Virus record (IMG/VR): IMGVR_UViG_3300032242_002944
Location: 1-59,348 of that record
From: a virus
DNA length: 59,348 bases
Strand: one strand, 5' to 3'
Both the position numbers and the translations under genes were made by a program. Every line of letters starts with the position of its first letter. Positions within the stretch are counted from its first letter, which is position 1. The notes below the pieces were generated by a model. The model made no database searches and was not told where the DNA came from. It saw nothing but the letters and a program-made list of their open reading frames with translations. This document shows positions 1 to 59,348 of the stretch, in pieces.

Positions 1-123
1 CCACACCGCAAGCCGACACGCCTGCGCGACGTCCTCGTCTTCGCGTGCGTGCTTGCGAATCAGCGGAGCGAAGCGCTTCAGCTCCTCTTCAAGGACGGGT
101 TTCATCGGCAGCGGGCCTGGGAA
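1..123. repeat. Terminal redundancy of a circular assembly (copy 1)
   Basis: These 123 bases are identical to the last 123 bases of the window. The duplicated stretch lies inside the 5' part of the sigma-like gene, so the minus-strand ORF running from base 105 to base 1 is only the start of the gene read whole at the other end. The simplest reading is a circular contig with a k-mer-sized overlap. A true short direct terminal repeat of a linear virion genome is possible but would split a coding region. Confidence 0.9.
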
Positions 124-221
124 TCGCTCTCACAGACAGAAATCGTCCACTCAGACCGTGGCATCGAACAGCACAGCCAGCGCTTCCTCACGAATAATTG
201 ACTCCAGTCCAACTTGAACAC
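102..221 (-). CDS. Possible 39-codon ORF coupled to the sigma-like gene
   Basis: A GTG-started frame of 39 codons ends TGC CGA TGA, its TGA sharing bases with the ATG of the sigma-like gene (ATGA overlap). The product is rich in Arg, Cys, Trp and Ser and ends in Cys-Arg, like the tiny-ORF family at 43.6-47.0 kb. It may be a translational coupling leader or a divergent member of that family. The start codon is uncertain (GTG or downstream GTG/TTG) and nothing is known of its function. Confidence 0.35.
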   Translation of the reverse strand: MFKLDWSQLFVRKRWLCCSMPRSEWTISVCESDSQARCR

Positions 222-249
222 TTCTTGAGTCTCGTACCACAAGTAAATC

Positions 250-432
250 ATGTTCAAAAAGATCCCTCTTGGTAGCTTAATCGACTTGGACCCCGCGAAG
301 GCCGAGGGGCAGATCCGTGAAGCGATCTACTCCCAAGGCACTGTTGACGGGGCGGCGATGGTCCTAGGCTGCACTACCCGGACCCTGTACCGGTGGATGA
401 AGCGTCTCGGCATCACCCTTCGTGAGCGCTAA
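250..432 (+). CDS. Fis-type helix-turn-helix DNA-binding protein
   Basis: 60-residue protein whose C-terminal half (about residues 22-56) is a Fis/HTH_8-type helix-turn-helix: a GTVDGAAMVLGCTTRTLYRW core followed by a basic recognition-helix end. Such short Fis-like domains bind DNA and act as regulators or architectural proteins. It is the only plus-strand gene in this part, diverges from the sigma-like gene and converges on the nucleotide-metabolism gene, overlapping its 3' end by 69 bases. No CI-type repressor was recognised elsewhere, so this is one candidate regulator of early or lysogenic transcription (inference). Confidence 0.7.
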   Translation: MFKKIPLGSLIDLDPAKAEGQIREAIYSQGTVDGAAMVLGCTTRTLYRWMKRLGITLRER

Positions 433-1131
433 GAAAAACAGCAGGCTGCACACCGCGTGCGCCAGCGGGCTCTCGCCGCTCTCGGGGTCGACCCGGCGGC
501 CGAGCACGTACTCCACCATGTGACGGAACGCCGCTTGGAAATACCTCCAGGCCGGCGTGACGTGCCGCCAGTTGTCGCGCGAGTACTTCTTGGCGCCGAA
601 GTCCAGCACACGAACGACCGGATCCAGCCCGTCGAACGGGACGAGCGTCCAGTCCAGCTTGCCGTTGTCGAACTTCATACCGACACTCGGAGGTAGGAGT
701 ACGTTAGGTACTGAGACCCCACCTGGCTGCACTGAATGGCTTCCACCGAATTCAATGTTACACAGGACCGATACCCCTCCCTCAATCGACTCGGCTGCCC
801 GCGCGTTCGGGTGAGAGTCAGCGATGTTCCGGACTTCACCGACAAACACGACAAACTTTCCGCGAGCAAGTGCATAACCCGCCTCCACCAGCGCGCACCT
901 CGGCCCGCCGTCCGTCAGCACCAACACTGCGTCCGCCTCGTCGAGGTCCCGGAGGTTGTCCCCCAGGATCTTTTGCCGAGCTTCGCGATCTGTAGGCTCT
1001 TGCGTGTCTGCTTCCGTCTCATCGTGCCACCTGGACGTAATTTCGAACCCCTCCATCCAGAGCTTGTTGACGGCGATGCGGGCAGAGTGAACGTTCTTGA
1101 GGGCGGCTGAAATAAAAACCTTACAGGGCAC
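364..1131 (-). CDS. Deoxyribosyltransferase-like domain fused to a dATP/dGTP diphosphohydrolase-type domain
   Basis: 255-residue protein starting at GTG. Residues about 1-100 look like the nucleoside 2-deoxyribosyltransferase fold: a VFISAAL-type start, a D-x-D-A-V-L-V-L strand and the EAGYALARGKFVV motif typical of that family's active-site region. Residues about 150-240 match the phage domain named dATP/dGTP diphosphohydrolase N-terminal (DUF5664-like): MKFDNGKLDW, then DFGAKKYSRDNWR, then FRHMVEYVLGR. Both imply handling of deoxynucleotide pools before DNA synthesis. The two functions in one chain are unusual, and catalytic competence of either half is unproven. It overlaps the next upstream gene by 11 bases, indicating co-translation. 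Confidence 0.65.
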   Translation of the reverse strand: MPCKVFISAALKNVHSARIAVNKLWMEGFEITSRWHDETEADTQEPTDREARQKILGDNLRDLDEADAVLVLTDGGPRCALVEAGYALARGKFVVFVGEVRNIADSHPNARAAESIEGGVSVLCNIEFGGSHSVQPGGVSVPNVLLPPSVGMKFDNGKLDWTLVPFDGLDPVVRVLDFGAKKYSRDNWRHVTPAWRYFQAAFRHMVEYVLGRRVDPESGESPLAHAVCSLLFFLALTKGDAETLHPPVQGPGSAA

Positions 1132-1318
1132 GGCGGCTTACCTTTCGAATGATTTGTAGATCCTGCGTTGCGATAACCCATCCGCCTACGTCGAGGCGGC
1201 CGTGGTCGTCGCAAGAATATAAAACGTTGTGCCACCGGACCCGCAGCGGCGAAAGCGACGCAACCTCTGCGACTTCGGTCTGGTCCGTGAATTCGTTGAC
1301 GAGTAGGATACGCATCAC
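1121..1318 (-). CDS. Hypothetical 65-residue protein
   Basis: Small soluble protein, MMRILLVNEF at the N terminus and acidic in the middle; no family recognised. Its ATG overlaps the stop of the methyltransferase gene (ATGA), and its 3' end overlaps the nucleotide-metabolism gene by 11 bases, so it is clearly part of the same minus-strand operon. It is more acidic and less aromatic than the tiny-ORF family described at 43-47 kb and is probably unrelated. Confidence 0.6.
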   Translation of the reverse strand: MMRILLVNEFTDQTEVAEVASLSPLRVRWHNVLYSCDDHGRLDVGGWVIATQDLQIIRKVSRRAL

Positions 1319-1860
1319 ACGATCCAGAACTTTCCGCCAGGGTTGCCCGCCTGCCAGCGCATCCAGGCGTACGCCGTTGCGTCCGTTTTGCCGTCTCCTG
1401 TGAACGACGGCCTGCGGGACAGAACCAGGACGTCGGGGGTGTGTTTTTGAAAGAATGGCAGACGCTTCCGCCCCTCCAGGAAGTTGAGGCGGAGGAGCAT
1501 GGTCACGTTAGGGGCTAGCCACATCGCTCGCTGGATGAACTCCAGGGCGTGTTTGTAGGGGGGGTTCGCCACAACGTGGGTGTACATTTGTGGTTTACCG
1601 AAACCCATGAAATCTTCTTTGAAAAACGACTTGTAGATCGGCCTGTGTTCCTCCGGAATGTCCTGTATGTCGACGCCGTCCAGGCTGTGGATGTACTTCT
1701 CCCCTCCAGCAGGGCGACACTCCCGTCGGACGACGCCACCGATAGCCCCGGTGCCGCACCCGGCATCCAGAACGTCTCCGTGAAGCATCCCGAAATGGGA
1801 GATCATGGCCTCCGTCGCCCACTGCGGCGTCTCGTAGAAATCGTGTTCGTGGCGCGCCAT
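1315..1860 (-). CDS. DNA N6-adenine methyltransferase (phage type)
   Basis: 181 residues with the class I methyltransferase motif I DAGCGTGAIGG (SAM binding) and catalytic motif IV NPPY, the amino-methyltransferase signature for N6-adenine or N4-cytosine. The N-terminal DFYETPQWATEAM stretch is common in small phage adenine methylases. There is no obvious separate target-recognition domain. The ATG was chosen because it overlaps the stop of the upstream small membrane gene by one base (TGATG); longer upstream extension is Arg/Cys-rich and unlike coding sequence. Likely role: modification of phage DNA against host restriction, or regulation. Confidence 0.8.
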   Translation of the reverse strand: MARHEHDFYETPQWATEAMISHFGMLHGDVLDAGCGTGAIGGVVRRECRPAGGEKYIHSLDGVDIQDIPEEHRPIYKSFFKEDFMGFGKPQMYTHVVANPPYKHALEFIQRAMWLAPNVTMLLRLNFLEGRKRLPFFQKHTPDVLVLSRRPSFTGDGKTDATAYAWMRWQAGNPGGKFWIV

Positions 1861-1961
1861 CACGACCCCGCGATCGCGTAAATCACGGCCGCGGCCGTGT
1901 AGGCCGAAGCTGCCGTGAAGACGACGACAAGTGCAACGTGAAACCATCGATCTTCTTGCAT
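1860..1961 (-). CDS. Small single-pass membrane protein (33 residues)
   Basis: A short N terminus (MQEDRWFH) is followed by one hydrophobic, Ala/Val-rich segment long enough to span the membrane. A good ribosome binding site (AAGGTG, seven bases upstream) decides the start, and the stop overlaps the methyltransferase ATG by one base. It is the first gene of this operon, about 45 bases downstream of a sigma70-like promoter. Function unknown. Confidence 0.6.
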   Translation of the reverse strand: MQEDRWFHVALVVVFTAASAYTAAAVIYAIAGS

Positions 1962-2006
1962 TTGAGCACCTTGGGGGCGAGTAGGCGACGCGCGCCTTTG
2001 ACACTC

Positions 2007-2034
2007 ACCATAACCCAGACTGCTCAAACGGCAA
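2007..2034 (-). promoter_or_regulatory. Sigma70-like promoter for the methyltransferase operon
   Basis: TTGCCG, 16-base spacer, TATGGT on the minus strand, about 45 bases before the small membrane gene. The -35 is the same TTGCCG seen in the promoter at 8069-8096. Confidence 0.55.
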
Positions 2035-2202
2035 GCGATAACGTGCTCCGGTAGCGTCGATGCCCTTGCAAGGTCGCCGAACGGAAACTGTAACCGCGCA
2101 CAGTCAACCACGATGCACGGCTGCCGGGGACGTGGGTGAAACACCGGAAAGCAACCGATGAGCGACCAGAGCCGGCCAGCATAGGTGGGACGCTGATGTG
2201 GA

Positions 2203-3198
2203 TCACTGGGACCCCCGTGTGCCGGTTCGGGTCCACTGCGTCTCGATCAGGACCGCCAGGCTGGCGGACGTCTGCTGGCCGTAGACGCGGTCCACCATCG
2301 CGCTGGTGGTGTGGCCCATTAATTTTGCCACAACGTCGTTGCGAACACCGCCTTGCACGAGGATCGACCCGAACGTGCGGCGGAGGTCGTTCCACGTCAC
2401 GGCGGGCACACCGGCTCGCTCGGCGGCGGACGCGAGGTCGCGGCGGGCGTTCGTCCACTCCTGGACGGGCAGGTGCGGGAGCGCTTGCTCCAGGAGCCCT
2501 TGGAACGGGGGCGGCACCGGGATGCGGCGCCAGGCGCCCTCGGTCTTGCTGCCGCGGATCTGGATCGTCCGGTCGGTCGGGTTGTAGTCCTCGGGCCGCG
2601 CACGGAACAGCTCGCCGCGGCGGGCACCGGTGGCGACGACGAACGCGACGGCCGCCGCTCGCTCGGGGTCCAGGTGCGCGCACAGCGCGTGGACCTGGTC
2701 AAGGGTCAGATGCGTCGTCTTGGGCGTGTAGTCCGACGAGACCCACAGCGGTTTCAAAACGTCGACATGTGTCGAAAAGAGCCCACGTTTCGTAGCACGC
2801 AGGATGATCTGGCGGAGCCCGATCCACTCTTTATACAAAGTCGACGTGCTGGCACCTTCGGCCTTGCGCGTCTGAAAATAATCCTCTACCGTGGCCACCG
2901 TGATCTTTGACAACTGAGGCGGCAGGAGCCGGACCAGGTGACCCACTTTGCACTCGTACATATCGAGTGTGCCGTCGGGGACCTTGCGGCTCTCCAGCTC
3001 GCGCAGGAACAGGCCGGCCTCGGTCTTTAGGCTCGCCGCTTCCTTGGCGGCGTAATCCGGATCCGCTCGCTCAAGCTCCCACTTGGCGGCGAGGCGTTCG
3101 GCTACCTTGCGGTTTTTCGTGCGGCAGGATCGCTTTTTCGTGACGCCGTTTTCGGTCCAGCTAGTCCAGTACCTTCCGTTGACCTCATAGATGCGCAT
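2203..3198 (-). CDS. int: Tyrosine recombinase / phage integrase
   Basis: 331 residues. Residues 1-45 resemble an arm-binding segment (YW..., then RTKNRKVAERLAAKWE), about 55-150 the core-binding SAM-like domain, and 165-315 the catalytic domain. Catalytic residues visible: Arg193 (TGARRGE), Lys218 in the beta-hairpin, Asn270-Asp-Leu-Arg273 in the HxxR box (His replaced by Asn, a known variation), His296 in MGH and Tyr306 in RVYG. Catalyses site-specific integration and, with an excisionase, excision. The small excisionase gene overlaps its start by 97 bases. The attachment site could not be identified. Establishes a temperate lifestyle. Confidence 0.95.
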   Translation of the reverse strand: MRIYEVNGRYWTSWTENGVTKKRSCRTKNRKVAERLAAKWELERADPDYAAKEAASLKTEAGLFLRELESRKVPDGTLDMYECKVGHLVRLLPPQLSKITVATVEDYFQTRKAEGASTSTLYKEWIGLRQIILRATKRGLFSTHVDVLKPLWVSSDYTPKTTHLTLDQVHALCAHLDPERAAAVAFVVATGARRGELFRARPEDYNPTDRTIQIRGSKTEGAWRRIPVPPPFQGLLEQALPHLPVQEWTNARRDLASAAERAGVPAVTWNDLRRTFGSILVQGGVRNDVVAKLMGHTTSAMVDRVYGQQTSASLAVLIETQWTRTGTRGSQ

Positions 3199-3353
3199 CC
3201 GTCTATATACTTTGTCCGGAGGTCACTCGCAAGGACGCGAAGCGACTTTCCGACACGAAAGCGCGGCATACTGCGCATGATGTTGTACGCGTGCGACCGT
3301 GACACTCGCAGGAGCTGGCACACGGCGCGGACGGATAGGACTTCTAGGTGCAT
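3102..3353 (-). CDS. xis: Excisionase-like MerR/HTH_17 DNA-binding protein
   Basis: 83 residues; residues about 7-48 form the helix-turn-helix excisionase domain (SVRAVCQLLRVSRSHAYNIM, then FRVGKSLRVLASDL, with the typical wing). Its 3' end overlaps the integrase start by 97 bases, a tight int/xis arrangement that implies coordinated translation. The C-terminal tail beyond residue 50 is low in complexity and basic. Could direct excision or repress the int promoter; the family is used for both. Confidence 0.75.
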   Translation of the reverse strand: MHLEVLSVRAVCQLLRVSRSHAYNIMRSMPRFRVGKSLRVLASDLRTKYIDGCASMRSTEGTGLAGPKTASRKSDPAARKTAR

Positions 3354-3511
3354 CGGCTGCCCCCTTCGCTGTACCGTTCTAAAAGCAGACCGGTAGAGGG
3401 GATAGCCCGCGTCGTGAAGATTCCTCGTCGAACATACGAAGCTGGAGAGCCAAACAGCTCGCTATACCCGCGAGCCGCGACGTAGGCTGCCGCCAACCAC
3501 GCGGCGTTCAT
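3344..3511 (-). CDS. Tiny-ORF family member (55 aa), upstream of xis
   Basis: Starts MNAAWLAAAYVAARG and ends SRCT; aromatic and Arg-rich, with few acidic residues. The ATG shares bases with the stop of the preceding tiny ORF (ATGA), and the 3' end overlaps xis by 10 bases. It resembles the ORFs of the 43.6-47.0 kb array in size, composition and coupling. Function unknown. Confidence 0.55.
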   Translation of the reverse strand: MNAAWLAAAYVAARGYSELFGSPASYVRRGIFTTRAIPSTGLLLERYSEGGSRCT

Positions 3512-3660
3512 TGGAACCTGCTGACGTCTCGCGACGGGATGCGGGCATTGTGGACATACGAGATGGACGTGTCCCAGACGAATGAAATTCCTGGAAGCGG
3601 GTTGTCGCTCAGAACGCCTCGACAGAGGAGAACGCCCAGGCGGAGGAAAGGGGCGGTCAT
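3508..3660 (-). CDS. Tiny-ORF family member (50 aa)
   Basis: Starts MTAPFLRLGVLLC, very like the MTAAIIALAP and MTASIFGPAP starts of two array members at 44.1-44.3 kb, and ends SRFQ. Coupled by ATGA overlaps to the tiny ORFs on both sides. A central ISFVWDTS strand resembles ISFVGEWS in the upstream neighbour, which supports common descent. Function unknown. Confidence 0.6.
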   Translation of the reverse strand: MTAPFLRLGVLLCRGVLSDNPLPGISFVWDTSISYVHNARIPSRDVSRFQ

Positions 3661-3800
3661 TGGTGATGACTCCGTAGCGGTGCGAACAGGACGTGACCCT
3701 CGAACGTCGAACGGGACCACTCTCCGACAAACGATATCTGGACGTTGAGGTTTTTGGTTCGGGTTCTGAGGGCGCCCATGCGGAGGTAGTGTGGGCTCAT
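3657..3800 (-). CDS. Tiny-ORF family member (47 aa), first after the terminator
   Basis: MSPHYLRMGALRTRT start, ISFVGEWS core, SHHQ end; ATGA overlap with the next ORF. Its start codon lies only a few bases beyond the T-tract of the terminator of the recombination operon, and no promoter is visible between, so expression may depend on read-through. Confidence 0.55.
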   Translation of the reverse strand: MSPHYLRMGALRTRTKNLNVQISFVGEWSRSTFEGHVLFAPLRSHHQ

Positions 3801-3804
3801 ACCG

Positions 3805-3835
3805 AAAAAGCCCCCCTGGATTGCTCCAGGGGGGC
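3805..3835 (-). terminator. Rho-independent terminator of the recombination operon
   Basis: Perfect 11-bp stem (GCCCCCCTGGA with its complement), four-base loop, then TTTTT on the minus strand, ten bases after the stop of the 108-residue gene. It separates the recombination genes from the tiny ORFs, xis and int downstream on the same strand. Confidence 0.9.
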
Positions 3836-3844
3836 CGGTCGGCG

Positions 3845-4171
3845 TCACGCTGTCTTCAGCTTATGCGGCCATGGACTCACATCCGCAATTGCCGCGATCG
3901 CGACCCGGTGAACGCCGGGCAAGTACATCGCCCTTTGGAATTCGCCCGTCTTGAACGTCTTGTCGTACTCACCTGCGTCCGCGATGAAGGTCGCATCCTC
4001 CAGGTGCAAGAACCGGCTCGTAACCTTCTTCACTCGGCCGACCCAGTAGAAGGTCACCGTGCGAATCAGGATGACTTCGCCTTCCTGGAAGTCAGGGCAC
4101 GACGTGCCCCACTTCGCAAGCGCATCTTGAAACTTCGAAAACTCGTTCGCCGTCAATTCGCCAAAATCCAT
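3845..4171 (-). CDS. Hypothetical 108-residue phage protein
   Basis: Begins MDFGELTANEF; a central beta-rich stretch IRTVTFYWVGRVKKVTSRFLHLEDATFIADAG is followed by a C-terminal LPGVHRVAIAAIADVSPWPH. The pattern looks like a small beta-barrel protein of a type common in phage genomes, but I cannot name the family. Last gene of the minus-strand recombination operon, 18 bases after the SSB-like gene, so a role near DNA recombination or replication is a guess from context. Confidence 0.6.
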   Translation of the reverse strand: MDFGELTANEFSKFQDALAKWGTSCPDFQEGEVILIRTVTFYWVGRVKKVTSRFLHLEDATFIADAGEYDKTFKTGEFQRAMYLPGVHRVAIAAIADVSPWPHKLKTA

Positions 4172-4189
4172 TGTTCGATCCTCTTTCTT

Positions 4190-4648
4190 TCAAACCGGGA
4201 AGTCGTCCTCGTCCGCAGCCTTCGGAGCCGGACGCGCGCCAGGGGCGGCCCGGAACTTCAGATTGAGGTCGTCGAGACCCTTCTTGTCGACCTCGATCTT
4301 GACCTTGCGCGGCCCGCCGACGTTGAGCCGAGCGCGGTGTACAGTCTTCAGCGTTCCGCTGTTGTCCGTGTACGAATCAGGACTGACGCTGATGTCGATA
4401 GCGTTGTCCGTGATGCCGTTCAGAGTGGCCAGATCCGCTCCGTCCCAGCCACATGCGATGAGCTGCTCGCGGGCGATCTCATTAGGCTCACCCGTCTTCC
4501 GCAGCACGAAGACGTCAGAAGTGATCTCGCCCCCTTCTTGGTCCCCGCCCTCAATGCGGAGAAGCAAACGAACGAAAGGTGCATCCTTGGCCGTCTTTCC
4601 CCACTGGAAGCTCACAACGCGAGCCGCATAGTTACCAATCGGAATCAC
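4190..4648 (-). CDS. Single-stranded DNA-binding-like protein (DUF669-like)
   Basis: 152 residues: beta-rich N-terminal domain (GNYAARVVSFQWGKTA, VRLLLRIEGGDQEGGEI) resembling phage DUF669/SSB-like proteins, then a Pro/Ala linker and an acidic tail ending DEDDFPV, which parallels the acidic C-terminal peptide by which SSBs recruit partners. Its ATG overlaps the stop of the Sak4-like gene (ATGA). With the ATPase and nuclease it would form a recombination module that coats and anneals single-stranded DNA. No catalytic residues expected. Confidence 0.65.
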   Translation of the reverse strand: MIPIGNYAARVVSFQWGKTAKDAPFVRLLLRIEGGDQEGGEITSDVFVLRKTGEPNEIAREQLIACGWDGADLATLNGITDNAIDISVSPDSYTDNSGTLKTVHRARLNVGGPRKVKIEVDKKGLDDLNLKFRAAPGARPAPKAADEDDFPV

Positions 4649-5532
4649 TTGTCACCTACCTTGTCCTGTACTCGATTGAGTAGTTTCTGGAGCCGCCCAG
4701 GTGCGCGCTCCGCGATAATCGCCTCCACCTTCTCTTGGTCCTCTTTGGGCAGTCGGTCAAGCAGCTTTCGGAGGTCCGCGACGATTTCGTCCGTGGGGCG
4801 TGGGACCGCCCGTTCCCACGCCTTATAGAACGTCGTCCAATCCAGCGCGACGCGAGACTCGATGGGGTAGCGGCAACCGCTGGTAAACGCAGGATTTGGC
4901 CCGAAATCCAGGATGCGGCTGCCCGTCCCACGAGCCTTCTTCTGCTCCTCGTTGACGCTCACTTCGTGCCGCGCGTACGCAATGGCGTCTGCCCATTCCT
5001 GAACAAGCTGGGAAATCTTGACGCTCTTGGACTCCAGGAGCTTCAGGTCGACCTTGGCGTAGTCCGTCCCGTCGGGGTTCACGACGTTGCGGATTGCAGA
5101 GTGCCCAATGCCGATGAAGTGCATCCCGCGGGATGCCTGGAGCGAGTCGACCATGGACAGGATCTCCCGCCACACGAGCGGGACTTTTTCGTAAAGCTTC
5201 CCGTAGGCCACGTCAGCGAGCACCTTGACGCCAGCCGCCTTGCACACCTCCCCGTGGATGATGGGCTCCAGCCAGTCGAGCGAGTCGACGACCAGCGTCT
5301 TGAAGTCGTGCGGGTCGTTCTTCAGCGACCGCAGCACGCCTCGCACGTCATCCAGGGTCTCCGGCTGCCAGAACGGCGCGTCGACGGCGACGAGCCCCGG
5401 CTCCAGGGCGATAAAGCAGCACCCCGGCGCGCCCGACGCGAACGTAGTCTTGCCGACCTTCGTGTCACCGTAGAGGACCATCTTGATGGGCTTCTTGCGG
5501 CCATCACGTTTTTGCAAATCCTTCAGATTCAT
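4645..5532 (-). CDS. RecA-like ATPase, Sak4-type single-strand annealing protein
   Basis: 295 residues with Walker A GDTKVGKTT (22-30), Walker B TLVVDSL (79-85) and the AAA_24 / Sak4 arrangement of a single RecA core. Sak4 proteins bind single-stranded DNA and promote annealing, often with an SSB and an exonuclease, as here. The start was set at an ATG with GAGG six bases upstream; the frame is open further upstream but overl­aps the nuclease gene. The neighbours on both sides strongly support a recombination role. Confidence 0.8.
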   Translation of the reverse strand: MNLKDLQKRDGRKKPIKMVLYGDTKVGKTTFASGAPGCCFIALEPGLVAVDAPFWQPETLDDVRGVLRSLKNDPHDFKTLVVDSLDWLEPIIHGEVCKAAGVKVLADVAYGKLYEKVPLVWREILSMVDSLQASRGMHFIGIGHSAIRNVVNPDGTDYAKVDLKLLESKSVKISQLVQEWADAIAYARHEVSVNEEQKKARGTGSRILDFGPNPAFTSGCRYPIESRVALDWTTFYKAWERAVPRPTDEIVADLRKLLDRLPKEDQEKVEAIIAERAPGRLQKLLNRVQDKVGDK

Positions 5533-5539
5533 GATTGCC

Positions 5540-6262
5540 TCATCCGTTCGAACAGGTTGAATGAAAGTCACACATTCTTCCGTACTTGAAGCACGCGGTA
5601 GGGTTCCGCGGGTAGACCTCAAGCTCCATTTGTTTCACGATCCCGTCGAGGTCCGCCACCAGCGCCTCGTAGTCTCGCGCCGTACGGTAGAGCTTCTCGC
5701 GGCGGCACACCGCCCCCTCGCGCACACGCTCGGTCAGGTGCGAGTAGTTGTCGTATTTCTTGATCAGCGGTCGGTGGACCATGTCCAGCAAGACGTAGTC
5801 CACGTTGAACCCCAGCGACTGCGCCGCCAGCGGGTAGAGCGTCGTCTGCCGGTCGAACGCTTTCATCGGAAGAAACTTCGACAGGTCCATTCCAGTGGTC
5901 TTGTGCTCGACCACACAGGTTTCGCTATCGACGCGCCACACGCCGTCGATCTTGCCGGTAATCGTGTGCGTCCCGAAATCGACGGAAAAGGGCATCTCAG
6001 CCCCGAGACGTTCGACCACCGTACCCAAGTGCTGATCAAAATAGGCAAGACACAACCCCCTCGCGACGGCCTCGTCGGCGTTCGCCGCGGGCGTGTCCCA
6101 CGTTGGCGGCGTCACGCCGTCCCATGTCTCCTGCCATGCGTGGAACAGCGTCCCCACGGCGGCCTGGTAGGTCTCGGTTTCTCGTTGTTTTTGCAGCCTG
6201 GTGATTTGGTAGAGTCTTGGGCATGTCTGGTAGGCGTCGATGGAGCTTGCGGAGAGACGCAT
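5540..6262 (-). CDS. PD-(D/E)XK exonuclease with Fe-S-type cysteines (RecB/Cas4-like)
   Basis: 240 residues. Catalytic residues of the RecB-like nuclease fold are Asp106 (GKIDG), Glu119 and Lys121 (VVEHKTT). Cys14 near the N terminus and Cys224, Cys231 and Cys237 at the C terminus match the four-cysteine iron-sulfur staple of Cas4/AddB-type nucleases. Likely resects DNA ends to feed the Sak4-like annealing protein encoded next. First gene of the operon; the chosen ATG is 8 bases from a TAGAAT -10 element shared with the divergent helicase promoter. Confidence 0.85.
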   Translation of the reverse strand: MRLSASSIDAYQTCPRLYQITRLQKQRETETYQAAVGTLFHAWQETWDGVTPPTWDTPAANADEAVARGLCLAYFDQHLGTVVERLGAEMPFSVDFGTHTITGKIDGVWRVDSETCVVEHKTTGMDLSKFLPMKAFDRQTTLYPLAAQSLGFNVDYVLLDMVHRPLIKKYDNYSHLTERVREGAVCRREKLYRTARDYEALVADLDGIVKQMELEVYPRNPTACFKYGRMCDFHSTCSNG

Positions 6263-6275
6263 GGGCAGGTATTCT
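6247..6275 (+). promoter_or_regulatory. Promoter giving a near-leaderless helicase transcript
   Basis: TTGCGG, 17-base spacer, TATTCT, then only six bases to the helicase ATG, so transcription should start at or next to the A of the start codon. No Shine-Dalgarno sequence fits between. Confidence 0.6.
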
Positions 6276-6276
6276 A
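6271..6276 (-). promoter_or_regulatory. Reverse-strand -10 element overlapping the helicase -10
   Basis: Read on the minus strand the same bases give TAGAAT, eight bases before the nuclease ATG. The matching -35 is poor (CTGGTA at 17 bases). The near-symmetric GTATTCTAG could fire in both directions. Confidence 0.45.
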
Positions 6277-6281
6277 GCACC

Positions 6282-7580
6282 ATGCTGCGGGACTACCAGT
6301 TGGACATAGTGGAACGTGTGAAACAGAGCTTCGCGTCGGGCCACGTTGCTCCCCTCGTCGTAATCCCCACAGGCGGCGGCAAGACGATTACCGCCATGGA
6401 GATCGTCCGCCGCGTGAAGAAAACCAGCCGCGTCGTGTGGCTCGTCCACCGCGAGGAGCTAGCGCTCCAGGCCATGCGCGCCGCCTCCAAGATGGGCATC
6501 ACCGTGGGCGGTGTCGGCGCCACGCTGCCCGAGGGTGACGTGAACGGCAAGCTTCTCGTCTGCATGGTCCAGACCCTTATGTCGCGCGGGGCGCCGCCCG
6601 CCGCGCTGGCGGTCACGGACGAGGCCCACAACTTTATTGCAAAAGAGTTCAACAAGGTCGCGCTTTCGTACCCCAAACGCCTCGGCCTGACGGCTACGCC
6701 TTGCCGCGGGGACGACGCCGGGCTCGGGAACGCTTTCGATGACCTAATCGTGGGCCCGGACATCGGCGAGCTTATCGCGAACGGGTTCCTGGTCCGCTGC
6801 GACGTGCTGCACCCCAGCCGCACCCTCAAGGCCGGCGAGATCGCCCAGGACCCCGTGGACGCCTACAAGCAACACGCAGGCGGGCGGAAGACCATCGTGT
6901 TTTGCAGCAACTTGAACGCCTGCCGGCAGTCGCTGGCGGACTTCAAACAGGCGGGCATCAAGGCCGGCTTCGTGTACGGCGACATGGACCCCGACGACCG
7001 CCGCGCTGAAATTGACGCGTTCTCGCGAGGCCAAATTCAAGTACTTCTCAACGTCGGAATTCTCCACGAAGGCTTCGACGTCCCGGACACGGAGTGCGCC
7101 ATCATCGCCCGCCCCATCGGCACGCAGGGACTCTGGCTCCAGATCATAGGCCGGATTCTAAGGGCCGCCGCGGGCAAGAAGACCGCCCTCTTGATCGACC
7201 TATGGGGGAGCATCCACCTCCACGGCCCGCCGGAGGCGAAACGCGAGTACCGGCTCCACGGCCTGGGAATTCAGCAAGTGGACGGCCAGGCGCGGCTGTG
7301 CGCCGTCTGCGGCACCCCGCTCGGCAGCGCCCGCGTGTGCCTAGCGTGCGGGTTCAGCCCTGACGACCCCGTCGCGCCCAAGGTGGTGCGGACCAGCCTG
7401 GTGAAGTACGCGGCCAAGCGGCGGGAGTCGAACGAGGACCGCGCCGCCACGCTGCGGCGGTGGCTCCAGGAGGCAAAGGCGCTCAAGCAGAAGCCGGGTC
7501 GGGCCTTTTTCAAGTACAAGGCGGTCTACGGCGAGCCGCCCAGCCCGGAAGTCATGTTCCATTTGAGAAGTCCCAAATGA
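6282..7580 (+). CDS. Superfamily 2 DNA helicase with C-terminal zinc ribbon
   Basis: 432 residues. Motif I TGGGKT (30-35), motif II DEAH (113-116), motif III TATP (137-140) and motif VI QIIGRILR (287-294) define an SF2 (SSL2/UvsW-like) ATP-dependent helicase. A CxxC...CxxC pair (Cys340, 343, 353, 356) forms a zinc ribbon before a basic C-terminal region. Role: replication-fork or recombination-intermediate remodelling. The internal ATG just after the -10 element was chosen because MLRDYQLDIV is the conserved Q-motif start; a start 14 codons upstream would overlap the divergent nuclease start. First gene of the rightward replication region. Confidence 0.9.
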   Translation: MLRDYQLDIVERVKQSFASGHVAPLVVIPTGGGKTITAMEIVRRVKKTSRVVWLVHREELALQAMRAASKMGITVGGVGATLPEGDVNGKLLVCMVQTLMSRGAPPAALAVTDEAHNFIAKEFNKVALSYPKRLGLTATPCRGDDAGLGNAFDDLIVGPDIGELIANGFLVRCDVLHPSRTLKAGEIAQDPVDAYKQHAGGRKTIVFCSNLNACRQSLADFKQAGIKAGFVYGDMDPDDRRAEIDAFSRGQIQVLLNVGILHEGFDVPDTECAIIARPIGTQGLWLQIIGRILRAAAGKKTALLIDLWGSIHLHGPPEAKREYRLHGLGIQQVDGQARLCAVCGTPLGSARVCLACGFSPDDPVAPKVVRTSLVKYAAKRRESNEDRAATLRRWLQEAKALKQKPGRAFFKYKAVYGEPPSPEVMFHLRSPK

Positions 7581-7584
7581 GCCG

Positions 7585-7604
7585 TCGTGCTAGACTAATG
7601 GGTG
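7585..7604 (+). promoter_or_regulatory. Leaderless promoter motif, copy 1
   Basis: TCGTGCTAGACTAATGGGTG, where TAGACT is the -10 and the last GTG is the start codon of the VRR-NUC gene. It matches the motif before the transglycosylase gene at 17 of 20 positions. No convincing -35 is visible. Confidence 0.55.
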
Positions 7605-7928
7605 TCTGAAACCCAAATCATGCGCGACATCCGCTTTGCCGTGAACTCCACCGGCAAAGCGACTTTGTTCAGGAATAACGTAGGCTTCGACGAGTCGAAG
7701 AAAATCAAGTACGGGCTCGGCAAGGGCTCGGCCGACCTCGTCGGGTTCATTCACGCGACGGGGCAGTTTCTCGCCATCGAGGTCAAGACCCCCGTCGGCC
7801 GCCTCTCCAAGGAGCAGAAAGCGTTCATTTCTTTTGTGAACGCACGCGGGGGGCGGGCTTTCGTCGCGCGATCCGTGACCGCGGCGCTTTCAGCCCTTGG
7901 AATGAGTGAAGAAGCTTCTCCAGCGTAG
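7602..7928 (+). CDS. VRR-NUC family nuclease / Holliday-junction resolvase-like
   Basis: 108 residues with the VRR-NUC signature: N-terminal helix with FRNNVG, then GKGSADLVGFI (catalytic Asp), then FLAIEVKTPVGRLSKEQKAF (Glu-x-Lys) and a helix ending in the domain's usual R/A-rich tail. This fold cleaves branched DNA or acts as a structure-specific nuclease, consistent with its place between helicase and primase. GTG start, 5 bases after a TAGACT -10. Length is that of an isolated domain. Confidence 0.85.
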   Translation: MSETQIMRDIRFAVNSTGKATLFRNNVGFDESKKIKYGLGKGSADLVGFIHATGQFLAIEVKTPVGRLSKEQKAFISFVNARGGRAFVARSVTAALSALGMSEEASPA

Positions 7929-8061
7929 CCATTTCGTACTCTGCCGTCGTGTCCTTCAGCGTGCCGTCACGGTAGAGCTTCATGCACTCTTCGTACGAGC
8001 AGCCGAGGACGAGCAGACACGCGAGGGAAAAGTGCTGGCCGGAGGACTTGAGTTTGGACAT
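7825..8061 (-). CDS. Hypothetical 78-residue protein antisense to the VRR-NUC end
   Basis: MSKLKSSGQHFSLACLL start with a normal mix of charged and hydrophobic residues and a basic C-terminal tail. It lies opposite the last 104 bases of the VRR-NUC gene, which is unusual, but a TTGCCG-16-TATGCT promoter lies seven bases before its ATG. No family recognised. The C-terminal half, which overlaps the nuclease, may be the less reliable part. Confidence 0.45.
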   Translation of the reverse strand: MSKLKSSGQHFSLACLLVLGCSYEECMKLYRDGTLKDTTAEYEMATLEKLLHSFQGLKAPRSRIARRKPAPRVRSQKK

Positions 8062-8068
8062 AGGTCAA

Positions 8069-8096
8069 AGCATAACACGCTAAGTATCTTCGGCAA
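8069..8096 (-). promoter_or_regulatory. Promoter for the 78-residue antisense gene
   Basis: TTGCCG, 16-base spacer, TATGCT, then seven bases to the ATG, so another near-leaderless start. Confidence 0.5.
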
Positions 8097-8124
8097 CCCC
8101 ACTTGACCAGCCGGCTCCCTAGAC

Positions 8125-8236
8125 TTACGCGCGCGCCCAGGAAAGACTTTCCCTCTAATACCATTCTTATAATCTATATAGATAGAGTATAGGAATAGGA
8201 AGGGAAAGGGAAGTTTTCGCGCACGCACGCGCGTAA
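8125..8236. repeat. AT-cored, GC-flanked inverted repeat element, copy 1
   Basis: A long imperfect inverted repeat with outer ends TTACGCGCG and CGCGCGTAA, pyrimidine-rich then purine-rich arms (CTTTCCCTC / GGGAAAGGGAAG) and an AT-rich centre (TTATAATCTATATAG). A clearly related copy lies at 47062-47172. It fills most of the gap between the antisense gene and the primase gene, just upstream of the primase promoter. Candidate replication origin, bidirectional control region or protein-binding hairpin. Confidence 0.75.
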
Positions 8237-8262
8237 CAACGGGATTAGGCAGTGTCAAGACG

Positions 8263-8291
8263 TTGCGACCACACCGGAGGGCGGCTAGAAT
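8263..8291 (+). promoter_or_regulatory. Sigma70-like promoter of the primase operon
   Basis: TTGCGA, 17-base spacer, TAGAAT. Unlike several others here it is followed by a 20-base stretch with a GGAG ribosome binding site before the ATG. Confidence 0.65.
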
Positions 8292-8311
8292 GAACGCCCC
8301 ATGGAGACTCA

Positions 8312-10459
8312 ATGACCAACGCTGCCCAAAAACAGCCCGTTTTGAACGTCCGAGATTATCTAACCCGAGGTTTTGCCGTGCTCCCGATTCACCGGGCGAC
8401 GGCGGGTGTGTGTTCCTGCGGGAAGGCGGCGTGCTCGGCGCCGGGGAAGCACCCTCTCACAAAAAACGGAAGCCGTGATGCGTCTCTTTCTCGCATTGAT
8501 CTGGTCCATTGGAGTCAAGAAAATCCTGGGTGCAATTGGGCCGTCGCGACCGGCCTCCCGCTTCCTGAGGGCGGTTACCTCGTCGTCCTCGACGTCGATC
8601 CTCGAAACAACGGCGACCACTCGCTGGCTGAGCTGGAAGAAAAACACGGAGAACTCCCTGCAACCCTGGTACAGGCAACTGGGGGCGGCGGGTGGCACTA
8701 CCTGTTTCGAACCACTGAGCCAGTCGCGAATTCCATCCTTGCTCCCGGACTTGAAACAAAAGGAGTTGGAGGGTATGTGGTCGTGGAACCCTCCATCCAC
8801 CCCTCCGGACGAACCTATTCGTGGGCCACGCCGCTCTCGCACGCGATTGCGGATCTACCGACGTGGGTCGTAACGCAGTCGCCCCGCAGCCGCCCCGAGT
8901 ACCTGGAGAACGACCCACTGTCCACGTTTCTTGGACGGGTCGCCGAGCACATGGGCTGGCTTGGGGACTACCTGGGCAACGGCAAGCGGGCATGCAAGTG
9001 CCCGTGGCTGGAGGAGCACTCCCGGCCGCTCTGGCACACGCGAGACAGCGGGACGGTGATCCTGCCGCCGCGGACCGGCGACAACTTGGGCGGGTTCGCG
9101 TGCCTGCACGCTCACTGCCAGGGCAAGGGCGTGTCGGACTTCCTGGCGGCGGCGTCCGACTCGGCGAAAGACTACGCGCGGACGTTCTTCGCCGCGCCGG
9201 CAGCGCCCCCCGCTGCGTCAGGGGGTGGCAATGCGCCGCCGAGCGCCGGCCCGCAGCCTACGGGGGCGCGGCTCACGCCGGCGGACCTTGTGGGGGCGGT
9301 TACGAAAGACGGAGATTGGAAAATCTCCCCCGTGGAGGCGAATGCCGTTCATATTCTCTGCCGTGATCCCGACTGGGTCGGTGTGCTGCAATACGACGAG
9401 ATGCGAGGGACGGCGGTGGCGGCACGCCAGCCGCCCTTTTCCACGCCTTGGGGGGCACAGTACCCTAGAGATTGGACGGATGCTGACGACCTCTCAACTC
9501 TCGGCTGGCTTCAGCAAGGCCCCTACGCCGCGCAGTGGTCGGACACGCGGGTCCGGAACGCCATCCACGTTGCCGCCCACAGGGTCCCCGTAAACGAGCT
9601 TTACGACTACCTAAACGGGCTCCAGTGGGACGGCACGCAGCGGGTCGATACGTGGCTCACGCAGTACATGGGCACTGTCGATACGCCGTACGTCCGCGCC
9701 GTCGGGCGCATGTGGTTGATATCGGCAGTCGCAAGAGCGCTTGACCCGGGCGCGAAAGCGGACTATGTATTGGTGATGGAGGGAAAGACGTCACTCGGTA
9801 AGAGCCAGGCGCTGGAGATTCTAGCGTCCACGAGGTTTTACATGAGTGACCTCGGCAACTTGGCGTCGGAGAAGGCCGCCGCGGAGCGCATCCGGTCGAA
9901 GTGGATCATCGAAGATGCCGAGATGACGGCGATGATGGGGGTAGACTCGCATGTGTCTAAGTCTTTTATCACGCGCCGAGAAGACAATTATCGCGAAAGT
10001 TACGCTCGTCGCGCCCAAAGTTTCAAACGTCGATGCGTTTTCGCGGCTACCGTCAATGAGTTTTCTTACCTCACGGATCCGACCGGGAACCGCAGGTATT
10101 GGCCGGTACGGGTCCTATCTGTCGACAAGGCCACCCTCGTCCGCGACCGGGACCAGCTCTGGGCCGAGGCTTGTGTACTATACCGCGCTGGTGACCCGTG
10201 GTGGCCCGTAGATCAACTCACGGTTGACCTTTGTGAGGGGGAACAGGAGAGGAGGCGTATTGTTGATCCATGGGAGCGTGCGCTTGACCTGTCTTCTGTC
10301 AAGCGTTTCAGTGGTTTCGGAGCTATCTACGCTAAACTTGGGATTGAGGCTTCAAAGCAGACGCACGAGACTGAGCGACGCTTGGCGAAGGTACTCCAAC
10401 GTTTGGGGTACGACACTCTGGTCGAAAATGGTATGACGGTGTGGGTACGGAAACCGTAA
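8312..10459 (+). CDS. Primase-polymerase fused to a VapE-like helicase
   Basis: 715 residues. Residues about 13-190 are a bifunctional DNA primase/polymerase (PrimPol) domain, with a CSCG...C...H cluster (34-47), catalytic DVD (94-96) and the GGGWHYLF motif (125-132, His129). A Cys/His-rich linker (about 225-275) may bind zinc. The C-terminal half is a virulence-associated E-type SF3/P-loop helicase: Walker A EGKTSLGKS (about 490-498), IEDAEM, then FAATVNE and GNRRYWPV. It would synthesise primers and unwind DNA at the origin, the usual initiator architecture in phages lacking DnaB. First gene of the replication operon, next to the AT-rich repeat element. Confidence 0.9.
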   Translation: MTNAAQKQPVLNVRDYLTRGFAVLPIHRATAGVCSCGKAACSAPGKHPLTKNGSRDASLSRIDLVHWSQENPGCNWAVATGLPLPEGGYLVVLDVDPRNNGDHSLAELEEKHGELPATLVQATGGGGWHYLFRTTEPVANSILAPGLETKGVGGYVVVEPSIHPSGRTYSWATPLSHAIADLPTWVVTQSPRSRPEYLENDPLSTFLGRVAEHMGWLGDYLGNGKRACKCPWLEEHSRPLWHTRDSGTVILPPRTGDNLGGFACLHAHCQGKGVSDFLAAASDSAKDYARTFFAAPAAPPAASGGGNAPPSAGPQPTGARLTPADLVGAVTKDGDWKISPVEANAVHILCRDPDWVGVLQYDEMRGTAVAARQPPFSTPWGAQYPRDWTDADDLSTLGWLQQGPYAAQWSDTRVRNAIHVAAHRVPVNELYDYLNGLQWDGTQRVDTWLTQYMGTVDTPYVRAVGRMWLISAVARALDPGAKADYVLVMEGKTSLGKSQALEILASTRFYMSDLGNLASEKAAAERIRSKWIIEDAEMTAMMGVDSHVSKSFITRREDNYRESYARRAQSFKRRCVFAATVNEFSYLTDPTGNRRYWPVRVLSVDKATLVRDRDQLWAEACVLYRAGDPWWPVDQLTVDLCEGEQERRRIVDPWERALDLSSVKRFSGFGAIYAKLGIEASKQTHETERRLAKVLQRLGYDTLVENGMTVWVRKP

Positions 10460-10482
10460 ACGAGATACACGGGGAGCGAATC

Positions 10483-10836
10483 ATGGTAGAGGCGATCAAC
10501 TGTGCGGACTGCAACTCGTCGGTCGAATGGCACGGGAAACTTCCGGAGGACCCGAATGACTGGATTTGCGCCGACTGCCACTCGGACCGCCAGGACGCGG
10601 AGATTGCCGACCTGCGAGCGAAGCTCGCGGCCGTTGCCGCTCGCGTCGAGCGTGTTTGCAGCATGGAGGCGAGTACCGCCAAAATGCGTGAAAACACGTC
10701 GTCTCGGCGCACGCAGCAGAGCGCTATCCACCGCGCCGAGGCGGACATGGCGCTCAAGCTGAAGACGAGCATCCTGCAAGCGCTCGAAGAGGGGCCGCTG
10801 GAGACGCTGTTTCGGAAGGTCGGTGGCGGACGATGA
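10483..10836 (+). CDS. Zinc-finger and coiled-coil hypothetical protein
   Basis: 117 residues: CADC...CADC zinc-ribbon-like pair in the first 35 residues, then a helical, Ala/Glu/Arg-rich segment likely to form a coiled coil. The ATG with GGGGAG nine bases upstream was preferred over an upstream GTG inside the primase gene. Overlaps the next gene by four bases (ATGA). Function unknown; replication-operon member. Confidence 0.65.
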   Translation: MVEAINCADCNSSVEWHGKLPEDPNDWICADCHSDRQDAEIADLRAKLAAVAARVERVCSMEASTAKMRENTSSRRTQQSAIHRAEADMALKLKTSILQALEEGPLETLFRKVGGGR

Positions 10837-11267
10837 GCAACAACGAAATGCCCGAGTACATGCTCGTTTCCAAACACGGAAACGATTACTACGGAGCCCC
10901 AACACCAAACGCGAATAAGTTCCACAGTAACGACGTCCCTGTGGACACGTACGTACGCGTCGACGTCGCTGCGGCCGAGGCAGCGGAGCTAGACAAGGCG
11001 AAACGGCAAGCGGAGTATTGGAAAGGGAAGTGGATGAATGCAGTAGGTCACGGTAAGTTGACAAACTCCGACCCCCAGGGCGTCATCGAATACACACCAC
11101 CGCCCGTGCCGACGCTGAGAGACCAGTTTGCGATGGCTGCGCTCCCTTCTATCATGCGAGCGGTGTGGGGTTTTGCACAAGATGATGCGAACGATAGATG
11201 CGCCAAACTCGCGTATGCCGTCGCCGACGCCATGTTCGCCGCGCGGGGGCAGAAGGGTGGCCCGTGA
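10833..11267 (+). CDS. Hypothetical phage protein with RDQFAMAAL motif
   Basis: 144 residues. The C-terminal part carries LRDQFAMAALPSIM and YAVADAMFAAR, a pattern seen in many small phage proteins of unknown function. A helical segment (AAEAAELDKAKRQAEYWKGK) precedes it. Coupled to both neighbours by ATGA and GTGA overlaps. Confidence 0.65.
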   Translation: MSNNEMPEYMLVSKHGNDYYGAPTPNANKFHSNDVPVDTYVRVDVAAAEAAELDKAKRQAEYWKGKWMNAVGHGKLTNSDPQGVIEYTPPPVPTLRDQFAMAALPSIMRAVWGFAQDDANDRCAKLAYAVADAMFAARGQKGGP

Positions 11268-11560
11268 GGGGCGACAATACGAAAGGGAATCCATCGTTCA
11301 ACCACACTCGCGAGGACTCCGAACTTACTCCTTGTGATTTGTGCGCGAAGCTCATGCGACCTCGGGCGCTTCGAGCGGCGCTACGCGAAGCCATCGAAGA
11401 CATGAAGTATGCTGAGGCTGAAGCTGCAAAACTGCGCCGTCACTTGTCAGAAGTGCGTGACGTTGTGCTGTTAGAGAAGGCCAGGTTCAGCGCGAACTTT
11501 TCGTCCGGAACAGATACATTCGACCGTATTTTCGAAGTACTCGACAAGGACCCAAAATGA
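11264..11560 (+). CDS. Hypothetical 98-residue helical protein
   Basis: GTG start overlapping the previous stop (GTGA). One CDLC pair near residue 23, then a long helical coiled-coil-like region (LREAIEDMKYAEAEAAKLRR) and a C-terminal phenylalanine-rich end. No family recognised. Confidence 0.6.
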   Translation: MRGDNTKGNPSFNHTREDSELTPCDLCAKLMRPRALRAALREAIEDMKYAEAEAAKLRRHLSEVRDVVLLEKARFSANFSSGTDTFDRIFEVLDKDPK

Positions 11561-11637
11561 TGTTCAACGTAGCCCAAGCCCTCGTAGCCGTACTCGTGGC
11601 GTTTTGCCTTCTCGTGGCGGTGTCTGACGACCGATGA
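11557..11637 (+). CDS. 26-residue membrane peptide between hypothetical gene and polymerase
   Basis: ATGATG start overlapping the previous stop, a single hydrophobic helix (ALVAVLVAFCLLVAV) and a charged SDDR end. Its TGA overlaps the polymerase ATG (ATGA). It may be a real small membrane protein or mainly a coupling device for polymerase translation. Confidence 0.5.
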   Translation: MMFNVAQALVAVLVAFCLLVAVSDDR

Positions 11638-14378
11638 CGATCGCTTTTGACGTAGAGACCGTGCCATTTCGAGCCGGGCGGATGGCGCCGCAGCTCGTGG
11701 TCGTGTCGTGGTTCGACGGCACGACGCGCGGTCTCGTCAAGGTAGAGGACGCCGAACCCGTCGTAAGGAAGTGGCTCCTTGGTCCTGAATTCCTGGTTGC
11801 TCATAACGCCTCGTTCGACTCGACCGTCCTTTGCAACGCGTTTCCTGAGCATGTCCATCTCTGGTTTGATAAGTACCACAGGGGGGAGGTTGGCTGCACA
11901 ATGCTGCTGGCGCAACTTCACGACATCGCCAACGGCTGTTTTCGGGGGAGCTTCGATGATTCGGGTACCTACCGGAAGCGGCTCTACAACCTGTCGGACT
12001 GCCACCAGAGGCTATTTGGAACGTCCCTAGAAAAAGACGTTTGGCGGATGCGCTACGAGGAGTTTCTGAATGTTCCACTTTCTCAATGGCCCCAAGGTGC
12101 TAAGGCATACTCGGAATTGGACGCACTCGCTGCGTTCCGGGTGGGCGCCGCCCTCGGGCCGGTCAACGATTGGGCCAGGCAATCACGGTACGATTTCTGC
12201 CTCAAGCTGTGCTCTATATGGGGTCTTCGCACGGATATTCGGGCCGTTGAAAGCCTACGAGACCATCTTCTCCGGGAGCGAGCTGGGCTGGAGCAGCTAT
12301 TACGCGAGCTGCGGCTGGTCAGGTCAAGCGGTCAAAAAAACACAAAAGCCATCCGTGCCCGCGTTCGCTCCGGCGGCGGTTCGAAACTCACAAAAACGGG
12401 ACTTCTTGCGATCGACGCCGAAGCCTGCGAAGGTCTGGACGACGCGGCGCTGAAGATTTACAGCAAGTGGAGCGTGCTCGGCACGACGCTGGCCAAAGAC
12501 GTGCCCATGCTCCGTCTCGGCGAGACGTACCCGATCCACACGTCGTTCGGCCTCGCGGACAGCGGACGCACGACGAGTGCGAAGCCAAACTGCTTCAGCG
12601 GAGACACGGAGGTTCTTACGAGAAGAGGTTGGGTAGACCTTCGAACTTACGTCGAAAGCGGTAACACCGAAGAGGTAGCACAATTCCACACGGAGTCTCA
12701 AACGATATCGTTTACCGCCCCTATTGGCCGCGTCGTTGCTCGCGATGAGGTGTTGCACATAAAGAGTGACATATTCGTCAATTTGAAAGTAACAAAGAAT
12801 CACAGGTGCTTGCTTCAAAATCGAAAAACGTCAAAGTGGCGAGTTTTCGAAGGGGCAAACTACCCGTCCGACCACAAGCAGCACGGCGCTGGCACGTTCG
12901 TTGGCGGCACGACTCACTTGTCCGACGACGAGGTTGTAGTTCTGGCTGCTGTCCAGGCAGACGGGTCCTACCTCTGGCACGGGAGGAGCGCTGCGATACG
13001 TTTCGCGTTTTCCAAACAGCGAAAAGTAGAGCGACTCAAGTCAGCTCTCGAAAATCTCGGCGTAAAGTTCCGACTATCAAAGGCCGACGCTCGTGGTAAA
13101 CAGTATTTCTACATCCCTGAGTGCGATCTTGTTCGTTACGTACAAGCGCTCATGCCTCAGAAGAACTTTGGGTGGTGGGTGCTCGATCTTGACAGAGCAA
13201 CGCTTGATAAATTTGTCAACGAAATCTGGTTCTGGGACGGTTGCAGCACTAGAAACTCTCACTATTCTAGCAACGCGATCGAAAACGCCGAGATCGTACA
13301 AGCTGCCTGCGCATTGTCTGGAATCTCTTGCAAAATCCGCAAATACCACTCACACCTGGGCGCAAACACGAACTATCAAGTTGACAGAAAGCACAAGAGT
13401 TACAGCCTCACGACTAATACGCGAACGGAAAGCCTAGGCGAGCAGGACGTGTTTTGCGTTAGCGTCCCTTCGTCTTACTTGCTCGTCCGCACAGAAGGCG
13501 TGATCAGTGTAACCGGGAACTGTCAAAATTTCGGTAGAAGCGGAGGCGTACGTGGTTGTTTTATACCTCGCCAGGGGTTTCTGTTCGCTGCGGTCGATTT
13601 CCCGGGACTGGAGTTGCGCACCGTATCACAGGTCTTACTTGAAAAAGTCGGATGGTCCAAGCTCGCAAGCCGTATCAACAGTGGGGAAGACCCCCACATC
13701 GCGGTCGCGGCTATCATGGCGGGAGTCAGCTACGAGGACGCGTTCCGATTATATAACGAGGCTGACTCTAGGATAAGCGAGCTTCGACAATTCGGCAAAG
13801 CGGCTAACTTTGGCTTCCCAGGCGGCATGTCGGCGAAGACGCTCCAGGCGTCGTCCAATGCGAACCCGGACTTGCGCAAGAAGGGCATCACGATGACCCT
13901 CCTCCAGGCGGAAGAACTACGCGAGGCGTGGTTGGCGGCGAACCCGGAGTTCCATGAATATTTTCGATTTATCCGGTCTCTTATGCGCGCGGACGGGCTT
14001 TATGACGTACAGCATTTGTACTCCGGCCGCTGGCGCCGTGGGTGCAAGTACACGGAGGCGGCTAACACGTTGTTTCAGGGTCTCGGTGCCGACGTCGCCA
14101 AGCACGCGCTTTGGCTCGTCCAGCGCGCCTGCTACGCGAAGCCTGAGAGCCCGCTCTACAACTGCCGCACGGTGCTGTTCGTCCACGACGAAGTCGTCTG
14201 CGAGGTCCCCGAGAGCGACCCCATACCGCCCGCCAACGAGCTGAGCCGGCTCATGACCGTCGGTGCGAACAAGCTGCTGACGAAGGTGCCGCTGGAGACG
14301 ACCCCAGTGCTCATGCGTCAGTACGGTAAGTATGCCAAGCCGAAATTCAACGAACAAGGAGTCATGATTCCGTGGTAA
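11634..14378 (+). CDS. Family A DNA polymerase with in-frame intein
   Basis: 914 residues, 604 after splicing. The N-terminal 3'-5' exonuclease has DVET (Exo I), HNASFDS (Exo II) and YSELD (Exo III); no 5'-3' nuclease domain. The polymerase domain has motif A AAVDFPGLELR (Asp655, Glu660, with FPG replacing YSQ of the usual DYSQIELR), motif B R718-x3-K722-x3-F726-G, and motif C HDE. Phe for Tyr in motif B predicts altered nucleotide discrimination. The intein interrupts the conserved RTTSAKPN / QNFG stretch before motif A, a typical active-site insertion point. Replicative polymerase of the phage. Confidence 0.93.
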   Translation: MTIAFDVETVPFRAGRMAPQLVVVSWFDGTTRGLVKVEDAEPVVRKWLLGPEFLVAHNASFDSTVLCNAFPEHVHLWFDKYHRGEVGCTMLLAQLHDIANGCFRGSFDDSGTYRKRLYNLSDCHQRLFGTSLEKDVWRMRYEEFLNVPLSQWPQGAKAYSELDALAAFRVGAALGPVNDWARQSRYDFCLKLCSIWGLRTDIRAVESLRDHLLRERAGLEQLLRELRLVRSSGQKNTKAIRARVRSGGGSKLTKTGLLAIDAEACEGLDDAALKIYSKWSVLGTTLAKDVPMLRLGETYPIHTSFGLADSGRTTSAKPNCFSGDTEVLTRRGWVDLRTYVESGNTEEVAQFHTESQTISFTAPIGRVVARDEVLHIKSDIFVNLKVTKNHRCLLQNRKTSKWRVFEGANYPSDHKQHGAGTFVGGTTHLSDDEVVVLAAVQADGSYLWHGRSAAIRFAFSKQRKVERLKSALENLGVKFRLSKADARGKQYFYIPECDLVRYVQALMPQKNFGWWVLDLDRATLDKFVNEIWFWDGCSTRNSHYSSNAIENAEIVQAACALSGISCKIRKYHSHLGANTNYQVDRKHKSYSLTTNTRTESLGEQDVFCVSVPSSYLLVRTEGVISVTGNCQNFGRSGGVRGCFIPRQGFLFAAVDFPGLELRTVSQVLLEKVGWSKLASRINSGEDPHIAVAAIMAGVSYEDAFRLYNEADSRISELRQFGKAANFGFPGGMSAKTLQASSNANPDLRKKGITMTLLQAEELREAWLAANPEFHEYFRFIRSLMRADGLYDVQHLYSGRWRRGCKYTEAANTLFQGLGADVAKHALWLVQRACYAKPESPLYNCRTVLFVHDEVVCEVPESDPIPPANELSRLMTVGANKLLTKVPLETTPVLMRQYGKYAKPKFNEQGVMIPW
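12591..13520 (+). mobile_element. Intein with degenerate LAGLIDADG homing endonuclease
   Basis: Residues 320-629 of the polymerase reading frame. It begins CFSGDTEVLTRRGW (block A, Cys1), has the block B TKNH motif, an endonuclease region with LAAVQADGSY and WFWDGCSTRNS as the two LAGLIDADG-like helices, and ends SVTGN followed by Cys+1 of the C-extein. The penultimate residue is Gly instead of the usual His, which some inteins tolerate. Base composition is visibly richer in A+T than the flanking exteins, a sign of separate origin. Confidence 0.9.
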
Positions 14379-14704
14379 AAGCAATTGCGATCAGGGCGGA
14401 CGGAACGACGTTTCCGCTCCCTGACGGCACAGTCGGAAAAACAGTTGTGATCCCGGACATGCGAGGCTTGAAGCCGGCAACGGCAACAGCCGCGTCGTTC
14501 GCGTTGGGCCGCAGAGAAGATGGGCCGATGGTCCCTTACGTGGAGTTCGACGCCTGCGGCGTCGCGGTGGGACCTAAAGGACAGAAAACCATCATTTACG
14601 CTGAAACGGAGCGCCGCCGCGTAGTGGACCACGGAGCCGTGAACCGCTCCGTTCGTGAGAACACTTTCAAAATTCTTCAGCGAGGGCTTGATCGTGACGA
14701 CTGA
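14372..14704 (+). CDS. Hypothetical 110-residue protein
   Basis: GTG start overlapping the polymerase stop, with AAGGAG 12 bases upstream. Mostly beta-strand-like with Gly and Thr, basic near the C terminus. No domain recognised. Position between polymerase and thyX suggests a replication-period protein. Confidence 0.55.
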   Translation: MVKAIAIRADGTTFPLPDGTVGKTVVIPDMRGLKPATATAASFALGRREDGPMVPYVEFDACGVAVGPKGQKTIIYAETERRRVVDHGAVNRSVRENTFKILQRGLDRDD

Positions 14705-15479
14705 AGCCTCAATCATCCTCGACTCAATCTCCCCGTCCGGCGCGCGGCTGACGACGTTCCGTCTGCGCTACCCGCGGATCATCCACAGCGAGTTCATGAC
14801 GCACCGCGTGTTCAGCCGGAACGCGTCGTCGTCGCGCGCGATCCCCATTTCCAAGCTTATCGACCAGGTTCGCACCGACCCGTTCGTGCCGGAATCGTGG
14901 CCCAGCAACCGCCCCGGGATGCAGGGCGGCGAGCCCATCGCGCACCCCAAGGCCGCCCGCGCGCTCTGGCTCCAGGCCGCCCGCCACGCGGCGAATTCCG
15001 CCGAAGCGCTGGCGGACTTCGGGGTCCACAAACAACTCGCGAACCGGCTCCTGGAGCCGTTCCTGCACATCGACGTCCTGGTCTCGTCGACGGATTACAC
15101 GAATTTTTTCAAACTCCGGTGCGACGCGGCTGCACAGCCGGAGATTCAAAAACTCGCTCTTGCCATGCGCCACGAGCTGGAGCGGTCCATCCCCATCGCG
15201 CGGCCCGTTCACAGTCCGTTCCACCCGGACCCGCTCGTAGCGACCGGGAAGTGCGCCCGTGTGTCGTACTCCAAGCACGACGGGGCCGTCGACGAGTACG
15301 CGGACCGTGCGCTTGCGATGAAGCTGCTATCTTCGCGTCATATGTCCCCGTTCGAGCACGTCGCCCGCGCCGGCGACGGAACGAAGAACTTCCGCGGCTG
15401 GATCCAGCTACGCGAAGAGGTCGAGCTGAGCCGAGGGCGCCTCGACGAGAAGAATCTTCTCCCCTTTTTCGCCACCTAG
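14694..15479 (+). CDS. thyX: Flavin-dependent thymidylate synthase (ThyX-like)
   Basis: 261 residues from a GTG overlapping the previous gene. THRVFSRNASSSRAIP is a variant of the ThyX RHR(x)7S FAD/dUMP-binding motif, and the C-terminal part has SSRHMSPFEH and NFRGWIQLR, as in phage ThyX homologues. ThyX methylates dUMP to dTMP using methylenetetrahydrofolate and NADPH, supplying dTTP. The first Arg of the motif is Thr in this protein, so activity should be checked. Last gene of the rightward replication region; converges on the late operon. Confidence 0.8.
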   Translation: MTTEASIILDSISPSGARLTTFRLRYPRIIHSEFMTHRVFSRNASSSRAIPISKLIDQVRTDPFVPESWPSNRPGMQGGEPIAHPKAARALWLQAARHAANSAEALADFGVHKQLANRLLEPFLHIDVLVSSTDYTNFFKLRCDAAAQPEIQKLALAMRHELERSIPIARPVHSPFHPDPLVATGKCARVSYSKHDGAVDEYADRALAMKLLSSRHMSPFEHVARAGDGTKNFRGWIQLREEVELSRGRLDEKNLLPFFAT

Positions 15480-15502
15480 ATCGCGGTCGATCGGCACGTA
15501 CT

Positions 15503-15548
15503 CCGCCGGGGGCAGCTCCAGCTCTAGCTGGGTAGCCGCCCCCGGCGG
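15503..15548. terminator. Large hairpin between convergent thyX and lysis genes
   Basis: Perfect 11-bp inverted repeat (CCGCCGGGGGC and complement) with a 24-base loop that itself contains CCAGCT/AGCTGG. No T-tract on either side, so it is at most a bidirectional, non-canonical terminator. Confidence 0.45.
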
Positions 15549-15564
15549 GTCCGGTAGGTGCTGT

Positions 15565-15714
15565 TCAGGGGGATTGATTCCCGCGAAGCTTGGCTTCTTC
15601 TGCAATGTCGGCCGCCTTCCGAGCGAGATCGTACTGGTCCACCTCGCGGCGAACCAATGCAGATCCTAGCGCGGAAATCAGCACTCGCAAGATCGTGAGC
15701 AACGTTTCGTCCAT
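15565..15714 (-). CDS. 49-residue hypothetical protein, last gene of the late operon
   Basis: Starts MDETLLTILRVLISALGSAL, an amphipathic or membrane-associated helix, followed by a charged helix (DLARKAADIAEEAK). The ATG lies one base after the TAA of the lipoprotein gene, so it is co-translated. May be an accessory lysis protein, judged only by position. Confidence 0.6.
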   Translation of the reverse strand: MDETLLTILRVLISALGSALVRREVDQYDLARKAADIAEEAKLRGNQSP

Positions 15715-15715
15715 G

Positions 15716-15895
15716 TTACTGCCCGTACTTCGCGTCCACTTGTTTGCGGCAAGTGTCGATTTCTGCGCGGGTATTGTACTCCGCCACGCACTCCTGAAGC
15801 TCGGCCGTGTAGGCAGCGGCTTTCGGGTCCGGGACGGGCGCCTTGAACGCCGCGCAGTTACTTGTCAAGAGTAAGAAAGCTAGGCAGAAGCGCAT
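15716..15895 (-). CDS. Small lipoprotein nested in the holin gene (o-spanin-like)
   Basis: 59 residues: basic start MRFC, hydrophobic LAFLLLTSN, then Cys14 as a likely lipidation site (lipobox LTSNC is imperfect), and a short Pro-containing outer part with two further Cys. The ATG lies inside the holin-like gene in another frame, as Rz1 genes do inside Rz. Together with the TM/coiled-coil protein upstream it could form a spanin pair that disrupts the outer membrane; this is inference from order and architecture. Confidence 0.6.
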   Translation of the reverse strand: MRFCLAFLLLTSNCAAFKAPVPDPKAAAYTAELQECVAEYNTRAEIDTCRKQVDAKYGQ

Positions 15896-16019
15896 TCAGC
15901 ACCGACCCGACAAGGCCGCCAACAGCGGCGACGTCGTTATGCCCGAGGTACATGGCCCCGAGGACGAACGACAAAACCGAAACCAACGCCGCGACCTGCG
16001 GCCACGAATTTACTTTCAA
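15858..16019 (-). CDS. Holin-like two-segment membrane protein (TTG start)
   Basis: 53 residues with two hydrophobic segments (VAALVSVLSFVLGAMYLG and VGGLVGSVLNALLPSFL) joined by a short polar turn, and a charged end LDK. Start TTG is supported by GGAGGAG four bases upstream and by overlap with the preceding stop (TTGA). Size, topology and position match small class II/III holins that time lysis by making lesions in the inner membrane. Its gene carries the nested lipoprotein gene at its 3' end. Confidence 0.65.
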   Translation of the reverse strand: MKVNSWPQVAALVSVLSFVLGAMYLGHNDVAAVGGLVGSVLNALLPSFLTLDK

Positions 16020-16285
16020 GACTCTCCTCCTAGCGTGTGACGTGCGAGAAACACCCTAAGGTCGGCGATGACCGACCGAAGCTCGTGGACTTCCGTGCGC
16101 AGGGCTTCAATCTCCCGCGTGAGGCTGTCCTTGTGAACCCCCGCTGCCGCTGCGCCGGTCTCCAACCCTCTGACGCGCGAGTCTAGGTCGGAGAGCTTTG
16201 CCGCAGACCCGTCAAAATGCCGGGCGGCAAGCCAGCCAGCCGCCCCAACCAAGGCGGTCAGGAAAAGCGGGCCGATGTCTGTCAC
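16016..16285 (-). CDS. N-anchored coiled-coil membrane protein (i-spanin or holin-associated)
   Basis: 89 residues: N-terminal membrane segment (LFLTALVGAAGWLAA) followed by a long coiled coil (LSDLDSRVRGLE, LTREIEALRTEVHELRSVIADLR). This is the topology of inner-membrane spanin subunits and of some holin partners. ATG overlaps the previous stop and its own stop overlaps the holin start. Which of the two roles it plays cannot be told from sequence. Confidence 0.65.
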   Translation of the reverse strand: MTDIGPLFLTALVGAAGWLAARHFDGSAAKLSDLDSRVRGLETGAAAAGVHKDSLTREIEALRTEVHELRSVIADLRVFLARHTLGGES

Positions 16286-16470
16286 GTCGAGGGGCTTTCT
16301 GCGGGGGATTTCGCAGCCGCAAGCTCGGCCTCGAAGGCCTTCATGTCGCGTTCGTAGTTCGCCTCATCCAGCGCTACAAGCTGCTTTTGCGCGTGGATGA
16401 GGCTGCGCCACGTCTGGAGGCGAGCGAGACGCTCTTTCTGAAGGTCGGTCATTTCGGGCGACGATTCCAT
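16282..16470 (-). CDS. 62-residue helical protein preceding the lysis genes
   Basis: MTDLQKERLARLQTWRSLIHAQKQLVALD suggests one long amphipathic helix; Ala/Ser/Pro-rich tail. AGAGGGA nine bases before the ATG fixes the start. Coupled by ATGA to the membrane protein downstream. Possibly a tail chaperone or lysis regulator; function unknown. Confidence 0.55.
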   Translation of the reverse strand: MESSPEMTDLQKERLARLQTWRSLIHAQKQLVALDEANYERDMKAFEAELAAAKSPAESPST

Positions 16471-16487
16471 GATTGCGTGTCCCTCTT

Positions 16488-17594
16488 TCAGACGTCCGCC
16501 GTTACGCGGACGATGTTGGTGCCGTCGGCGTATACGATTGCGCGCTTGCCGTTGGCAATCACGATTCCCGTCCCGGACGCGCCAATAACCTGAATCGACT
16601 GGGCGCCGGACGTGCCGTTGTACACGATCCATTTCCACCCGGCCGTGAGCGGCACCACGAGGTTCCGCTGCAAGGTAAGAGCGCCGCCCGTAAATTCCAT
16701 TATGTTGGCCTGGTAGTCGCCCGCCACGGCCGTGTAGTTCGCGTCGCTCGGCCACGTCCGCACGGCACGCAGGCCGTTCATGGCTTGCTGGTAGCCCGTG
16801 GAGGCCCTCTGGAGGAGGATGCCTCCCGAGGCGTAGAGCGTCGCGCCGCTTACGGGGCTCGCCGTGGGTGCCGTCGCTGCATTGCCGACGTACGTCACGA
16901 GGTCGCCGGCGTTCGCCGGCAGCTCCGTGGCCGTGATGGCGGCACCCCTGTTGAGAACCGTGGCTCGCTGCCCCACGGCAAGCTCCGCCACCTCGGCCAT
17001 GACGACGCCAGCCGTCGAAAGCTCAAGGCGAACAGGGCCGCGTAGGCCCGTTGTGCCGTCTGTCTTCGCCGCGCCGCCCTGGAGTCGCAGGGCGCCACCG
17101 TTGACGTTCGTCGCCGCGGTGACGAAGGCGGACTGCGCCGTGATCGAAAGCGTGGTCGTCGCTACGTCCGATGACCGGGCCGCCTGAATGATCGATGGCG
17201 TCGCCTTTGCCTGCTCGATTTGCAGCTGCGTGGATCCGAAGGTCCATGTGCTGCCCCCGGCGGGAGACAACACAACGCTGGTCGACGCGTAAACGTATGT
17301 TCCCCCGGAGCCCGAGGATGTGCCAATCAGCAGGTTGTTTCCCGTGTCGGACGAGACGATGGAGAGGTCGCCGGTCCCGAGCTGATTTCGGAACGCCAAC
17401 GCCGTCACGTTGTTTGGTACGCGCAGGTAGCCCGACTGAGCCGGGGACGTTCCGATGGCGATATTGTTTGTGCCCGGGACGACGCTCGCCACGGCCGATA
17501 GCGCGGTGCCAGAAGAGACGACGACGCCTGTGCCTACTGTGCCTGCAATGACGGATGTGCTGATATCTGAGAAAGCCCAACCTCTGCGAATCAT
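16488..17594 (-). CDS. Putative tail appendage / fibre protein
   Basis: 368 residues, rich in Gly, Ser, Thr and Ala with repeated short beta-strand patterns (NNIAIGTSPAQSGYLRVPNN, GNNLLIGTSSGSGGTYVYAS), typical of trimeric phage fibres. The C-terminal ~80 residues (TLQRNLVVPLTAGWKWIVYNG...) resemble the small C-terminal module seen in many tail proteins, also echoed in the 141-residue protein at 29.5 kb. Likely receptor-contacting virion protein. Located after the ejection proteins and before the lysis cassette. Confidence 0.7.
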   Translation of the reverse strand: MIRRGWAFSDISTSVIAGTVGTGVVVSSGTALSAVASVVPGTNNIAIGTSPAQSGYLRVPNNVTALAFRNQLGTGDLSIVSSDTGNNLLIGTSSGSGGTYVYASTSVVLSPAGGSTWTFGSTQLQIEQAKATPSIIQAARSSDVATTTLSITAQSAFVTAATNVNGGALRLQGGAAKTDGTTGLRGPVRLELSTAGVVMAEVAELAVGQRATVLNRGAAITATELPANAGDLVTYVGNAATAPTASPVSGATLYASGGILLQRASTGYQQAMNGLRAVRTWPSDANYTAVAGDYQANIMEFTGGALTLQRNLVVPLTAGWKWIVYNGTSGAQSIQVIGASGTGIVIANGKRAIVYADGTNIVRVTADV

Positions 17595-17601
17595 GGCGTC
17601 C

Positions 17602-18018
17602 TCACTTGGGGGGTTGGCTCGAAGCGTGGACGCGGAGGGTTCCCGTGCTGGACGACGTCACGGCAGACAGGTAGAGGTCCTCCGTGACGTCAATGCGGAC
17701 GTCGGCGAACCCGCCCGGCGGCAGGCGCTGGGCGAAGGCGTTACTGAGGGCGATCGTGCTGCCGGCAGAGATTACCGTCGCGGAGTTCATGTCTGCGGTG
17801 GACACGTTCTGGAATCGGACGTACATATCGACAGTGCCATCGTTATGCAGCGTGAGATAGAGCCCCGTCCCAACGCCGAACTCGTCCCAGGACTTGCCGC
17901 CCCACGCGATTCCGCGAAGGTCATAAACCCGGACCGTGTTGTCGACGGTCAGAGCGAAGCCGTTGCCCCGGCGCGGCGGGACGGGGTTGAACGCCTGTGA
18001 TTGCCATTCGTAAGCCAT
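17602..18018 (-). CDS. Putative small tail or fibre-associated protein
   Basis: 138 residues, beta-rich (YLTLHNDGTVDMYVRFQNVS; LPPGGFADVRIDVTEDLYLSAV), with the jelly-roll-like strand spacing common in virion decoration proteins. Lies eight bases upstream of the fibre gene, so a joint role in the appendage is likely. No family named. Confidence 0.55.
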   Translation of the reverse strand: MAYEWQSQAFNPVPPRRGNGFALTVDNTVRVYDLRGIAWGGKSWDEFGVGTGLYLTLHNDGTVDMYVRFQNVSTADMNSATVISAGSTIALSNAFAQRLPPGGFADVRIDVTEDLYLSAVTSSSTGTLRVHASSQPPK

Positions 18019-18043
18019 GGGGCCCTCTTATTATAGCTCAAAG

Positions 18044-20929
18044 TCAGCGTTTGCGCGAGTACGACCCGCCGGCTTCCAGGTTTTGAGTCATGCTCATTTG
18101 CGTAGGAGCGGAATTCTTGATAGGTTTCGCGCCCTTGGGTGAGTCTGCCGCCGCGTCCGTTTGCTGTTCCGCGTGCCATTGCTGCTGGATTGTCGCCGTC
18201 CGGCGCGGGTCAACGTACGGGTCAGCCGCCAGACCGGTGGATTTCCCCACCTGGCGACGGGTGCCGAACTTCTGCGGCTCTTTGGCCGTTGCGGTATATT
18301 CCAGCACCTTCTCCGTATGGGCAGCCTTCAATTCAGGGTAGATCGCCTCGACCGCCTTGGACCCGTGCGGGGTCGGGTTGGCCAGCTCGGCTACGGGGTC
18401 CGCTAGGGCCTTGACCACTTGGTTGACCTTGGCGATCTGCGACTGCGACGGCGGCCGGTTGGAGCTGAATTTGGGCTGGAGCGGGTTGCCCTGGGGCGAG
18501 TTGGTCGCCATGGTCTTGGCGAGGTATTCCACGGCCATTTGGGACTTGATCTGGGAGTCCATCACAACCTTCGGGTATTGTGCCACTGCCCATTGCAGCG
18601 CCTTCCCAACGGTCCGGCCGGCCCAGCCAGGGTCCGAGGCGGCTTGCGTTGCCCCTTGTTTGATTTTATTGTAATTCGCGGAATTGATGACTGGAGGCGT
18701 CCCTACGTAAGGGGATTTACCCTGGGCCATACGCCGAGCCGACGCGGACAGGTTTTTATCCAAATCCGAGTAGGAATGATCCATCCGGCGCAGCAGGTCG
18801 ATGGCGCCCTTGCCCGTGCCGATGTGGCCGCCGAGGGTGGCCGCCCCGTACGCAGCAGCGCCTCCCAGCGGAGAGTGGCTCGCCAGACCGCCGATGCCGA
18901 ACGCCAGGGACCGCAAGATGCCACCGGAGAGCATCCCCTTGCTCTGCTGGACCCGTTGGAGGGTGTGAGCGAGCTGTGCCGCCCCTTCGGACAGCCGAAG
19001 GTTGTGCCCCAAAATCAGAAGAGAATCATTCAGGACGTCCTGCGTAGGGTGCAAATTGCGAAGGTCAAAGTGCTCGACCGTACGCTTGGCCGCCTCGTGT
19101 CCCTTGCGGAAATACTGCAAGACCCAAGGCATGACGGTCTGGACCTCAGACGCGCTCGGGTCGCGGAACAGCTTGAAAAACTTGTCCGTAGGGATAGGCT
19201 TTTGGTAGAACGAGTTCTTAGGGTCTACGCTCATCTTGAGGTAGCCCTCCTCAAAAAGCCTTCTCCCTGCAACAATTTGCTCGTGGTGTGGGGTATTGAT
19301 GGCGTCGAACTTCTGCGCCCAGGGGCCGAAATACTCCTCCGTACGCTGGATGTTGCGGAGCTTGTCGTACAGGCCGTTCACGCGCTCGGCGACGATCTTG
19401 GCGACGTCAGCGCCTACGACACTGCCTTTTCCTGCCGACGCTGCCACCAACCGGTTCATTTCCCGGCCGGCCTTCTTTCGCATTTCGTCGACGGTCCATG
19501 CCATGCCACCTACGTCGCCCGTTCGCTCGAACTTCTCTCCGCGCTTGAGCGTGTACTCAAGGTCTCGCGTAAGCTCCTTAGCCCACTTCTTGCCTTCAGG
19601 TTCCGCGATGCCTCGGACTTCGTCGATGACGTCCTGAAAAATGCTTTTGGCAGCGCTGTGCGCCGCATAGACTCCCTGTGCAGGCATTTCGTGCGCCTTT
19701 TTCTGCATGTTCCGCAGGCGGGCGTCTGAATGGCTTTCGTCGAGAATTTCGCGAGAGGCGTCGATGGCGTCCTCGGCCGCCTTTCGGCCGTTCATCTCGG
19801 CCTTACCGAGAATGCTTTCCCGTTGGTCCGCCAGAAAGCGTGCTTCAATTCCGGAAGGCTGTGTGTGCAAAAGCGGTGCAATTTGTTCGGCCGTCTGGCC
19901 TGTCAAAGGTGCCGTGCGCTCCGCCATCCCCTGCGCGGACCCGATCGGGATGTTGATCGATCGCTCTTTGCTCCCGACCACGCCCTCGTACGCGGGCTCC
20001 ATGCCCCGGCGGAGGTAGGCTGCTTCCTCCTCCGTGCCGAGCGCGAACGGGGTATCAGGCGCATCAGGTATCGCCGGTCCCCGGTTCAGGTCGTGGGAGA
20101 TCGGTACCGGGGCGCCCTGCCGTGCGGCAGCGTTCGGGTCCACGGCGGCCTTTTCGGCAGCCTTGGCCTCCGCCTTGATGCCCTTGCCGAGCGCACCAAA
20201 AGCGTAGTGCGCCGGCACGCCGATGGCAGAGAACAGGAGCCCGCCCATGAGCGCGCTGCTGACGACGTGCTCGACGAACAGGGCGGGGTTTTCGAGTTTG
20301 TCTTCGTTCGCTGCGTCCATCGCGGAGAACGCGGCGCCTTCGGCGAAATTCGACCCCGCCGTGGACGCAAGCTCCCCCATCCCCGCGCCGGTGAGAAGCC
20401 CCCCTGCCTTGCCTCCAAGTTTGCCGGCGATGACAGTCTTTGGGCTGTAGACGTTGGCGGCAAGATTTCCAATTTTGCCGGCGTTCGACTGGTTGAACGC
20501 CTCGATGTAGTCGCTGGCGTCGCTTTCGTTGTATCCCTCCGCCTCCAGGATCTTCTGGAGCGCCAGCTTCGCGCCCGGGAACGAGTTGGAGAAGTAACCG
20601 GCGGCGCCAGACGTGATGTTGCCGCCTACGGACTCTGACCACTCCTTGGTCAATTTTGCGATTTTGTCTTTGTGGTCGGCCTCCTCGTCCGTTGCCAGTC
20701 GGCCGCCCTGTGAAGCGGCAGCCATCGCGACGTCACGGGACACGCGGCCGTACGACCCGTCCCTGAAAAAGACGGGGTACTTGTCTTCTTGGTCCGGCGT
20801 GACGTCGTCGAAGGTGTACGGCTGCGATGCGTCGATCGTGACTTCAGGGATCGACGCAGGCTGTCCGGACGGCTCCGCAGGAGCCGCCTCGGAGTACGCC
20901 AGGAGCGGGTTTACGAGGGGGACACTCAC
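18044..20929 (-). CDS. Large internal virion / DNA-ejection protein
   Basis: 961 residues, GTG start overlapping the previous stop (GTGA). Alternating Ala/Gly-rich hydrophobic segments (about 175-260 and 700-745) and long helical regions resemble the giant internal proteins of podoviruses that leave the capsid and form a conduit across the envelope (T7 gp15/gp16-like role). No transglycosylase motif was seen. Context: last of a block of four Ala-rich internal proteins following the tail genes. Function by analogy, not by a recognised domain. Confidence 0.6.
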   Translation of the reverse strand: MSVPLVNPLLAYSEAAPAEPSGQPASIPEVTIDASQPYTFDDVTPDQEDKYPVFFRDGSYGRVSRDVAMAAASQGGRLATDEEADHKDKIAKLTKEWSESVGGNITSGAAGYFSNSFPGAKLALQKILEAEGYNESDASDYIEAFNQSNAGKIGNLAANVYSPKTVIAGKLGGKAGGLLTGAGMGELASTAGSNFAEGAAFSAMDAANEDKLENPALFVEHVVSSALMGGLLFSAIGVPAHYAFGALGKGIKAEAKAAEKAAVDPNAAARQGAPVPISHDLNRGPAIPDAPDTPFALGTEEEAAYLRRGMEPAYEGVVGSKERSINIPIGSAQGMAERTAPLTGQTAEQIAPLLHTQPSGIEARFLADQRESILGKAEMNGRKAAEDAIDASREILDESHSDARLRNMQKKAHEMPAQGVYAAHSAAKSIFQDVIDEVRGIAEPEGKKWAKELTRDLEYTLKRGEKFERTGDVGGMAWTVDEMRKKAGREMNRLVAASAGKGSVVGADVAKIVAERVNGLYDKLRNIQRTEEYFGPWAQKFDAINTPHHEQIVAGRRLFEEGYLKMSVDPKNSFYQKPIPTDKFFKLFRDPSASEVQTVMPWVLQYFRKGHEAAKRTVEHFDLRNLHPTQDVLNDSLLILGHNLRLSEGAAQLAHTLQRVQQSKGMLSGGILRSLAFGIGGLASHSPLGGAAAYGAATLGGHIGTGKGAIDLLRRMDHSYSDLDKNLSASARRMAQGKSPYVGTPPVINSANYNKIKQGATQAASDPGWAGRTVGKALQWAVAQYPKVVMDSQIKSQMAVEYLAKTMATNSPQGNPLQPKFSSNRPPSQSQIAKVNQVVKALADPVAELANPTPHGSKAVEAIYPELKAAHTEKVLEYTATAKEPQKFGTRRQVGKSTGLAADPYVDPRRTATIQQQWHAEQQTDAAADSPKGAKPIKNSAPTQMSMTQNLEAGGSYSRKR

Positions 20930-22620
20930 TTTTTGGTGTTACCAATGAGTCGGTGCCAGTCCGCCTGAAGGTCTTTCGGCAACTGCGAGACCATCTCAGG
21001 AACGATTTGCGACAACAGCATCTGCTTCACCGTCGCCTTTGCGGCAGCGGCTTCTTCGTCTGATTGGAAGCTGGACCCGACAATAGCCAAAGTCTTCTTC
21101 GCGCTGTCGTTTTCGGAGTTCATTCCGGGCTTCTGGAAAGACGTCTCGATAGCTGCCTTTGCAGCCGCGGCTTTCGTGTTGAAAACTGTAGACGCGAGCC
21201 TGTTCCCGATTTCGCTGACGTACTTGCCACCGGGGAGCAAATGCTGCTCGGCATTCATCGGGAGCCACCCCTCTTTGACGGCTTTCTGATAATCGTCCAC
21301 GTACTTCAAAATGTTGGGGATAGTCTGGGCGAGCGTCGCCTGGTGCGTATACGCCTCGCTCTCCAGCTTATGCTCCTCTTGCTTGTTAGGGTCCTGGAAC
21401 TTCAGGTCGATCTTCGGGTGCTTGTCGTTGATCGGGATGATCCCCGACATCTGGCCCATGCCTTCCGCGATTTGTGCAACAGAAAGCCCCGCCGTGTTCT
21501 CCTTCGAGTTCGCAAGTTTGGCGGCCTCCAACGTGAGCGTGTCGATACGCCCCTGTTGGTAGCGCGCGTTGGCCATGGCCGCTGACGCAGCCGCGGCGTC
21601 GGCCTTTTTCTGGTCCTCGAACTGACGCTTTTGGATTGCAGTAAGCGTCTGCTCCATCACTTTCTGGTTGATGGGCAGCCCGCGCTGGGCTGCGTCGGCC
21701 TTGATGCGCTGCTGCGCGTACTCCCACATATGAGCCCGCCGGTCGGCCTGGTACACGCGAAGCTCTTGCGCCTGCCGCATGTTGTCTTCCAAGTCCATCC
21801 CGTACTGCTGGGCGAGCTTCATCTTCTGGTCAATCGCGTACTTCTGCGCGTCAATGTCGCGCTCGATCGCCTTGTCCAGCATCTGGAGCGCGGGAGACAC
21901 GCCGCCCCCGTAAGGGGACGTCAGCGCGCTGCCGATGAGAGCGAGCGACGTGCCGAACATGCCAAGCGCCGACTGCGACTTGAAATAACGGTCAGGGTCG
22001 ACAGAAGAATTCTGGTACGCCGCCATCATGGCGTCGCGTCGCTCTTGAATCTTCTTGCGCTCGCCTTGGAGGGCCTGATACTGCTCCTCGTGACGCGCGT
22101 CCATCTCGCCAAGAGACGTGACGGCGTCCTGCTCCATCCCCGCCTTAGCACGGGCGGCGTCCTGCTCCAGGACACCTTTCTTCTGCTCCAGCTCCAGCTC
22201 ACGGGCGTTCAGATACGCCTGTTTCTTGCCAGGCGCGACCTTGCTAAGATCGGTGATGGGGCTGGGAGCTGCGGCTGCCGCCACGGCGTCGGCGTCGGCA
22301 CCGGGCGGGGGCGTCGTCGTGACGTTATCGCCTTGGACGGTCGTCAACGGGGCCTGAATCGGCGGCGCAACGCCAGGGGGCGGAACCGTGGTGATGTTGT
22401 CGCCCTCAACCACCGTTGCGGGGGCCTGGATCGCAGGCGGCTCCGGTGGCGCCTCCGACGGAAGGCCGCCCGTCAGGGCCATGTGCCGTGCCGTAGCGTA
22501 GTCCACCATCTCGGGCGAGCTGCGGCCGTCCGCTCCCTGGGCCCACGCACGAACACGCGCAAGGGCATCCGGAGTGGGGGCCGCGTCGGATACGGGCGCA
22601 GTGATGCGGGGGTCGATCAT
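20926..22620 (-). CDS. Putative internal virion protein with coiled coil
   Basis: 564 residues. N-terminal region has a DALARVRAWA / DYATARHMAL module shared with the next upstream gene, and two near repeats (APATVVEGDNITTVPPPG, APLTTVQGDNVTTTPPPG). Residues about 130-220 form a long charged coiled coil; the C-terminal half is helical. Overlaps neighbours by ATGA and GTGA. Ejection-complex component by context. Confidence 0.55.
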   Translation of the reverse strand: MIDPRITAPVSDAAPTPDALARVRAWAQGADGRSSPEMVDYATARHMALTGGLPSEAPPEPPAIQAPATVVEGDNITTVPPPGVAPPIQAPLTTVQGDNVTTTPPPGADADAVAAAAAPSPITDLSKVAPGKKQAYLNARELELEQKKGVLEQDAARAKAGMEQDAVTSLGEMDARHEEQYQALQGERKKIQERRDAMMAAYQNSSVDPDRYFKSQSALGMFGTSLALIGSALTSPYGGGVSPALQMLDKAIERDIDAQKYAIDQKMKLAQQYGMDLEDNMRQAQELRVYQADRRAHMWEYAQQRIKADAAQRGLPINQKVMEQTLTAIQKRQFEDQKKADAAAASAAMANARYQQGRIDTLTLEAAKLANSKENTAGLSVAQIAEGMGQMSGIIPINDKHPKIDLKFQDPNKQEEHKLESEAYTHQATLAQTIPNILKYVDDYQKAVKEGWLPMNAEQHLLPGGKYVSEIGNRLASTVFNTKAAAAKAAIETSFQKPGMNSENDSAKKTLAIVGSSFQSDEEAAAAKATVKQMLLSQIVPEMVSQLPKDLQADWHRLIGNTKK

Positions 22621-23396
22621 TTGTACATCGCCAACAGGGACTTGAAAGCGTGGTCGTCCGCGGGCTGCGGGATCGACGCGGCCATCTTGCGGGCCTGGTC
22701 AAGGTCTGCCTTCTCCCGCGCCGCCTGCGCCATGGCGGCCGACCGCGCGTCGTACTGCGCCGTCTGCGCGTCAGCCCAACGAGCGGCTTCGGCCGCAGCG
22801 CGGGGGTCGACGGGGGGGCCGTCCGGGACGACCTTGCCGTCCTTCGCGGCGATCTCGGTTTCGGCAGCTTCCTGCGGAAGGTGCTTTTTCACCATGTGCT
22901 TCGCGACAGACAAGTCTCGTCCGTCAGGGTCCATGGTCGTGTCCTGCAAGTACTTCACGCCCGTGTGCTCGGACGGCACGTACACAGGGCCGGTTCCTGG
23001 CAAGGCATCGTTGGGGATAGTCCGAGCCATATGCCGCGCCGTAGCGAAATCGCGGAAGTCAGGCGACGCCTTCGTGTCAAGCTCCTGCTTGTCGCGAGCA
23101 AACGTCTTCGGCTCGTACGCCGCCCGGTACGGGTCCGGCGCCCCGTCGTCTTTCGGGAGAGTGCGCGCCATCGCCCGTGCGGTTTCCAAGTCGCCTCGGC
23201 TCGCCCAGGCACGAGCCCGCGCCAGCGCTTCCGGAGACGGGCGCGCGTCGGACGCGGGGGCAAGGAGGCGCGGGGCAGCCGCCCTCGCCGGGGCGGGGAC
23301 GGAGATCACCATCTCCGGCAGGGTCACCTCCTGCGGCGCAGGCGCAGGCGGGTGGAGTAGAAACAACGGACGGCTGGGGGATTTCTTCTTTTCCAT
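22617..23396 (-). CDS. Virion-associated protein with four DxxxARxM repeats
   Basis: 259 residues. A motif D-[LF]-x-x-A-[RK]-x-M-[AV] recurs four times about 45 or more residues apart (DLETARAMARTLP, DFATARHMARTIP, DLSVAKHMVKKHLP, DLDQARKMAASIP) with variable Pro-rich linkers. The same module appears once in the protein encoded downstream, indicating duplication. Probably a structural or ejection protein; the repeat has no known name to me. Confidence 0.55.
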   Translation of the reverse strand: MEKKKSPSRPLFLLHPPAPAPQEVTLPEMVISVPAPARAAAPRLLAPASDARPSPEALARARAWASRGDLETARAMARTLPKDDGAPDPYRAAYEPKTFARDKQELDTKASPDFRDFATARHMARTIPNDALPGTGPVYVPSEHTGVKYLQDTTMDPDGRDLSVAKHMVKKHLPQEAAETEIAAKDGKVVPDGPPVDPRAAAEAARWADAQTAQYDARSAAMAQAAREKADLDQARKMAASIPQPADDHAFKSLLAMYK

Positions 23397-23408
23397 TGTT
23401 GTCTCAGA

Positions 23409-24728
23409 TCACTGAATCGGGATCTTTTGAATGTCGCGCCTAATTTGATCCGTGCCGTTTGGGTCTTTGAATTTATCGTAAACACGATTTGCGAAATCGA
23501 AAGCCCCCCCGGCGGCCTGGACCCCGCCGCCGATCGCCTTGATATCGTTCACCGTGCCTTCGCTGTGCTGCTGCGCGGCAGACGTATTTGCATTCTGCCG
23601 ACCCGTGCCCGCGTTGTAGGCGTTCACGACGCCCGTTTGGCCACCCGTGAGCAACCCGCCGGCGGTGTTCACTCCCTGAAAGTACCCATTGTACTTCCCG
23701 AGGTTGTAATCCGAGTCGATTTTTGCCGTGTCCGTCAGCAGCCCGCGGCGATCCGTGTTGCCCCCCTGAATGTAGCTCGTGAGGCTGTTGCCGTACGCCG
23801 TGTTTGCCTGCGTGTCTGTGCCGTAGATGTTCGTCAGGTTGTTGTACGCACCAGCTTGCATCTGGGCCATGAGTCCCGCCGCCGCGTTGCCGGCCTGCTG
23901 GTTGTTCTGCCCGGCTTGCATCATCGCCGTGCGATTCGCTAGCGCGGACGCACCCGCGCCACCTCGCGCGCTGTTGGCCACGCTCATGGCCTGGGCGTTC
24001 GAAGCGTCGAGGCCGGCCGTGAGCTGCGCCCGCGCCGCGTCGGCCGCGGGACCTTTACCCTCGGCGAGGAGCTTCAGCGACGCGCGCAGCGGGTCCGCCT
24101 CGCGCTTCGCGACGTCGGCGTCATGCTGTGCTCGGATCAGCCCCAGGCCCTCGCCGTACTTCTTCTCCCACCCGTCAACGTCGGGGAGCGTCGCGTGGCT
24201 GTTGAGCAGATCTTTGGCGTTCTTGACAACGTCCCCTGACATCTGGGTCAAGGTAGCGTTGGTCTTGGCGGCTACGCCAGAAGGCGAGCCGCTGGCGGTC
24301 TTGGCGTCCTCCTCGCGGTTGCCTTGCTGCCAGAAGGGCGTTGCCGCCAGCTTCTGCTTCATCTGGTCGATGACTTGCTGACGGCCCTCTGCTTTGGAGT
24401 GATCCGTTTTGTCAAGACTGTTGTTAGAGGACTGGAAAGCGTCGAGCTGTTTCCGCAGGTAGTCGTAAGCATCCCGCTTTGACATTTTGTAAATGTCAGC
24501 GGGCTGGAGATTGGAACCGGAATATGCCAGAATGTACGAGACTGCGTCGTGTAGATCCGGACTAACGTCCTCCTTGTACCACCCCTCATCCAGCGGCGTC
24601 TTGCTGCCGTCGGCGGGAGGAGTCGAGTACAGGTAGCTCGGGGCTGCCGCCTGCTGCGGAGGCGCCTGCGGAGCGGGTGCGGGGGTCGTGATCAGCCCTC
24701 CGCCCCCGTCTACGGTTCGGAGTGCCAT
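23409..24728 (-). CDS. Putative internal virion protein, Asn/Gln/Gly-rich C terminus
   Basis: 439 residues. Pro-rich start, a central helical region (about 180-270) and an Asn/Gly/Ala/Tyr-rich part (AGQNNQQAGNAAAGLMAQMQ, TNIYGTDTQANTAYGNS). Such composition is frequent in podoviral internal or neck-associated proteins. Sits between the hydrophobic 120-residue protein and the repeat protein, all co-directional with almost no gaps. Confidence 0.55.
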   Translation of the reverse strand: MALRTVDGGGGLITTPAPAPQAPPQQAAAPSYLYSTPPADGSKTPLDEGWYKEDVSPDLHDAVSYILAYSGSNLQPADIYKMSKRDAYDYLRKQLDAFQSSNNSLDKTDHSKAEGRQQVIDQMKQKLAATPFWQQGNREEDAKTASGSPSGVAAKTNATLTQMSGDVVKNAKDLLNSHATLPDVDGWEKKYGEGLGLIRAQHDADVAKREADPLRASLKLLAEGKGPAADAARAQLTAGLDASNAQAMSVANSARGGAGASALANRTAMMQAGQNNQQAGNAAAGLMAQMQAGAYNNLTNIYGTDTQANTAYGNSLTSYIQGGNTDRRGLLTDTAKIDSDYNLGKYNGYFQGVNTAGGLLTGGQTGVVNAYNAGTGRQNANTSAAQQHSEGTVNDIKAIGGGVQAAGGAFDFANRVYDKFKDPNGTDQIRRDIQKIPIQ

Positions 24729-24729
24729 G

Positions 24730-25092
24730 TCAGCCCCCTCGCCAGTTCAGTTGGTTCTGGTCCAAAGGCGCGCTACCGAACGCCGGCGTGGCCAGCGGCT
24801 GCGGCCGAGGCTCCGGCACGGACGACCCCGCGTCGACCTTTGCGGCGGGCTGCACCGGAGGCGCGACGAGCGACGGTGGCGCCTGCACGGGCGCAGGCGG
24901 GGCGCCAGGTCGCGGCGCAGGGCCGCCCGACGCCATGTCGGCGACGGCGCCGACCGTCCCGATCATGCTGCCCGCCGCGCCCAGGGCCCCGGCCGCTTCC
25001 GTGGCCGTGGTGGCCGCCGCGGCGGCGCCCAGCGTGCCTGCCCCGAAGGCGGACGCGATGCCCGCAGTAAGTGCGCCGATCACAGGAGGCAT
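24730..25092 (-). CDS. Hydrophobic Ala/Gly-rich small virion protein
   Basis: 120 residues: residues 1-55 are almost only Ala, Gly, Thr and small hydrophobics (a membrane-active-looking segment), followed by a Pro/Ala linker. Resembles the small hydrophobic internal proteins that accompany ejection proteins. Start overlaps the acetyltransferase-like stop by one base. Confidence 0.55.
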   Translation of the reverse strand: MPPVIGALTAGIASAFGAGTLGAAAAATTATEAAGALGAAGSMIGTVGAVADMASGGPAPRPGAPPAPVQAPPSLVAPPVQPAAKVDAGSSVPEPRPQPLATPAFGSAPLDQNQLNWRGG

Positions 25093-25460
25093 CAGACTTC
25101 CCTCGCGAAGAATTGGCCGTTACGGCCAAAAGACGGACCTACAACACGGTTGAGTATAGCACAAACGCCCTTGTTTTGCGAATAAAACAGCAACAGTTTC
25201 CCCTTGTTCACCTTGACAGCGTGTTCCGCGAGCTGCGTAACAGCCCGGTGGACGGAACGCGGGTCGCTTTCGGGATTCGAGATTAGCGAATCCACATAAG
25301 TTACGCTACTTTGCGTGTGGTAGAAGAAGACGCACGCCGTGTACGGTACCCACACCCCCGTGGGCGGCACGCGGTCACGGTGGAGCGGCCCCGTCCCGCG
25401 CTTTTGCAGCCAGGACGCAATTTCGGTCAGCGCTAGGGCGTCGACAGCTTCGACGGTCAA
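25092..25460 (-). CDS. GNAT acetyltransferase-like virion-assembly protein (gp13-like)
   Basis: 122 residues. CVFFYHTQSSVTYVDSLISNPESDPRSVHRAV matches beta4-alpha3 of the GNAT fold, and a later KLLLFYSQNK...VVGPSFGRNG matches beta5 and the final helix region. Podoviruses of the T7 group carry a GNAT-like protein (gp13) beside the internal core genes, needed for their incorporation, so context fits well. Acetyl-CoA-binding loop residues are not conspicuous; activity uncertain. Confidence 0.65.
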   Translation of the reverse strand: MTVEAVDALALTEIASWLQKRGTGPLHRDRVPPTGVWVPYTACVFFYHTQSSVTYVDSLISNPESDPRSVHRAVTQLAEHAVKVNKGKLLLFYSQNKGVCAILNRVVGPSFGRNGQFFAREV

Positions 25461-26410
25461 AGCTGTTCCTCTTCCTCGTTGGGCAGAACCTCGTAATCCT
25501 CCGGCGAGGGCGTGCGAAACTCAGAAACCGTGTAGGCTCGCCCTGACGGAATCTTTCGGGCTTCTTCCAGCCTGTTCTTGTAGTAATTTCTCTGGAAATC
25601 CTGATAGTTCCTATTGCTCTCCGCCTCCCCTTGAGTCATTGGGATCGGGAACGGAGGTTTCGTGTCGTCTTGCGGCTCTATTCTCATGACATGAGCGAGC
25701 TGGGCTGTTACGTAGTTCTTTTTCGCCGCTTCGATGGACTCCCTGGTCGGGATGATCTGGAAATCTGTGTTTGGCGTCATGTCAACGTCCGTGTGCGCAC
25801 TTCTGTCCAGCTCGTTCGCGTCGAGAGTGCGCGCAAGAAGCAGCCCCGCCTTGCTGGCCGTCGGCACGTAAGGCTTAGGCTGCGGAACCCCCGCCGCGCG
25901 CTCTTTCACTGCGGCAGAAAACCTCCCCATTCCTTCGGGCGGGGGCTCATAGTGCTTGGTTTCATCCGCGATGACTGTCCCGTGAATCTGGTCAACCAGT
26001 CTGTCGTCTACCCATCTCGGAGCGTCGGGCCGTGCGTACTGACTCTCCTCTGAGAACGTGGCGTGATAGGGCGTTTTCCAGATATCAGGGGAATGGATTT
26101 TGTTATCGCTTGGGTTCACCTCAGTGACTGCCCGCGGGTCTCCGTGTTGGCCTGCTCGCCAAAAACCGCGGGTGTCATAGTCTTTCTCGTATGCGGGAAT
26201 ATCGTGAGCTTTTGCCCAAGCCAGGTACTGCTTCTCTTCTTCCGGAGTCAGCTTAGTCTCGTAAGGCTGACCGTTCCAGTATTGAGACGGCGTTTCGCGC
26301 AGTTCCCCTGGTTGGACATATTCTACTTTTGGCACAACGTATGCCGGCCTGGGTTCCCCCAAAGAAGGAAGCGGCTTTCCAGCGAACATCGGCAATTTAG
26401 GGTCCGCCAT
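25457..26410 (-). CDS. Putative tail/neck-associated protein with DYDTRGFW motif
   Basis: 317 residues. A segment LAWAKAHDIPAYEKDYDTRG followed by FWRAG recalls a motif found in many podoviral structural proteins of unknown activity. Pro-rich flanks and an acidic Glu-rich C terminus. ATG chosen because it lies one base after the stop of the nozzle gene (TAACATG). Role in the virion is inferred from position between nozzle and internal proteins. Confidence 0.55.
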   Translation of the reverse strand: MADPKLPMFAGKPLPSLGEPRPAYVVPKVEYVQPGELRETPSQYWNGQPYETKLTPEEEKQYLAWAKAHDIPAYEKDYDTRGFWRAGQHGDPRAVTEVNPSDNKIHSPDIWKTPYHATFSEESQYARPDAPRWVDDRLVDQIHGTVIADETKHYEPPPEGMGRFSAAVKERAAGVPQPKPYVPTASKAGLLLARTLDANELDRSAHTDVDMTPNTDFQIIPTRESIEAAKKNYVTAQLAHVMRIEPQDDTKPPFPIPMTQGEAESNRNYQDFQRNYYKNRLEEARKIPSGRAYTVSEFRTPSPEDYEVLPNEEEEQL

Positions 26411-26411
26411 G

Positions 26412-29400
26412 TTACTTCCTGTTCCCCGAAGGCCGCTTGGTCGGCCGCGGCGTGGGGACGAATTCCACGCCAAAGCTCTGGATCGCGTAGCCCTGGCCGC
26501 TGTTGGTAGGGCTTGCGACGTTGTCGTAAAAGTACGCCGCGACGGCAGAGATTTTTTGCGTAGACGGGAACACTTGAAGCACGCGCTGCGTAGCGCCGCC
26601 CGAGAGTGCGGCCATCTCCGCGCTGGTCCAGGTGCGGGAGTCCGTCGCGGTCGTGTTGTAGTCCGTCAGCGAAGACACGAACGTTCCGCACTCGTCCGAA
26701 CTGAGACGCTCCAGCTTGACGGTGATGGACTTCACCCGGTGCCACCCCTCGTCAGCCGCCCCTTCGGGGGTCACGAACGACGTCATGAAGACCATTTGAA
26801 CGAACGTCGCACCGCCGTCCAGGTACGACGACCGATCATACTTGTAAATATTTAGCGCCGTGTCCGCGAAGTACAGGTCGCCGTTCCACACGCAGCCCGT
26901 AACGGGGGTGATGCTGGACCCTGCCGCGTTAGCGAAGTTGAATTTGCTCCACGCCATGTTCAGGTAGTCGAACACCAGCACCGTGCCGTTGTTGCAGAAG
27001 AACCACGCTTGCGAGTCTTTAGGGTACACCACCGCTCCTGTGATGGTGACCGACGACGAGAGCGTATCCTCGACTTGGCGGCCGACGTAGGTCAGCTCCA
27101 GCTTCGGGCCCAGCACATACATCCCGCGCGGGCCGCGGAAGACGAGCCCGACGGGCGTGTACACAACGGAGTTCCTGTCCACGCAGCCGACCTCGTCGGA
27201 GATCAATGTCGGGAGGGAATAGGCGCCGTCCACGCCCTCGTCGTTCGGCCCCTGACCCGTAATAGAGTAAAGTGCGCTGTCTTTGAGGACGATCAAATGT
27301 TGATCCAACCCCTGGAGCGCCACAACCCTCCCGCCTTGAAAGGGCTGGACCGTCAAGCCCTCATTGAACCCTGGGCGCTCGGTGGCGACGTACTCTTTGG
27401 AGAACCAAATCGTGTCGTCGGGCGTCCCGCCGACCCACATGCGTCCTTGCCATGCAGCGATAGCTGTGCCACCCGTAGGACACACGTTGTCTAGCACCCC
27501 CCCTGTCGTGTACAACTGCCGGTAGGAGGCGTTAGGCTCGTCCGAAATGGCAAACGTGTACGTGCCCGTACTGGGAGTTACCTCAACTGTGCGCTTTAGG
27601 AACAACCGATCGTCGTTCTTCGGCGTCATGTACAGCTCAAGCAGCGCCGGTCGGTTGTTCCACACGGAATCTGAAATCTGAGGGGACGAGACTTTTACAG
27701 AAGCGTTCGTGTTGGCGCTCCCAACCGCCGTGGCGACCGAAAAGGGCGCGCTGCGGACAGTGTTTCCGCGCTTGTCGGTGTAGGCCCAGCAGGCCGCGAA
27801 CGTGTATGCCGCCCCGGCAGTGAGGCTGCCACCACTCGCGGACCACGTCACCGTCATACCTGGAAAATCGTATGGCACAGCTTCGTTGATTTGCGTGCCG
27901 TCAAACGTCCGGCAGCCGCCGTTTGGGGTGTACGCTAGCCCGCCGAGGGAGTCGTTCACCGATGGCAGCGTCGACGAAAGGTCCCATTTGTATGAAACCA
28001 AACTCGTGTAGTTGCCGGTGTCGAGGGAATACGCGGCGGCGCCCACGAGAGTTGAAGCGCTGGGCTGCGCGAGCTTGCCTGCGGGCGGGAGCGTCGCCGC
28101 TCCTACCACTACGGGGTTACCGGACGCGGCGCGCGTGCGGCACACGCTAGCTACCTGTGGCTTTACCCACGAAGCCGTAACGGTCCCAGGTCCGCTGGGG
28201 TCATTCCACCACCAAACGAGGGAAATGTTGCCAGTAGTCGTAGTCGTAGAAGGGAATGCAGATGTCAAGACTAGCTGCACGACATACGTATTGTTACCGT
28301 AAGTGATAAGCTCAGGCCGAGACAGAATGTCTGCATTGTAAACAGTTTGAAGGTTACTTGTCCCGCTCGGGAACGCCCCCGTCGTGTTGTAGATGCCAAA
28401 TGACGAGTACTGGTTCGTGCCGGACCGGATGGTCCAGGAAATAAACGCGGTCGTGTTGTTGGTAGCGTTCACCGCGAGCTGCGACGCCGTTGTGGTTGCA
28501 TCAAGAACAGCTTTGGAGCTGGAAGAAGAGATGGTGCCAGCCGATACCGTGGCGACAATCAAGTTCACAGAAGAGGAACTCGTCCCCGTCTGAACAACCC
28601 AAATATAGCCTGAAGAGTAATACGTCGCAATGCCGGTCGTCTGCGTCGCGGTACCGCCGGTGCCGTACGTAAGCGTTGACGTGCTCACGACGGAATGTGA
28701 CGTGTTGAAAGTTTTCAACGTTACGTTGGACGTAGCGATGGCGCCATACGCGATCGAATAGTAAGATCCCGCCGTGCACGCGGACACGTCGAACGATTTC
28801 GCTCCCGTGAGGCCATATGCCGTCACGGACGTTGCGAACTGCATCGTGCTGGGGTCAAACTCCGTGCGTTTGAGTGTGCCCGCCGCTCCGTTGTTCGTCG
28901 TGAAGACGATAAGAAACTTGCTATTGAAGTAGACCACTCGCACGAACGAGTCCGCTCCGCTTGTGCCGAGAGCCTCGATCGGGAACTTCGGTACGACAAC
29001 TTCCTCCGTAGCGACTGCTCGAACTTCGGAATACAGGTTGATAACCGGCGTGCCGCCCGAATCCGTCGACACTTCCAACCACGCCAGCACCTGGTACGTT
29101 GCGTTGGCGTCGCTATCAAAGCCGCAAATCCGTGGAGTGTAGGATGTGTCCCCCTGGGACCCCACTTTGCCGTAACCCGCCACCGCCGTCTCAGTGGCTG
29201 GAAGCGAAATCGCAATGTCGTTCCGGACGAGCGCATTCTGCGCGGCGGAATAGGTGTACGTGGAGCAGTCCGTCTGGAGTGCGAGGGTGTTCCCGGCGTT
29301 GAACAGCCCTGTAACAAACGTGTCCGTGGGCGCCGTTGCCGGAAGCGGCTTGCGGGCGCCATCCTGCGGCACCACATTGGCGCTGGTGTTGATTTTCGTC

Positions 29401-29540
29401 GTCCCGAAACGCTTACGTACGCCGCCTACCTTTCGGTAGATGCAGTTGGTCATCGCCTGCGGACGGACGCCCGCAGTGGTCTCCGTGCTCTCATCCAGAC
29501 CCCCCGCGATCGGAAGGTCAACCGTGATGGTATTGCTCAT
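26412..29540 (-). CDS. Tail nozzle protein (T7 gp12-like tail tubular protein B)
   Basis: 1042 residues with the N-terminal GGLDESTETTAG and YRKVGGVRKRFGT pattern typical of podoviral nozzle proteins, then Ser/Thr-rich beta-propeller-like repeats and a conserved late segment (IAAWQGRMWVGG, TIWFSK, VVALQGLDQHLIVLKDSALY, LPTLISDEVGC). It forms the distal tube of the short tail. Gene order adaptor - small protein - nozzle supports this. Confidence 0.8.
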   Translation of the reverse strand: MSNTITVDLPIAGGLDESTETTAGVRPQAMTNCIYRKVGGVRKRFGTTKINTSANVVPQDGARKPLPATAPTDTFVTGLFNAGNTLALQTDCSTYTYSAAQNALVRNDIAISLPATETAVAGYGKVGSQGDTSYTPRICGFDSDANATYQVLAWLEVSTDSGGTPVINLYSEVRAVATEEVVVPKFPIEALGTSGADSFVRVVYFNSKFLIVFTTNNGAAGTLKRTEFDPSTMQFATSVTAYGLTGAKSFDVSACTAGSYYSIAYGAIATSNVTLKTFNTSHSVVSTSTLTYGTGGTATQTTGIATYYSSGYIWVVQTGTSSSSVNLIVATVSAGTISSSSSKAVLDATTTASQLAVNATNNTTAFISWTIRSGTNQYSSFGIYNTTGAFPSGTSNLQTVYNADILSRPELITYGNNTYVVQLVLTSAFPSTTTTTGNISLVWWWNDPSGPGTVTASWVKPQVASVCRTRAASGNPVVVGAATLPPAGKLAQPSASTLVGAAAYSLDTGNYTSLVSYKWDLSSTLPSVNDSLGGLAYTPNGGCRTFDGTQINEAVPYDFPGMTVTWSASGGSLTAGAAYTFAACWAYTDKRGNTVRSAPFSVATAVGSANTNASVKVSSPQISDSVWNNRPALLELYMTPKNDDRLFLKRTVEVTPSTGTYTFAISDEPNASYRQLYTTGGVLDNVCPTGGTAIAAWQGRMWVGGTPDDTIWFSKEYVATERPGFNEGLTVQPFQGGRVVALQGLDQHLIVLKDSALYSITGQGPNDEGVDGAYSLPTLISDEVGCVDRNSVVYTPVGLVFRGPRGMYVLGPKLELTYVGRQVEDTLSSSVTITGAVVYPKDSQAWFFCNNGTVLVFDYLNMAWSKFNFANAAGSSITPVTGCVWNGDLYFADTALNIYKYDRSSYLDGGATFVQMVFMTSFVTPEGAADEGWHRVKSITVKLERLSSDECGTFVSSLTDYNTTATDSRTWTSAEMAALSGGATQRVLQVFPSTQKISAVAAYFYDNVASPTNSGQGYAIQSFGVEFVPTPRPTKRPSGNRK

Positions 29541-29962
29541 GAGTTGGCCGACCTGGAGAGTTCATAAAACGCACCGTTGAAGCACAGAAGCTGCAAGGAG
29601 TCCGCGGGGCCGCCCGCCCAGTCGACGCCGCCCGCTAGCAGAATGTTCGGCGTGGTCGACGAGTTGTGCTTGACCGTCACCGTGCCGGTGCCGACGTTGA
29701 GCAGCACCAGGACCAAGTCGTCCTGCGCGCCCGTGAAGTTCGTAAGGTTGTACGTGTACGGCGAGTTGAGATAAATGATAACCCGTGAACCAGGTACAGC
29801 GTCTGTCACGTCCGGCGTGCTGGAGCCGAACTGGTTCAGTACAAACGGCTTCACGCGGGCGTACAGGTCGTTGACCGCCAGCCGCACCTGTTTTACCATT
29901 TCGTCCAGGAGCCGCGTCCCGGACCGAAACGGTGCGATCTTGTACGTGTTGTTTGTGCTCAC
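29537..29962 (-). CDS. Small tail protein, beta-rich
   Basis: 141 residues; N-terminal helix (GTRLLDEMVKQVRLAVNDLYARV) and a C-terminal beta domain (GSRVIIYLNSPYTYNLTNFTGAQDDLVLVLLNVGTGTVTVKH), like small fibre or tail-spike head-binding proteins. Overlaps both adaptor and nozzle genes by four bases, so stoichiometric co-translation with the tail tube is likely. Confidence 0.55.
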   Translation of the reverse strand: MSTNNTYKIAPFRSGTRLLDEMVKQVRLAVNDLYARVKPFVLNQFGSSTPDVTDAVPGSRVIIYLNSPYTYNLTNFTGAQDDLVLVLLNVGTGTVTVKHNSSTTPNILLAGGVDWAGGPADSLQLLCFNGAFYELSRSANS

Positions 29963-30945
29963 GGGCGGAAGTACCGGCGGAAGCGCAGGTAGCGCTGCCG
30001 AGTCGAGTTCTGGATGTGCTTGGCGTCGCTGGAGCGGCCCTGGTTTATGACCGACCGGATCTTTTTCTCAATTTCGCCCATGGCGCTCGTCAGGAGCGAC
30101 GCCAGCTCCAGGTCCTCGTCCTTCAGCGCCATCCTGCGGGCGGCGTAGTGGGCGATCCACTCGTCGGTGAAATTATAGACCTCGATCGTGGACGACGTCG
30201 TCGCGAACGTCGGCGCGTTCGGGTAGTAGTGCATCCGGAGAGTCGTGCCGTTGTTCGGCTGAGGATAGAACCCGATCCAGTTGCCGCCTTGTAGGTCGGA
30301 CCGAATGTCGTACTTCACCGGCGCGCCGACGGGCAGGAGCACGGTGTCCCGGAAGACGGCGTTGTCCATCCGCTCCATCGGGGACAGCATGACTGGGCCG
30401 GGCCAGCCGGCGGCGATGACCATGCAGGCGTGGATTTTGTAGAAATCCGACGGCAGGGCGTAGTACTGCTGGTTCGCGTTGAGGGAGACCGGAGACGTTG
30501 CGACGCTGTAGACGTTATTGAGCGTGTACGTGCCTGCGACGAACGTGACGGTGATGCCCGTCGTCCCCAGTGAAACGGCCGAGGCAGAGGCGTTCTGGGC
30601 CGTCTGGTACGTCGTGCCGCCGTCCAGGGAGTACTGAAACTGGGCCGGGGTGCCAAGCGTGCCGCCCGTGCTGATCTTGATACGGATGTTGGCGAAGTCG
30701 CCCACCGGGTTGCCGCCAAACGTGATGGTCGGGTCTGAGCCTGTCTGTGTCACTGTGCCGTAGGTGAGCCAACCCTTGCCACCCCAAAAAAACCCGTTGG
30801 CGCTGGTGATAGTCTCCCAAATCTCGGCGCTGCCGGTGTTGAGATAAGTTAGAATCTCGGGGTCCGGAAACCGCGTCGTGGCGCCTTCTTGGTCGGCCAG
30901 CCGGCGGGCGTTCGTGATGATCGTCGAGGCTGCTACCGTAGGCAT
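29959..30945 (-). CDS. Head-to-tail adaptor (gp11 / P22 gp4-like)
   Basis: 328 residues. The ends form the adaptor fold: N-terminal helix TIITNARRLADQEGATTRFPDPEILTYLNTGSAEIWE and C-terminal helix YAARRMALKDEDLELASLLTSAMGEIEKKIRSV. A central beta insertion (about 55-150, Gly/Thr-rich) is longer than in T7 gp11. The adaptor docks on the portal and carries the nozzle. First gene after a hairpin terminator that follows the capsid block. Confidence 0.75.
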   Translation of the reverse strand: MPTVAASTIITNARRLADQEGATTRFPDPEILTYLNTGSAEIWETITSANGFFWGGKGWLTYGTVTQTGSDPTITFGGNPVGDFANIRIKISTGGTLGTPAQFQYSLDGGTTYQTAQNASASAVSLGTTGITVTFVAGTYTLNNVYSVATSPVSLNANQQYYALPSDFYKIHACMVIAAGWPGPVMLSPMERMDNAVFRDTVLLPVGAPVKYDIRSDLQGGNWIGFYPQPNNGTTLRMHYYPNAPTFATTSSTIEVYNFTDEWIAHYAARRMALKDEDLELASLLTSAMGEIEKKIRSVINQGRSSDAKHIQNSTRQRYLRFRRYFRP

Positions 30946-30966
30946 CGGCTACCATTGAAAGGGAAA

Positions 30967-30995
30967 CGCCCCGGCCCCATCTTGGGACCGGGGCG
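30967..30995 (-). terminator. Hairpin between capsid and tail blocks
   Basis: CGCCCCGG...CCGGGGCG stem extended by CCCA/TTGGG with one mismatch, followed on the minus strand by a T-rich TTTCCCTTTCAAT. Probably a partial terminator that lowers tail-gene expression relative to capsid genes. Confidence 0.65.
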
Positions 30996-31019
30996 CCACC
31001 CTAAGTTCAAGTCAAGTTT

Positions 31020-31253
31020 TCAGCGGGTCATGCACTCAAGCGCGCCCTTGAAGGCGAGCTTGAATGATTCGGCATCGTCATCCTGGATGGCATCCCAGGC
31101 GTCTTGAGCGTAGGAGTCGACCTCGTCGCCCTCGTCCTTTTCGTCAGCCTCGTCCGCCGCTTCCATTTTACCGGAAGACTTGGGCGAAGCCTTGTCCAGG
31201 CCGAGGGCGATCATGAGACCGCCCCCCTTCTTCGGCTTCTCAGAAGTAGGCAT
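31020..31253 (-). CDS. Small acidic protein after the head genes
   Basis: 77 residues, N-terminal Lys/Gly-rich (MPTSEKPKKGGGLMIALGLD), then Asp/Glu-rich (EADEKDEGDEVDSYAQDAWDAI) and a helical end. Likely a head-associated or head-completion accessory protein. An upstream GTG start is possible (three codons longer). Overlaps the preceding gene by 14 bases. Confidence 0.55.
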   Translation of the reverse strand: MPTSEKPKKGGGLMIALGLDKASPKSSGKMEAADEADEKDEGDEVDSYAQDAWDAIQDDDAESFKLAFKGALECMTR

Positions 31254-31698
31254 AGCCAACACCAGAAGCCGTTACGACGAACATCCAGCTTACCTGCGCG
31301 ATCGACGCAGGGTCGACCTTGGAACCTAGCGCGTTCCAGATTTGCAGGACGAGCTGGGGCCCGCCGGCCGTGGTCATGTCCCACGTCCCAGAAACCCAGT
31401 TGCCTGCGCTGGTGAGGTCGTTGATTTCGAAGCTCGCCCCGACGATCTGCGAGATAAAGTCGGAGTTGTCGAAAACTACGGTGTAGTTTCCCATGTTGTT
31501 GTAGGTGACGGAAGCGATTCCGAAACCTTGGAACAGGCTGTACACCGTAGCGCCGCTGCCAGACGTGGTAGCGGCGGGGATGAGTGCCGTGCCGTTACTG
31601 GGCACCGTTCCAGACGCGAACGCCTGGAACGACCCGGTAATCAGCTTCGCGTCGGGGACGGTAGTCCCCCGCCAAGGCAGGATGTTTGTGTCAGCCAT
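31240..31698 (-). CDS. Putative capsid decoration protein
   Basis: 152 residues; Thr/Gly/Ser-rich beta protein starting MADTNILPWRGTTVPDAKLI. Repeated strands (VTYNNMGNYTVVFDNSDF; WDMTTAGGPQLVLQIWNALG) suit a jelly-roll head decoration or fibre head. Located directly after two other capsid-block genes. Confidence 0.55.
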   Translation of the reverse strand: MADTNILPWRGTTVPDAKLITGSFQAFASGTVPSNGTALIPAATTSGSGATVYSLFQGFGIASVTYNNMGNYTVVFDNSDFISQIVGASFEINDLTSAGNWVSGTWDMTTAGGPQLVLQIWNALGSKVDPASIAQVSWMFVVTASGVGYAYF

Positions 31699-31704
31699 GC
31701 TGGT

Positions 31705-32229
31705 TCACCGGGGGCGGAGGGTGAGGGTGAGGACGCCCGTCGTCACACCAACACCCGTACCCAAAACCGCCAACTGGTACCCGAAGGACCCGCCCTGCAC
31801 GACTTCAGCGTTCGAGACGTTGAGCGAGGTGAGGGACGAACTCCCGTAGGTGTTCACGTTGGCGGCGAGGTTGGCGGTGTTGATTTCGCCGACGTTGGTC
31901 CGGGTGCCCGCAGCATCGCGCTTCCAAATGGTAAGCACGAGGCCGTTGGCGCCGGTGTTCTGGGACAGCGGGGTAACGAGGCTCGCCGAAGCGATGACCG
32001 CGTTGCCCGTGAAGTCCGTGGCGGCGAGAGACCCGACAATGACGTTGTCCACGGCCGTGTTGATCGCGGAGATCGGGTACGTGAATCGGGTCGTCCCGAC
32101 CGCGAGCTGGGCCTCGTACGCCGCGGCGTTGTTCGCCGTGACGCCAGAGGCGTTGTTCGCCGCGTAGGCCCTTTCGGACCCCGCCAGCGACAGGAGCTGA
32201 TTGACAAGAATGGTGCGGTTAGAAGCCAT
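31705..32229 (-). CDS. Putative head decoration or accessory capsid protein
   Basis: 174 residues, Ala/Asn/Thr-rich, beginning with a helix (MASNRTILVNQLLSLAG) and continuing with beta-strand segments (GNAVIASASLVTPL, GGSFGYQLAVLGTGVGVTTG). Sits between the major capsid gene and another beta protein, the usual place for decoration proteins. No family named. Confidence 0.55.
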   Translation of the reverse strand: MASNRTILVNQLLSLAGSERAYAANNASGVTANNAAAYEAQLAVGTTRFTYPISAINTAVDNVIVGSLAATDFTGNAVIASASLVTPLSQNTGANGLVLTIWKRDAAGTRTNVGEINTANLAANVNTYGSSSLTSLNVSNAEVVQGGSFGYQLAVLGTGVGVTTGVLTLTLRPR

Positions 32230-32246
32230 TTTACTGGGTCCTCACT

Positions 32247-33488
32247 TCACGTGGGTTGCGCGAGCGTCATGTCGAGGACACAATGCAGGCCAGGGTTATG
32301 AACAACGAACTGACCGTAGCCGCCCATGCGGCCTTGGAACGCGTTCGCGGTGGGCTCCATGTCGTACTTCGTGCCGTCGAGGGTCAGGAAGTCCGGGAAG
32401 GCGCCCGCGGTGCGGAGGACGATGTCGTCGAGCTTGAGCAAGTAAATCTTGCCCTTCGGGCAGTCCGCATCCGGGAACACGCGGACCGAGGTCCCGCCCG
32501 GCTTGACGAACTCAAGACCAGAGAAGCCGATCTTGCCAACAGTCTCGTTCAGGGCGGTACCAAACTTCTTGGTCTGGTTCGCCATTTCGAGGCTGTAGAA
32601 GTCGTCCGGGTGCATGAACACGTGGCTGGGGTCAGCCCCGAGGTTCGCGCACTCGGTGAGAGCGCGCTTGACCGCGTCCTCGATCTGGAGCCCCTTGCCG
32701 CCCACGCGCACGCCGGCGAGGCGGTGGCGCATAAGCGTGCGGTCCATCGTCCAGAGCGTTCCGACGGAGGCGTCGGCAACGTTGGAGATGTACGCATCGA
32801 GGCCGTAGATGACGTTCTGCGAGTCGCCCGCCGGGACGAGGTAGTCGCCCGTCGCCCAAGCCGCGGGGGCGTTGGCCGTGAGGGTGATGGTACCGAGCGA
32901 AGCGCTGATCGAAAGCACCGTGGCCGGCCCGCCGGCGCGGAGCGTCGGAGCGGAGCCGTACATGGCGCCGGAATTCGAGTAGGCGTTGATCTGGTCGCCC
33001 GGCTCGAAGTTGCGGATGGTGCGTCGGTCGTTCAGGGTGACAGTGACGGTGGAGGGGGCCGTCACGGTCGAGATGCGACCAATCGCGCCGCCGCCGTCGC
33101 CGTAGATCATCCAGCACATGCTGCGCTTGAACTTCTTCGTGGCGCGCTCAAGCTCGCCCGTAAGAATGCGCTCCACGGCGCCCGCGTCGTTGCGCGAAAG
33201 CTGGATCTGCTTGTGATCGACCGACCAAATGACGTAGTTGTCGTTGGAGGTGATGACCATCCGGGCGAACTTCGACGGAGCGCGCAGGGCGAGCGCCGTG
33301 TTGAAGTCCGAGGACCGGCCCGCGACGGGGCCGTAGTTGACGACGACGTCGTAGGCGTTGCCGGACCACGAGGTGTCCTTCGGCGTCATGGCCAGAAGGG
33401 GGGCCTCCTTGTAGTACGTCGACTCCAGCGAGTCATGCCAAATATCCTTCAGGATATTGGCGGTGTTTACCGTGTTTGCAGCAGTCAT
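32247..33488 (-). CDS. Major capsid protein (HK97 fold)
   Basis: 413 residues. N-terminal arm, then an E-loop/spine-like region (SKFARMVITSNDNYVIWSVDHKQIQLSRNDAGAV...), a P-domain helix (ERILTGELERATKKFKRSMC) and an A-domain with HPDDFYSLEMANQTKK and FPDADCPKGKIYLLKLDDI, as in many podoviral HK97-type capsid proteins. The preceding scaffold gene and following decoration genes fix the identity. No protease or separate prohead domain is seen. Confidence 0.88.
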   Translation of the reverse strand: MTAANTVNTANILKDIWHDSLESTYYKEAPLLAMTPKDTSWSGNAYDVVVNYGPVAGRSSDFNTALALRAPSKFARMVITSNDNYVIWSVDHKQIQLSRNDAGAVERILTGELERATKKFKRSMCWMIYGDGGGAIGRISTVTAPSTVTVTLNDRRTIRNFEPGDQINAYSNSGAMYGSAPTLRAGGPATVLSISASLGTITLTANAPAAWATGDYLVPAGDSQNVIYGLDAYISNVADASVGTLWTMDRTLMRHRLAGVRVGGKGLQIEDAVKRALTECANLGADPSHVFMHPDDFYSLEMANQTKKFGTALNETVGKIGFSGLEFVKPGGTSVRVFPDADCPKGKIYLLKLDDIVLRTAGAFPDFLTLDGTKYDMEPTANAFQGRMGGYGQFVVHNPGLHCVLDMTLAQPT

Positions 33489-33499
33489 TGAAGCTCCAG

Positions 33500-34468
33500 T
33501 TACTTATCTCGGAACTTTCCGAGCATAGAATCAATTGCTTGGCGTCTCTCGGCCGCGCGCTGCTCCTTGGTTTTATCTCGACCGGAGGCGACTTCGGCTG
33601 CTACCGCATTCCCGATGTTTGCGGTGGAGGCTCGCTTTGATTCTTTTTCGCTGGGCTTCGATCCAAAAGGCGGTTTGGCCGCCTGCGGGGCAGGCACCTG
33701 TCGTGCCTTTTTCTTACCCTCTACATTTTGAATCCAATCTTGATGAAGTGCAAGCATTTTCTTCGCCACAACTTCAAAATCGGTAGACTCGCCGGCTTTT
33801 TCCTGCATTTCGGTGACATGGTATGCCGCCCGAAGCAGGCTATCGTCGTCGTAGTAGTCCGTCAGCTCCTCGTAGGCTGCGTCCTTGAAGGTATTGACCA
33901 TCACCGCCTCGCGGCGGGACTTTTCGGCCGCAAATGCCTGATATTCCTTTTGTTTTTCCCTCTGCTGCTGCGTCTGGAGCTGCGCTTTCACCTGCTCCAG
34001 CTCGGCCTTGACGGAATCAAAGTCCGGATTCTTGATGGCGGAGGTCAGCTCGCGCTTCATCTCCTCCATTTGCCGGCGCTGCTTGGCCTCGGGGGCGTCC
34101 GCGTCAACGAAGTAGTCGTGGAGGCGGTTGAAAACCTGTTCGGGCTTCAGCCCCAGGTTGGAAAACGCCTTGATCGGGTCGTTGTAGGCGTTCGCCCACT
34201 TCTCGGCCTCTGCCTGGATCTTGGCCTCACGGGCCTCCAGCTCCTTCATCCGGGCCTGGAGGGCAGATTCAGACGCCTGGTACTTCTTCGCGCTCTCCGC
34301 CGCCTTGCGGGTGGCCTCCAGCCGCTGCTGGAGAGCGGCCTGGCGGGCCTTGATCAGTTCGGCGCGCTGCGTGTCGGCCGCGGGCGCGGTGGTTTCGGGG
34401 GTCTGCGGCGCCGCTTGCTCTGCTTCGACGGGCGCCGGTGCGGGGGTGGCTTCGGTAACGTCACTCAT
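33500..34468 (-). CDS. Capsid scaffolding protein
   Basis: 322 residues, highly charged and helical: Ala/Pro/Glu-rich N terminus, coiled coil about residues 35-90 and 150-200, and a basic C-terminal region (KKKARQVPAPQ..., KEQRAAERRQAIDSMLGKFRDK) expected to bind the capsid shell. Lies between portal and major capsid genes, with ATGA coupling to the portal gene. Confidence 0.85.
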   Translation of the reverse strand: MSDVTEATPAPAPVEAEQAAPQTPETTAPAADTQRAELIKARQAALQQRLEATRKAAESAKKYQASESALQARMKELEAREAKIQAEAEKWANAYNDPIKAFSNLGLKPEQVFNRLHDYFVDADAPEAKQRRQMEEMKRELTSAIKNPDFDSVKAELEQVKAQLQTQQQREKQKEYQAFAAEKSRREAVMVNTFKDAAYEELTDYYDDDSLLRAAYHVTEMQEKAGESTDFEVVAKKMLALHQDWIQNVEGKKKARQVPAPQAAKPPFGSKPSEKESKRASTANIGNAVAAEVASGRDKTKEQRAAERRQAIDSMLGKFRDK

Positions 34469-36417
34469 TGCGGAATCGAACCTGTTTGGGTTGCAGCGGC
34501 CAATTGACTAGCGGTCAAACCCGAGTCACCGCCGGGTGCGGGACCGGGACCGGGGCCCGGAGGGGGTCCCGGAAGTGCGGGGGGTGCGGGTGCGCCCATG
34601 TCGGGGGGCGGAGGTGCGCCGCCCCCGTCAGGGGGAGGGCCTTGCTGGGCAGCCGCCGCTTGCTGAAGCTCATCCTGGACAGCCAGAATGAAGTCTCGCA
34701 AAAGCTGGAGGCGCTCTTCCGGCTCGCCGGAGTTCTGGGCGCGCAGGAGGGCCTGGTTCGCCTTCTTCATGCAAAGCTGGAGGTCGAAGAACGGCTCAGG
34801 GGCCGTGTAGGCTTCCTCCAGCGGAACGTCTTCGTCCAGCATCCGCTCAATGATGCGCTCGGCGGTCTCGTATTTGGCACGCTCCAAATCGTCGAACCGC
34901 TCAATGTCCGGGAATTCCAGCAAAGATCGGCCCTCTTCGGGCGAGATGAACTTTGAGTTGATCCAAGACTCGACTTGCGCCGCGCGCATGGTAGGCTCTT
35001 GCTTCAGCATCGAGGTTGGGAAGACCTCCAGGCTGAACGTGTCCCGGTCCATGCGAACCTTTGAGTAGTCGATTTGCTGCAAGAACTTCCGATAGCCGCT
35101 CTTGCCAGGGGCAGTGATGGTGACCTCGCCGCCGTCGTCCACGATCTCTTCAAAGAGGCGGATCATGTGGTCGGCGACGTCGATGCAGAACTGCTCATAG
35201 AGCTTGGACGCCACGTAGAACCGCTCGCTCCGGTTCTCGTTGTGGAGCTGGAGGGCGATGCCCGTCGCCTCGCGGAGGGCCTTGGGCAGATCGCTCTGCG
35301 CCGCGGTCTGGGACACGCCTGTCGTGTCGAACGACATGCTGTAGACCTGTTTGACGAGGTCCCAAAGCTGGGGCTGGAACGGTGCGGGCTGGATGACGGA
35401 CGGGACGAAGCCTTGGTTGTGCTCAATCACCGGCCAGGGGGAGTTGTCCAGCATGTCGATGTTGATCTCGCTGCCGTTGGGCACTGCGAGATAACTGGGG
35501 GCCAGCTCCGCCATCTGTTGGACACGACGGGCGATCGTGTTTACGGTGTACTGGTGCGACATGAGCTGCCGCCCGAAGCCCGTCCCAAAGTACCCGAGAC
35601 TGGGCGGCATTACGTACAACGGGAACAGCGGCGCGCGGTCGTACTCGTATTTCTCTTTCAAAAGAGTCGCGTTCGACACGCAGATCGAGTGCCAGCCGTC
35701 TTTCGCCTTCGGGCCGCTCGCGAGGTGCCAGGCTTCAACGACGATAATTGCGTCGCTGTCCGTCGCGCTGGACGCGGAGAAGTAGTCGGAGAACTGAGAG
35801 TCCGCTCGTTCGATCTTCTCAGCGAACTTCGGAAACCGCTCCTTCAGGACCAGCCGGTCGACGAGCCGTGTCAGGTAGATCGTTCGCGGGGCTCCGTAGA
35901 TAGAATCCCTGGGGTCGACATCGACCTCCCAGGGCAGGACGCGGTCGTAGCAGATATCCTCGCCGTCGCGGTAAACGAACGCGAAGCCGGTCCCGTAGAG
36001 GACCGAATCGCGGATGATGGAGAAGTTGGTCGGCCAGACCTTGGACTTGGTGAACTGACCCTCAATCGCCTGCCCGAGGAGCCGTGCGCGCTTCTGCTGG
36101 GAGAACGACCCCTCGCTGGTCAGCGGCATCGGCAGTGGGCGGGCCTTCGCGAGCTGCGTCGAGAGCGCGTCCACGTTTGGACGCACCACGTTCAAGGTCA
36201 GCGTCGGGTCCGTGTCCCCGGAAGACCCAGCCCAGCCGTACAGGCTGGACACCGAAGCAGCCTCGGCGTCGTCATACAAAGAATTTGAGTACAAATACTG
36301 CTGACGCCGCGAACCGGTGCGATTGCGGATTCGTTGAACGTGGGAAAAAATAGCACCAGCAGTGTCTGAAACGCTGGAAAGCCACCACCTAAGATCGCTT
36401 TTTGAAGAATCAACCAT
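34465..36417 (-). CDS. Portal protein (podoviral type)
   Basis: 650 residues. Features of podoviral portals: N-terminal NRTGSRRQQYLYSNSLYDD, LNVVRPNVDALSTQLAKARPLP, VLPWEVDVDPRDSIYG, and a helical stem region (QMAELAPSYLAVPNGSEINI to MSFDTTGVSQ). The C terminus is a long Pro/Gly-rich tail. Forms the dodecameric DNA entry and exit ring at one capsid vertex. Confidence 0.88.
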   Translation of the reverse strand: MVDSSKSDLRWWLSSVSDTAGAIFSHVQRIRNRTGSRRQQYLYSNSLYDDAEAASVSSLYGWAGSSGDTDPTLTLNVVRPNVDALSTQLAKARPLPMPLTSEGSFSQQKRARLLGQAIEGQFTKSKVWPTNFSIIRDSVLYGTGFAFVYRDGEDICYDRVLPWEVDVDPRDSIYGAPRTIYLTRLVDRLVLKERFPKFAEKIERADSQFSDYFSASSATDSDAIIVVEAWHLASGPKAKDGWHSICVSNATLLKEKYEYDRAPLFPLYVMPPSLGYFGTGFGRQLMSHQYTVNTIARRVQQMAELAPSYLAVPNGSEINIDMLDNSPWPVIEHNQGFVPSVIQPAPFQPQLWDLVKQVYSMSFDTTGVSQTAAQSDLPKALREATGIALQLHNENRSERFYVASKLYEQFCIDVADHMIRLFEEIVDDGGEVTITAPGKSGYRKFLQQIDYSKVRMDRDTFSLEVFPTSMLKQEPTMRAAQVESWINSKFISPEEGRSLLEFPDIERFDDLERAKYETAERIIERMLDEDVPLEEAYTAPEPFFDLQLCMKKANQALLRAQNSGEPEERLQLLRDFILAVQDELQQAAAAQQGPPPDGGGAPPPPDMGAPAPPALPGPPPGPGPGPAPGGDSGLTASQLAAATQTGSIPQ

Positions 36418-36453
36418 AAGGGTGTCCTATTTTACCACAAAACTTGTGAGGTT

Positions 36454-36939
36454 TCAAGGCAGGTTCTTCCAAGTTCGTTTAAGTTTGATAGAAGAGACTT
36501 GAGCCTGGGAGATTCCGAATTTCTCGGAAAGGTCTGCTTGGCGGACACCCTCAGAGATCAATCTCCTGATTTCCAGCACCTGTTCGTTATTCAACTTCGC
36601 TTGTCCGTGCTCCTGCCCACGCATGGTGCGCACGCGCCGACGCCCTCTTTCGAGCATGTCCATGTAGTTGTCAGCCATTGTCCCGATCTCTAGGTGGGCT
36701 GGGTTGACGCACGCCGGATTATCACATTTGTGACGGACAATAGTTCCGTGATGTCCCACCCCTTCGGGGATAGGCCCGTTCTTCATTTCGTACGCCAGCC
36801 TGTGAGCGTAAGCGGTCTTCCCCCGGAAATGAAGCTGCCCGTACCTCGCAGGGGTTAGCCACGACGTCCACGGCCAACACTCATTAGGCCCGCGAACGTC
36901 TACCTTTGACCAAAAGCGCTGTTGGATGTCTGCTTTCAA
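36454..36939 (-). CDS. HNH homing endonuclease with C-terminal HTH
   Basis: 161 residues. HNH_3-type core with HHGTIVRHKCDNPACVNPAHL, and at residues about 110-155 a helix-turn-helix (LNNEQVLEIRRLISEG, QADLSEKFGISQAQVSSIK). It stands in a 36-base gap before the portal gene and interrupts an otherwise structural operon, the typical position of a free-standing phage homing endonuclease. Its sequence is less GC-biased than neighbours. Confidence 0.88.
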   Translation of the reverse strand: MKADIQQRFWSKVDVRGPNECWPWTSWLTPARYGQLHFRGKTAYAHRLAYEMKNGPIPEGVGHHGTIVRHKCDNPACVNPAHLEIGTMADNYMDMLERGRRRVRTMRGQEHGQAKLNNEQVLEIRRLISEGVRQADLSEKFGISQAQVSSIKLKRTWKNLP

Positions 36940-37136
36940 AATTGACCATTCGGGAACAGATTTCGCATGACCCGTCGCTTGGCGGCTTCTTCCTGGGCCG
37001 CACGGTCTCGCTCGTGGTCGCCTGGCTTCAGGGGTGCCGGGCCGAGCTGGAGGGCGATCTTGTTGGGGATCGTGAGAGCCGTCACGCCATGCTCGCGCAT
37101 GAGCTTGATGAGTTCGAGAATTTCAGCGTTTTCCAC
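36936..37136 (-). CDS. Hypothetical 66-residue protein
   Basis: Helical start (MENAEILELIKLMREHGVTAL), charged middle (KPGDHERDRAAQEEAAKRR). Overlaps the HNH gene by four bases and the glycosyltransferase gene by 14. No family recognised. Confidence 0.55.
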   Translation of the reverse strand: MENAEILELIKLMREHGVTALTIPNKIALQLGPAPLKPGDHERDRAAQEEAAKRRVMRNLFPNGQF

Positions 37137-37878
37137 TTTGAAAGATCCTATCGTAGTGGTACATGAGCTTGTGAACCGGGTACTTCGCCAGCCCAGCCTG
37201 CGTCATTTCGGCCAAACACCAGTGATTCCCGCGGGTTAGCCCGCCGAACGCGGCGTCTGTCTTCCAGTCGATCCTCGTCATGTCCTTGTAGGGCGGCACG
37301 ACCGCTCGACGGTGCGCGTGCCTCTCGTTCCCGAGCAGACTAGGCAGCGCGTCGTCGTGCTCAACGAGGCTGACCGCCGGAGTCCAGTGCAGCCGCTCCG
37401 TGGCCATACAAAAGAAGTCCATAGGGGCGTCCGCACCGTACTCCAGTAATGGCTTGGGGTACGCCAAGTCCATGAATTTCAAAAAATCGCGAATGACCCT
37501 TTTAGGGGCGCAATACATACCCGTCCCGTCATAACGGGTGACCCACGACAGCCCGGCCCCGATGGCGGCGGGGGCGACAGGCGTGTTGCAGTAAAACGAT
37601 ACCACTTCTTTGGGGACTGCCGATACGGCCGCGTGCGATACCTGAACGAACTTGTCACAAAGAATCAAGTCGTCTTCAAGCAGGGAAACGTGTGTGCAGT
37701 CTTGGGATAGCCCGTGCTCCAGGAGCGCACGCGCAGTCGACCACGGTCCGTGCCTGTCGGGGTCCTCCGCGACCGTATAGTCGGCGTCGCCCAACTCCCG
37801 CTTCATGTCTGACACCAGCCGGACCCGCTCCGGGGTCGGAACGTGCATGATTCCGTAATGGATCTTCACGCGCCCCAT
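37123..37878 (-). CDS. Glycosyltransferase (GT-A-like)
   Basis: 251 residues. LLEDDLILCDKF gives the Asp-rich metal and nucleotide-sugar site of GT-A enzymes, followed by FYCNTPVAP and a GTGMYCAPKRVI stretch as in GT25/GT2-like families. Overlaps a second, different glycosyltransferase gene by 13 bases. The pair could decorate virion proteins, phage DNA bases or host surface sugars; no modified-base pathway is visible, so the target is open. Confidence 0.7.
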   Translation of the reverse strand: MGRVKIHYGIMHVPTPERVRLVSDMKRELGDADYTVAEDPDRHGPWSTARALLEHGLSQDCTHVSLLEDDLILCDKFVQVSHAAVSAVPKEVVSFYCNTPVAPAAIGAGLSWVTRYDGTGMYCAPKRVIRDFLKFMDLAYPKPLLEYGADAPMDFFCMATERLHWTPAVSLVEHDDALPSLLGNERHAHRRAVVPPYKDMTRIDWKTDAAFGGLTRGNHWCLAEMTQAGLAKYPVHKLMYHYDRIFQSGKR

Positions 37879-38498
37879 GTGTACGCCCCCTTATGCGTCG
37901 TTACGACGGTCGGGTCCATGTAGACCTTCTCTCCGAGAGAGATCCAATCCTGACAGACGCAGTAATCCTCCGAGTACAGTACCCCTCCGACGATCGGAGT
38001 CCGGAACACGGGGTAAAATCGTTCTGGATTACGGGAGTCAGTTTGGTAAGGTTGCAACTTCACCCTTTCCACCAGCCGCTCGGCTACCTCGCGTTTCCAA
38101 ATCATGAAACCTGTGCCCGCATACCGAACCGGCACGAGGCCGGACTCCGTAGGCTCGCCGACAGGCTCCGACATGACGTATTCCAACGGTTTGCGAGGAT
38201 CCCCCTTCTTCGGATACCGCCCCACGATGAACTTCTCCGGAAGGGAACACAGCCGGAGGATGTCCGACGGGTTGAACCCAATGTCGCCGTCAATCCACAC
38301 GATGTGCGTGCAGTCCGTCCGCAAGGCGTTCTGGAGCATCCGGTCGCGGGCCCGCGTGACCAGACTCTCGTACCACAGGTGCCCGCGATAGAGAGTGTGG
38401 TCCGTGCGAGCGAACTCTTGCTGAAGTTTCAGCAAGGATTCCACGTAGTTACCTGCATAGTTCCCGTCGTAGGACGGCGTGGCAATGAAGATTTTCAA
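37866..38498 (-). CDS. Glycosyltransferase (family 2 / Anp1-like)
   Basis: 210 residues. IFIATPSYDG start, RARDRMLQNALRTDCTHIVWIDGDIGFNP (DxD-like DGD metal site) and FIVGRYPKKG, then a late YSEDYCVCQDWISLGEKVYMDP with the acidic general-base region. Similar proteins occur in many phage structural regions. Coupled by ATGA to the preceding gene. Confidence 0.78.
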   Translation of the reverse strand: MKIFIATPSYDGNYAGNYVESLLKLQQEFARTDHTLYRGHLWYESLVTRARDRMLQNALRTDCTHIVWIDGDIGFNPSDILRLCSLPEKFIVGRYPKKGDPRKPLEYVMSEPVGEPTESGLVPVRYAGTGFMIWKREVAERLVERVKLQPYQTDSRNPERFYPVFRTPIVGGVLYSEDYCVCQDWISLGEKVYMDPTVVTTHKGAYTWGA

Positions 38499-38917
38499 GC
38501 TTCGCCGCCCTTCGAGTTGATAGCCTCCTCACCGCCCCCGATGGTGAACTCCACGCCAAAGTACTCCTTGGAAGCCTTAGCGACCTCGACCAGGTCGTCG
38601 TAGGCAAGCAGTACGCACTGCTCCGTGCCGCAGAACGTGAAGATGGCGACCTTGCCGGTGGCCAGCGGGTCCTTCTCCAGGCCCGCGTCGTCGAGAGACC
38701 CCTCCGGCAGGAACGCCGCGAAGAATTCGCCGCCCAGCACGAGCTTCCCCACCCCGCCAGCCGGGTTCGTGCGGTGCTTGACCTTTGCGAACGACGAATC
38801 ATCCTTGTGCGTGATGAAGACCACCCCGCGCTCCAGCTCGCCGCGCCCGAAGGCGCCCGCCACGGCCTTGGCCAGCATGGACCCCACCGCGATAGCCTTG
38901 TAGTGCTCGTCAGTCAT
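38495..38917 (-). CDS. Hypothetical 140-residue protein
   Basis: ATG with AAGGGTG seven bases upstream. Helical start, then alternating strands (GELERGVVFITHKDDSSFAKVK, GKVAIFTFCGTEQCVLLAYDD). No motif recognised; last two thirds look like a compact alpha/beta domain. Member of the late operon between terminase and glycosyltransferases. Confidence 0.55.
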   Translation of the reverse strand: MTDEHYKAIAVGSMLAKAVAGAFGRGELERGVVFITHKDDSSFAKVKHRTNPAGGVGKLVLGGEFFAAFLPEGSLDDAGLEKDPLATGKVAIFTFCGTEQCVLLAYDDLVEVAKASKEYFGVEFTIGGGEEAINSKGGEA

Positions 38918-38923
38918 CACCAG

Positions 38924-39163
38924 TCACCCTTCTTCGACTCGACGGGCCACACGCGCAAGGAAGTGACGCTTAGCTTCGTCGATTGTGGAGCAATTGACAG
39001 CTCGGGTGTAGGCGCCCCAGAAAGATTGGGAGAGCCGGTCCCAGTTTGCGGGGGCGACGTACGCGACGCCGACGTCTTGCAAAATTTCAACTTCATCTTC
39101 GCTATCAGTTTCATAAATGGCACAGTATTTGGCCTCGTCACCGACTACTACGATATATTTCAC
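38924..39163 (-). CDS. Hypothetical 79-residue protein
   Basis: MKYIVVVGDEAKYCAIYETDSEDE start with alternating hydrophobic strand and acidic turn; C-terminal helix. Overlaps the large terminase gene by four bases. No family recognised. Confidence 0.55.
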   Translation of the reverse strand: MKYIVVVGDEAKYCAIYETDSEDEVEILQDVGVAYVAPANWDRLSQSFWGAYTRAVNCSTIDEAKRHFLARVARRVEEG

Positions 39164-40749
39164 TTACGCCTTCCGAACATGTTACGTTCGAATGTCTTCT
39201 GCTTCTGAATCGACCGGCGGACTTGTTTGAACCGTGCCTCCTTCAGGCGCGAGCCCATGGTCTCCACGGGATTTTGCTCTTTGTCAGGGACTGCCTCGTA
39301 GTCGCGGCAGAACACGCTCAGGGCGCCTACCAGTGATGGGATATAGTCGCAATGCCGACCGTCGTTAGTATGTGGGAGCTTGACGGAGACGCCCCCCGTT
39401 GGCATCGGAATCTTCCGCACACGTACGAGGTCAGAACGGAGGACGCGGTTGTCAGGAATCTGGATGTTACCTGCCTCGAAATGATCTTGTAGGGCACGGT
39501 AGTCTCTCGATCTTTCTGACGCTTTCGTCCGCCGCACGGCGAGCGAGAATCCGAACTCCCGGGCGCGCTCGATAAGCGGGTCCGCGAGCCAGCCGTCCGC
39601 AAACACGGTCTGGAGCTTGTACGTTTTCAGCACTTCGCCGATTTCGTACATTACCTCTTTCGAGTCGAGCGGCACGCCCGCCGACCCCCGCCACTCGTTC
39701 GCGTACACGACCTTGCGTTTGTTTCCAATCTTCGTCGCGATGACCAGCGTCCAGCCGTTCGACCGGGTCGCCGCGTCCATGGCCGCGATGTAGGTCGCCC
39801 CCGGCTGGTACGGAACCGACTCGACGCCCGACATGATCGACTCGTCTATCGAGAGCGGGTTGAACATGGCGCTCTCGGGAGAAAGAAACTCCGCAAGAAC
39901 GTCCGTTCGGTAGACTTCCGGGTCGCGCTTGCGCGCCTCCTCACAACGCGCCTCCGTCCACCACACCGGATTCAGGTAGTACGCCGGCGCTTTGCACGCG
40001 ATCAGGTCGACGGTAGGATTCTGAGAATGTCTGGAGATGATGTCGTAGAAAAACCCCTGTGGCGCCGTAGGCGACCCGGTGCCCAGGATGCCGCCCCCTG
40101 GGACCAGACGCTCCAAGGTGGCAGCCCGCGTGCTTTCGATATTGATTACGCTGTCGGACCCGCTGGCGATACGAGAGATTTCGTCGAACACGACGCCTGC
40201 CTGCCAGCGGGCGATCAGGCTCGCACCCTCGCGCTTGTTGGCGACGACGGCGACCTCGACCTCACGACCCGACTTCGGCTGCCGGATGTAGACGTAGTCC
40301 CCCCGCCGCGACACGAGCGGCCGGAGCGCTGGCGACGCCTCGCACCGCCCGATGAGATGCCCGAGCGTGACTTCAGCGAGGCTGATCTCCACGGAGATAA
40401 TGGAGATGCGCGGGACCTCGCCGGGGCCTAGGTGGGAGAAGTTACCGTTGAAAGCCCAATGGACGATAGCCGCCGCGTTCAAAAGGGACTTGCCGGACCG
40501 GATGCCGGCGGCGATGTACATTTCCTTGGGCGGATGCCCGTCCAACATAGACACGTCGCCCAGGCACTCCTGGACGTGCGGGTGGTACGCAAGTTCGAAC
40601 AGGGGGTCACCGCCGATGACACGGCACAACGCCCGCTGGAGCGGCGTCGCCGTCTTCATGCCGAAGTACAGAGGGTCCGTGAAGATCCGCTCAAGCGTGA
40701 TCTTCTGCCCCGTGACGTCGGCTAGCGCTGACTCCCAGTCGATAGGCAT
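39160..40749 (-). CDS. terL: Terminase large subunit
   Basis: 529 residues. ATPase: Walker A AGIRSGKSL (about 81-89) and Walker B VVFDE (186-190), plus the coupling GTGSPT motif. Nuclease (RNase H-like): Asp325 (AAMDAAT), Asp385 (VFADG) and Asp468 (HCDYI). Packages concatemeric DNA into the prohead through the portal. The gene order small terminase - large terminase - portal supports the assignment. The packaging type (cos, headful or terminal repeat) cannot be inferred safely. Confidence 0.92.
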   Translation of the reverse strand: MPIDWESALADVTGQKITLERIFTDPLYFGMKTATPLQRALCRVIGGDPLFELAYHPHVQECLGDVSMLDGHPPKEMYIAAGIRSGKSLLNAAAIVHWAFNGNFSHLGPGEVPRISIISVEISLAEVTLGHLIGRCEASPALRPLVSRRGDYVYIRQPKSGREVEVAVVANKREGASLIARWQAGVVFDEISRIASGSDSVINIESTRAATLERLVPGGGILGTGSPTAPQGFFYDIISRHSQNPTVDLIACKAPAYYLNPVWWTEARCEEARKRDPEVYRTDVLAEFLSPESAMFNPLSIDESIMSGVESVPYQPGATYIAAMDAATRSNGWTLVIATKIGNKRKVVYANEWRGSAGVPLDSKEVMYEIGEVLKTYKLQTVFADGWLADPLIERAREFGFSLAVRRTKASERSRDYRALQDHFEAGNIQIPDNRVLRSDLVRVRKIPMPTGGVSVKLPHTNDGRHCDYIPSLVGALSVFCRDYEAVPDKEQNPVETMGSRLKEARFKQVRRSIQKQKTFERNMFGRRK

Positions 40750-41129
40750 CAGTACTGCGTGATGTGCGAGAGCGCAGGGCCGAAGACGATCACCGGCTTG
40801 CAGTACTCCGTCGCCTCAGGGTCGTAGCAGTTGTCCTCCGTGATGGGCCAGCTCAGCGTGAGCACGTTGATCGAGGGATAGTACTGCGCGCGCAGGCGCG
40901 GGACCTCGACGTGGTTGGTGTAGAGCAGCGGCAACGCGCGGCTGCCCGGCACCGGGCACGACACCGGGACTGCGAAGATGAACTCACCCCGCAGGGAGAA
41001 AGAACGGACTCCAGCGAAGGGATCCTCGTTGGTGGTGCCAGCTTCCGGAGCGGTGGGAGTAGGCGGAGATGCCTGCGACAGATCGGAGAGTCTTGAAGAT
41101 TTGTTCGCCACGCCAGTCTTTTCGTACAT
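40749..41129 (-). CDS. Hypothetical 126-residue protein upstream of terL
   Basis: Residues 1-45 are a Ser/Pro/Thr-rich linker-like stretch that overlaps the acetyltransferase-like gene by 146 bases; residues 46-126 are beta-rich (SFSLRGEFIFAVPVSCPV, INVLTLSWPITEDNCYD). Its stop overlaps the terminase start by one base. The large overlap raises the possibility that the true start is later or that the two frames are joined by a frameshift. Confidence 0.5.
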   Translation of the reverse strand: MYEKTGVANKSSRLSDLSQASPPTPTAPEAGTTNEDPFAGVRSFSLRGEFIFAVPVSCPVPGSRALPLLYTNHVEVPRLRAQYYPSINVLTLSWPITEDNCYDPEATEYCKPVIVFGPALSHITQY

Positions 41130-41397
41130 ACGCGAAGTGTCCTGTTTCGTTAGAATGGGTCAAAAACCCGATGATGACGTTGTTGTCCTCTGCGTCAACC
41201 GCGCAGAGGGTAGAAGTGCTGTCGACAATCGAGATGACGTGCGGCGTCATCCATTGGTAGTAGGTATCGTCGTCCATGTTCGCGAATTCAGGGGCAAATC
41301 GCGCCCCCTTCGTGAAGCTCTTGACGATGAAGTGCCGGTGCTCGGGGAGCATCCGGATGACCTCGATAAGCGGTTTCTCAGTCATCCTTCTCCTCAA
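40984..41397 (-). CDS. GNAT acetyltransferase-like protein
   Basis: 137 residues. LCAVDAEDNNVIIGFLTHSNETGHFAYVRKDWRGEQIF is the beta4-alpha3 core of a GNAT fold (Arg-Gly near the acetyl-CoA loop). The last ~28 residues are Ser/His/Arg-rich and lie opposite the coding frame of the next gene, so the domain may be truncated. Overlaps the small terminase by 20 bases. A second GNAT-like gene of this phage is at 25.1 kb. Confidence 0.6.
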   Translation of the reverse strand: MRRRMTEKPLIEVIRMLPEHRHFIVKSFTKGARFAPEFANMDDDTYYQWMTPHVISIVDSTSTLCAVDAEDNNVIIGFLTHSNETGHFAYVRKDWRGEQIFKTLRSVAGISAYSHRSGSWHHQRGSLRWSPFFLPAG

Positions 41398-41896
41398 TCA
41401 GGACGCCCTCGACCAGCTCCGGTACCTGGTGTGCCGGCTTCATGTGCTGGACCTTCAGCATTTCCGTCTTTGCCCGCTCCCAAAAGAGCGGCTCCTCCCG
41501 GAAAAGCTGCAACGCGAAGTTGAACAGCTTCTCCCTCGCGTCCGTCGCCTGGGGGAGCTGCGCAGGCGCGGGGCCGCCGGTCAGTTGGTGCGTGACGCTG
41601 ACCTCGCGCTTGGTCGCAAAGCGCTCCGGACGCATGAGCTTGTACAGCTCCAGGTGCGCCTTCGAGCTTTTCTCAGCGAATTTGCGCGCACTCTGGAGAT
41701 GAACGTCGGCAGCCTGTGCCTCCGCGGCGAGGATCTGACCCTCGGCGAGCATGGCTTCTTCATCGCCGTTCATGACGTCCGACGCGAGCTGCGCGAGCGT
41801 CGGCCCCGGGATAGCCGCCATGGCGGCAGCGTCCCCCCTTGAGGACCCGTTTCGGAGATATTTGAGAAACTTCTCGAACTTCTCGGGCGGAATCAT
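41378..41896 (-). CDS. Terminase small subunit (putative)
   Basis: 172 residues. N-terminal HTH-like segment (FEKFLKYLRNGSSRGDAAAMAAIPGPTLAQLASDV), then a long helix rich in Ala/Glu (oligomerisation) and a C-terminal SVTHQLTG...REKLFNFALQLF part, the layout of DNA-recognising small terminases. First gene of the late operon, just after a strong promoter. Assigned from order and architecture. Confidence 0.7.
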   Translation of the reverse strand: MIPPEKFEKFLKYLRNGSSRGDAAAMAAIPGPTLAQLASDVMNGDEEAMLAEGQILAAEAQAADVHLQSARKFAEKSSKAHLELYKLMRPERFATKREVSVTHQLTGGPAPAQLPQATDAREKLFNFALQLFREEPLFWERAKTEMLKVQHMKPAHQVPELVEGVLIEEKDD

Positions 41897-41910
41897 TTTG
41901 CCGATGGGTT

Positions 41911-41939
41911 ATTCTACCATCGACTGACCTTTTGGTCAA
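41911..41939 (-). promoter_or_regulatory. Late operon promoter
   Basis: TTGACC, 17-base spacer, TAGAAT on the minus strand, 14 bases before the small terminase ATG. The best match to a sigma70 consensus in the window; it would drive the whole 41.9-15.5 kb late region. Its -35 overlaps a TGACC/GGTCA inverted repeat. Confidence 0.75.
41925..41938. promoter_or_regulatory. Candidate operator TGACC-TTTT-GGTCA
   Basis: Perfect 5-bp inverted repeat with a 4-base spacer, overlapping the -35 of the late promoter and lying just upstream of the divergent protease promoter. Positioned to repress both. Confidence 0.45.
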
Positions 41940-41956
41940 TGCTAAAATAATGGATG
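41936..41956 (+). promoter_or_regulatory. Leaderless promoter motif, copy 2
   Basis: TGCTAAAATAATGGATG: -10 TAAAAT, five bases, then the ATG of the metalloprotease. Same architecture and similar bases as the motifs before the VRR-NUC and transglycosylase genes. Confidence 0.55.
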
Positions 41957-42481
41957 CGGTTTGTGCTGTCTTTTCTTTGTCTTACGCTCCTCGCCTGCTC
42001 CGTTGCGACCGCGCCGCCGCCTAAGGCGCCTGCACGCCTTCTGCCTCGCGTGGTTTGGTCGGTGTCGAACAGTTTTATGTGGACCGAAGCCGGGCTCGCC
42101 GCCGTCCGGGATGGCGTGGGGGCAATTAACCGCGCGTGCGGGCGGGAGATTCTGCACGAGGGTCGCGGCGGCGTGGTCGTCGTTCAGCGGTTCGCGATGG
42201 AGGACGTAATCGGCGACGAGGAGAACGGCATCGTCCTCGGGCTCTATGACTCGGATGCGAACACCGTATCACTGTACCTACCCGCTACCGAATCGCCGGA
42301 GCTGTTCCATTCGGTGGTGGCGCACGAATTTTTGCACGCGCTTGGAGAGTCCCATTTCGATGGGCCGCCTGGCGTGTCCATCATGGCCCCGACCGTCGAC
42401 AAGCAGTCTCCGGGCGTGACCCGGCTGGATATCGAACGGTTGGGGCCAGGGTGGGAGTGCCCTAGTCTGGCCGCCCCTTGA
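41954..42481 (+). CDS. Metzincin-type zinc metalloprotease, predicted lipoprotein
   Basis: 175 residues. Signal peptide with lipobox LLAC (Cys15). Catalytic HEFLHALGESH: His124, Glu125, His128, His134, matching HExxHxxGxxH, followed by a Met-turn SIMAP (Met144). A secreted, membrane-anchored protease, more like matrixins than phage proteins. Plus-strand single gene between the late operon and a minus operon that encodes a second such protein. Near-leaderless start. Substrate unknown: surface or cell-wall protein degradation, exclusion of competing phages, or host benefit in lysogeny are possible. Confidence 0.82.
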   Translation: MRFVLSFLCLTLLACSVATAPPPKAPARLLPRVVWSVSNSFMWTEAGLAAVRDGVGAINRACGREILHEGRGGVVVVQRFAMEDVIGDEENGIVLGLYDSDANTVSLYLPATESPELFHSVVAHEFLHALGESHFDGPPGVSIMAPTVDKQSPGVTRLDIERLGPGWECPSLAAP

Positions 42482-42653
42482 TGGGGGGCAGGCTGTCCTC
42501 CACAGCCTGGTAGTCTTCTTCGTCTACCAGCGCATGATACACGCCCAAGACCACGTCCATCCCAAACGGCCGGCTGCCGAACGCCGCGTCGCACACTGCA
42601 AGGGCACTGACCAGACGCGCGTGGACGGCGTCCTCGACTTTCTTACTGCTCAT
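42462..42653 (-). CDS. Hypothetical 63-residue protein
   Basis: MSSKKVEDAVHARLVSALAVCDAAF start, helical; acidic centre. Converges on the metalloprotease gene with a 20-base overlap and overlaps the preceding minus gene by 11 bases. No family recognised. Confidence 0.5.
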   Translation of the reverse strand: MSSKKVEDAVHARLVSALAVCDAAFGSRPFGMDVVLGVYHALVDEEDYQAVEDSLPPIKGRPD

Positions 42654-42861
42654 TTTTCACGCTCACGATCTTGTAGGTTGCGGGCAGCCAGTATAGAATA
42701 CGCAGTGCGTCACGAACAGACATGAAGCCGATGGCGTCCCCACGGATTTGCGTGAAGGTCGACAACGTGTCGCCAGTGCCGCAATGCTTGCACAGCGGGG
42801 AACGAAGGAGAAACGACTCCAGGTACTCGCCTTCGTGGTTCTTGATGTAGTACTTTTTCAC
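42643..42861 (-). CDS. Hypothetical 72-residue protein with CxxC
   Basis: GTG start overlapping the preceding stop (GTGA). VKKYYIKNHEGEYLESF start, a CKHCG pair near residue 24 and a helical SVRDALRILYWL end. One CxxC only, so at most half of a zinc site. Function unknown. Confidence 0.55.
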   Translation of the reverse strand: MKKYYIKNHEGEYLESFLLRSPLCKHCGTGDTLSTFTQIRGDAIGFMSVRDALRILYWLPATYKIVSVKNEQ

Positions 42862-43085
42862 GCGACAACGTCCTCCGGGATCATGGAATCGAACGAGTTC
42901 AGGTAGGCCCGCTCCGCGTGGAGCTGGGCGGCCATGGACGCCGCGTGCAACGTGCGGCTGACCTCGATCGGGGACGCCACGATGGCATACCACTGGCCGT
43001 TGGATAGCTGTCCCACAAAAAGACGAGTGGCCGGGTCCGGCTGCGCCTCCAGGTACGTAGATCGTTCGTTCCAGATCAGTAGCAT
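42858..43085 (-). CDS. Hypothetical 75-residue protein
   Basis: MLLIWNERSTYLEAQPDPATRLFVGQLSNGQWYAIVASPIEV start (short beta protein), Ala-rich helix at the end. Overlaps the upstream metalloprotease gene by 10 bases. No family recognised. Confidence 0.5.
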   Translation of the reverse strand: MLLIWNERSTYLEAQPDPATRLFVGQLSNGQWYAIVASPIEVSRTLHAASMAAQLHAERAYLNSFDSMIPEDVVA

Positions 43086-43558
43086 GGCCAGTGGTTCTCC
43101 TTGAGTTCGTTTCGTTGGTCGAACACATACGTTTTGGTCAGGTAAGGCGCCATCGGCGTGCCCTCCTTGTGGCCGAGGCCCAGAACGTGGCCTAGCTCGT
43201 GGAGAGCGATCTCATATTCCATTGTCTCGCAGCCGCCTTTGAAGTACATATCCCCCCCTACCCCGGGGGCCGCGTGGCCGCACTCGATGCCGCCATCGGC
43301 GGCGCTGGCGTCCGGTGGGCTCGGCCCCGCGTCGCCGAACACCATGAAGTTGGCGGTATACTCCCCTGGCGGGCACGTCCGGTATAGAATCTTGGACCCG
43401 CAATACGCGTTCCACGTATCGATGGCCTGGTCGATAGGCGCCTCGTCAATCGTCCCGACAGCCGCCACTCGCACGCAGTAGGGGTCGCGGTACGGGCTGT
43501 ATGAGCACGCAGCAAACAGGATGGCCAGGATCACAGCGACAGCAACGGCGAGTTTCAT
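43076..43558 (-). CDS. Second metzincin-type metalloprotease, predicted lipoprotein
   Basis: 160 residues from the ATG after a TATGCT -10 element (an upstream in-frame start is poorly supported). Signal peptide with lipobox FAAC (Cys18). Catalytic HELGHVLGLGH: His120, Glu121, His124, His130, then Met-turn TPMAP (Met136). Several further cysteines suggest disulphides outside the cell. Distinct from the 42.0-kb protein apart from the active site. First gene of a four-gene operon of unknown small proteins. Confidence 0.82.
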   Translation of the reverse strand: MKLAVAVAVILAILFAACSYSPYRDPYCVRVAAVGTIDEAPIDQAIDTWNAYCGSKILYRTCPPGEYTANFMVFGDAGPSPPDASAADGGIECGHAAPGVGGDMYFKGGCETMEYEIALHELGHVLGLGHKEGTPMAPYLTKTYVFDQRNELKENHWPCY

Positions 43559-43564
43559 GGTATG

Positions 43565-43592
43565 AGCATAGCTCAAACGCATCGGCTGTAAA
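43565..43592 (-). promoter_or_regulatory. Near-leaderless promoter of the second metalloprotease
   Basis: TTTACA, 16-base spacer, TATGCT, then CATACC and the ATG. TATGCTCATACCATG matches the corresponding stretch before the HExxH protein at 57.8 kb at 14 of 15 bases. Confidence 0.55.
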
Positions 43593-43728
43593 GGCCGAAG
43601 GCCCAATTAGCTAGGTTTTCACAGGACGAGCCGCTCGTGGCTAGGTATCGGGCGCCCGTCATCGACACGGGCATCCGGCGCCGCATCGTCGTCGACAGCC
43701 CCGGCACGTTGATGGACAGGTAGATCAT
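43573..43728 (-). CDS. Tiny-ORF array member 15 (51 aa)
   Basis: MIYLSINVPGL start, Arg-rich centre, GLYSRCV end. ATG shares bases with the previous stop (ATGA). Last ORF of the array; its stop lies inside the promoter of the metalloprotease gene. Confidence 0.6.
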   Translation of the reverse strand: MIYLSINVPGLSTTMRRRMPVSMTGARYLATSGSSCENLANWAFGLYSRCV

Positions 43729-43913
43729 TCGCAGGTGATCTGGCTCTGGCTCTGGAGGGCGGACGTGAGATAGCAGGTGAGGGACCATGTATATGCGGAA
43801 CCCGCAGAGCTGGTCCACATAGTGTATTCAAGCGTTTTGAACTTGGACATACGTGACTTGCACGTCACCGCGTGCGTGGACGCCAGGAAGTACGGGAGGC
43901 GGTACGTGATCAT
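43725..43913 (-). CDS. Tiny-ORF array member 14 (62 aa)
   Basis: MITYRLPYFLAST start, TWSLTCYLTSALQS segment, ITCE end. ATGA overlaps on both sides. Its N terminus is almost that of the preceding ORF (MITYIRLWW). Confidence 0.65.
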   Translation of the reverse strand: MITYRLPYFLASTHAVTCKSRMSKFKTLEYTMWTSSAGSAYTWSLTCYLTSALQSQSQITCE

Positions 43914-44047
43914 TTGTAGGTCGTCACTAGGACTGCGCACCAACTGGTCCGCGAGCGTATGCGGTCACCGGAAAAAAACGAATGCCCTGCGCGGCAGCAA
44001 ACCGAGCGGCTCGGGGTGTTCCACCATAGGCGGATGTAGGTGATCAT
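43910..44047 (-). CDS. Tiny-ORF array member 13 (45 aa)
   Basis: MITYIRLWWNTPSRSVCC start, Arg/Ser/Trp/Cys-rich, TTYK end. ATGA overlaps on both sides. Confidence 0.65.
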   Translation of the reverse strand: MITYIRLWWNTPSRSVCCRAGHSFFSGDRIRSRTSWCAVLVTTYK

Positions 44048-44208
44048 ACGCACGCGCTCCACAAACAGGCGGGCACCCAGTGCCGGATGCCTGTATAGTT
44101 TTCGTGCGCGACGTACGAGAACGTCGTCTGGCTGTAGAAACGATGGGTGGCCCAAAAGACGGACTTACCTGTTGCGGCCGGGGCGGGGCCGAAGATGGAG
44201 GCTGTCAT
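44044..44208 (-). CDS. Tiny-ORF array member 12 (54 aa)
   Basis: MTASIFGPAPAATGKS start, aromatic middle (HRFYSQTTFSYV), WSACV end. ATGA overlaps on both sides. N terminus parallels member 11. Confidence 0.65.
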   Translation of the reverse strand: MTASIFGPAPAATGKSVFWATHRFYSQTTFSYVAHENYTGIRHWVPACLWSACV

Positions 44209-44339
44209 CGGTACCGGCTCCACAGAAAGGTCGGGTTCGCGCCCTTGAAGCGTGACGTGCCCGAATACCAAGCGTAATCTGAATCCACGCACGACCGGCC
44301 CGAGAACAAGGGGGCGAGCGCGATAATGGCGGCGGTCAT
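44205..44339 (-). CDS. Tiny-ORF array member 11 (44 aa)
   Basis: MTAAIIALAPLFSGRS start, DYAWYSGTSRF middle, LWSRYR end. ATGA overlaps on both sides. Confidence 0.65.
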   Translation of the reverse strand: MTAAIIALAPLFSGRSCVDSDYAWYSGTSRFKGANPTFLWSRYR

Positions 44340-44488
44340 TGGTACCTGCTGTACAGCTCGTCGGAGTAGTTTTCCATGTGGGCGGTATAGCTCCACTCGC
44401 CCGTGTAGGAGTGCCAGTAATTGCAATGGCTGCGGAACATGCCAACGTCTGTGAGTACGTAGTACCGGAGGTTTAGGTAGGTCAGCAT
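44336..44488 (-). CDS. Tiny-ORF array member 10 (50 aa)
   Basis: MLTYLNLRYYVLTDVG start; twelve of fifty residues are Tyr, Trp or Phe; YSRYQ end. ATG overlaps the tail of the methyltransferase gene and the stop overlaps member 11, so the second half of the array is translated behind the methyltransferase. Confidence 0.65.
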   Translation of the reverse strand: MLTYLNLRYYVLTDVGMFRSHCNYWHSYTGEWSYTAHMENYSDELYSRYQ

Positions 44489-45222
44489 TCGCGCAGCCTA
44501 TGGAGCATGTTTTCGTAAATCCCAGGGTTGCGTTCGATGACGACGAACCGGCGGCCGTGCTTGCGGGCGGCCACAGCGGCCGTGCCCGAGCCGGCGAACA
44601 TATCGACGACCCATTCTCCAGGATTCGTGTGGGCCAGGATGGGGATCTCAAACAGCTTGACGGGTTTCTCCGTCGGGTGGGTCTTGCCCCTCAGAATCTC
44701 CGTGATGTCCGTCCACACGTTCGTGCGGCGGTAGAATTCGCTCTTGGCGGGATACTTCTTATTGTATCCTGCATACGGGCGTTTCGTGTCCAGGAGCGGA
44801 ATATTGAACAGCCTGGGCCTGTCTGCGTTGCAGAAATACGCGCACTCTTCCCGCGTGAATAAATACTTGTGCGGGGTCCCGTACGCGCGCTTTTTGGCCC
44901 AGGTTATGAGATCGAGCATTCGAAGTGGAGTACGTTCTTCACACTCACGTATGAAGTCGAAAAACGGTCTGTGACCGACCTTCCCCACCCCGCCCCACAC
45001 ATAGAACGCCGCCCCCCTAAGTGCGGCGCTTGAATAGTGCTGTAGCGTCGTTGCAAGCTCTTTTGGGTCCAGTACATCCCATTCCTCTTTCGTGATACCG
45101 CCGTACGGCGGGTCCGTGACGACTAGGGCGATCGGGTTCTGCGTAGCCGCGGCGATGACCGCAGGATCAGCAGCGTCGCCACGGATCGCCAGGCTGCCGT
45201 CGCTGAACGTGTGCGTGATCAA
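44482..45222 (-). CDS. Beta-class DNA methyltransferase (N4-C / N6-A)
   Basis: 246 residues, TTG start overlapping the stop of the 32-residue membrane gene (TTGA). Catalytic TDPPY near residue 38 precedes the SAM-binding FAGSGTAAVAA near the C terminus, with THPTEKP just before it: the circular order of beta-class enzymes. Probably protects phage DNA from restriction. It lies in the middle of the tiny-ORF array. Confidence 0.88.
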   Translation of the reverse strand: MITHTFSDGSLAIRGDAADPAVIAAATQNPIALVVTDPPYGGITKEEWDVLDPKELATTLQHYSSAALRGAAFYVWGGVGKVGHRPFFDFIRECEERTPLRMLDLITWAKKRAYGTPHKYLFTREECAYFCNADRPRLFNIPLLDTKRPYAGYNKKYPAKSEFYRRTNVWTDITEILRGKTHPTEKPVKLFEIPILAHTNPGEWVVDMFAGSGTAAVAARKHGRRFVVIERNPGIYENMLHRLREC

Positions 45223-45317
45223 TCGAAGTACCCCATGAGGGCGCCGAGGATGACGATGGTCGCGCCGGCCAGGATGATGCCGGTTACAGCAAGGGCGAGG
45301 AGCGCGAGGATGAACAT
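45219..45317 (-). CDS. 32-residue membrane protein
   Basis: MFILALLALAVTGIILAGATIVILGALMG: one or two membrane segments. ATG one base after the previous stop, stop overlapping the methyltransferase start. Function unknown. Confidence 0.55.
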   Translation of the reverse strand: MFILALLALAVTGIILAGATIVILGALMGYFD

Positions 45318-45318
45318 T

Positions 45319-45498
45319 TTAGAAATCACTCCAGGGGGTGGGTAGGGCGGGCATGGTGGGGAACTGAGGCAGCGTCGGCGGGTCGGTGTGGGAGGTGGGG
45401 TCGGGCTCGGGGATGCACTCCGTGCAGACGTACGTGTCCATGGGCTCGTGGCGGCGGTCGGTGCGGGCGCCGCAGAGATAGCAGGTTCTCTCGCTCAT
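45319..45498 (-). CDS. 59-residue zinc-finger protein
   Basis: CYLCG and CTEC pairs, a rubredoxin/zinc-ribbon-like knuckle in the first 30 residues, then a Pro/Thr-rich tail. Preceded by its own TTGACC-16-TAGAAC promoter with six bases to the ATG. Not a tiny-ORF family member by composition; function unknown. Confidence 0.6.
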   Translation of the reverse strand: MSERTCYLCGARTDRRHEPMDTYVCTECIPEPDPTSHTDPPTLPQFPTMPALPTPWSDF

Positions 45499-45504
45499 AG
45501 CGGT

Positions 45505-45532
45505 GTTCTAGCACGGTTTGGGCAGTGGTCAA
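45505..45532 (-). promoter_or_regulatory. Near-leaderless promoter of the zinc-finger gene
   Basis: TTGACC, 16-base spacer, TAGAAC, six bases, ATG. Separates the two halves of the tiny-ORF array. Confidence 0.5.
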
Positions 45533-45693
45533 TAGGACGAGCACTGGTACTGGTTCACGCAGCTCCAGCCGTCGTTCGAGAACGACAGCGCCGGCTCGGA
45601 CGTTAGGAGGGGGATGTATCCGGGGCCTCGCAAGAACGTGGAGTGGTGTTGGCATCCCGGTCGGAATCTCCCGTGGACGGCAAGGTACATCAT
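45529..45693 (-). CDS. Tiny-ORF array member 9 (54 aa)
   Basis: MMYLAVHGRFRPGC start, GWSCVNQYQCSSY end. ATG overlaps the previous stop; last ORF of the first half of the array. Confidence 0.65.
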   Translation of the reverse strand: MMYLAVHGRFRPGCQHHSTFLRGPGYIPLLTSEPALSFSNDGWSCVNQYQCSSY

Positions 45694-45827
45694 CGGGACC
45701 AGTGCGCGATGCAGACGGCCAGCGTGCGGTGGTGGTGGTAGGTGCACCACGGGGCTTGTGTGTAGCTCATGGCACTTAGGTAGACGGTCGGGGGCACGAG
45801 CGGGCGGTACTGGAGGATATGGATCAT
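45690..45827 (-). CDS. Tiny-ORF array member 8 (45 aa)
   Basis: MIHILQYRPLVPP start, shared MIHIL with member 7; AHWSR end. ATGA overlap before, ATGATG after. Confidence 0.65.
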   Translation of the reverse strand: MIHILQYRPLVPPTVYLSAMSYTQAPWCTYHHHRTLAVCIAHWSR

Positions 45828-45982
45828 TCGCATGTGCTCGCGAGTTGGATGAGCAGGCCGGAGCCGACGAGGCTGGTGTTCTGGACGACGCGGGTTTCGC
45901 GGTCCGTCCGGGAGTGGGAGCGGGTGTGGGAGCGCGACGTGTAGAAGGGGTTGAACCGCCAGTGGGATAGGATGTGGATCAT
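45824..45982 (-). CDS. Tiny-ORF array member 7 (52 aa)
   Basis: MIHILSHWRFNPFY start, Ser/Arg/His-rich centre (SRSHTRSHSRTDRET), LASTCE end. ATGA overlaps on both sides. Confidence 0.65.
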   Translation of the reverse strand: MIHILSHWRFNPFYTSRSHTRSHSRTDRETRVVQNTSLVGSGLLIQLASTCE

Positions 45983-46149
45983 CGCGCAAAAAAGAACAAT
46001 GAATCTTTGTGTCGAATGAAGCTGTACATGACATTGTAATCAGCCTGATTTGTAAACCTCATCATTAGTTTCACGCCAAACCTGCCGATGCGGGCTTTGA
46101 TCACAGAACTATCTGCGGGAGGGCGCAGAGGGTAGAGCGTTAGTAGCAT
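45979..46149 (-). CDS. Tiny-ORF array member 6 (56 aa)
   Basis: MLLTLYPLRPPADSS start, RFGVKLMMRFTNQADYN middle, FFFAR end. Start lies within the last codons of member 5. Confidence 0.6.
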   Translation of the reverse strand: MLLTLYPLRPPADSSVIKARIGRFGVKLMMRFTNQADYNVMYSFIRHKDSLFFFAR

Positions 46150-46316
46150 GTCGTGTGCTCCAGAAATAGCCGATCCGAAGGCGGTGTGAGGATGTATACA
46201 ATACCGCTTCGGTCACTCGTAGTCGGATATCGGTTCGTGACGGATCTTTGCTTTCCCATAGCTATTCGGGATTCGCCTTTGATAGGCCACCTGCGGCGGA
46301 GGTAGGTTACTTGCAT
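46140..46316 (-). CDS. Tiny-ORF array member 5 (58 aa)
   Basis: MQVTYLRRRWPIKG start, SGIVYILTPPSDRLF strand, HTTCY end. Overlaps member 4 by ten bases. Confidence 0.6.
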   Translation of the reverse strand: MQVTYLRRRWPIKGESRIAMGKQRSVTNRYPTTSDRSGIVYILTPPSDRLFLEHTTCY

Positions 46317-46453
46317 ACGGAATACATGAAATTTGCCCGCGTGTAGGCGCGGTCGGTCCAGCCTACAACCCAATAATTGTGCGCGAATTGGTACGGGTGC
46401 CTTTGGAGGTAAAGCCTCGACCCGCTTTTGATACGCGGTATTATGGCCATCAT
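46307..46453 (-). CDS. Tiny-ORF array member 4 (48 aa)
   Basis: MMAIIPRIKSGSRLYL start, NYWVVGWTDRAYTRANF middle, YSVCK end. ATGATG start overlaps the previous stop. Confidence 0.65.
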   Translation of the reverse strand: MMAIIPRIKSGSRLYLQRHPYQFAHNYWVVGWTDRAYTRANFMYSVCK

Positions 46454-46647
46454 CGGTACACGCTCCGGCGGACGTAGAACTCCGGCGTGTTGATATGGCT
46501 GCCCAGGTTGCGGGCGTAATCGAACCCCGGCGCGCGGGTCCGCCGGATGCGGCCGTAGTGCTTCGGGAAGGTGAGCAGTTGGGGCGGCACGCTCAGCGCC
46601 GAGCGCCGGGTGGGGACGTACAGTGTGGCTGTATAGGGGAGGATCAT
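46450..46647 (-). CDS. Tiny-ORF array member 3 (65 aa)
   Basis: MILPYTATLYVPTRRS start, RIRRTRAPGFDYAR middle, RSVYR end. ATG overlaps a TGA that ends the out-of-frame tail of member 2. Confidence 0.65.
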   Translation of the reverse strand: MILPYTATLYVPTRRSALSVPPQLLTFPKHYGRIRRTRAPGFDYARNLGSHINTPEFYVRRSVYR

Positions 46648-46698
46648 CGGAACCGCGACCAGGTGGGCCAGGGGCAGATGGTGTCGCAGTTGCTTCGA

Positions 46699-46830
46699 CT
46701 ATCGCCGCAGCAGTACGACCCGATGCCGGGTGCGGGAGTACATGGCCCGAAGACCGATGGGCCACTCCACGGGGTGGGACAGAGTGCTGCGGGAATCGTA
46801 CGGGTTGACGACGCGGTGGAGGGAGGTCAT
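46699..46830 (-). pseudogene. Tiny-ORF array member 2, probably frameshifted
   Basis: MTSLHRVVNPYDSRST start in the family style, but the frame ends early at TAG after 43 codons. A shifted frame continues from about base 46715 to the TGA at 46644-46646, giving a tail YCCGDSRSN...WSRFR that matches the tail of member 1 (YCSAPLRSS...WTTFR) and re-forms the ATGA junction with member 3. Either a real indel or an assembly error. Confidence 0.5.
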
Positions 46831-46988
46831 CGGAACGTGGTCCAGGCGATCACGGGAGTGTCAAACGACAGGTAGTCGCCATCGATACTGGATCGTAGGG
46901 GGGCGGAGCAGTATCGCCAGTCGGAGCGGGGGCTGACTTTTACACGGATTCCGCTCCGGGTGAAATATCCGGCGTAGGGTGGGAACAT
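46827..46988 (-). CDS. Tiny-ORF array member 1 (53 aa)
   Basis: MFPPYAGYFTRSG start, SDWRYCSAPLRSS middle, AWTTFR end. First ORF of the array; ATG is six bases after a TACCAC -10, no Shine-Dalgarno sequence. Stop overlaps member 2 (ATGA). Confidence 0.65.
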   Translation of the reverse strand: MFPPYAGYFTRSGIRVKVSPRSDWRYCSAPLRSSIDGDYLSFDTPVIAWTTFR

Positions 46989-46994
46989 CGGACA

Positions 46995-47023
46995 GTGGTA
47001 CCACGCGATTTGGGACTGTGCAA
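46995..47023 (-). promoter_or_regulatory. Candidate promoter of the tiny-ORF array
   Basis: TTGCAC, 17-base spacer, TACCAC, then six bases to the first ATG. The -10 is weak but the spacing matches the other near-leaderless promoters. TACCAC is part of a GTGGTACCAC palindrome. Confidence 0.45.
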
Positions 47024-47061
47024 ATTGTTTGGAAGGGGGTTGACAAGTGTTGTGAGGCGAT

Positions 47062-47172
47062 TTACGCGCGCCCGCGCGGAAACTTTCTACTCTACTACTC
47101 TCTAATAATCTATATATATATAGTATAATAGTAGTAAAGGGAAGAGAGTTTTTCCTGCGCGTGCGCGCGTAA
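47062..47172. repeat. AT-cored, GC-flanked inverted repeat element, copy 2
   Basis: Outer ends TTACGCGCG and CGCGCGTAA, centre TAATCTATATATATATAG, arms ACTTTCTACTC and GTAAAGGGAAGAGAG. Same plan and many of the same words as the element at 8125-8236. It occupies the gap between the leftward tiny-ORF array and the rightward gene cluster. Confidence 0.75.
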
Positions 47173-47263
47173 GTCTTGGCCGAGAGTCTGTCAAGGGGGG
47201 TGGACGATTATTTGCGAGGGTGAGGCTGATGTGGTTCTTTAGAGTCGGAGGTTCCAGTTAGCG

Positions 47264-47611
47264 ATGGCCAACCATGTTATCTATCTGAGCCCTGAGAACG
47301 AAGAGTTCGTCGGGGAGATTTGCCGGCAGGAGTCCTGCAAGGTTTCGAAAGCCGTGTCTATCATCCTGACCGAATGCCGCGCCGCGCGGTCTAGCGCCCC
47401 TGGGGGCGGCGTCGTGTCGTTCGTGGACGCGGTCATCGCCGAGCTTTGGGCCATGGGGTATGTCCGGTTCCCGACCCACGCCGAGGCGGCGGCAATGGGT
47501 TGGTCGCTGGATTATTACAAGCGAGCGGCCAAGGACCGAGCTTGGATTTCTGCTTCGTTGCACACCCGGAGCCTGCGGTCGGCCGGTGCCCGGGAGGCGG
47601 CGGGGACGTGA
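47264..47611 (+). CDS. Putative ribbon-helix-helix DNA-binding protein
   Basis: 115 residues. Residues 3-40 (HVIYLSPENEEFVGEICRQ, then CKVSKAVSIILTE) fit a ribbon-helix-helix: one strand and two helices with an S-K-A-V turn. The C-terminal half is helical with WSLDYYKRAAKDRAW. GGAGG lies 12 bases upstream. First gene right of the AT-rich repeat, so it may regulate that divergent region (inference). Confidence 0.55.
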   Translation: MANHVIYLSPENEEFVGEICRQESCKVSKAVSIILTECRAARSSAPGGGVVSFVDAVIAELWAMGYVRFPTHAEAAAMGWSLDYYKRAAKDRAWISASLHTRSLRSAGAREAAGT

Positions 47612-48603
47612 AGAGGCCCCGTCGCCGGGTAGACGCCATCCGCTGGAAGGCCCGCGCCGAGCAGACCTTGGGGCTGAGGGCGGTGCTGGAGATGTTCGCC
47701 CAGCGGCTGATCGAGAACGGGGCCTACAAGCCGGGCTTCGAGCTGCGGCCGGGCAAGCCGCACCCCTGGATGACCGTGGACGAGGCGGCGCTCCTGAAGT
47801 CCAACTACCGCTGGCTGTGCGAGCGGCTGTGGGGCGGCGCGCCGGCCGGGATGACGTGGGAGCGGGAGCCGTGGATAGAACTGAAGGTGAAGTGGTACGA
47901 CGGGGAACTGAAAAAAATCGTACACAAGCTCATGGCGGCTTCACTCCGGGACCGCGCGCTCCTGGGTTTTACCAAGGGGTCGAAAGACTTTTTGCAATTC
48001 TGCATCAAGATTACAGCCATGGCGTACGGCTTCTCCGGCGGGTCCGACGTGGGGTCCGCCGAGAACGGCGGCGGCCTGGCTGTCCGTGACCAGGCGGCCT
48101 GGGACCTGGTACGCCGTATCCGCCAGGCGCCGAGTATGTCACAAATCGAAGGAGCAATGGAGACCATGAAGAACATGGATTTGTATAAAATCAAGATGCC
48201 CGAGGGCTCGGTAGCGGCGGGAGAAGACATTCACGTGGACGCCACGTTCCACCTACCGGCCTGGCTCGCGCGGCGGCTGCGGGACCTCCGGCTGCGATTC
48301 GACACCACGCGGTCCTGGGTCGCCGAGCAGGCGCTGGCCTACGCGTTTGAGCAGGAAGCATTTATTGCAAGACTGGAAGGCTTGGCGGCTGCGGGTCAGG
48401 TGCCGGGTCCGCGGGGCATCCCGCTGGCCGCCCGGGACCCGGAGGCGGGCCGGGCACGGCAGAAAAAAGAAAAAGCGACGTACAGCAAGTTCCTGCAACA
48501 GAAAGAGGCTGAGCGGGCGGCCAAGCGGGCCGCGAAGCGGGCGGCCAAGCAGGCGGACGCCGAGGCTTACGCGGCGGGACGGCCGAAGCCGGGTGGGTCG
48601 TGA
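47608..48603 (+). CDS. Hypothetical 331-residue protein with RHH-like and Lys/Ala-rich tail
   Basis: GTG start overlapping the previous stop (GTGA). N-terminal basic stretch, an alpha-helical middle (about 20-200), then IHVDATFHLPAWLARRLRDLR and FDTTRSWVAEQALAYAF resembling a ribbon-helix-helix around 215-260, and a Lys/Ala/Glu-rich coiled C terminus. No family recognised. The codon bias is typical of the phage, so it is a real gene. Confidence 0.6.
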   Translation: MKRPRRRVDAIRWKARAEQTLGLRAVLEMFAQRLIENGAYKPGFELRPGKPHPWMTVDEAALLKSNYRWLCERLWGGAPAGMTWEREPWIELKVKWYDGELKKIVHKLMAASLRDRALLGFTKGSKDFLQFCIKITAMAYGFSGGSDVGSAENGGGLAVRDQAAWDLVRRIRQAPSMSQIEGAMETMKNMDLYKIKMPEGSVAAGEDIHVDATFHLPAWLARRLRDLRLRFDTTRSWVAEQALAYAFEQEAFIARLEGLAAAGQVPGPRGIPLAARDPEAGRARQKKEKATYSKFLQQKEAERAAKRAAKRAAKQADAEAYAAGRPKPGGS

Positions 48604-48914
48604 CGCTCGACGACACGGTGACCAAGGCGGACATAATCCGCACGATCCGTCTGCTTGAGACGGAAGGCTGGGGCGGGGGTCGCGGCGGGCTGGACCAAAG
48701 GGTCGACCGCCTGGGGGTGCCCTATGCCCACATCGCGGAGGAGGCCCTCCGGGAAGCGGCGGGTGGGGGCCTGTGGCGGGTGGCGGTCGGAGACGAGGGG
48801 CGGGTGGTCGCCGCAGCTCTCCGAGCCCTCTCACGGGAGAGCCAAAAACAAGGGGTCCGTCAGGAGGCTCGCGGCCGTAAACGCGTTTCTGGGACCGGGG
48901 TGGGGGGTAGGTAG
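48600..48914 (+). CDS. Hypothetical 104-residue protein
   Basis: GTG start overlapping the preceding stop. N-terminal MTLDDTVTKADIIRTIRLLETEGW (possible winged-helix-like segment), Gly-rich loop, Ala-rich helices, basic tail. Function unknown. Confidence 0.5.
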   Translation: MTLDDTVTKADIIRTIRLLETEGWGGGRGGLDQRVDRLGVPYAHIAEEALREAAGGGLWRVAVGDEGRVVAAALRALSRESQKQGVRQEARGRKRVSGTGVGGR

Positions 48915-49265
48915 CCTGACGGGGTGTCGACGCGTTTAAAACGATTCTGGGACCAAGCGACCTGCGGAATTTGGCTGTAAGATAATTGACAAGCATGTCA
49001 GTTCGATTTCGGCCGAGATTTGTGGGGGTTATATGGGCGGATACGGGGTGGGGAGGGGGGGAACCCCCCCAACCCCGGGGGCCGCAGCCCCCACCGGGGG
49101 CGGGAGCCCCCATCCGACATGTAGGTGGAGTGCGCCTACCTACCTACGTGTAGGTGGCATGACTCTTGCCTATCAGGGGGTGGCACGAACCTTGCCTACG
49201 GGGCGCGACCGGGGGCGGGGTATGACTTCCGGATTGTCAATCCGGGGCCGAGGCGAGCCGTAGGC
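48915..49265. other. G/C-tract-rich intergenic region with repeats
   Basis: About 350 bases without a convincing gene. Contains runs such as GGGGTGGGGAGGGGGGG (a G-quadruplex-capable motif, 49044-49061 region), several self-complementary GGGGG/CCCCC hairpins, and two copies of the 18-bp palindromic repeat near its right end. Confidence 0.6.
49111..49157. repeat. Palindromic 18-bp repeats, left cluster (two copies)
   Basis: CATCCGACATGTAGGTGG and CTACCTACGTGTAGGTGG, centres 29 bp apart. Both approximate the near-palindrome CCACCKACATGTMGGTGG found again at 50.95-51.13 kb. Confidence 0.65.
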
Positions 49266-49421
49266 TCACACTGAGCGGGGCCAGACCAGCCATAGACCCA
49301 CGACGATGCCTCCGAAAGGGCCTCCGATGGCGAAGCCTACCGACACACCGGCGACGAAGATCGACGCCATGATGGAGAAGGCGATGACTCGGCCGAAGGC
49401 GAAGGCGATTTCGTCATTCAT
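49266..49421 (-). CDS. 51-residue two-segment membrane protein
   Basis: MNDEIAFAFGRVIAFSIMASIFVAGVSVGF then GGPFGGIVVGLWLVWP: two hydrophobic segments around a Gly/Pro turn. Only weak start signals (no clear ribosome binding site). The lone minus-strand gene between plus-strand clusters, diverging from the next operon across a perfect palindrome. Confidence 0.55.
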   Translation of the reverse strand: MNDEIAFAFGRVIAFSIMASIFVAGVSVGFAIGGPFGGIVVGLWLVWPRSV

Positions 49422-49502
49422 TAGCTACTTTTGAGGCAAAAAAGGGCAATTGTCAAAGCAAAAGCGCGCCTTCCTTATAAAAAGGGTGCGAAAATGTAGT
49501 CC

Positions 49503-49518
49503 CTTACCGATCGGTAAG
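49503..49518. promoter_or_regulatory. Perfect 16-bp palindrome, candidate operator
   Basis: CTTACCGATCGGTAAG, lying between a minus-strand membrane gene and the plus-strand operon that starts at 49585. The symmetry and size are those of TetR-family or similar dimer operators; no cognate regulator identified. Confidence 0.5.
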
Positions 49519-49584
49519 CTGGCCCACCCTTTGCTACACCGCGTTTTTTCTTGACCTCTGCTCAAATCGTGTCACTGTTTGAAT

Positions 49585-49767
49585 ATGCACTCTGCTCAAA
49601 AACTGTCCGCCTCCGACGCCGCCGCCGCAGCTCGTCTCGCCCTCATGGTCTCCGATACCATGCACGCCGCACGCGCCTACGGCGCGGCGGCGGCGTGGAG
49701 CCGCACGGCCTTCCACCTCGCCGCCATCGCGGCTCGCTCCGCTCGCCGTGCCTCCCCCGCCCGCTAA
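49585..49767 (+). CDS. 60-residue Ala-rich helical protein
   Basis: MHSAQKLSASDAAAAARLALMVSDTMHAARAYGAAAAW...; nearly all helix-forming, basic C terminus. A TTGACC lies 34 bases upstream and a weak -10 (ACTGTT) five bases before the ATG. No family recognised. Confidence 0.5.
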   Translation: MHSAQKLSASDAAAAARLALMVSDTMHAARAYGAAAAWSRTAFHLAAIAARSARRASPAR

Positions 49768-49786
49768 CCCGAAAGGCTCCCCCACC

Positions 49787-50074
49787 ATGTATACCATCGA
49801 AGTCCGCGCCTACGCCCCCTCCGTCTCCTGCCGCCACGCTGTCCTCGACGCGGCGCTGGCCCTCGTCGTCGCCCGTGAATCACCGCTTGCGTGGGCCATC
49901 GACGGCGGCGCGTCCGTCTCCCCCGGCGACCCTGCATGGCTTTGCGGCAACGTTGGGTACCCCAAGACCGACGTCGACGTTGAGGGCGCCGTCCTCATTG
50001 CCTCGCACGCATGGCGCAAGGGGTACGCGGCCGAAGACGCCGCGCCCACCGAACGCATGATCCCGCTGGTCTGA
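49787..50074 (+). CDS. Hypothetical 95-residue protein
   Basis: MYTIEVRAYAPSVSCRHAVLDAALAL start (strand then helix), LAWAIDGGASVSPGDPAW, and ASHAWRKGYAAEDA at the end. A strong preference for C at third codon positions. GAAAGG lies about ten bases upstream. Followed by a hairpin. Confidence 0.55.
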   Translation: MYTIEVRAYAPSVSCRHAVLDAALALVVARESPLAWAIDGGASVSPGDPAWLCGNVGYPKTDVDVEGAVLIASHAWRKGYAAEDAAPTERMIPLV

Positions 50075-50100
50075 CCTCCGCCACGGCCCACCCCGCTCCC

Positions 50101-50132
50101 ACGGCCCCGCTCGCCCACGCGACCGGGGCCGT
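50101..50132 (+). terminator. GC-rich hairpin after the 95-residue gene
   Basis: ACGGCCCCG...CGGGGCCGT, 9-bp stem, 14-base loop, followed by a weakly T-rich TTGTCGTTT. Possible attenuator within the plus-strand operon. Confidence 0.45.
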
Positions 50133-50223
50133 TGTCGTTTGCGCACACACCAAAATGCGCCCACGAGGTTGCCACAATCCCGCCCGCATGGCATTGAATA
50201 CTATCCAACCGGAGGTCCCAACC

Positions 50224-50598
50224 ATGCCCATCCACCCCGCCCGCCTCTTCACACTTCGAGTCCGCCTGACGGACAACAGTCTCGTGACAATCAACGCGGA
50301 AGAGGAAATGGCTCCGCAGTTCGGCCCGCAACCCCGTATCCTTGTCGAGGTCATCCACAAGGGCCAGCCGGTCTTCCCCCTGGGCGCGCTTTGGTGTTCC
50401 CTCGCGCCGGCATCCCGCGCCACCATCGACGGCCTCGAAGCCCGTTCCTTGGTCCTCAGCCTCGTCGCCATGCGCCCCGGCGACACCGATAGCGAGTATT
50501 TCAGTATGTACACCGCCGCCCAGCGTGAGTGGGCGGAGGCTCACGGCGAGTACCTCACCATGGTTGCCGAAGAGCGCTACGGCGCCGACGCGATCTGA
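50224..50598 (+). CDS. Hypothetical 124-residue protein
   Basis: MPIHPARLFTLRVRLTDNSLVTINAEEEM start, beta-rich, ending with an aromatic, acidic helix (EWAEAHGEYLTMVAEERYG). Start fixed by GGAGG eight bases upstream within a 16-base block repeated before the next gene. No family recognised. Confidence 0.6.
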   Translation: MPIHPARLFTLRVRLTDNSLVTINAEEEMAPQFGPQPRILVEVIHKGQPVFPLGALWCSLAPASRATIDGLEARSLVLSLVAMRPGDTDSEYFSMYTAAQREWAEAHGEYLTMVAEERYGADAI

Positions 50599-50667
50599 CC
50601 CAACCCCGACCCCGCCCCGCCCCGGCGCCTCACGGCCCCGGGGCTTTCGGCGTTGGAGGTCCCAACC

Positions 50668-50892
50668 ATGCACACCGCCTATCAGACATGCGCCGATTGT
50701 TCCGTAGTCCTTTCCAACGATGACGCGTCTCACCTGCCCGACGCCGCAGCCGCCCGCACCTTGGCGGGCGTCCAGCGCCTCGGTGCCGTGAGCTACCTCG
50801 GTCCCCTCGTCTCGCCGCAAACGGCGCCTTGTGCCTGCTGCGGCGCCCGGCGGGCCCTCGCGGACGCGTGGGCGAAGTTCCCTGCCCGCTAG
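50668..50892 (+). CDS. 74-residue zinc-ribbon-like protein
   Basis: CADC near residue 8 and CACCG near residue 57 form a possible split zinc site around an Ala-rich helix. Preceded by the same 16-base ribosome-binding block (GGAGGTCCCAACCATG) as the previous gene, followed by a hairpin. Function unknown. Confidence 0.55.
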   Translation: MHTAYQTCADCSVVLSNDDASHLPDAAAARTLAGVQRLGAVSYLGPLVSPQTAPCACCGARRALADAWAKFPAR

Positions 50893-50912
50893 CCAACCCT
50901 AGGCCCGCGATC

Positions 50913-50939
50913 GCGACCCCGTCCCCCTGACGGGGTCGC
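50913..50939 (+). terminator. Hairpin at the end of the plus-strand operon
   Basis: GCGACCCCGT / ACGGGGTCGC, perfect 10-bp stem, 7-base loop, 20 bases after the zinc-ribbon gene. No T-tract. Confidence 0.5.
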
Positions 50940-50945
50940 ACCGGC

Positions 50946-51138
50946 CCACCGATGTAGGTGCGCATATGCACGCCAGCCCGCCGCACGGAGCCCCGCCCCG
51001 CCCACACGTCGGTGGCGCGCCTATGCGCACACCACCGCACCCCACCTACATGTCGGCGCTCATGCGCGCCTACATTTCCCGCGCCCCGCCGCACCTACAT
51101 GTCGGTGGGGCGCTTCTGCGCGCCCCACCTACACGCCC
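50946..51138. repeat. Palindromic 18-bp repeats, right cluster
   Basis: Best copies: 51091-51108 (17 of 18 to CCACCTACATGTCGGTGG), 51042-51059 and 50998-51015; partial copies at 50946-50960, 51066-51082 and 51125-51138. Main copies are about 44-53 bp apart, like iterons or clustered operators on one DNA face. Confidence 0.65.
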
Positions 51139-51192
51139 AACAGCCTCGCGTGCTCCTATAGGGGAAGTTGCCAGATTTTTCGGACCCCTCAC

Positions 51193-51744
51193 CTAATATG
51201 CCGCGCACGCTTCCGCAAGTTCGTTTACCTCGAAAGCCGGCGGCTCGACACGGCACGGCATAAGGGCGACCTTGAAACAAGGGACGGCGTCGCATTCAAT
51301 GATTGTGGGGCCCTTGCCGTCCGCCCCTAAGGTCCCCCCCATACGAAAGCGGAGGGCTAGGTCACCCCGGACCCTCGCCTTCCCCGTCTCGGCTTTCCAC
51401 GCCGCCTTGAACGCGCGCACGATACAACCCAGGTAGTCGAGTCCATAACCTACGTACTCAACCGAGGCGCGTGGAGTGAACTGGTCGATACCGCCCCACA
51501 CTTGCCCGCGTAGCTCGTCTTCCGCCCCGTGCATATCCCACACAAGGGTTTTCGCGCCCTTGCATACGAACCCGCGCCCGCCAGGGGCGTTAGGCCATGG
51601 CGCGTCACCGGGGTCCACGCCCGTTATCTGGGCGAGCAAATGCCTGTTAGTGGCCATCAGCACCCCGCGACGAATGGCCATGATCTGCGAATACCCGTTA
51701 CCGGTGAAGGGGGATAGCACCCTTACGGCGTCGTCCCCTTTCAT
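51193..51744 (-). CDS. Hypothetical 183-residue protein, last gene of the MoxR/VWA operon
   Basis: Starts MKGDDAVRVLSPFTGNGYSQ; mixed alpha/beta with GVDPGDAPWPNAPGGRGFVCKGAKTLVW and a late PTIIECDAVPCFKVAL. No motif recognised. ATG overlaps the stop of a 19-codon ORF (ATGA). Possibly a substrate or partner of the AAA+/VWA pair. Confidence 0.55.
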   Translation of the reverse strand: MKGDDAVRVLSPFTGNGYSQIMAIRRGVLMATNRHLLAQITGVDPGDAPWPNAPGGRGFVCKGAKTLVWDMHGAEDELRGQVWGGIDQFTPRASVEYVGYGLDYLGCIVRAFKAAWKAETGKARVRGDLALRFRMGGTLGADGKGPTIIECDAVPCFKVALMPCRVEPPAFEVNELAEACAAY

Positions 51745-51800
51745 CGGAACACCTTACCCACGTGATACACGATCCAAATCGCTACGATCCACGCTACCAT
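51741..51800 (-). CDS. 19-codon hydrophobic leader ORF
   Basis: MVAWIVAIWIVYHVGKVFR with AAGGTAG before the ATG and a TGA overlapping the next ATG. May be a tiny membrane peptide or just a translational coupling leader. Confidence 0.35.
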   Translation of the reverse strand: MVAWIVAIWIVYHVGKVFR

Positions 51801-51820
51801 TTTGCCTACCTTCCGCTACC

Positions 51821-52504
51821 TCAAAAATGCGCACAAGCGTCGGCGAAGCCTGACAGCTCCGCCGCGGCGTCGACGGCCTCCCGAATTGACGGCAAAGCAC
51901 GCGCGTCCGCCTCGATGCGTGCGAGGTCCTTTTGCAACCGCCGGATCTCCCCCGTCCCCGCGCCCGACTTGAGCGCTTCCGCTAGATCCGTTCTCATACG
52001 CGCAATGACGGACCGCACTACGTCTGGTCCACTCTCGGCCGTCGCGACATAGATCCGCGCCCACCCCGCAACGTCCGCCCGCAGCCGGCGGAGGTCACCC
52101 GTGCGCTCTTCGGGGACAAGCCATACGCCGGCTCGAACGCCGTACCCTAGCCGGTCTAGTGCATCGTAGACCGTCTCGCGCGCCTCGGGGATAGCGGGCG
52201 CGCACGCTTTCTCATACTCGCGGTCTAGCCCCCCGTCCCACGAAGGGCCCGCGCTGAACACCACGCGCCAAGAGTTACGAACCGAGGTCACGACAAGTTT
52301 TTCCGTCCAAGTGCCGCCGTCGACGGCCCCGAGACTGCCGCCGTCACGCTGTAGGATCCGATGCTGCTTTGCCGCGTAGACCAGTTTCAAATCCGCCCGA
52401 TCCGTCACCATGGCCGCAAGGGCCCGCCGGAGCGCAATTGACGCCGCGGGCGGCTTACAACCCGCGGGGACCCCGACAACGTCTACCCATACGATTTCAC
52501 TCAT
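51821..52504 (-). CDS. Hypothetical 227-residue coiled-coil protein
   Basis: From MSEIVWVDVVGV. N-terminal alpha/beta part (residues 1-130) and a C-terminal charged coiled coil (ARMRTDLAEALKSGAG, IRRLQKDLARIEADARALP). Coupled by ATGA to the VWA gene. No family recognised; co-occurrence with MoxR/VWA suggests an adaptor. Confidence 0.55.
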   Translation of the reverse strand: MSEIVWVDVVGVPAGCKPPAASIALRRALAAMVTDRADLKLVYAAKQHRILQRDGGSLGAVDGGTWTEKLVVTSVRNSWRVVFSAGPSWDGGLDREYEKACAPAIPEARETVYDALDRLGYGVRAGVWLVPEERTGDLRRLRADVAGWARIYVATAESGPDVVRSVIARMRTDLAEALKSGAGTGEIRRLQKDLARIEADARALPSIREAVDAAAELSGFADACAHF

Positions 52505-53598
52505 GTTCGTCCCTTCTTTCCGTCTTCGATTTGGATCACTTCGCCGTGCGAGGCGGGCTTTTTCCCGCCGGGCGTGACACACCAGATCAATTGCATCACC
52601 CTCGGCTGGTGGACACGCCCCTCCCCGTACCCGTCCGTAATGTAGACCAAGGACCGATAGCCCTGACCCTCAGCCCATCGGATAAGCGGGGAGAATTCCG
52701 TCCCGCCGCCGCCCATGGGCTCCCACGTCCGGCCCATGGAACGGGCTTTGCCAGTGGACGCCACTTGCGTATCGCCAGCAATTACCGTTATGTCACAATT
52801 CAGAGATTGCACAATCTCTTTCACCCGAGCGGCGGCGAATTTCAGCTCCCGTTCACCCATTGAACCGGACGTGTCAATGGCTATGCACACGTTGGGCCGA
52901 TGGCCAGTGATGCGTCCAAGGATGATCCCGTCCGAGACGCACGCCCCCAGCCGAGCTAGGCGCCCATAGTCGCGCGTCTCGGCGCCTTCTTTCGAAAGCT
53001 CCGTAATGAGCGACCGACGGAGGATTTGGTACCACCGGATCCGCCGCGCGGGCGGGGTCCCCGGCAACTGCCGGACGACCCAACCCGGAACATCACCTTT
53101 TGCCAACCCCGCGGATCGTGCGTCGTCGAACATTGCAGCGCCGTCTTTCGCGGCGCCTTCCGGGCAAGAATGCGCCGCCGCGTAGGCGGGATCGCCAGCA
53201 ACCCCGCCGTCTTCGCCTTCCCCGTCCTCCCCCTCCCCGCCGGGGTCCTGGTAGTATTCCTCCGCCGTGAGACCCTGGGCGCCCGCCCGCGAGACGGTAC
53301 ACCAGCGCAGATCCTTCATGGGCAATTCAAGCGATAGCTTCGCCGCGGCCCACCAAGTGTCTTGATCTTTCGAGACGCCGCGTGTGTAGTGGGCGAGCAT
53401 GTAGTGCAAGGCCTCGCGCGCAACGTCAGCCGGCCCGGCTGACGTGGGGAGCATCACCTTCCCGTCGCCGTGGGACGACGGGAGACGGTGATCGTCGGAA
53501 ATGTCCCATTTGATTGCCGCAAGCGTCGGACCGAGCCAGGGCCAAGCCCGGTCAACGGCCGCGATAGCAGACCAAACTTTGGTGACGCGGGGATTCAT
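52501..53598 (-). CDS. VWA-domain protein (DUF2201-like, MoxR partner)
   Basis: 365 residues. C-terminal von Willebrand A domain with MIDAS residues DTSGSMGE (Asp242, Ser244, Ser246), GGGTEF and ITDGYG. An N-terminal HYMLAHYTRG segment recalls the degenerate metallopeptidase-like part of DUF2201 proteins; Gly/Glu-rich linker in between (about 117-135). Such proteins act with MoxR AAA+ ATPases as chaperone pairs. Overlaps the ATPase gene by four bases. Confidence 0.82.
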   Translation of the reverse strand: MNPRVTKVWSAIAAVDRAWPWLGPTLAAIKWDISDDHRLPSSHGDGKVMLPTSAGPADVAREALHYMLAHYTRGVSKDQDTWWAAAKLSLELPMKDLRWCTVSRAGAQGLTAEEYYQDPGGEGEDGEGEDGGVAGDPAYAAAHSCPEGAAKDGAAMFDDARSAGLAKGDVPGWVVRQLPGTPPARRIRWYQILRRSLITELSKEGAETRDYGRLARLGACVSDGIILGRITGHRPNVCIAIDTSGSMGERELKFAAARVKEIVQSLNCDITVIAGDTQVASTGKARSMGRTWEPMGGGGTEFSPLIRWAEGQGYRSLVYITDGYGEGRVHQPRVMQLIWCVTPGGKKPASHGEVIQIEDGKKGRT

Positions 53599-54698
53599 CC
53601 GGTCACCGTCATGATGCGACGGGCAAGAGAAATGCTCAGGTTGGCTTTGAACGTGGGGACCATTGCCGCGATTTTGGGCGCAACAGCCTCCTTATGGTGG
53701 GTCGCCCAGCCTAGCAGACATTCGAAGGCGATCTCGCAATTCTCCGCCGTAGCAGCCTTCATGACGGCGTCCGCCATATAGGCAACTTGATCCGTGCGCG
53801 CGCCCGACGCGTTCCACGTCACGCGACCCGTCAAGAGATCCGTGACGCTGGGGAGGTCACGGTACGCGGCGTGCGCCCAAAGAGCGGCCCCCGCTTGCGC
53901 TCCGACGGCGCCGTTGATCAACATACGCTCGCCCGCAGGTCCGAGGCCGTGAAGCCGCGCCGCGGCCATGCCGCAAGCGGCGAGAGACCAAGCCCGGGGG
54001 GAGGGCCACGGGCTATCGCCCTCCCCGTCCTTCGGGCGGACGCGAGCCCACTGAGGATGGGCGGAGAGGAAAGATTCGATCTCGGCTCCGACGCCCGCGT
54101 AGACTTCGGAGGCCCTTGTGGCGAGGATCCGCCGGAAAGCTTGCCAGTCGGACAAGCCGCCCTCAACAATGCGCGACTTGTTTTGCACCAATTGCGCCCG
54201 CACCATGGCGCCCGTCTCGGCTCCGTTCATGACGGTCCACGGGATATGGATGAAGCGATTCGCTTGCGGGGGATCGAGGGGCAACCCGTTAGGCGAGTCG
54301 TCCGCCGAATTCGAAAGCGCGATAACGGCGACGTCACGCCCCAGGGCATGGCCCCCCACGCGACGATCCAACGTCAGCCCCAGGAGGGCCGGCCGGAGGA
54401 CGACGGGCGCCGTCCTAAGCTCGTCTACGATCACCAGCCCGCCGACGGCGACCTCGTCCGTCCAACCCGGGCGGGGATAGTCGACGACGCCCCCCACAAC
54501 AGCAGGGACGGCCCCGAAATATGCCTCCCCCGTCTCGCCAGGTGAGAGGAGTACGTAGGGCATACCGTGAGCCTCCGCCACGGCGGCCGCGACGGACGAC
54601 TTACCCTCACCGGGCGCGCCGGTGAAGAGACAAGGCACGCCCCAGCCCCAAGGGGTAGGAGTGAAAATCACGGCACGAATGATATCTGACATGTTCAT
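53595..54698 (-). CDS. MoxR-family AAA+ ATPase
   Basis: 367 residues. Walker A GAPGEGKSS (27-35), Walker B LVIVDE (88-93), sensor 1 VAVIALSN, and PPQANRF with the arginine finger. The helical C-terminal domain (about 200-360) is Ala/Trp-rich. Hexameric chaperone ATPase that remodels targets held by the partner VWA protein. AGGAAA lies nine bases before the ATG. 85 bases separate it from the first gene of the operon. Confidence 0.85.
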   Translation of the reverse strand: MNMSDIIRAVIFTPTPWGWGVPCLFTGAPGEGKSSVAAAVAEAHGMPYVLLSPGETGEAYFGAVPAVVGGVVDYPRPGWTDEVAVGGLVIVDELRTAPVVLRPALLGLTLDRRVGGHALGRDVAVIALSNSADDSPNGLPLDPPQANRFIHIPWTVMNGAETGAMVRAQLVQNKSRIVEGGLSDWQAFRRILATRASEVYAGVGAEIESFLSAHPQWARVRPKDGEGDSPWPSPRAWSLAACGMAAARLHGLGPAGERMLINGAVGAQAGAALWAHAAYRDLPSVTDLLTGRVTWNASGARTDQVAYMADAVMKAATAENCEIAFECLLGWATHHKEAVAPKIAAMVPTFKANLSISLARRIMTVTG

Positions 54699-54783
54699 GG
54701 TCTTTTTTCCTTTCGCGTCACTACGTGTTTCCAGCGTTCCAAGGCACTTTCCCCTTGCGCAAGTCTAAATCGCGTCTCAATAC

Positions 54784-55068
54784 TCAGTTAGCTCCGCCGC
54801 TATTCCGCGGCGGGGTGACCGCAGGTAGATCCAGCGGCCCCGCAGGGCGCGCCGGACGAGGGCCCGTTCCCATGGTGACAATAATTTCGTCCCCGTCAAC
54901 CTCGACATTGACCGGGGTACCCTTCGCCTCCGCCGCCTCTTTCATGCGGCGAACCACGAAATGGGTAAACGCTTCTTTCGTCTCGCCGATCATCCCGTTC
55001 TGTACGGGCTTTCCGTTCGACTGGTCCACGAGAACGGGGACCATCACAATTTTGAAAAACTTTCCCAT
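54784..55068 (-). CDS. Hypothetical 94-residue protein, first gene of the MoxR/VWA operon
   Basis: MGKFFKIVMVPVLVDQSNGKPVQNGMIGETKEAF start with GGAGG six bases upstream; alternating strand/helix; Pro-rich tail. No family recognised. May be the regulated or adaptor component of the operon. Confidence 0.55.
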   Translation of the reverse strand: MGKFFKIVMVPVLVDQSNGKPVQNGMIGETKEAFTHFVVRRMKEAAEAKGTPVNVEVDGDEIIVTMGTGPRPARPAGPLDLPAVTPPRNSGGAN

Positions 55069-55413
55069 GAGTGCCTCCGACACGTTGGGTATGTGCTCAA
55101 TTCAAAAAACCGCAAGAAAAAACATTTCCGTGCCAACACTCCGGAGGCACGCCGCGTGCTACGCGCGCCCGCCACTGGCGCGCGCTCACGCCCGCCCGCT
55201 CCCGGGGGCACGCGCCCCTGCGCCCGCGCGCAGGCGTCCGCGCCCCCTGGCGGCAAGGAGAGTGAGGGGGTATCGCACGTCAAATACAGCAAATCCCCAG
55301 ATTTTTTAGGCCCCAGCCGCCAACGCGCCCGCGGACGCAGGCGCAGCCGCTCTCCGTAGCAGCCGGCGAAAATCCCGGAATGCACAGTATTTATTTTCGT
55401 GGTAAACTAATGC
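55069..55413. other. GC-rich intergenic region with inverted and direct repeats
   Basis: 345 bases with no supported gene. Holds the promoter of the MoxR/VWA operon flanked by a 9-bp inverted repeat (GTGCCTCCG, CGGAGGCAC), a GCGCGCCCGCC-type GC stretch, the CCAGATTTTTTAGGCCCC copy of the direct repeat and, at the right end, the transglycosylase promoter. Confidence 0.55.
55086..55115 (-). promoter_or_regulatory. Candidate promoter of the MoxR/VWA operon
   Basis: TTGCGG, 18-base spacer, TACCCA, 17 bases before the first ATG, with GGAGG between. The -10 is weak; it resembles TACCAC before the tiny-ORF array. Confidence 0.35.
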
Positions 55414-55416
55414 GTG
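55397..55416 (+). promoter_or_regulatory. Leaderless promoter motif, copy 3
   Basis: TCGTGGTAAACTAATGCGTG, with TAAACT as -10 and the last GTG as start codon. 17 of 20 bases equal the motif before the VRR-NUC gene 47.8 kb away. Confidence 0.55.
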
Positions 55417-55944
55417 ACGCTTACCGCAGACTTATCCGACGGCTTCTTTGCCAAGATACCCCCCCTCTCTGAAAAGCTCCAGGTAGCGCAGGACGACCTG
55501 CTCGCCGTGATGAACTTCGAGAGCGGAGTTTACGCCTCTGCCCAAAACGCAAGCACGAAGGCGACGGGGTTGATACAATTCATGCCCCAGACCATGCGCG
55601 GCATGGGCTGGACGCGGGGACCTGATGAGTTCCGAAAGCTCACGGCTGAGGAGCAGCTCCCCTACGTCGAGCGCTACTTGGGGCCCTACGCCGGCCGCAT
55701 GACGTGCCTGGAGGCGGCCTACCTCGCGGTGTTCCTGCCCGCGTACATCCCGCAGGCGCCCAATCCCGACTACGTGATCGCACCGGCAGGCAGCGTCATC
55801 GCGCGGGTGAACCCAGCCCTCCGAGACGCCGACGGCGCGATACGAGTCTCTTCGACTCGCCGCGCCGTCCTAGCCGCCCAGCGCTCGAAGCGGTGGGGGG
55901 AGATTATGTACAGGGCTGGTTTATTTACCGGGCCTCTTCCCTGA
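55414..55944 (+). CDS. Lytic transglycosylase (endolysin candidate)
   Basis: 176 residues, GTG start. SLT-type lysozyme-like fold: LAVMNFESGVYASAQN with catalytic Glu36, then ATGLIQFMPQTMRGMG and a long helical C terminus. Cleaves peptidoglycan glycan strands. No signal peptide, so it would need the holin for export. It lies about 19 kb (around the circle) from the holin/spanin cluster and has its own promoter. It might alternatively be a virion-associated lysin, but its position away from tail genes favours endolysin. Confidence 0.82.
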   Translation: MTLTADLSDGFFAKIPPLSEKLQVAQDDLLAVMNFESGVYASAQNASTKATGLIQFMPQTMRGMGWTRGPDEFRKLTAEEQLPYVERYLGPYAGRMTCLEAAYLAVFLPAYIPQAPNPDYVIAPAGSVIARVNPALRDADGAIRVSSTRRAVLAAQRSKRWGEIMYRAGLFTGPLP

Positions 55945-56031
55945 CGTACTTTATGATCTTGTATTTCCGAAACCGCGGTCCCCAAGCGACCCGCGACATG
56001 CCGACGGCTGGTTCATGCGTGAGCGTAGCAG

Positions 56032-56343
56032 TTACTCGGAAAGCTTGCGCTTTTCGAGTAACCGCTCCAGCTCCTCGGCGTAGAGCTTCCACGCAATGAC
56101 GGCAGACCAAGAGCTAACGGCTCGGTTGGCCCACGCATCGATGATGATGTTACTGCTCACGGTCCGTTCCTTTTTTGCGGCTTCCGCCTTGCGAGCCTTC
56201 GACTCTGCTTTGCGTAGCAACCGATGAACCCTCGTCGCCCGCTCGTTCGCCTCCCGCGTCGCGTTCTTCACGCGGCGTTCGGTCCACACCACGAACGACG
56301 CAGCGGTGACGGCGAAGGTTACGATGGCTGTTGCGAGAATCAT
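56032..56343 (-). CDS. Membrane-anchored coiled-coil protein (103 residues)
   Basis: N-terminal membrane helix (ILATAIVTFAVTAASFVVW), then an Arg/Lys/Glu-rich coiled coil (ANERATRVHRLLRKAESKARKAEAAKK) and a helical C terminus. ATGA overlap with the preceding gene. Topology also fits an i-spanin, and it lies next to the endolysin; a second lysis-related role is possible. Confidence 0.55.
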   Translation of the reverse strand: MILATAIVTFAVTAASFVVWTERRVKNATREANERATRVHRLLRKAESKARKAEAAKKERTVSSNIIIDAWANRAVSSWSAVIAWKLYAEELERLLEKRKLSE

Positions 56344-56621
56344 CCGAATCGCCTCTCGTACTCTTCGAAGCTCATGAGTTCGCCTTCCAGCACCGTTTCG
56401 AGCGCACCCGCATACGCTTTCCACGCATCGTGGCTGTTGAACAGGCCCACCACCACGGCGTGGTTCTTCTGCGCCGCCTGCTCGAACATCGCGGCTTGCG
56501 CAAGGAGCCGGCCACATTCGGCGCGCAGGCGGTCAACCTCGGCGATGAGGCGAATCTCGTGCGTCGTAGCAAACGGCGGCTGGCTTTCCTCGGCGATGCG
56601 GGTCAACTCTTCGTCAGTCAT
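56340..56621 (-). CDS. Hypothetical 93-residue helical protein
   Basis: MTDEELTRIAEESQPPFATTHEIRLIAEVDRLRAEC, a central helix and an acidic C terminus. Central NSHDAWKAYAGALETVLEGEL resembles SSWSAVIAWKLYAEELERLLE in the next protein, so the two are probably paralogues. Start fixed by one-base overlap with the preceding stop (TGATG). Confidence 0.55.
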   Translation of the reverse strand: MTDEELTRIAEESQPPFATTHEIRLIAEVDRLRAECGRLLAQAAMFEQAAQKNHAVVVGLFNSHDAWKAYAGALETVLEGELMSFEEYERRFG

Positions 56622-56842
56622 CACAACTTGCCCCCTTTGCCGCCGACGAGAAACTGCGCTTGGCGGAGCGTCATCGGGATGATGTTGTACGAAAACCAAG
56701 TGCAGCCGGCGCTGCCGCTCCACTCAGGAGGACCGGAGTGGAACTGCGGAAACACGATCACGTCGACGTCACCGTTGCGCTCGTTTCGGTAGAGTACGCG
56801 CCCGACCTTCTTCAGGTGCTTGTGCCAGACGTAGTCGGTCAT
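56621..56842 (-). CDS. Hypothetical 73-residue protein
   Basis: MTDYVWHKHLKKVGRVLYRNERNGDVDVIVFPQFHSGPPEW: small beta protein (VLYRNERNGDVDVIVFPQ). Coupled to both neighbours. No family recognised. Confidence 0.55.
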   Translation of the reverse strand: MTDYVWHKHLKKVGRVLYRNERNGDVDVIVFPQFHSGPPEWSGSAGCTWFSYNIIPMTLRQAQFLVGGKGGKL

Positions 56843-56952
56843 CGCTTCCTCCAGAAGTCCACCACTTCTTTCAAGGTCGCTGCGGCCAGAGAGCCGCACA
56901 CTGTGCTAACAGCCAACGCAGCCGACCAGCAAACCAAGTCCCAAGGTGTCAT
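56839..56952 (-). CDS. 37-residue membrane protein
   Basis: MTPWDLVCWSAALAVSTVCGSLAAATL then a charged KEVVDFWRKR end: one membrane segment. GAGGAG eight bases upstream decides this start over a longer Asn/Pro-rich one. Stop overlaps the next ATG. Confidence 0.5.
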   Translation of the reverse strand: MTPWDLVCWSAALAVSTVCGSLAAATLKEVVDFWRKR

Positions 56953-57035
56953 CACACACTCTCCTCGCTCAAAAGCAAGATCAACACGCACAGGTCCATC
57001 ATTTGGATCGTGATATACAACCAATCTTGGTCCAT
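56952..57035 (-). CDS. 27-residue membrane peptide
   Basis: MDQDWLYITIQMMDLCVLILLLSEESV, GGAG nine bases upstream, stop sharing one base with the next ATG. Tentative small membrane protein. Confidence 0.4.
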   Translation of the reverse strand: MDQDWLYITIQMMDLCVLILLLSEESV

Positions 57036-57113
57036 TTGAGCACTCTCCATTCCCCAATCACGAAAAACTCCAGCGACGAAAACTCCGGCGGAGTCCTAGC
57101 CGGAAATCTGCTG

Positions 57114-57383
57114 TCACGTCCTTCGACGTGAGTTCGTTGAAACCGAGCCGTTGCCGTAGCCGTCGCCGTAGCCGTAGCCGTAGCCGTAGCCGTCGCCGTT
57201 GCCGTAGTCGTCGCCGTAGCCGTAGCCGTCGCCGTAGCCGTAGCCGTCGCCGTAGCCGTAGCCGTCGCCGTAGCCGTAGCCGTAGCCGTCGCCGTTGCCG
57301 TTGCCGTTGCCGTTGCCGTAGCCGTAGCCGTAGCCGTGGCCGTAGCCGTAGCCGTGGCCGAAAGGCCCGATGTGCGTAGACAT
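57114..57383 (-). CDS. Gly-Tyr repeat protein encoded by hexanucleotide repeats
   Basis: 89 residues: MSTHIGPFGHGYGYGHG, then about 65 residues of alternating Gly with Tyr, Asn or Asp, and an SVSTNSRRRT end. ATG overlaps the preceding stop by one base, a genuine operon position. Low-complexity GY/GN/GD chains form flexible, self-associating or amyloid/silk-like material; function here unknown. The repeat unit is 6 bp, so copy-number change keeps the frame. Confidence 0.6.
   Translation of the reverse strand: MSTHIGPFGHGYGYGHGYGYGYGNGNGNGNGDGYGYGYGDGYGYGDGYGYGDGYGYGDDYGNGDGYGYGYGYGDGYGNGSVSTNSRRRT
57148..57360. repeat. Hexanucleotide tandem repeat (GGCTAC and variants)
   Basis: Roughly 35 units of GGCTAC/GGCGAC/GGCAAC on the minus strand. 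Prone to slippage and to assembly error, so exact length should be treated with care. Confidence 0.9.
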
Positions 57384-57703
57384 CAGAGGCCCCAGTTGTC
57401 GTCGACCCAAACGCGGAAGATTTCGCTTCCGGCAGGGACGTCGAAGCCGTTCGGCAGAGGCCGAATGTCCGTCTTTACCTTCGGATTCTGCACCATCCCA
57501 GCGAACCCGACGCTTTCGAATTTGAAGATGTGCAGCGCACGCGACAGCTTGATGCGGCCGTCAACCTCGGTGACATCGCCGGCAACCATCCAGCCGCGGT
57601 CGATGACGAAAACCGCGCGCTTGCCTGGAATGTGCTTCGGCTGAACGTCTTCGGCTCGCACGTACTCGACGTTGTTAATCTTGATGGTCTTGGGAACGGC
57701 CAT
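57383..57703 (-). CDS. Hypothetical 106-residue phage protein
   Basis: MAVPKTIKINNVEYVRAEDV start, then AVFVIDRGWMVAGDVTE and a beta-rich C terminus ending VWVDDNWGL. Conserved-looking type of small phage protein without assigned function. AGGACA before the ATG. First gene of the small minus operon; diverges from the protease gene across a palindrome. Confidence 0.6.
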   Translation of the reverse strand: MAVPKTIKINNVEYVRAEDVQPKHIPGKRAVFVIDRGWMVAGDVTEVDGRIKLSRALHIFKFESVGFAGMVQNPKVKTDIRPLPNGFDVPAGSEIFRVWVDDNWGL

Positions 57704-57740
57704 TGTGTTGTCCTTTCGGGTTACTTAGCGCACTATCCAT

Positions 57741-57756
57741 GCGACAAGCTTGTCGC
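57741..57756. promoter_or_regulatory. Perfect 16-bp palindrome at a divergent promoter
   Basis: GCGACAAGCTTGTCGC, covering the -35 position of the protease promoter and upstream of the opposite operon. Likely operator for a dimeric repressor, not identified. Confidence 0.55.
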
Positions 57757-57769
57757 TTTGTGCTATGCT
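57741..57769 (+). promoter_or_regulatory. Near-leaderless promoter of the HExxH protein
   Basis: GCGACA (weak -35), 17-base spacer, TATGCT, six bases, ATG. The TATGCTCATACTATG block repeats that of the metalloprotease at 43.56 kb. Confidence 0.5.
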
Positions 57770-57775
57770 CATACT

Positions 57776-58144
57776 ATGCGTTTATGGGGAAGAGTCAAGG
57801 TCGGTAGCATCGAATACTCGGTCTACCTGGCCACCAAGGAGGAGAACCCCGACCTCGACGGCGCCGACGCTTACACGTACTGGGACAAGGCGGAGATTCA
57901 CGTCCTCGATATTATCGCGCCGGAGCGGTTCGCGCCAGCGTTGTTCCACGAGCTTTTCCACGCCGCGCTCGAAGCCGGCGGGGGCGACTACTTTCTACAA
58001 ACTCTTCTAGGCAAGAAGTGGACTGCCGAGGCCGAAGACCAGCTCATCCGCTGCGTGGAGGGCGTCTTCGTTGGCGCACTCCAGCAAACGGGCTGGCGGC
58101 CGAAGCTGACGAAACGTACTCGCAAAGCGAAGGAGCCCAAGTGA
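57776..58144 (+). CDS. HExxH zinc metallopeptidase-like protein
   Basis: 122 residues. LFHELFHAALEAGG gives HExxH (His58, Glu59, His62); a later Glu in the helix EDQLIRCVEGVF may be the third ligand, as in small phage minigluzincins. N-terminal part is a beta sheet (GRVKVGSIEYSVYLATKE). No signal peptide, so cytoplasmic, unlike the two lipoprotein proteases. GTGA overlap with the phosphoesterase gene. Could cleave a host or phage regulator. Confidence 0.7.
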   Translation: MRLWGRVKVGSIEYSVYLATKEENPDLDGADAYTYWDKAEIHVLDIIAPERFAPALFHELFHAALEAGGGDYFLQTLLGKKWTAEAEDQLIRCVEGVFVGALQQTGWRPKLTKRTRKAKEPK

Positions 58145-58872
58145 GTCACTGGCTGCTCGTCCCGGATTGTCACTGGCCATACGCCAACAAGCGCGCGTTC
58201 GACCTCATGCTCTCCACGGGACCCTACGACGGCGTCGTCGTGGTGGGCGACTTCGTGGACTTTGCAAAAATCTCCAAGCACGACCGCTCCCCCCGGAGGC
58301 TGGCGTCCCTCGACGAGGAGCTGGAGGCTGGCAAGGCCGCGCTTGCGTGCATACGCGCGGCAGTCAGGCGAGCCACGAAGAAGAACTGCATCCTGCACGA
58401 GGGCAACCACGAGGCCCGCATGGAGGCCCACATCGCGAAGCACGCGCCGGAGTTTCAAAAGATCGTCGGGACCGCAAGCCAGCACCTGGACCCTAAGGGT
58501 GGCTGGACCCACGTCCGATACGGGGAGCTGCACCGCATCGGCAAGCTCTACACCACGCACGACCAGGGCCCGGCCGGCCCAGGCTGCGCCGCCAAGACGC
58601 TGGGCATAGTGGGCCGCAACGTGGCGTTCGGGCACAGCCACCGGCTGGAGGTCTGCTACCAGGGCGCCGTGGACGGTTCGCGGCGCGTCGGCGTAAGCTG
58701 CGGCACGCTGGCCGACCTAGACTCCGTGGCGTTCGACTACGCCAAGCCAACCCAGCGGGCGGCGTGGCAGCTGGGCTTTGCAACTGCCCATATTGAGCGG
58801 GACCTGGTGTTCGTCCAGGCCCACCCGATCGTGAACTACACTTGCAGCGTGAACGGTAAACTCTACCGATAA
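58141..58872 (+). CDS. Calcineurin-like metallophosphoesterase
   Basis: 243 residues, GTG start. Metal-binding motifs in order: PDCHWPY, VVVGDFVDF, EGNHEARM and GHSHR, with a further HD between. Family members hydrolyse phosphodiesters or monoesters; in phages they occur near replication and nuclease genes. Its 3' end overlaps the convergent sigma-like gene by ten bases. Confidence 0.85.
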   Translation: MSHWLLVPDCHWPYANKRAFDLMLSTGPYDGVVVVGDFVDFAKISKHDRSPRRLASLDEELEAGKAALACIRAAVRRATKKNCILHEGNHEARMEAHIAKHAPEFQKIVGTASQHLDPKGGWTHVRYGELHRIGKLYTTHDQGPAGPGCAAKTLGIVGRNVAFGHSHRLEVCYQGAVDGSRRVGVSCGTLADLDSVAFDYAKPTQRAAWQLGFATAHIERDLVFVQAHPIVNYTCSVNGKLYR

Positions 58873-59330
58873 GTCTTCTTGAAAGCTTCCTTCGCTTCCT
58901 TTCTTACCGTCTCCCGGGACAGACCCAGCTCCTCACCGATCTCGTCCCACGTCGCGTCCTGGAGCCGGCGCTCCAGAATGAAGCGCGTGCGCTTGGGCTG
59001 CGACCGAACCCAGTGGAGAACCTCTACCGCGTCGGCGCACGTCGCCCGCGTGTCGGTCAGCTCGGTAATGTCCGTGGGGGACCAGTTGCCCTCGAAGCCC
59101 GCCTTTCGAATCGGCACCGACACGACGTTGAAAATCCGGTGGCGCGCCCGGCTGGCGTACTGCTTCATGCGCATCATGACGCCGTATTCGAACGAGCGAG
59201 TTCCGTCGTACTTCCGCACCTCCCGCCACACCGCAAGCCGACACGCCTGCGCGACGTCCTCGTCTTCGCGTGCGTGCTTGCGAATCAGCGGAGCGAAGCG
59301 CTTCAGCTCCTCTTCAAGGACGGGTTTCAT
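58863..59330 (-). CDS. Sigma70-family-like transcription factor
   Basis: 155 residues. Residues about 5-72 resemble sigma region 2 (EDEDVAQACRLAVWREVRKYDG, ...MRMKQYASRARHRIF), and 105-153 sigma region 4 with a clear helix-turn-helix (TWDEIGEELGLSRETVRKEAKEAF). Small two-domain layout like ECF or phage late sigma factors. ATG has no strong ribosome binding site and overlaps a small upstream ORF. Could direct RNA polymerase to the phage's own -10-dominated promoters (inference). The window ends lie within this gene. Confidence 0.75.
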   Translation of the reverse strand: MKPVLEEELKRFAPLIRKHAREDEDVAQACRLAVWREVRKYDGTRSFEYGVMMRMKQYASRARHRIFNVVSVPIRKAGFEGNWSPTDITELTDTRATCADAVEVLHWVRSQPKRTRFILERRLQDATWDEIGEELGLSRETVRKEAKEAFKKTYR

Positions 59331-59348
59331 CGGCAGCGGGCCTGGGAA
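59226..59348. repeat. Terminal redundancy of a circular assembly (copy 2)
   Basis: Exact direct copy of bases 1-123. Collapsing one copy gives a circle of 59225 bp in which the sigma-like gene on the minus strand is intact and its upstream region is bases 106-249. Confidence 0.9.

Follow-up and report, generated by a model that had tools for sequence, protein, structure and literature searches.

Clusters of small genes are common in phages. The host-takeover module of SPO1 comprises 26 genes arranged in several operons and encoding individual products, and it is not known to us to include a paralogous expansion or a C-terminal motif common to its products. This module, which, like the arrays described below, is a run of mostly small phage genes, illustrates a known mode of action in which small early phage proteins act on host processes (PMC6873191). 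Anti-CRISPR and anti-defence loci with an Aca regulator provide a second point of comparison, as they too consist of small, diverse genes placed in tandem at accessory spots of temperate phages. Translational coupling through ATGA or TGATG is ordinarily described for pairs of genes. The junctions of such termination-reinitiation pairs have a geometry identical to that of the junctions reported here (PMC6728339).

The window analysed, that is, the whole stretch of 59,348 nucleotides (positions 1 to 59,348 of IMG/VR record IMGVR_UViG_3300032242_002944), comes from a temperate, podovirus-like phage, the host group of which is probably the myxobacteria. No close relatives were found in IMG/VR on the basis of TerL, capsid or portal, and a TerL search from a two-sequence alignment yielded a single match (22%). 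The minus strand carries a total of 18 tiny chained open reading frames (ORFs) in three runs: array a (nine ORFs), array b (six) and array c (three) (Table 1). The arrays are placed as accessory genes at three spots, one ahead of the HTH and integrase genes and the others on both sides of a DNA methyltransferase gene. Unlike the products of the SPO1 module, the array members mostly share a C-terminal signature and are encoded by ATGA-chained genes and, unlike the known coupled pairs, the arrays chain up to nine, six and three microgenes. As in loci with Aca, an HTH gene follows array c; unlike in those loci, this gene directly precedes the integrase gene and has a weak match to HTH_17 (excisionase-like, E 8e-5). 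The arrays also differ from anti-CRISPR loci in that no member matches PADLOC, PHROGs or Pfam models.

Table 1. Positions of the array members, of neighbouring genes and of the dyad element in the window.
Feature	Position	Strand	Remarks
Array a	46988-45529	-	nine ORFs, 43-65 codons
a1	46827..46988	-	53 aa, C-term TTFR; 4-nt ATGA overlap with a2
a2	46699..46830	-	43 aa as read, probably frame-shifted
a3	46450..46647	-	65 aa, C-term SVYR
a4	46307..46453	-	48 aa, C-term SVCK; 10-nt overlap with a5
a5	46140..46316	-	58 aa, C-term TTCY; 10-nt overlap with a6
a6	45979..46149	-	56 aa, C-term FFAR, without the motif
a7	45824..45982	-	52 aa, C-term STCE
a8	45690..45827	-	45 aa, C-term HWSR, without the motif
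a9	45529..45693	-	54 aa, C-term CSSY; final member, no downstream overlap
Two-CxxC small protein	45319..45498	-	Zn-ribbon-like, between the arrays; DUF7573 E 5e-5, below Pfam cut-off
Hydrophobic peptide	45219..45317	-	32 aa; 4-nt overlap with methyltransferase
N6/N4 DNA methyltransferase	44482..45222	-	PF01555 E 1e-24; stop overlapped by b1 start
Array b	44488-43573	-	six ORFs
b1	44336..44488	-	50 aa, C-term SRYQ; AF2 all-beta model, pLDDT 70
b2	44205..44339	-	44 aa, C-term SRYR; paralogue of b3 by alignment
b3	44044..44208	-	54 aa, C-term SACV
b4	43910..44047	-	45 aa, C-term TTYK
b5	43725..43913	-	62 aa, C-term ITCE
b6	43573..43728	-	51 aa, C-term SRCV; overlaps possible lipoprotein start
Matrixin-like (M10-like) lipoprotein	43076..43582	-	downstream of array b; Peptidase_M10 E 9e-5, just below cut-off
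Array c	3800-3344	-	three ORFs, just ahead of HTH gene and integrase
c1	3657..3800	-	47 aa, C-term SHHQ; paralogue of c2 by alignment
c2	3508..3660	-	50 aa, C-term SRFQ
c3	3344..3511	-	55 aa, C-term SRCT; 10-nt overlap with HTH gene
R2	47030..47205	.	near-palindromic element upstream of a1; other copy is R1
R1	8085-8265		second copy, upstream of primase-helicase gene

Organisation and junctions of the arrays

All fifteen minus-strand ORFs that had been described in the first-pass annotation, in runs of nine and six and with lengths of 43 to 65 codons, were recovered at their positions. Array c, with three further members, had been missed; a terminator-like hairpin lies immediately 5' of the c1 start. 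In ten cases, neighbouring ORFs overlap by the 4 nt of an ATGA (a1/a2, a3/a4, a6/a7, a7/a8, a8/a9, b1/b2, b2/b3, b3/b4, b4/b5 and b5/b6), and a4/a5 and a5/a6 overlap by 10 nt. At least eleven ATGA or TGATG junctions had been counted previously; an eleventh ATGA is found solely when a2 is read in a second frame. This frame (46826-46646) is open and ends in ...PWPTWSRFR* exactly at the ATG of a3, whereas the frame of a2 itself stops 51 nt early, and a2 therefore looks frame-shifted, through either a sequencing indel or decay. Direct repeats of about 20 nt are present around several junctions. The earlier view that such chaining lies far beyond chance holds: the array region contains 15 ATGA/TGATG start/stop links with a longest chain of 6, whereas 300 Markov shuffles gave a mean of 0.8 links (maximum 5) and no chain longer than 3. 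A series of overlapping stop and start codons of this kind is what a translationally coupled operon would display, and the ORFs are presumably translated in vivo.

Array b is chained to the methyltransferase gene by a 7-nt overlap between that gene and b1, and the hydrophobic peptide encoded immediately upstream of the methyltransferase is, judged from its sequence, likely to be a membrane peptide. The lipoprotein gene may start at either 43582 or 43558. The chains might act as regulatory leaders, coupling or delaying the translation of the downstream Zn-ribbon/methyltransferase, lipoprotein and HTH genes, as the 10-nt overlaps of b6 with the lipoprotein start and of c3 with the HTH start, and the coupling of the methyltransferase to b1, would suggest. 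However, a single leader ORF would suffice for this purpose, with no need for nine, six and three ORFs with a conserved C terminus, and a gap of 30 nt separates the end of array a from the gene that follows; we consider such a role very improbable.

Array a adjoins a 120-bp dyad element, the sole other copy of which precedes the primase gene. The copy next to a1 has TTGAC-N18-TACGCG at both ends, facing inward, and the pattern of the element was found in none of 379 Myxococcota genomes. The presence of a copy of the pre-primase element at the head of array a hints at early expression, an argument that covers array a only; the element might be a replication origin instead of a promoter. Late expression is possible for array b, given that the lipoprotein gene follows it and the terminase gene lies downstream.

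Coding signal and composition

GC3 is 0.77 in the members, versus 0.73-0.88 in the large genes of the phage. The synonymous-codon score was best in the ORF's own frame for 15/15 ORFs when the three sense frames were compared, and for 11/15 when all six frames were compared, one antisense frame being slightly better in a4, a6, b3 and b4. Codon usage thus supports the frames of the array ORFs as coding. It is extremely improbable that the arrays are non-genes, whether ORFs that arose by chance in GC-rich DNA or the antisense shadows of genes on the plus strand: the antisense codon bias in these four ORFs and the long antisense ORFs over the arrays could be read in this way, but the chaining statistics, the sense-frame codon bias in most members and the enrichment of the C-terminal motif all argue against it. 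Long antisense ORFs are usual at 60% GC.

The members are rich in Tyr (7.4%), Trp (2.9%), Arg (9.9%) and Cys (2.7%), as had been proposed, relative to the large phage proteins (3.6, 1.4, 5.2 and 0.8%, respectively), and poor in Asp plus Glu (4.2 versus 10.3%). This composition is interface-like, which favours the interpretation given below.

Relatedness of the members

The C-terminal pattern [ST]-x-[YFC]-x was found in 12 of the 17 intact members and in none of 144 control ORFs, and the second frame of a2 also ends with it. Of the ending originally described, the enrichment of the -4 [ST] column (z 7.3) and the -2 [YFC] column (z 6.6) was borne out, the Cys at -2 in the 10-nt-overlap members a4, a5, b6 and c3 being partly forced by ATGC. 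The last residue (R/K/E/V/Q), like residue 2 (I/T/M), is dictated by the overlap (NN-ATGA and ATG-A.., respectively) and is therefore no evidence of a family, unlike the -4 and -2 columns. The shared N-terminal strand that had been reported mostly results from the constraint that the ATGA overlap imposes, position 5 (Y/I/L/F) being the sole column otherwise above chance, and a common N terminus was rejected as proof of homology.

Alignment scores show paralogy of some members (z of 7.4 for b2/b3, 4.6 for c1/c2, 4.1 for b2/c2 and 3.7 for b3/c2), and b2/b3 and c1/c2 are clear paralogues. In the all-against-all comparison, z exceeded 3 for 12 of 136 pairs (mean z 0.95, versus 0.15 in controls); full-length similarity was not significant in most member pairs, and no interior motif common to the members rose above shuffled controls. 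The idea of a rapidly diverged, duplicated microprotein set is supported by the paralogy of some members, by the C-terminal motif and by the lack of database matches described below; the only features that would unite all 15 ORFs of arrays a and b are this motif, length, composition and chaining.

These results bear on the possibility, which we regard as quite unlikely, that the ORFs are recent or decaying and have little function, their register being kept mainly because ATGA coupling is easily maintained and their C-terminal likeness reflecting duplicated junction DNA with its ribosome-binding and overlap signals. The repeats around the junctions, the broken appearance of a2 and the lack of a common interior motif are consistent with this, as is the fact that the codons TGG AGC CGG for W-S-R provide the next ORF with a GGAG-like ribosome-binding sequence. 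However, the motif uses several codons (AGC, TCC, ACG; TAC, TTC, TGC) and is anchored to the stop codon in 4-nt and 10-nt overlap members alike, which weakens its interpretation as a mere ribosome-binding signature; it does not occur where other genes of the phage have genuine ATGA overlaps; and dN was lower than dS in 4 of 5 paralogue comparisons, by saturated, rough estimates (dN/dS of 0.3-0.5 for b2/b3, c1/c2 and b/c pairs).

Single-chain structure prediction gave an all-beta model for b1; the AlphaFold models obtained were weak (pLDDT 59 and 70). The main rival to the interpretation favoured below, itself unlikely, is that the members assemble with one another into a mixed oligomer, such as a virion accessory, membrane or inhibitory complex, in which coupling would set the stoichiometry and the C-terminal strand would form the contact. 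The products of genes that are coupled by termination-reinitiation are often parts of one heteromeric complex (PMC10666635), the strand-like C-terminal motif is shared by members, and residues 45-48 belong to a strand in the b1 model, with low to moderate confidence. Against this, the members are encoded at three separate places in groups of 9, 6 and 3, with unequal lengths, and their bodies lack a shared motif, which would be unusual for subunits that need to fit together.

Searches for homologues and similar arrays

The members had been described as being of no recognised kind, and searches of Pfam, PHROGs, PADLOC, PDB, phages and plasmids gave no homologue. At E<=1, PADLOC, PHROGs and Pfam gave nothing beyond two chance-level matches, with no known Acr/Aca or counter-defence homologue among the members, and tblastn returned no match at E<=10 in phages (17 members) or plasmids (nine members, arrays b and c). 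The best matches in a fold search with the b1 model were not meaningful (E 0.15 for viral structures, 0.9 for PDB), and there was no match in Rfam.

No similar array was found among primase loci, TerL relatives or the matches of pattern scans. None was present in 160 loci from a primase alignment, or on the same contig as Myxococcota TerL relatives (34-37% identity). There was no array among the matches listed for a first DNA pattern of junction pairs and triples in IMG/VR, and two stricter patterns, which covered the whole collection, retrieved none; the matches were chance hits, one recurrent gene and other ordinary genes. We take the recurrent gene to encode a ribonucleotide reductase. In 379 Myxococcota genomes, the junction pattern gave six chance-like matches, a rate similar to that of the control. 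The 4.7 Mb of fetched loci contained a single cluster in which three ORFs end with the motif, at a locus that had itself been picked by the pattern.

Possible function and significance

We tentatively favour, at somewhat less than even chances, the view that the arrays are an expanded early or accessory set of microproteins for host takeover or counter-defence. About 18 lineage-specific microproteins would be co-produced by termination-reinitiation along polycistronic messages, each of them a tiny, probably beta-rich protein in which the conserved C-terminal strand would either close the fold or dock on a common partner. The diverged bodies, rich in Tyr, Ser, Trp and Arg, would allow different copies to bind different host or defence targets, and together the members would form an early counter-defence or host-takeover battery beside the phage DNA methyltransferase. 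The fold, early timing, targets and function are inferred, and the members bear no resemblance to known anti-defence or takeover proteins. It is improbable that they form a combinatorial repertoire, in which tandem microgenes would jointly produce versions of a single tiny scaffold, constant in its C-terminal strand but free to vary in its body, and mixed oligomers of these would let one phage present many binding surfaces simultaneously.

No counterpart was found for 18 chained microproteins that have a stop-anchored C-terminal motif and share little else. If they are not expressed, the arrays show how far coupled ORFs can persist without function. If they are expressed, they would offer small inhibitors or binders ready for use, and would exemplify in nature how a gene family grows and diverges inside a single viral genome.

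Organization of the arrays

The ORFs of arrays a and b lie where the first-pass annotation placed them (see table), and its claim that their chaining goes far beyond chance was borne out, with 15 start-stop links, including a chain of six, in the array region, versus a mean of 0.8 links, at most five links and chains of no more than three in shuffled versions of this region. Successive ORFs share an exact 4-nt ATGA overlap at 10 junctions and a 10-nt overlap at two, and the methyltransferase gene overlaps b1 by 7 nt. Array b is located inside a tight chain consisting of a gene for a 32-aa hydrophobic peptide, the methyltransferase gene, b1–b6 and a gene for a matrixin-like lipoprotein. The GC content of the array ORFs by codon position is 0.48, 0.52 and 0.77, and by synonymous codon bias, the annotated frame outranks the other two sense frames in every one of the 15 ORFs and all five alternative frames in 11; in both respects, the predicted ORFs fit the real genes of the phage. 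The a2 frame ends at 46699, short of a3, but a second frame runs precisely to the a3 ATG and carries the family C terminus WSRFR; the preferred reading of a2 is therefore a member struck by a single indel, real or sequencing-derived.

A chain search over the whole window recovered a third array (c1–c3), absent from the first-pass annotation, in which c2 ends in SRFQ and c3 in SRCT. The c3 ORF overlaps an HTH gene (HTH_17, E 8e-5, below the cut-off) immediately before the integrase gene, and a strong terminator-like hairpin directly upstream of the c1 start codon (about 9 bases between) leaves c1 with almost no leader.

Features discussed in the text
Feature	Position	Strand	Remarks
Array a (a1–a9)	46988–45529	minus	
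Array b (b1–b6)	44488–43573	minus	
Array c (c1–c3)	3800–3344	minus	
Second a2 frame	46826–46646	minus	open from 46826; ends ...PWPTWSRFR*
Hairpin	3836–3809	minus	
R1	within 8085–8265		sole other copy of R2; precedes primase-helicase gene
R2	within 47030–47205		near-palindromic, ~120 bp; array a starts ~40 bases away
Putative lipoproteins, weakly matrixin-like	43076–43582; 41954–42481	minus; plus	near terminase
Family-A DNA polymerase	11634–14378	plus	apparently intein-interrupted
Five ordinary-looking small chained genes	57050–56032	minus	no C-terminal motif; useful control within genome
Gly/Tyr/Asn repeat protein	57114–57383	minus	GYGYGNGNGNG...; 89 codons

Features common to the members

When columns are numbered from the two termini, positions 2 and -1 exceed chance because the ATGA overlap dictates them (it requires A as the first base of the second codon and as the final base of the last sense codon). 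Much of the previously proposed shared N-terminal strand is explained in this way, leaving position 5 (Y/I/L/F) modestly above chance (z 3.8). The strongest columns are -4 (S/T; z 7.3) and -2 (Y/F/C; z 6.6), and the proposed [ST]-x-[YFC]-x ending held, being found in 12 of the 17 intact members (all but a2) but in 0 of the 144 further ATG ORFs of comparable length that the window contains. Shifting the pattern to neighbouring offsets gives no enrichment, and true ATGA overlaps at other places in the phage genome lack it. In members with 10-nt overlaps (a4, a5, b6 and c3), Cys at -2 is partly forced by ATGC, so only Ser/Thr at -4 counts there; in those with 4-nt overlaps, neither position is forced. 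The motif stays at a constant distance from the stop codon in both classes and therefore belongs to the end of the protein rather than to the start site that follows. TGG AGC codons at some ends also supply a GGAG-like ribosome-binding sequence, and both pressures may act.

Alignment revealed paralogue-like pairs within arrays (b2/b3, z 7.4; c1/c2, 4.6) and across them (b2/c2, 4.1; b3/c2, 3.7). Full-length similarity is patchy (mean over all pairs 0.95 versus 0.15 for control N termini), and a Gibbs search of member interiors yielded no motif better than in shuffled sequences. The idea of a duplicated, diverged family stands for several members, which are demonstrably duplicates; in the others, divergence may be too great for a verdict. 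The dN/dS of paralogue pairs is about 0.3–0.5, a rough value given saturated dS, with a7/a8 as the one exception. A fair statement from sequence would be that the members form a set that shares an end, a size range, a composition and an arrangement of genes. Weak structure models (17 rows, b3 first: pLDDT 59, hairpin in the C-terminal half; nine rows, b1 first: pLDDT 70, pTM 0.38, four strands including residues 45–48) offer a beta-rich fold as a suggestion only; the best fold-search hits had E values of 0.15 (viral) and 0.9 (PDB).

Relatives and likely host

The members had no match among family models, phages, plasmids or PDB sequences. No further array emerged from pattern scans of 379 Myxococcota genomes or of IMG/VR (in the first IMG/VR scan, among the matches listed); the specific junction sequences and spacings required limit the sensitivity of these scans. 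The arrays are classed with clustered small phage genes, a known kind, but are not counted among anti-CRISPR or SPO1-type groups.

The window, an entire IMG/VR virus record of 59,348 bases, encodes a distant large terminase, a portal, a head protein, a family-A DNA polymerase, a primase-helicase, a helicase and a tyrosine integrase. Its portal and head-tail adaptor matches point to a temperate phage of podovirus-like type. Residues ~319–635 of the polymerase match PhoH-like and ribonucleotide reductase models, which probably carry inteins themselves. The phage is isolated: among 50,697 phage records, the terminase had a single match (27%) and the portal none. Terminase relatives (34–37% identity) in a Sandaracinaceae MAG and another genome of the same phylum make a Myxococcota host likely.

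Regulation and proposed role

The AT-rich-cored dyad elements R1 and R2 align with scores of 85 and 96 (shuffle maximum 32). Each copy bears TTGAC-N18-TACGCG at both of its inward-facing ends, and these four occurrences are the only ones in the window. Folding of R2 as single-stranded DNA gave a z of -6.4. Both copies lie near the extremes of cumulative GC skew (minimum ~8 kb, maximum ~49 kb), and may therefore be replication or paired promoter elements. As a promoter/operator, the element would place array a under co-regulation with a replication gene, probably early; were it an origin, this argument for early expression would fall.

Chained ORFs would allow joint production of the small proteins through termination-reinitiation (PMC6728339). 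Coupled genes often encode subunits of complexes (PMC10666635), and a heteromeric assembly is the main rival explanation; non-functional or regulatory readings are less likely. The favoured reading is a battery of early or accessory proteins directed at host takeover or counter-defence, in which a constant C terminus would be joined to divergent, acid-poor bodies rich in Tyr, Ser, Trp and Arg, and the adjoining methyltransferase would fit an anti-restriction theme.
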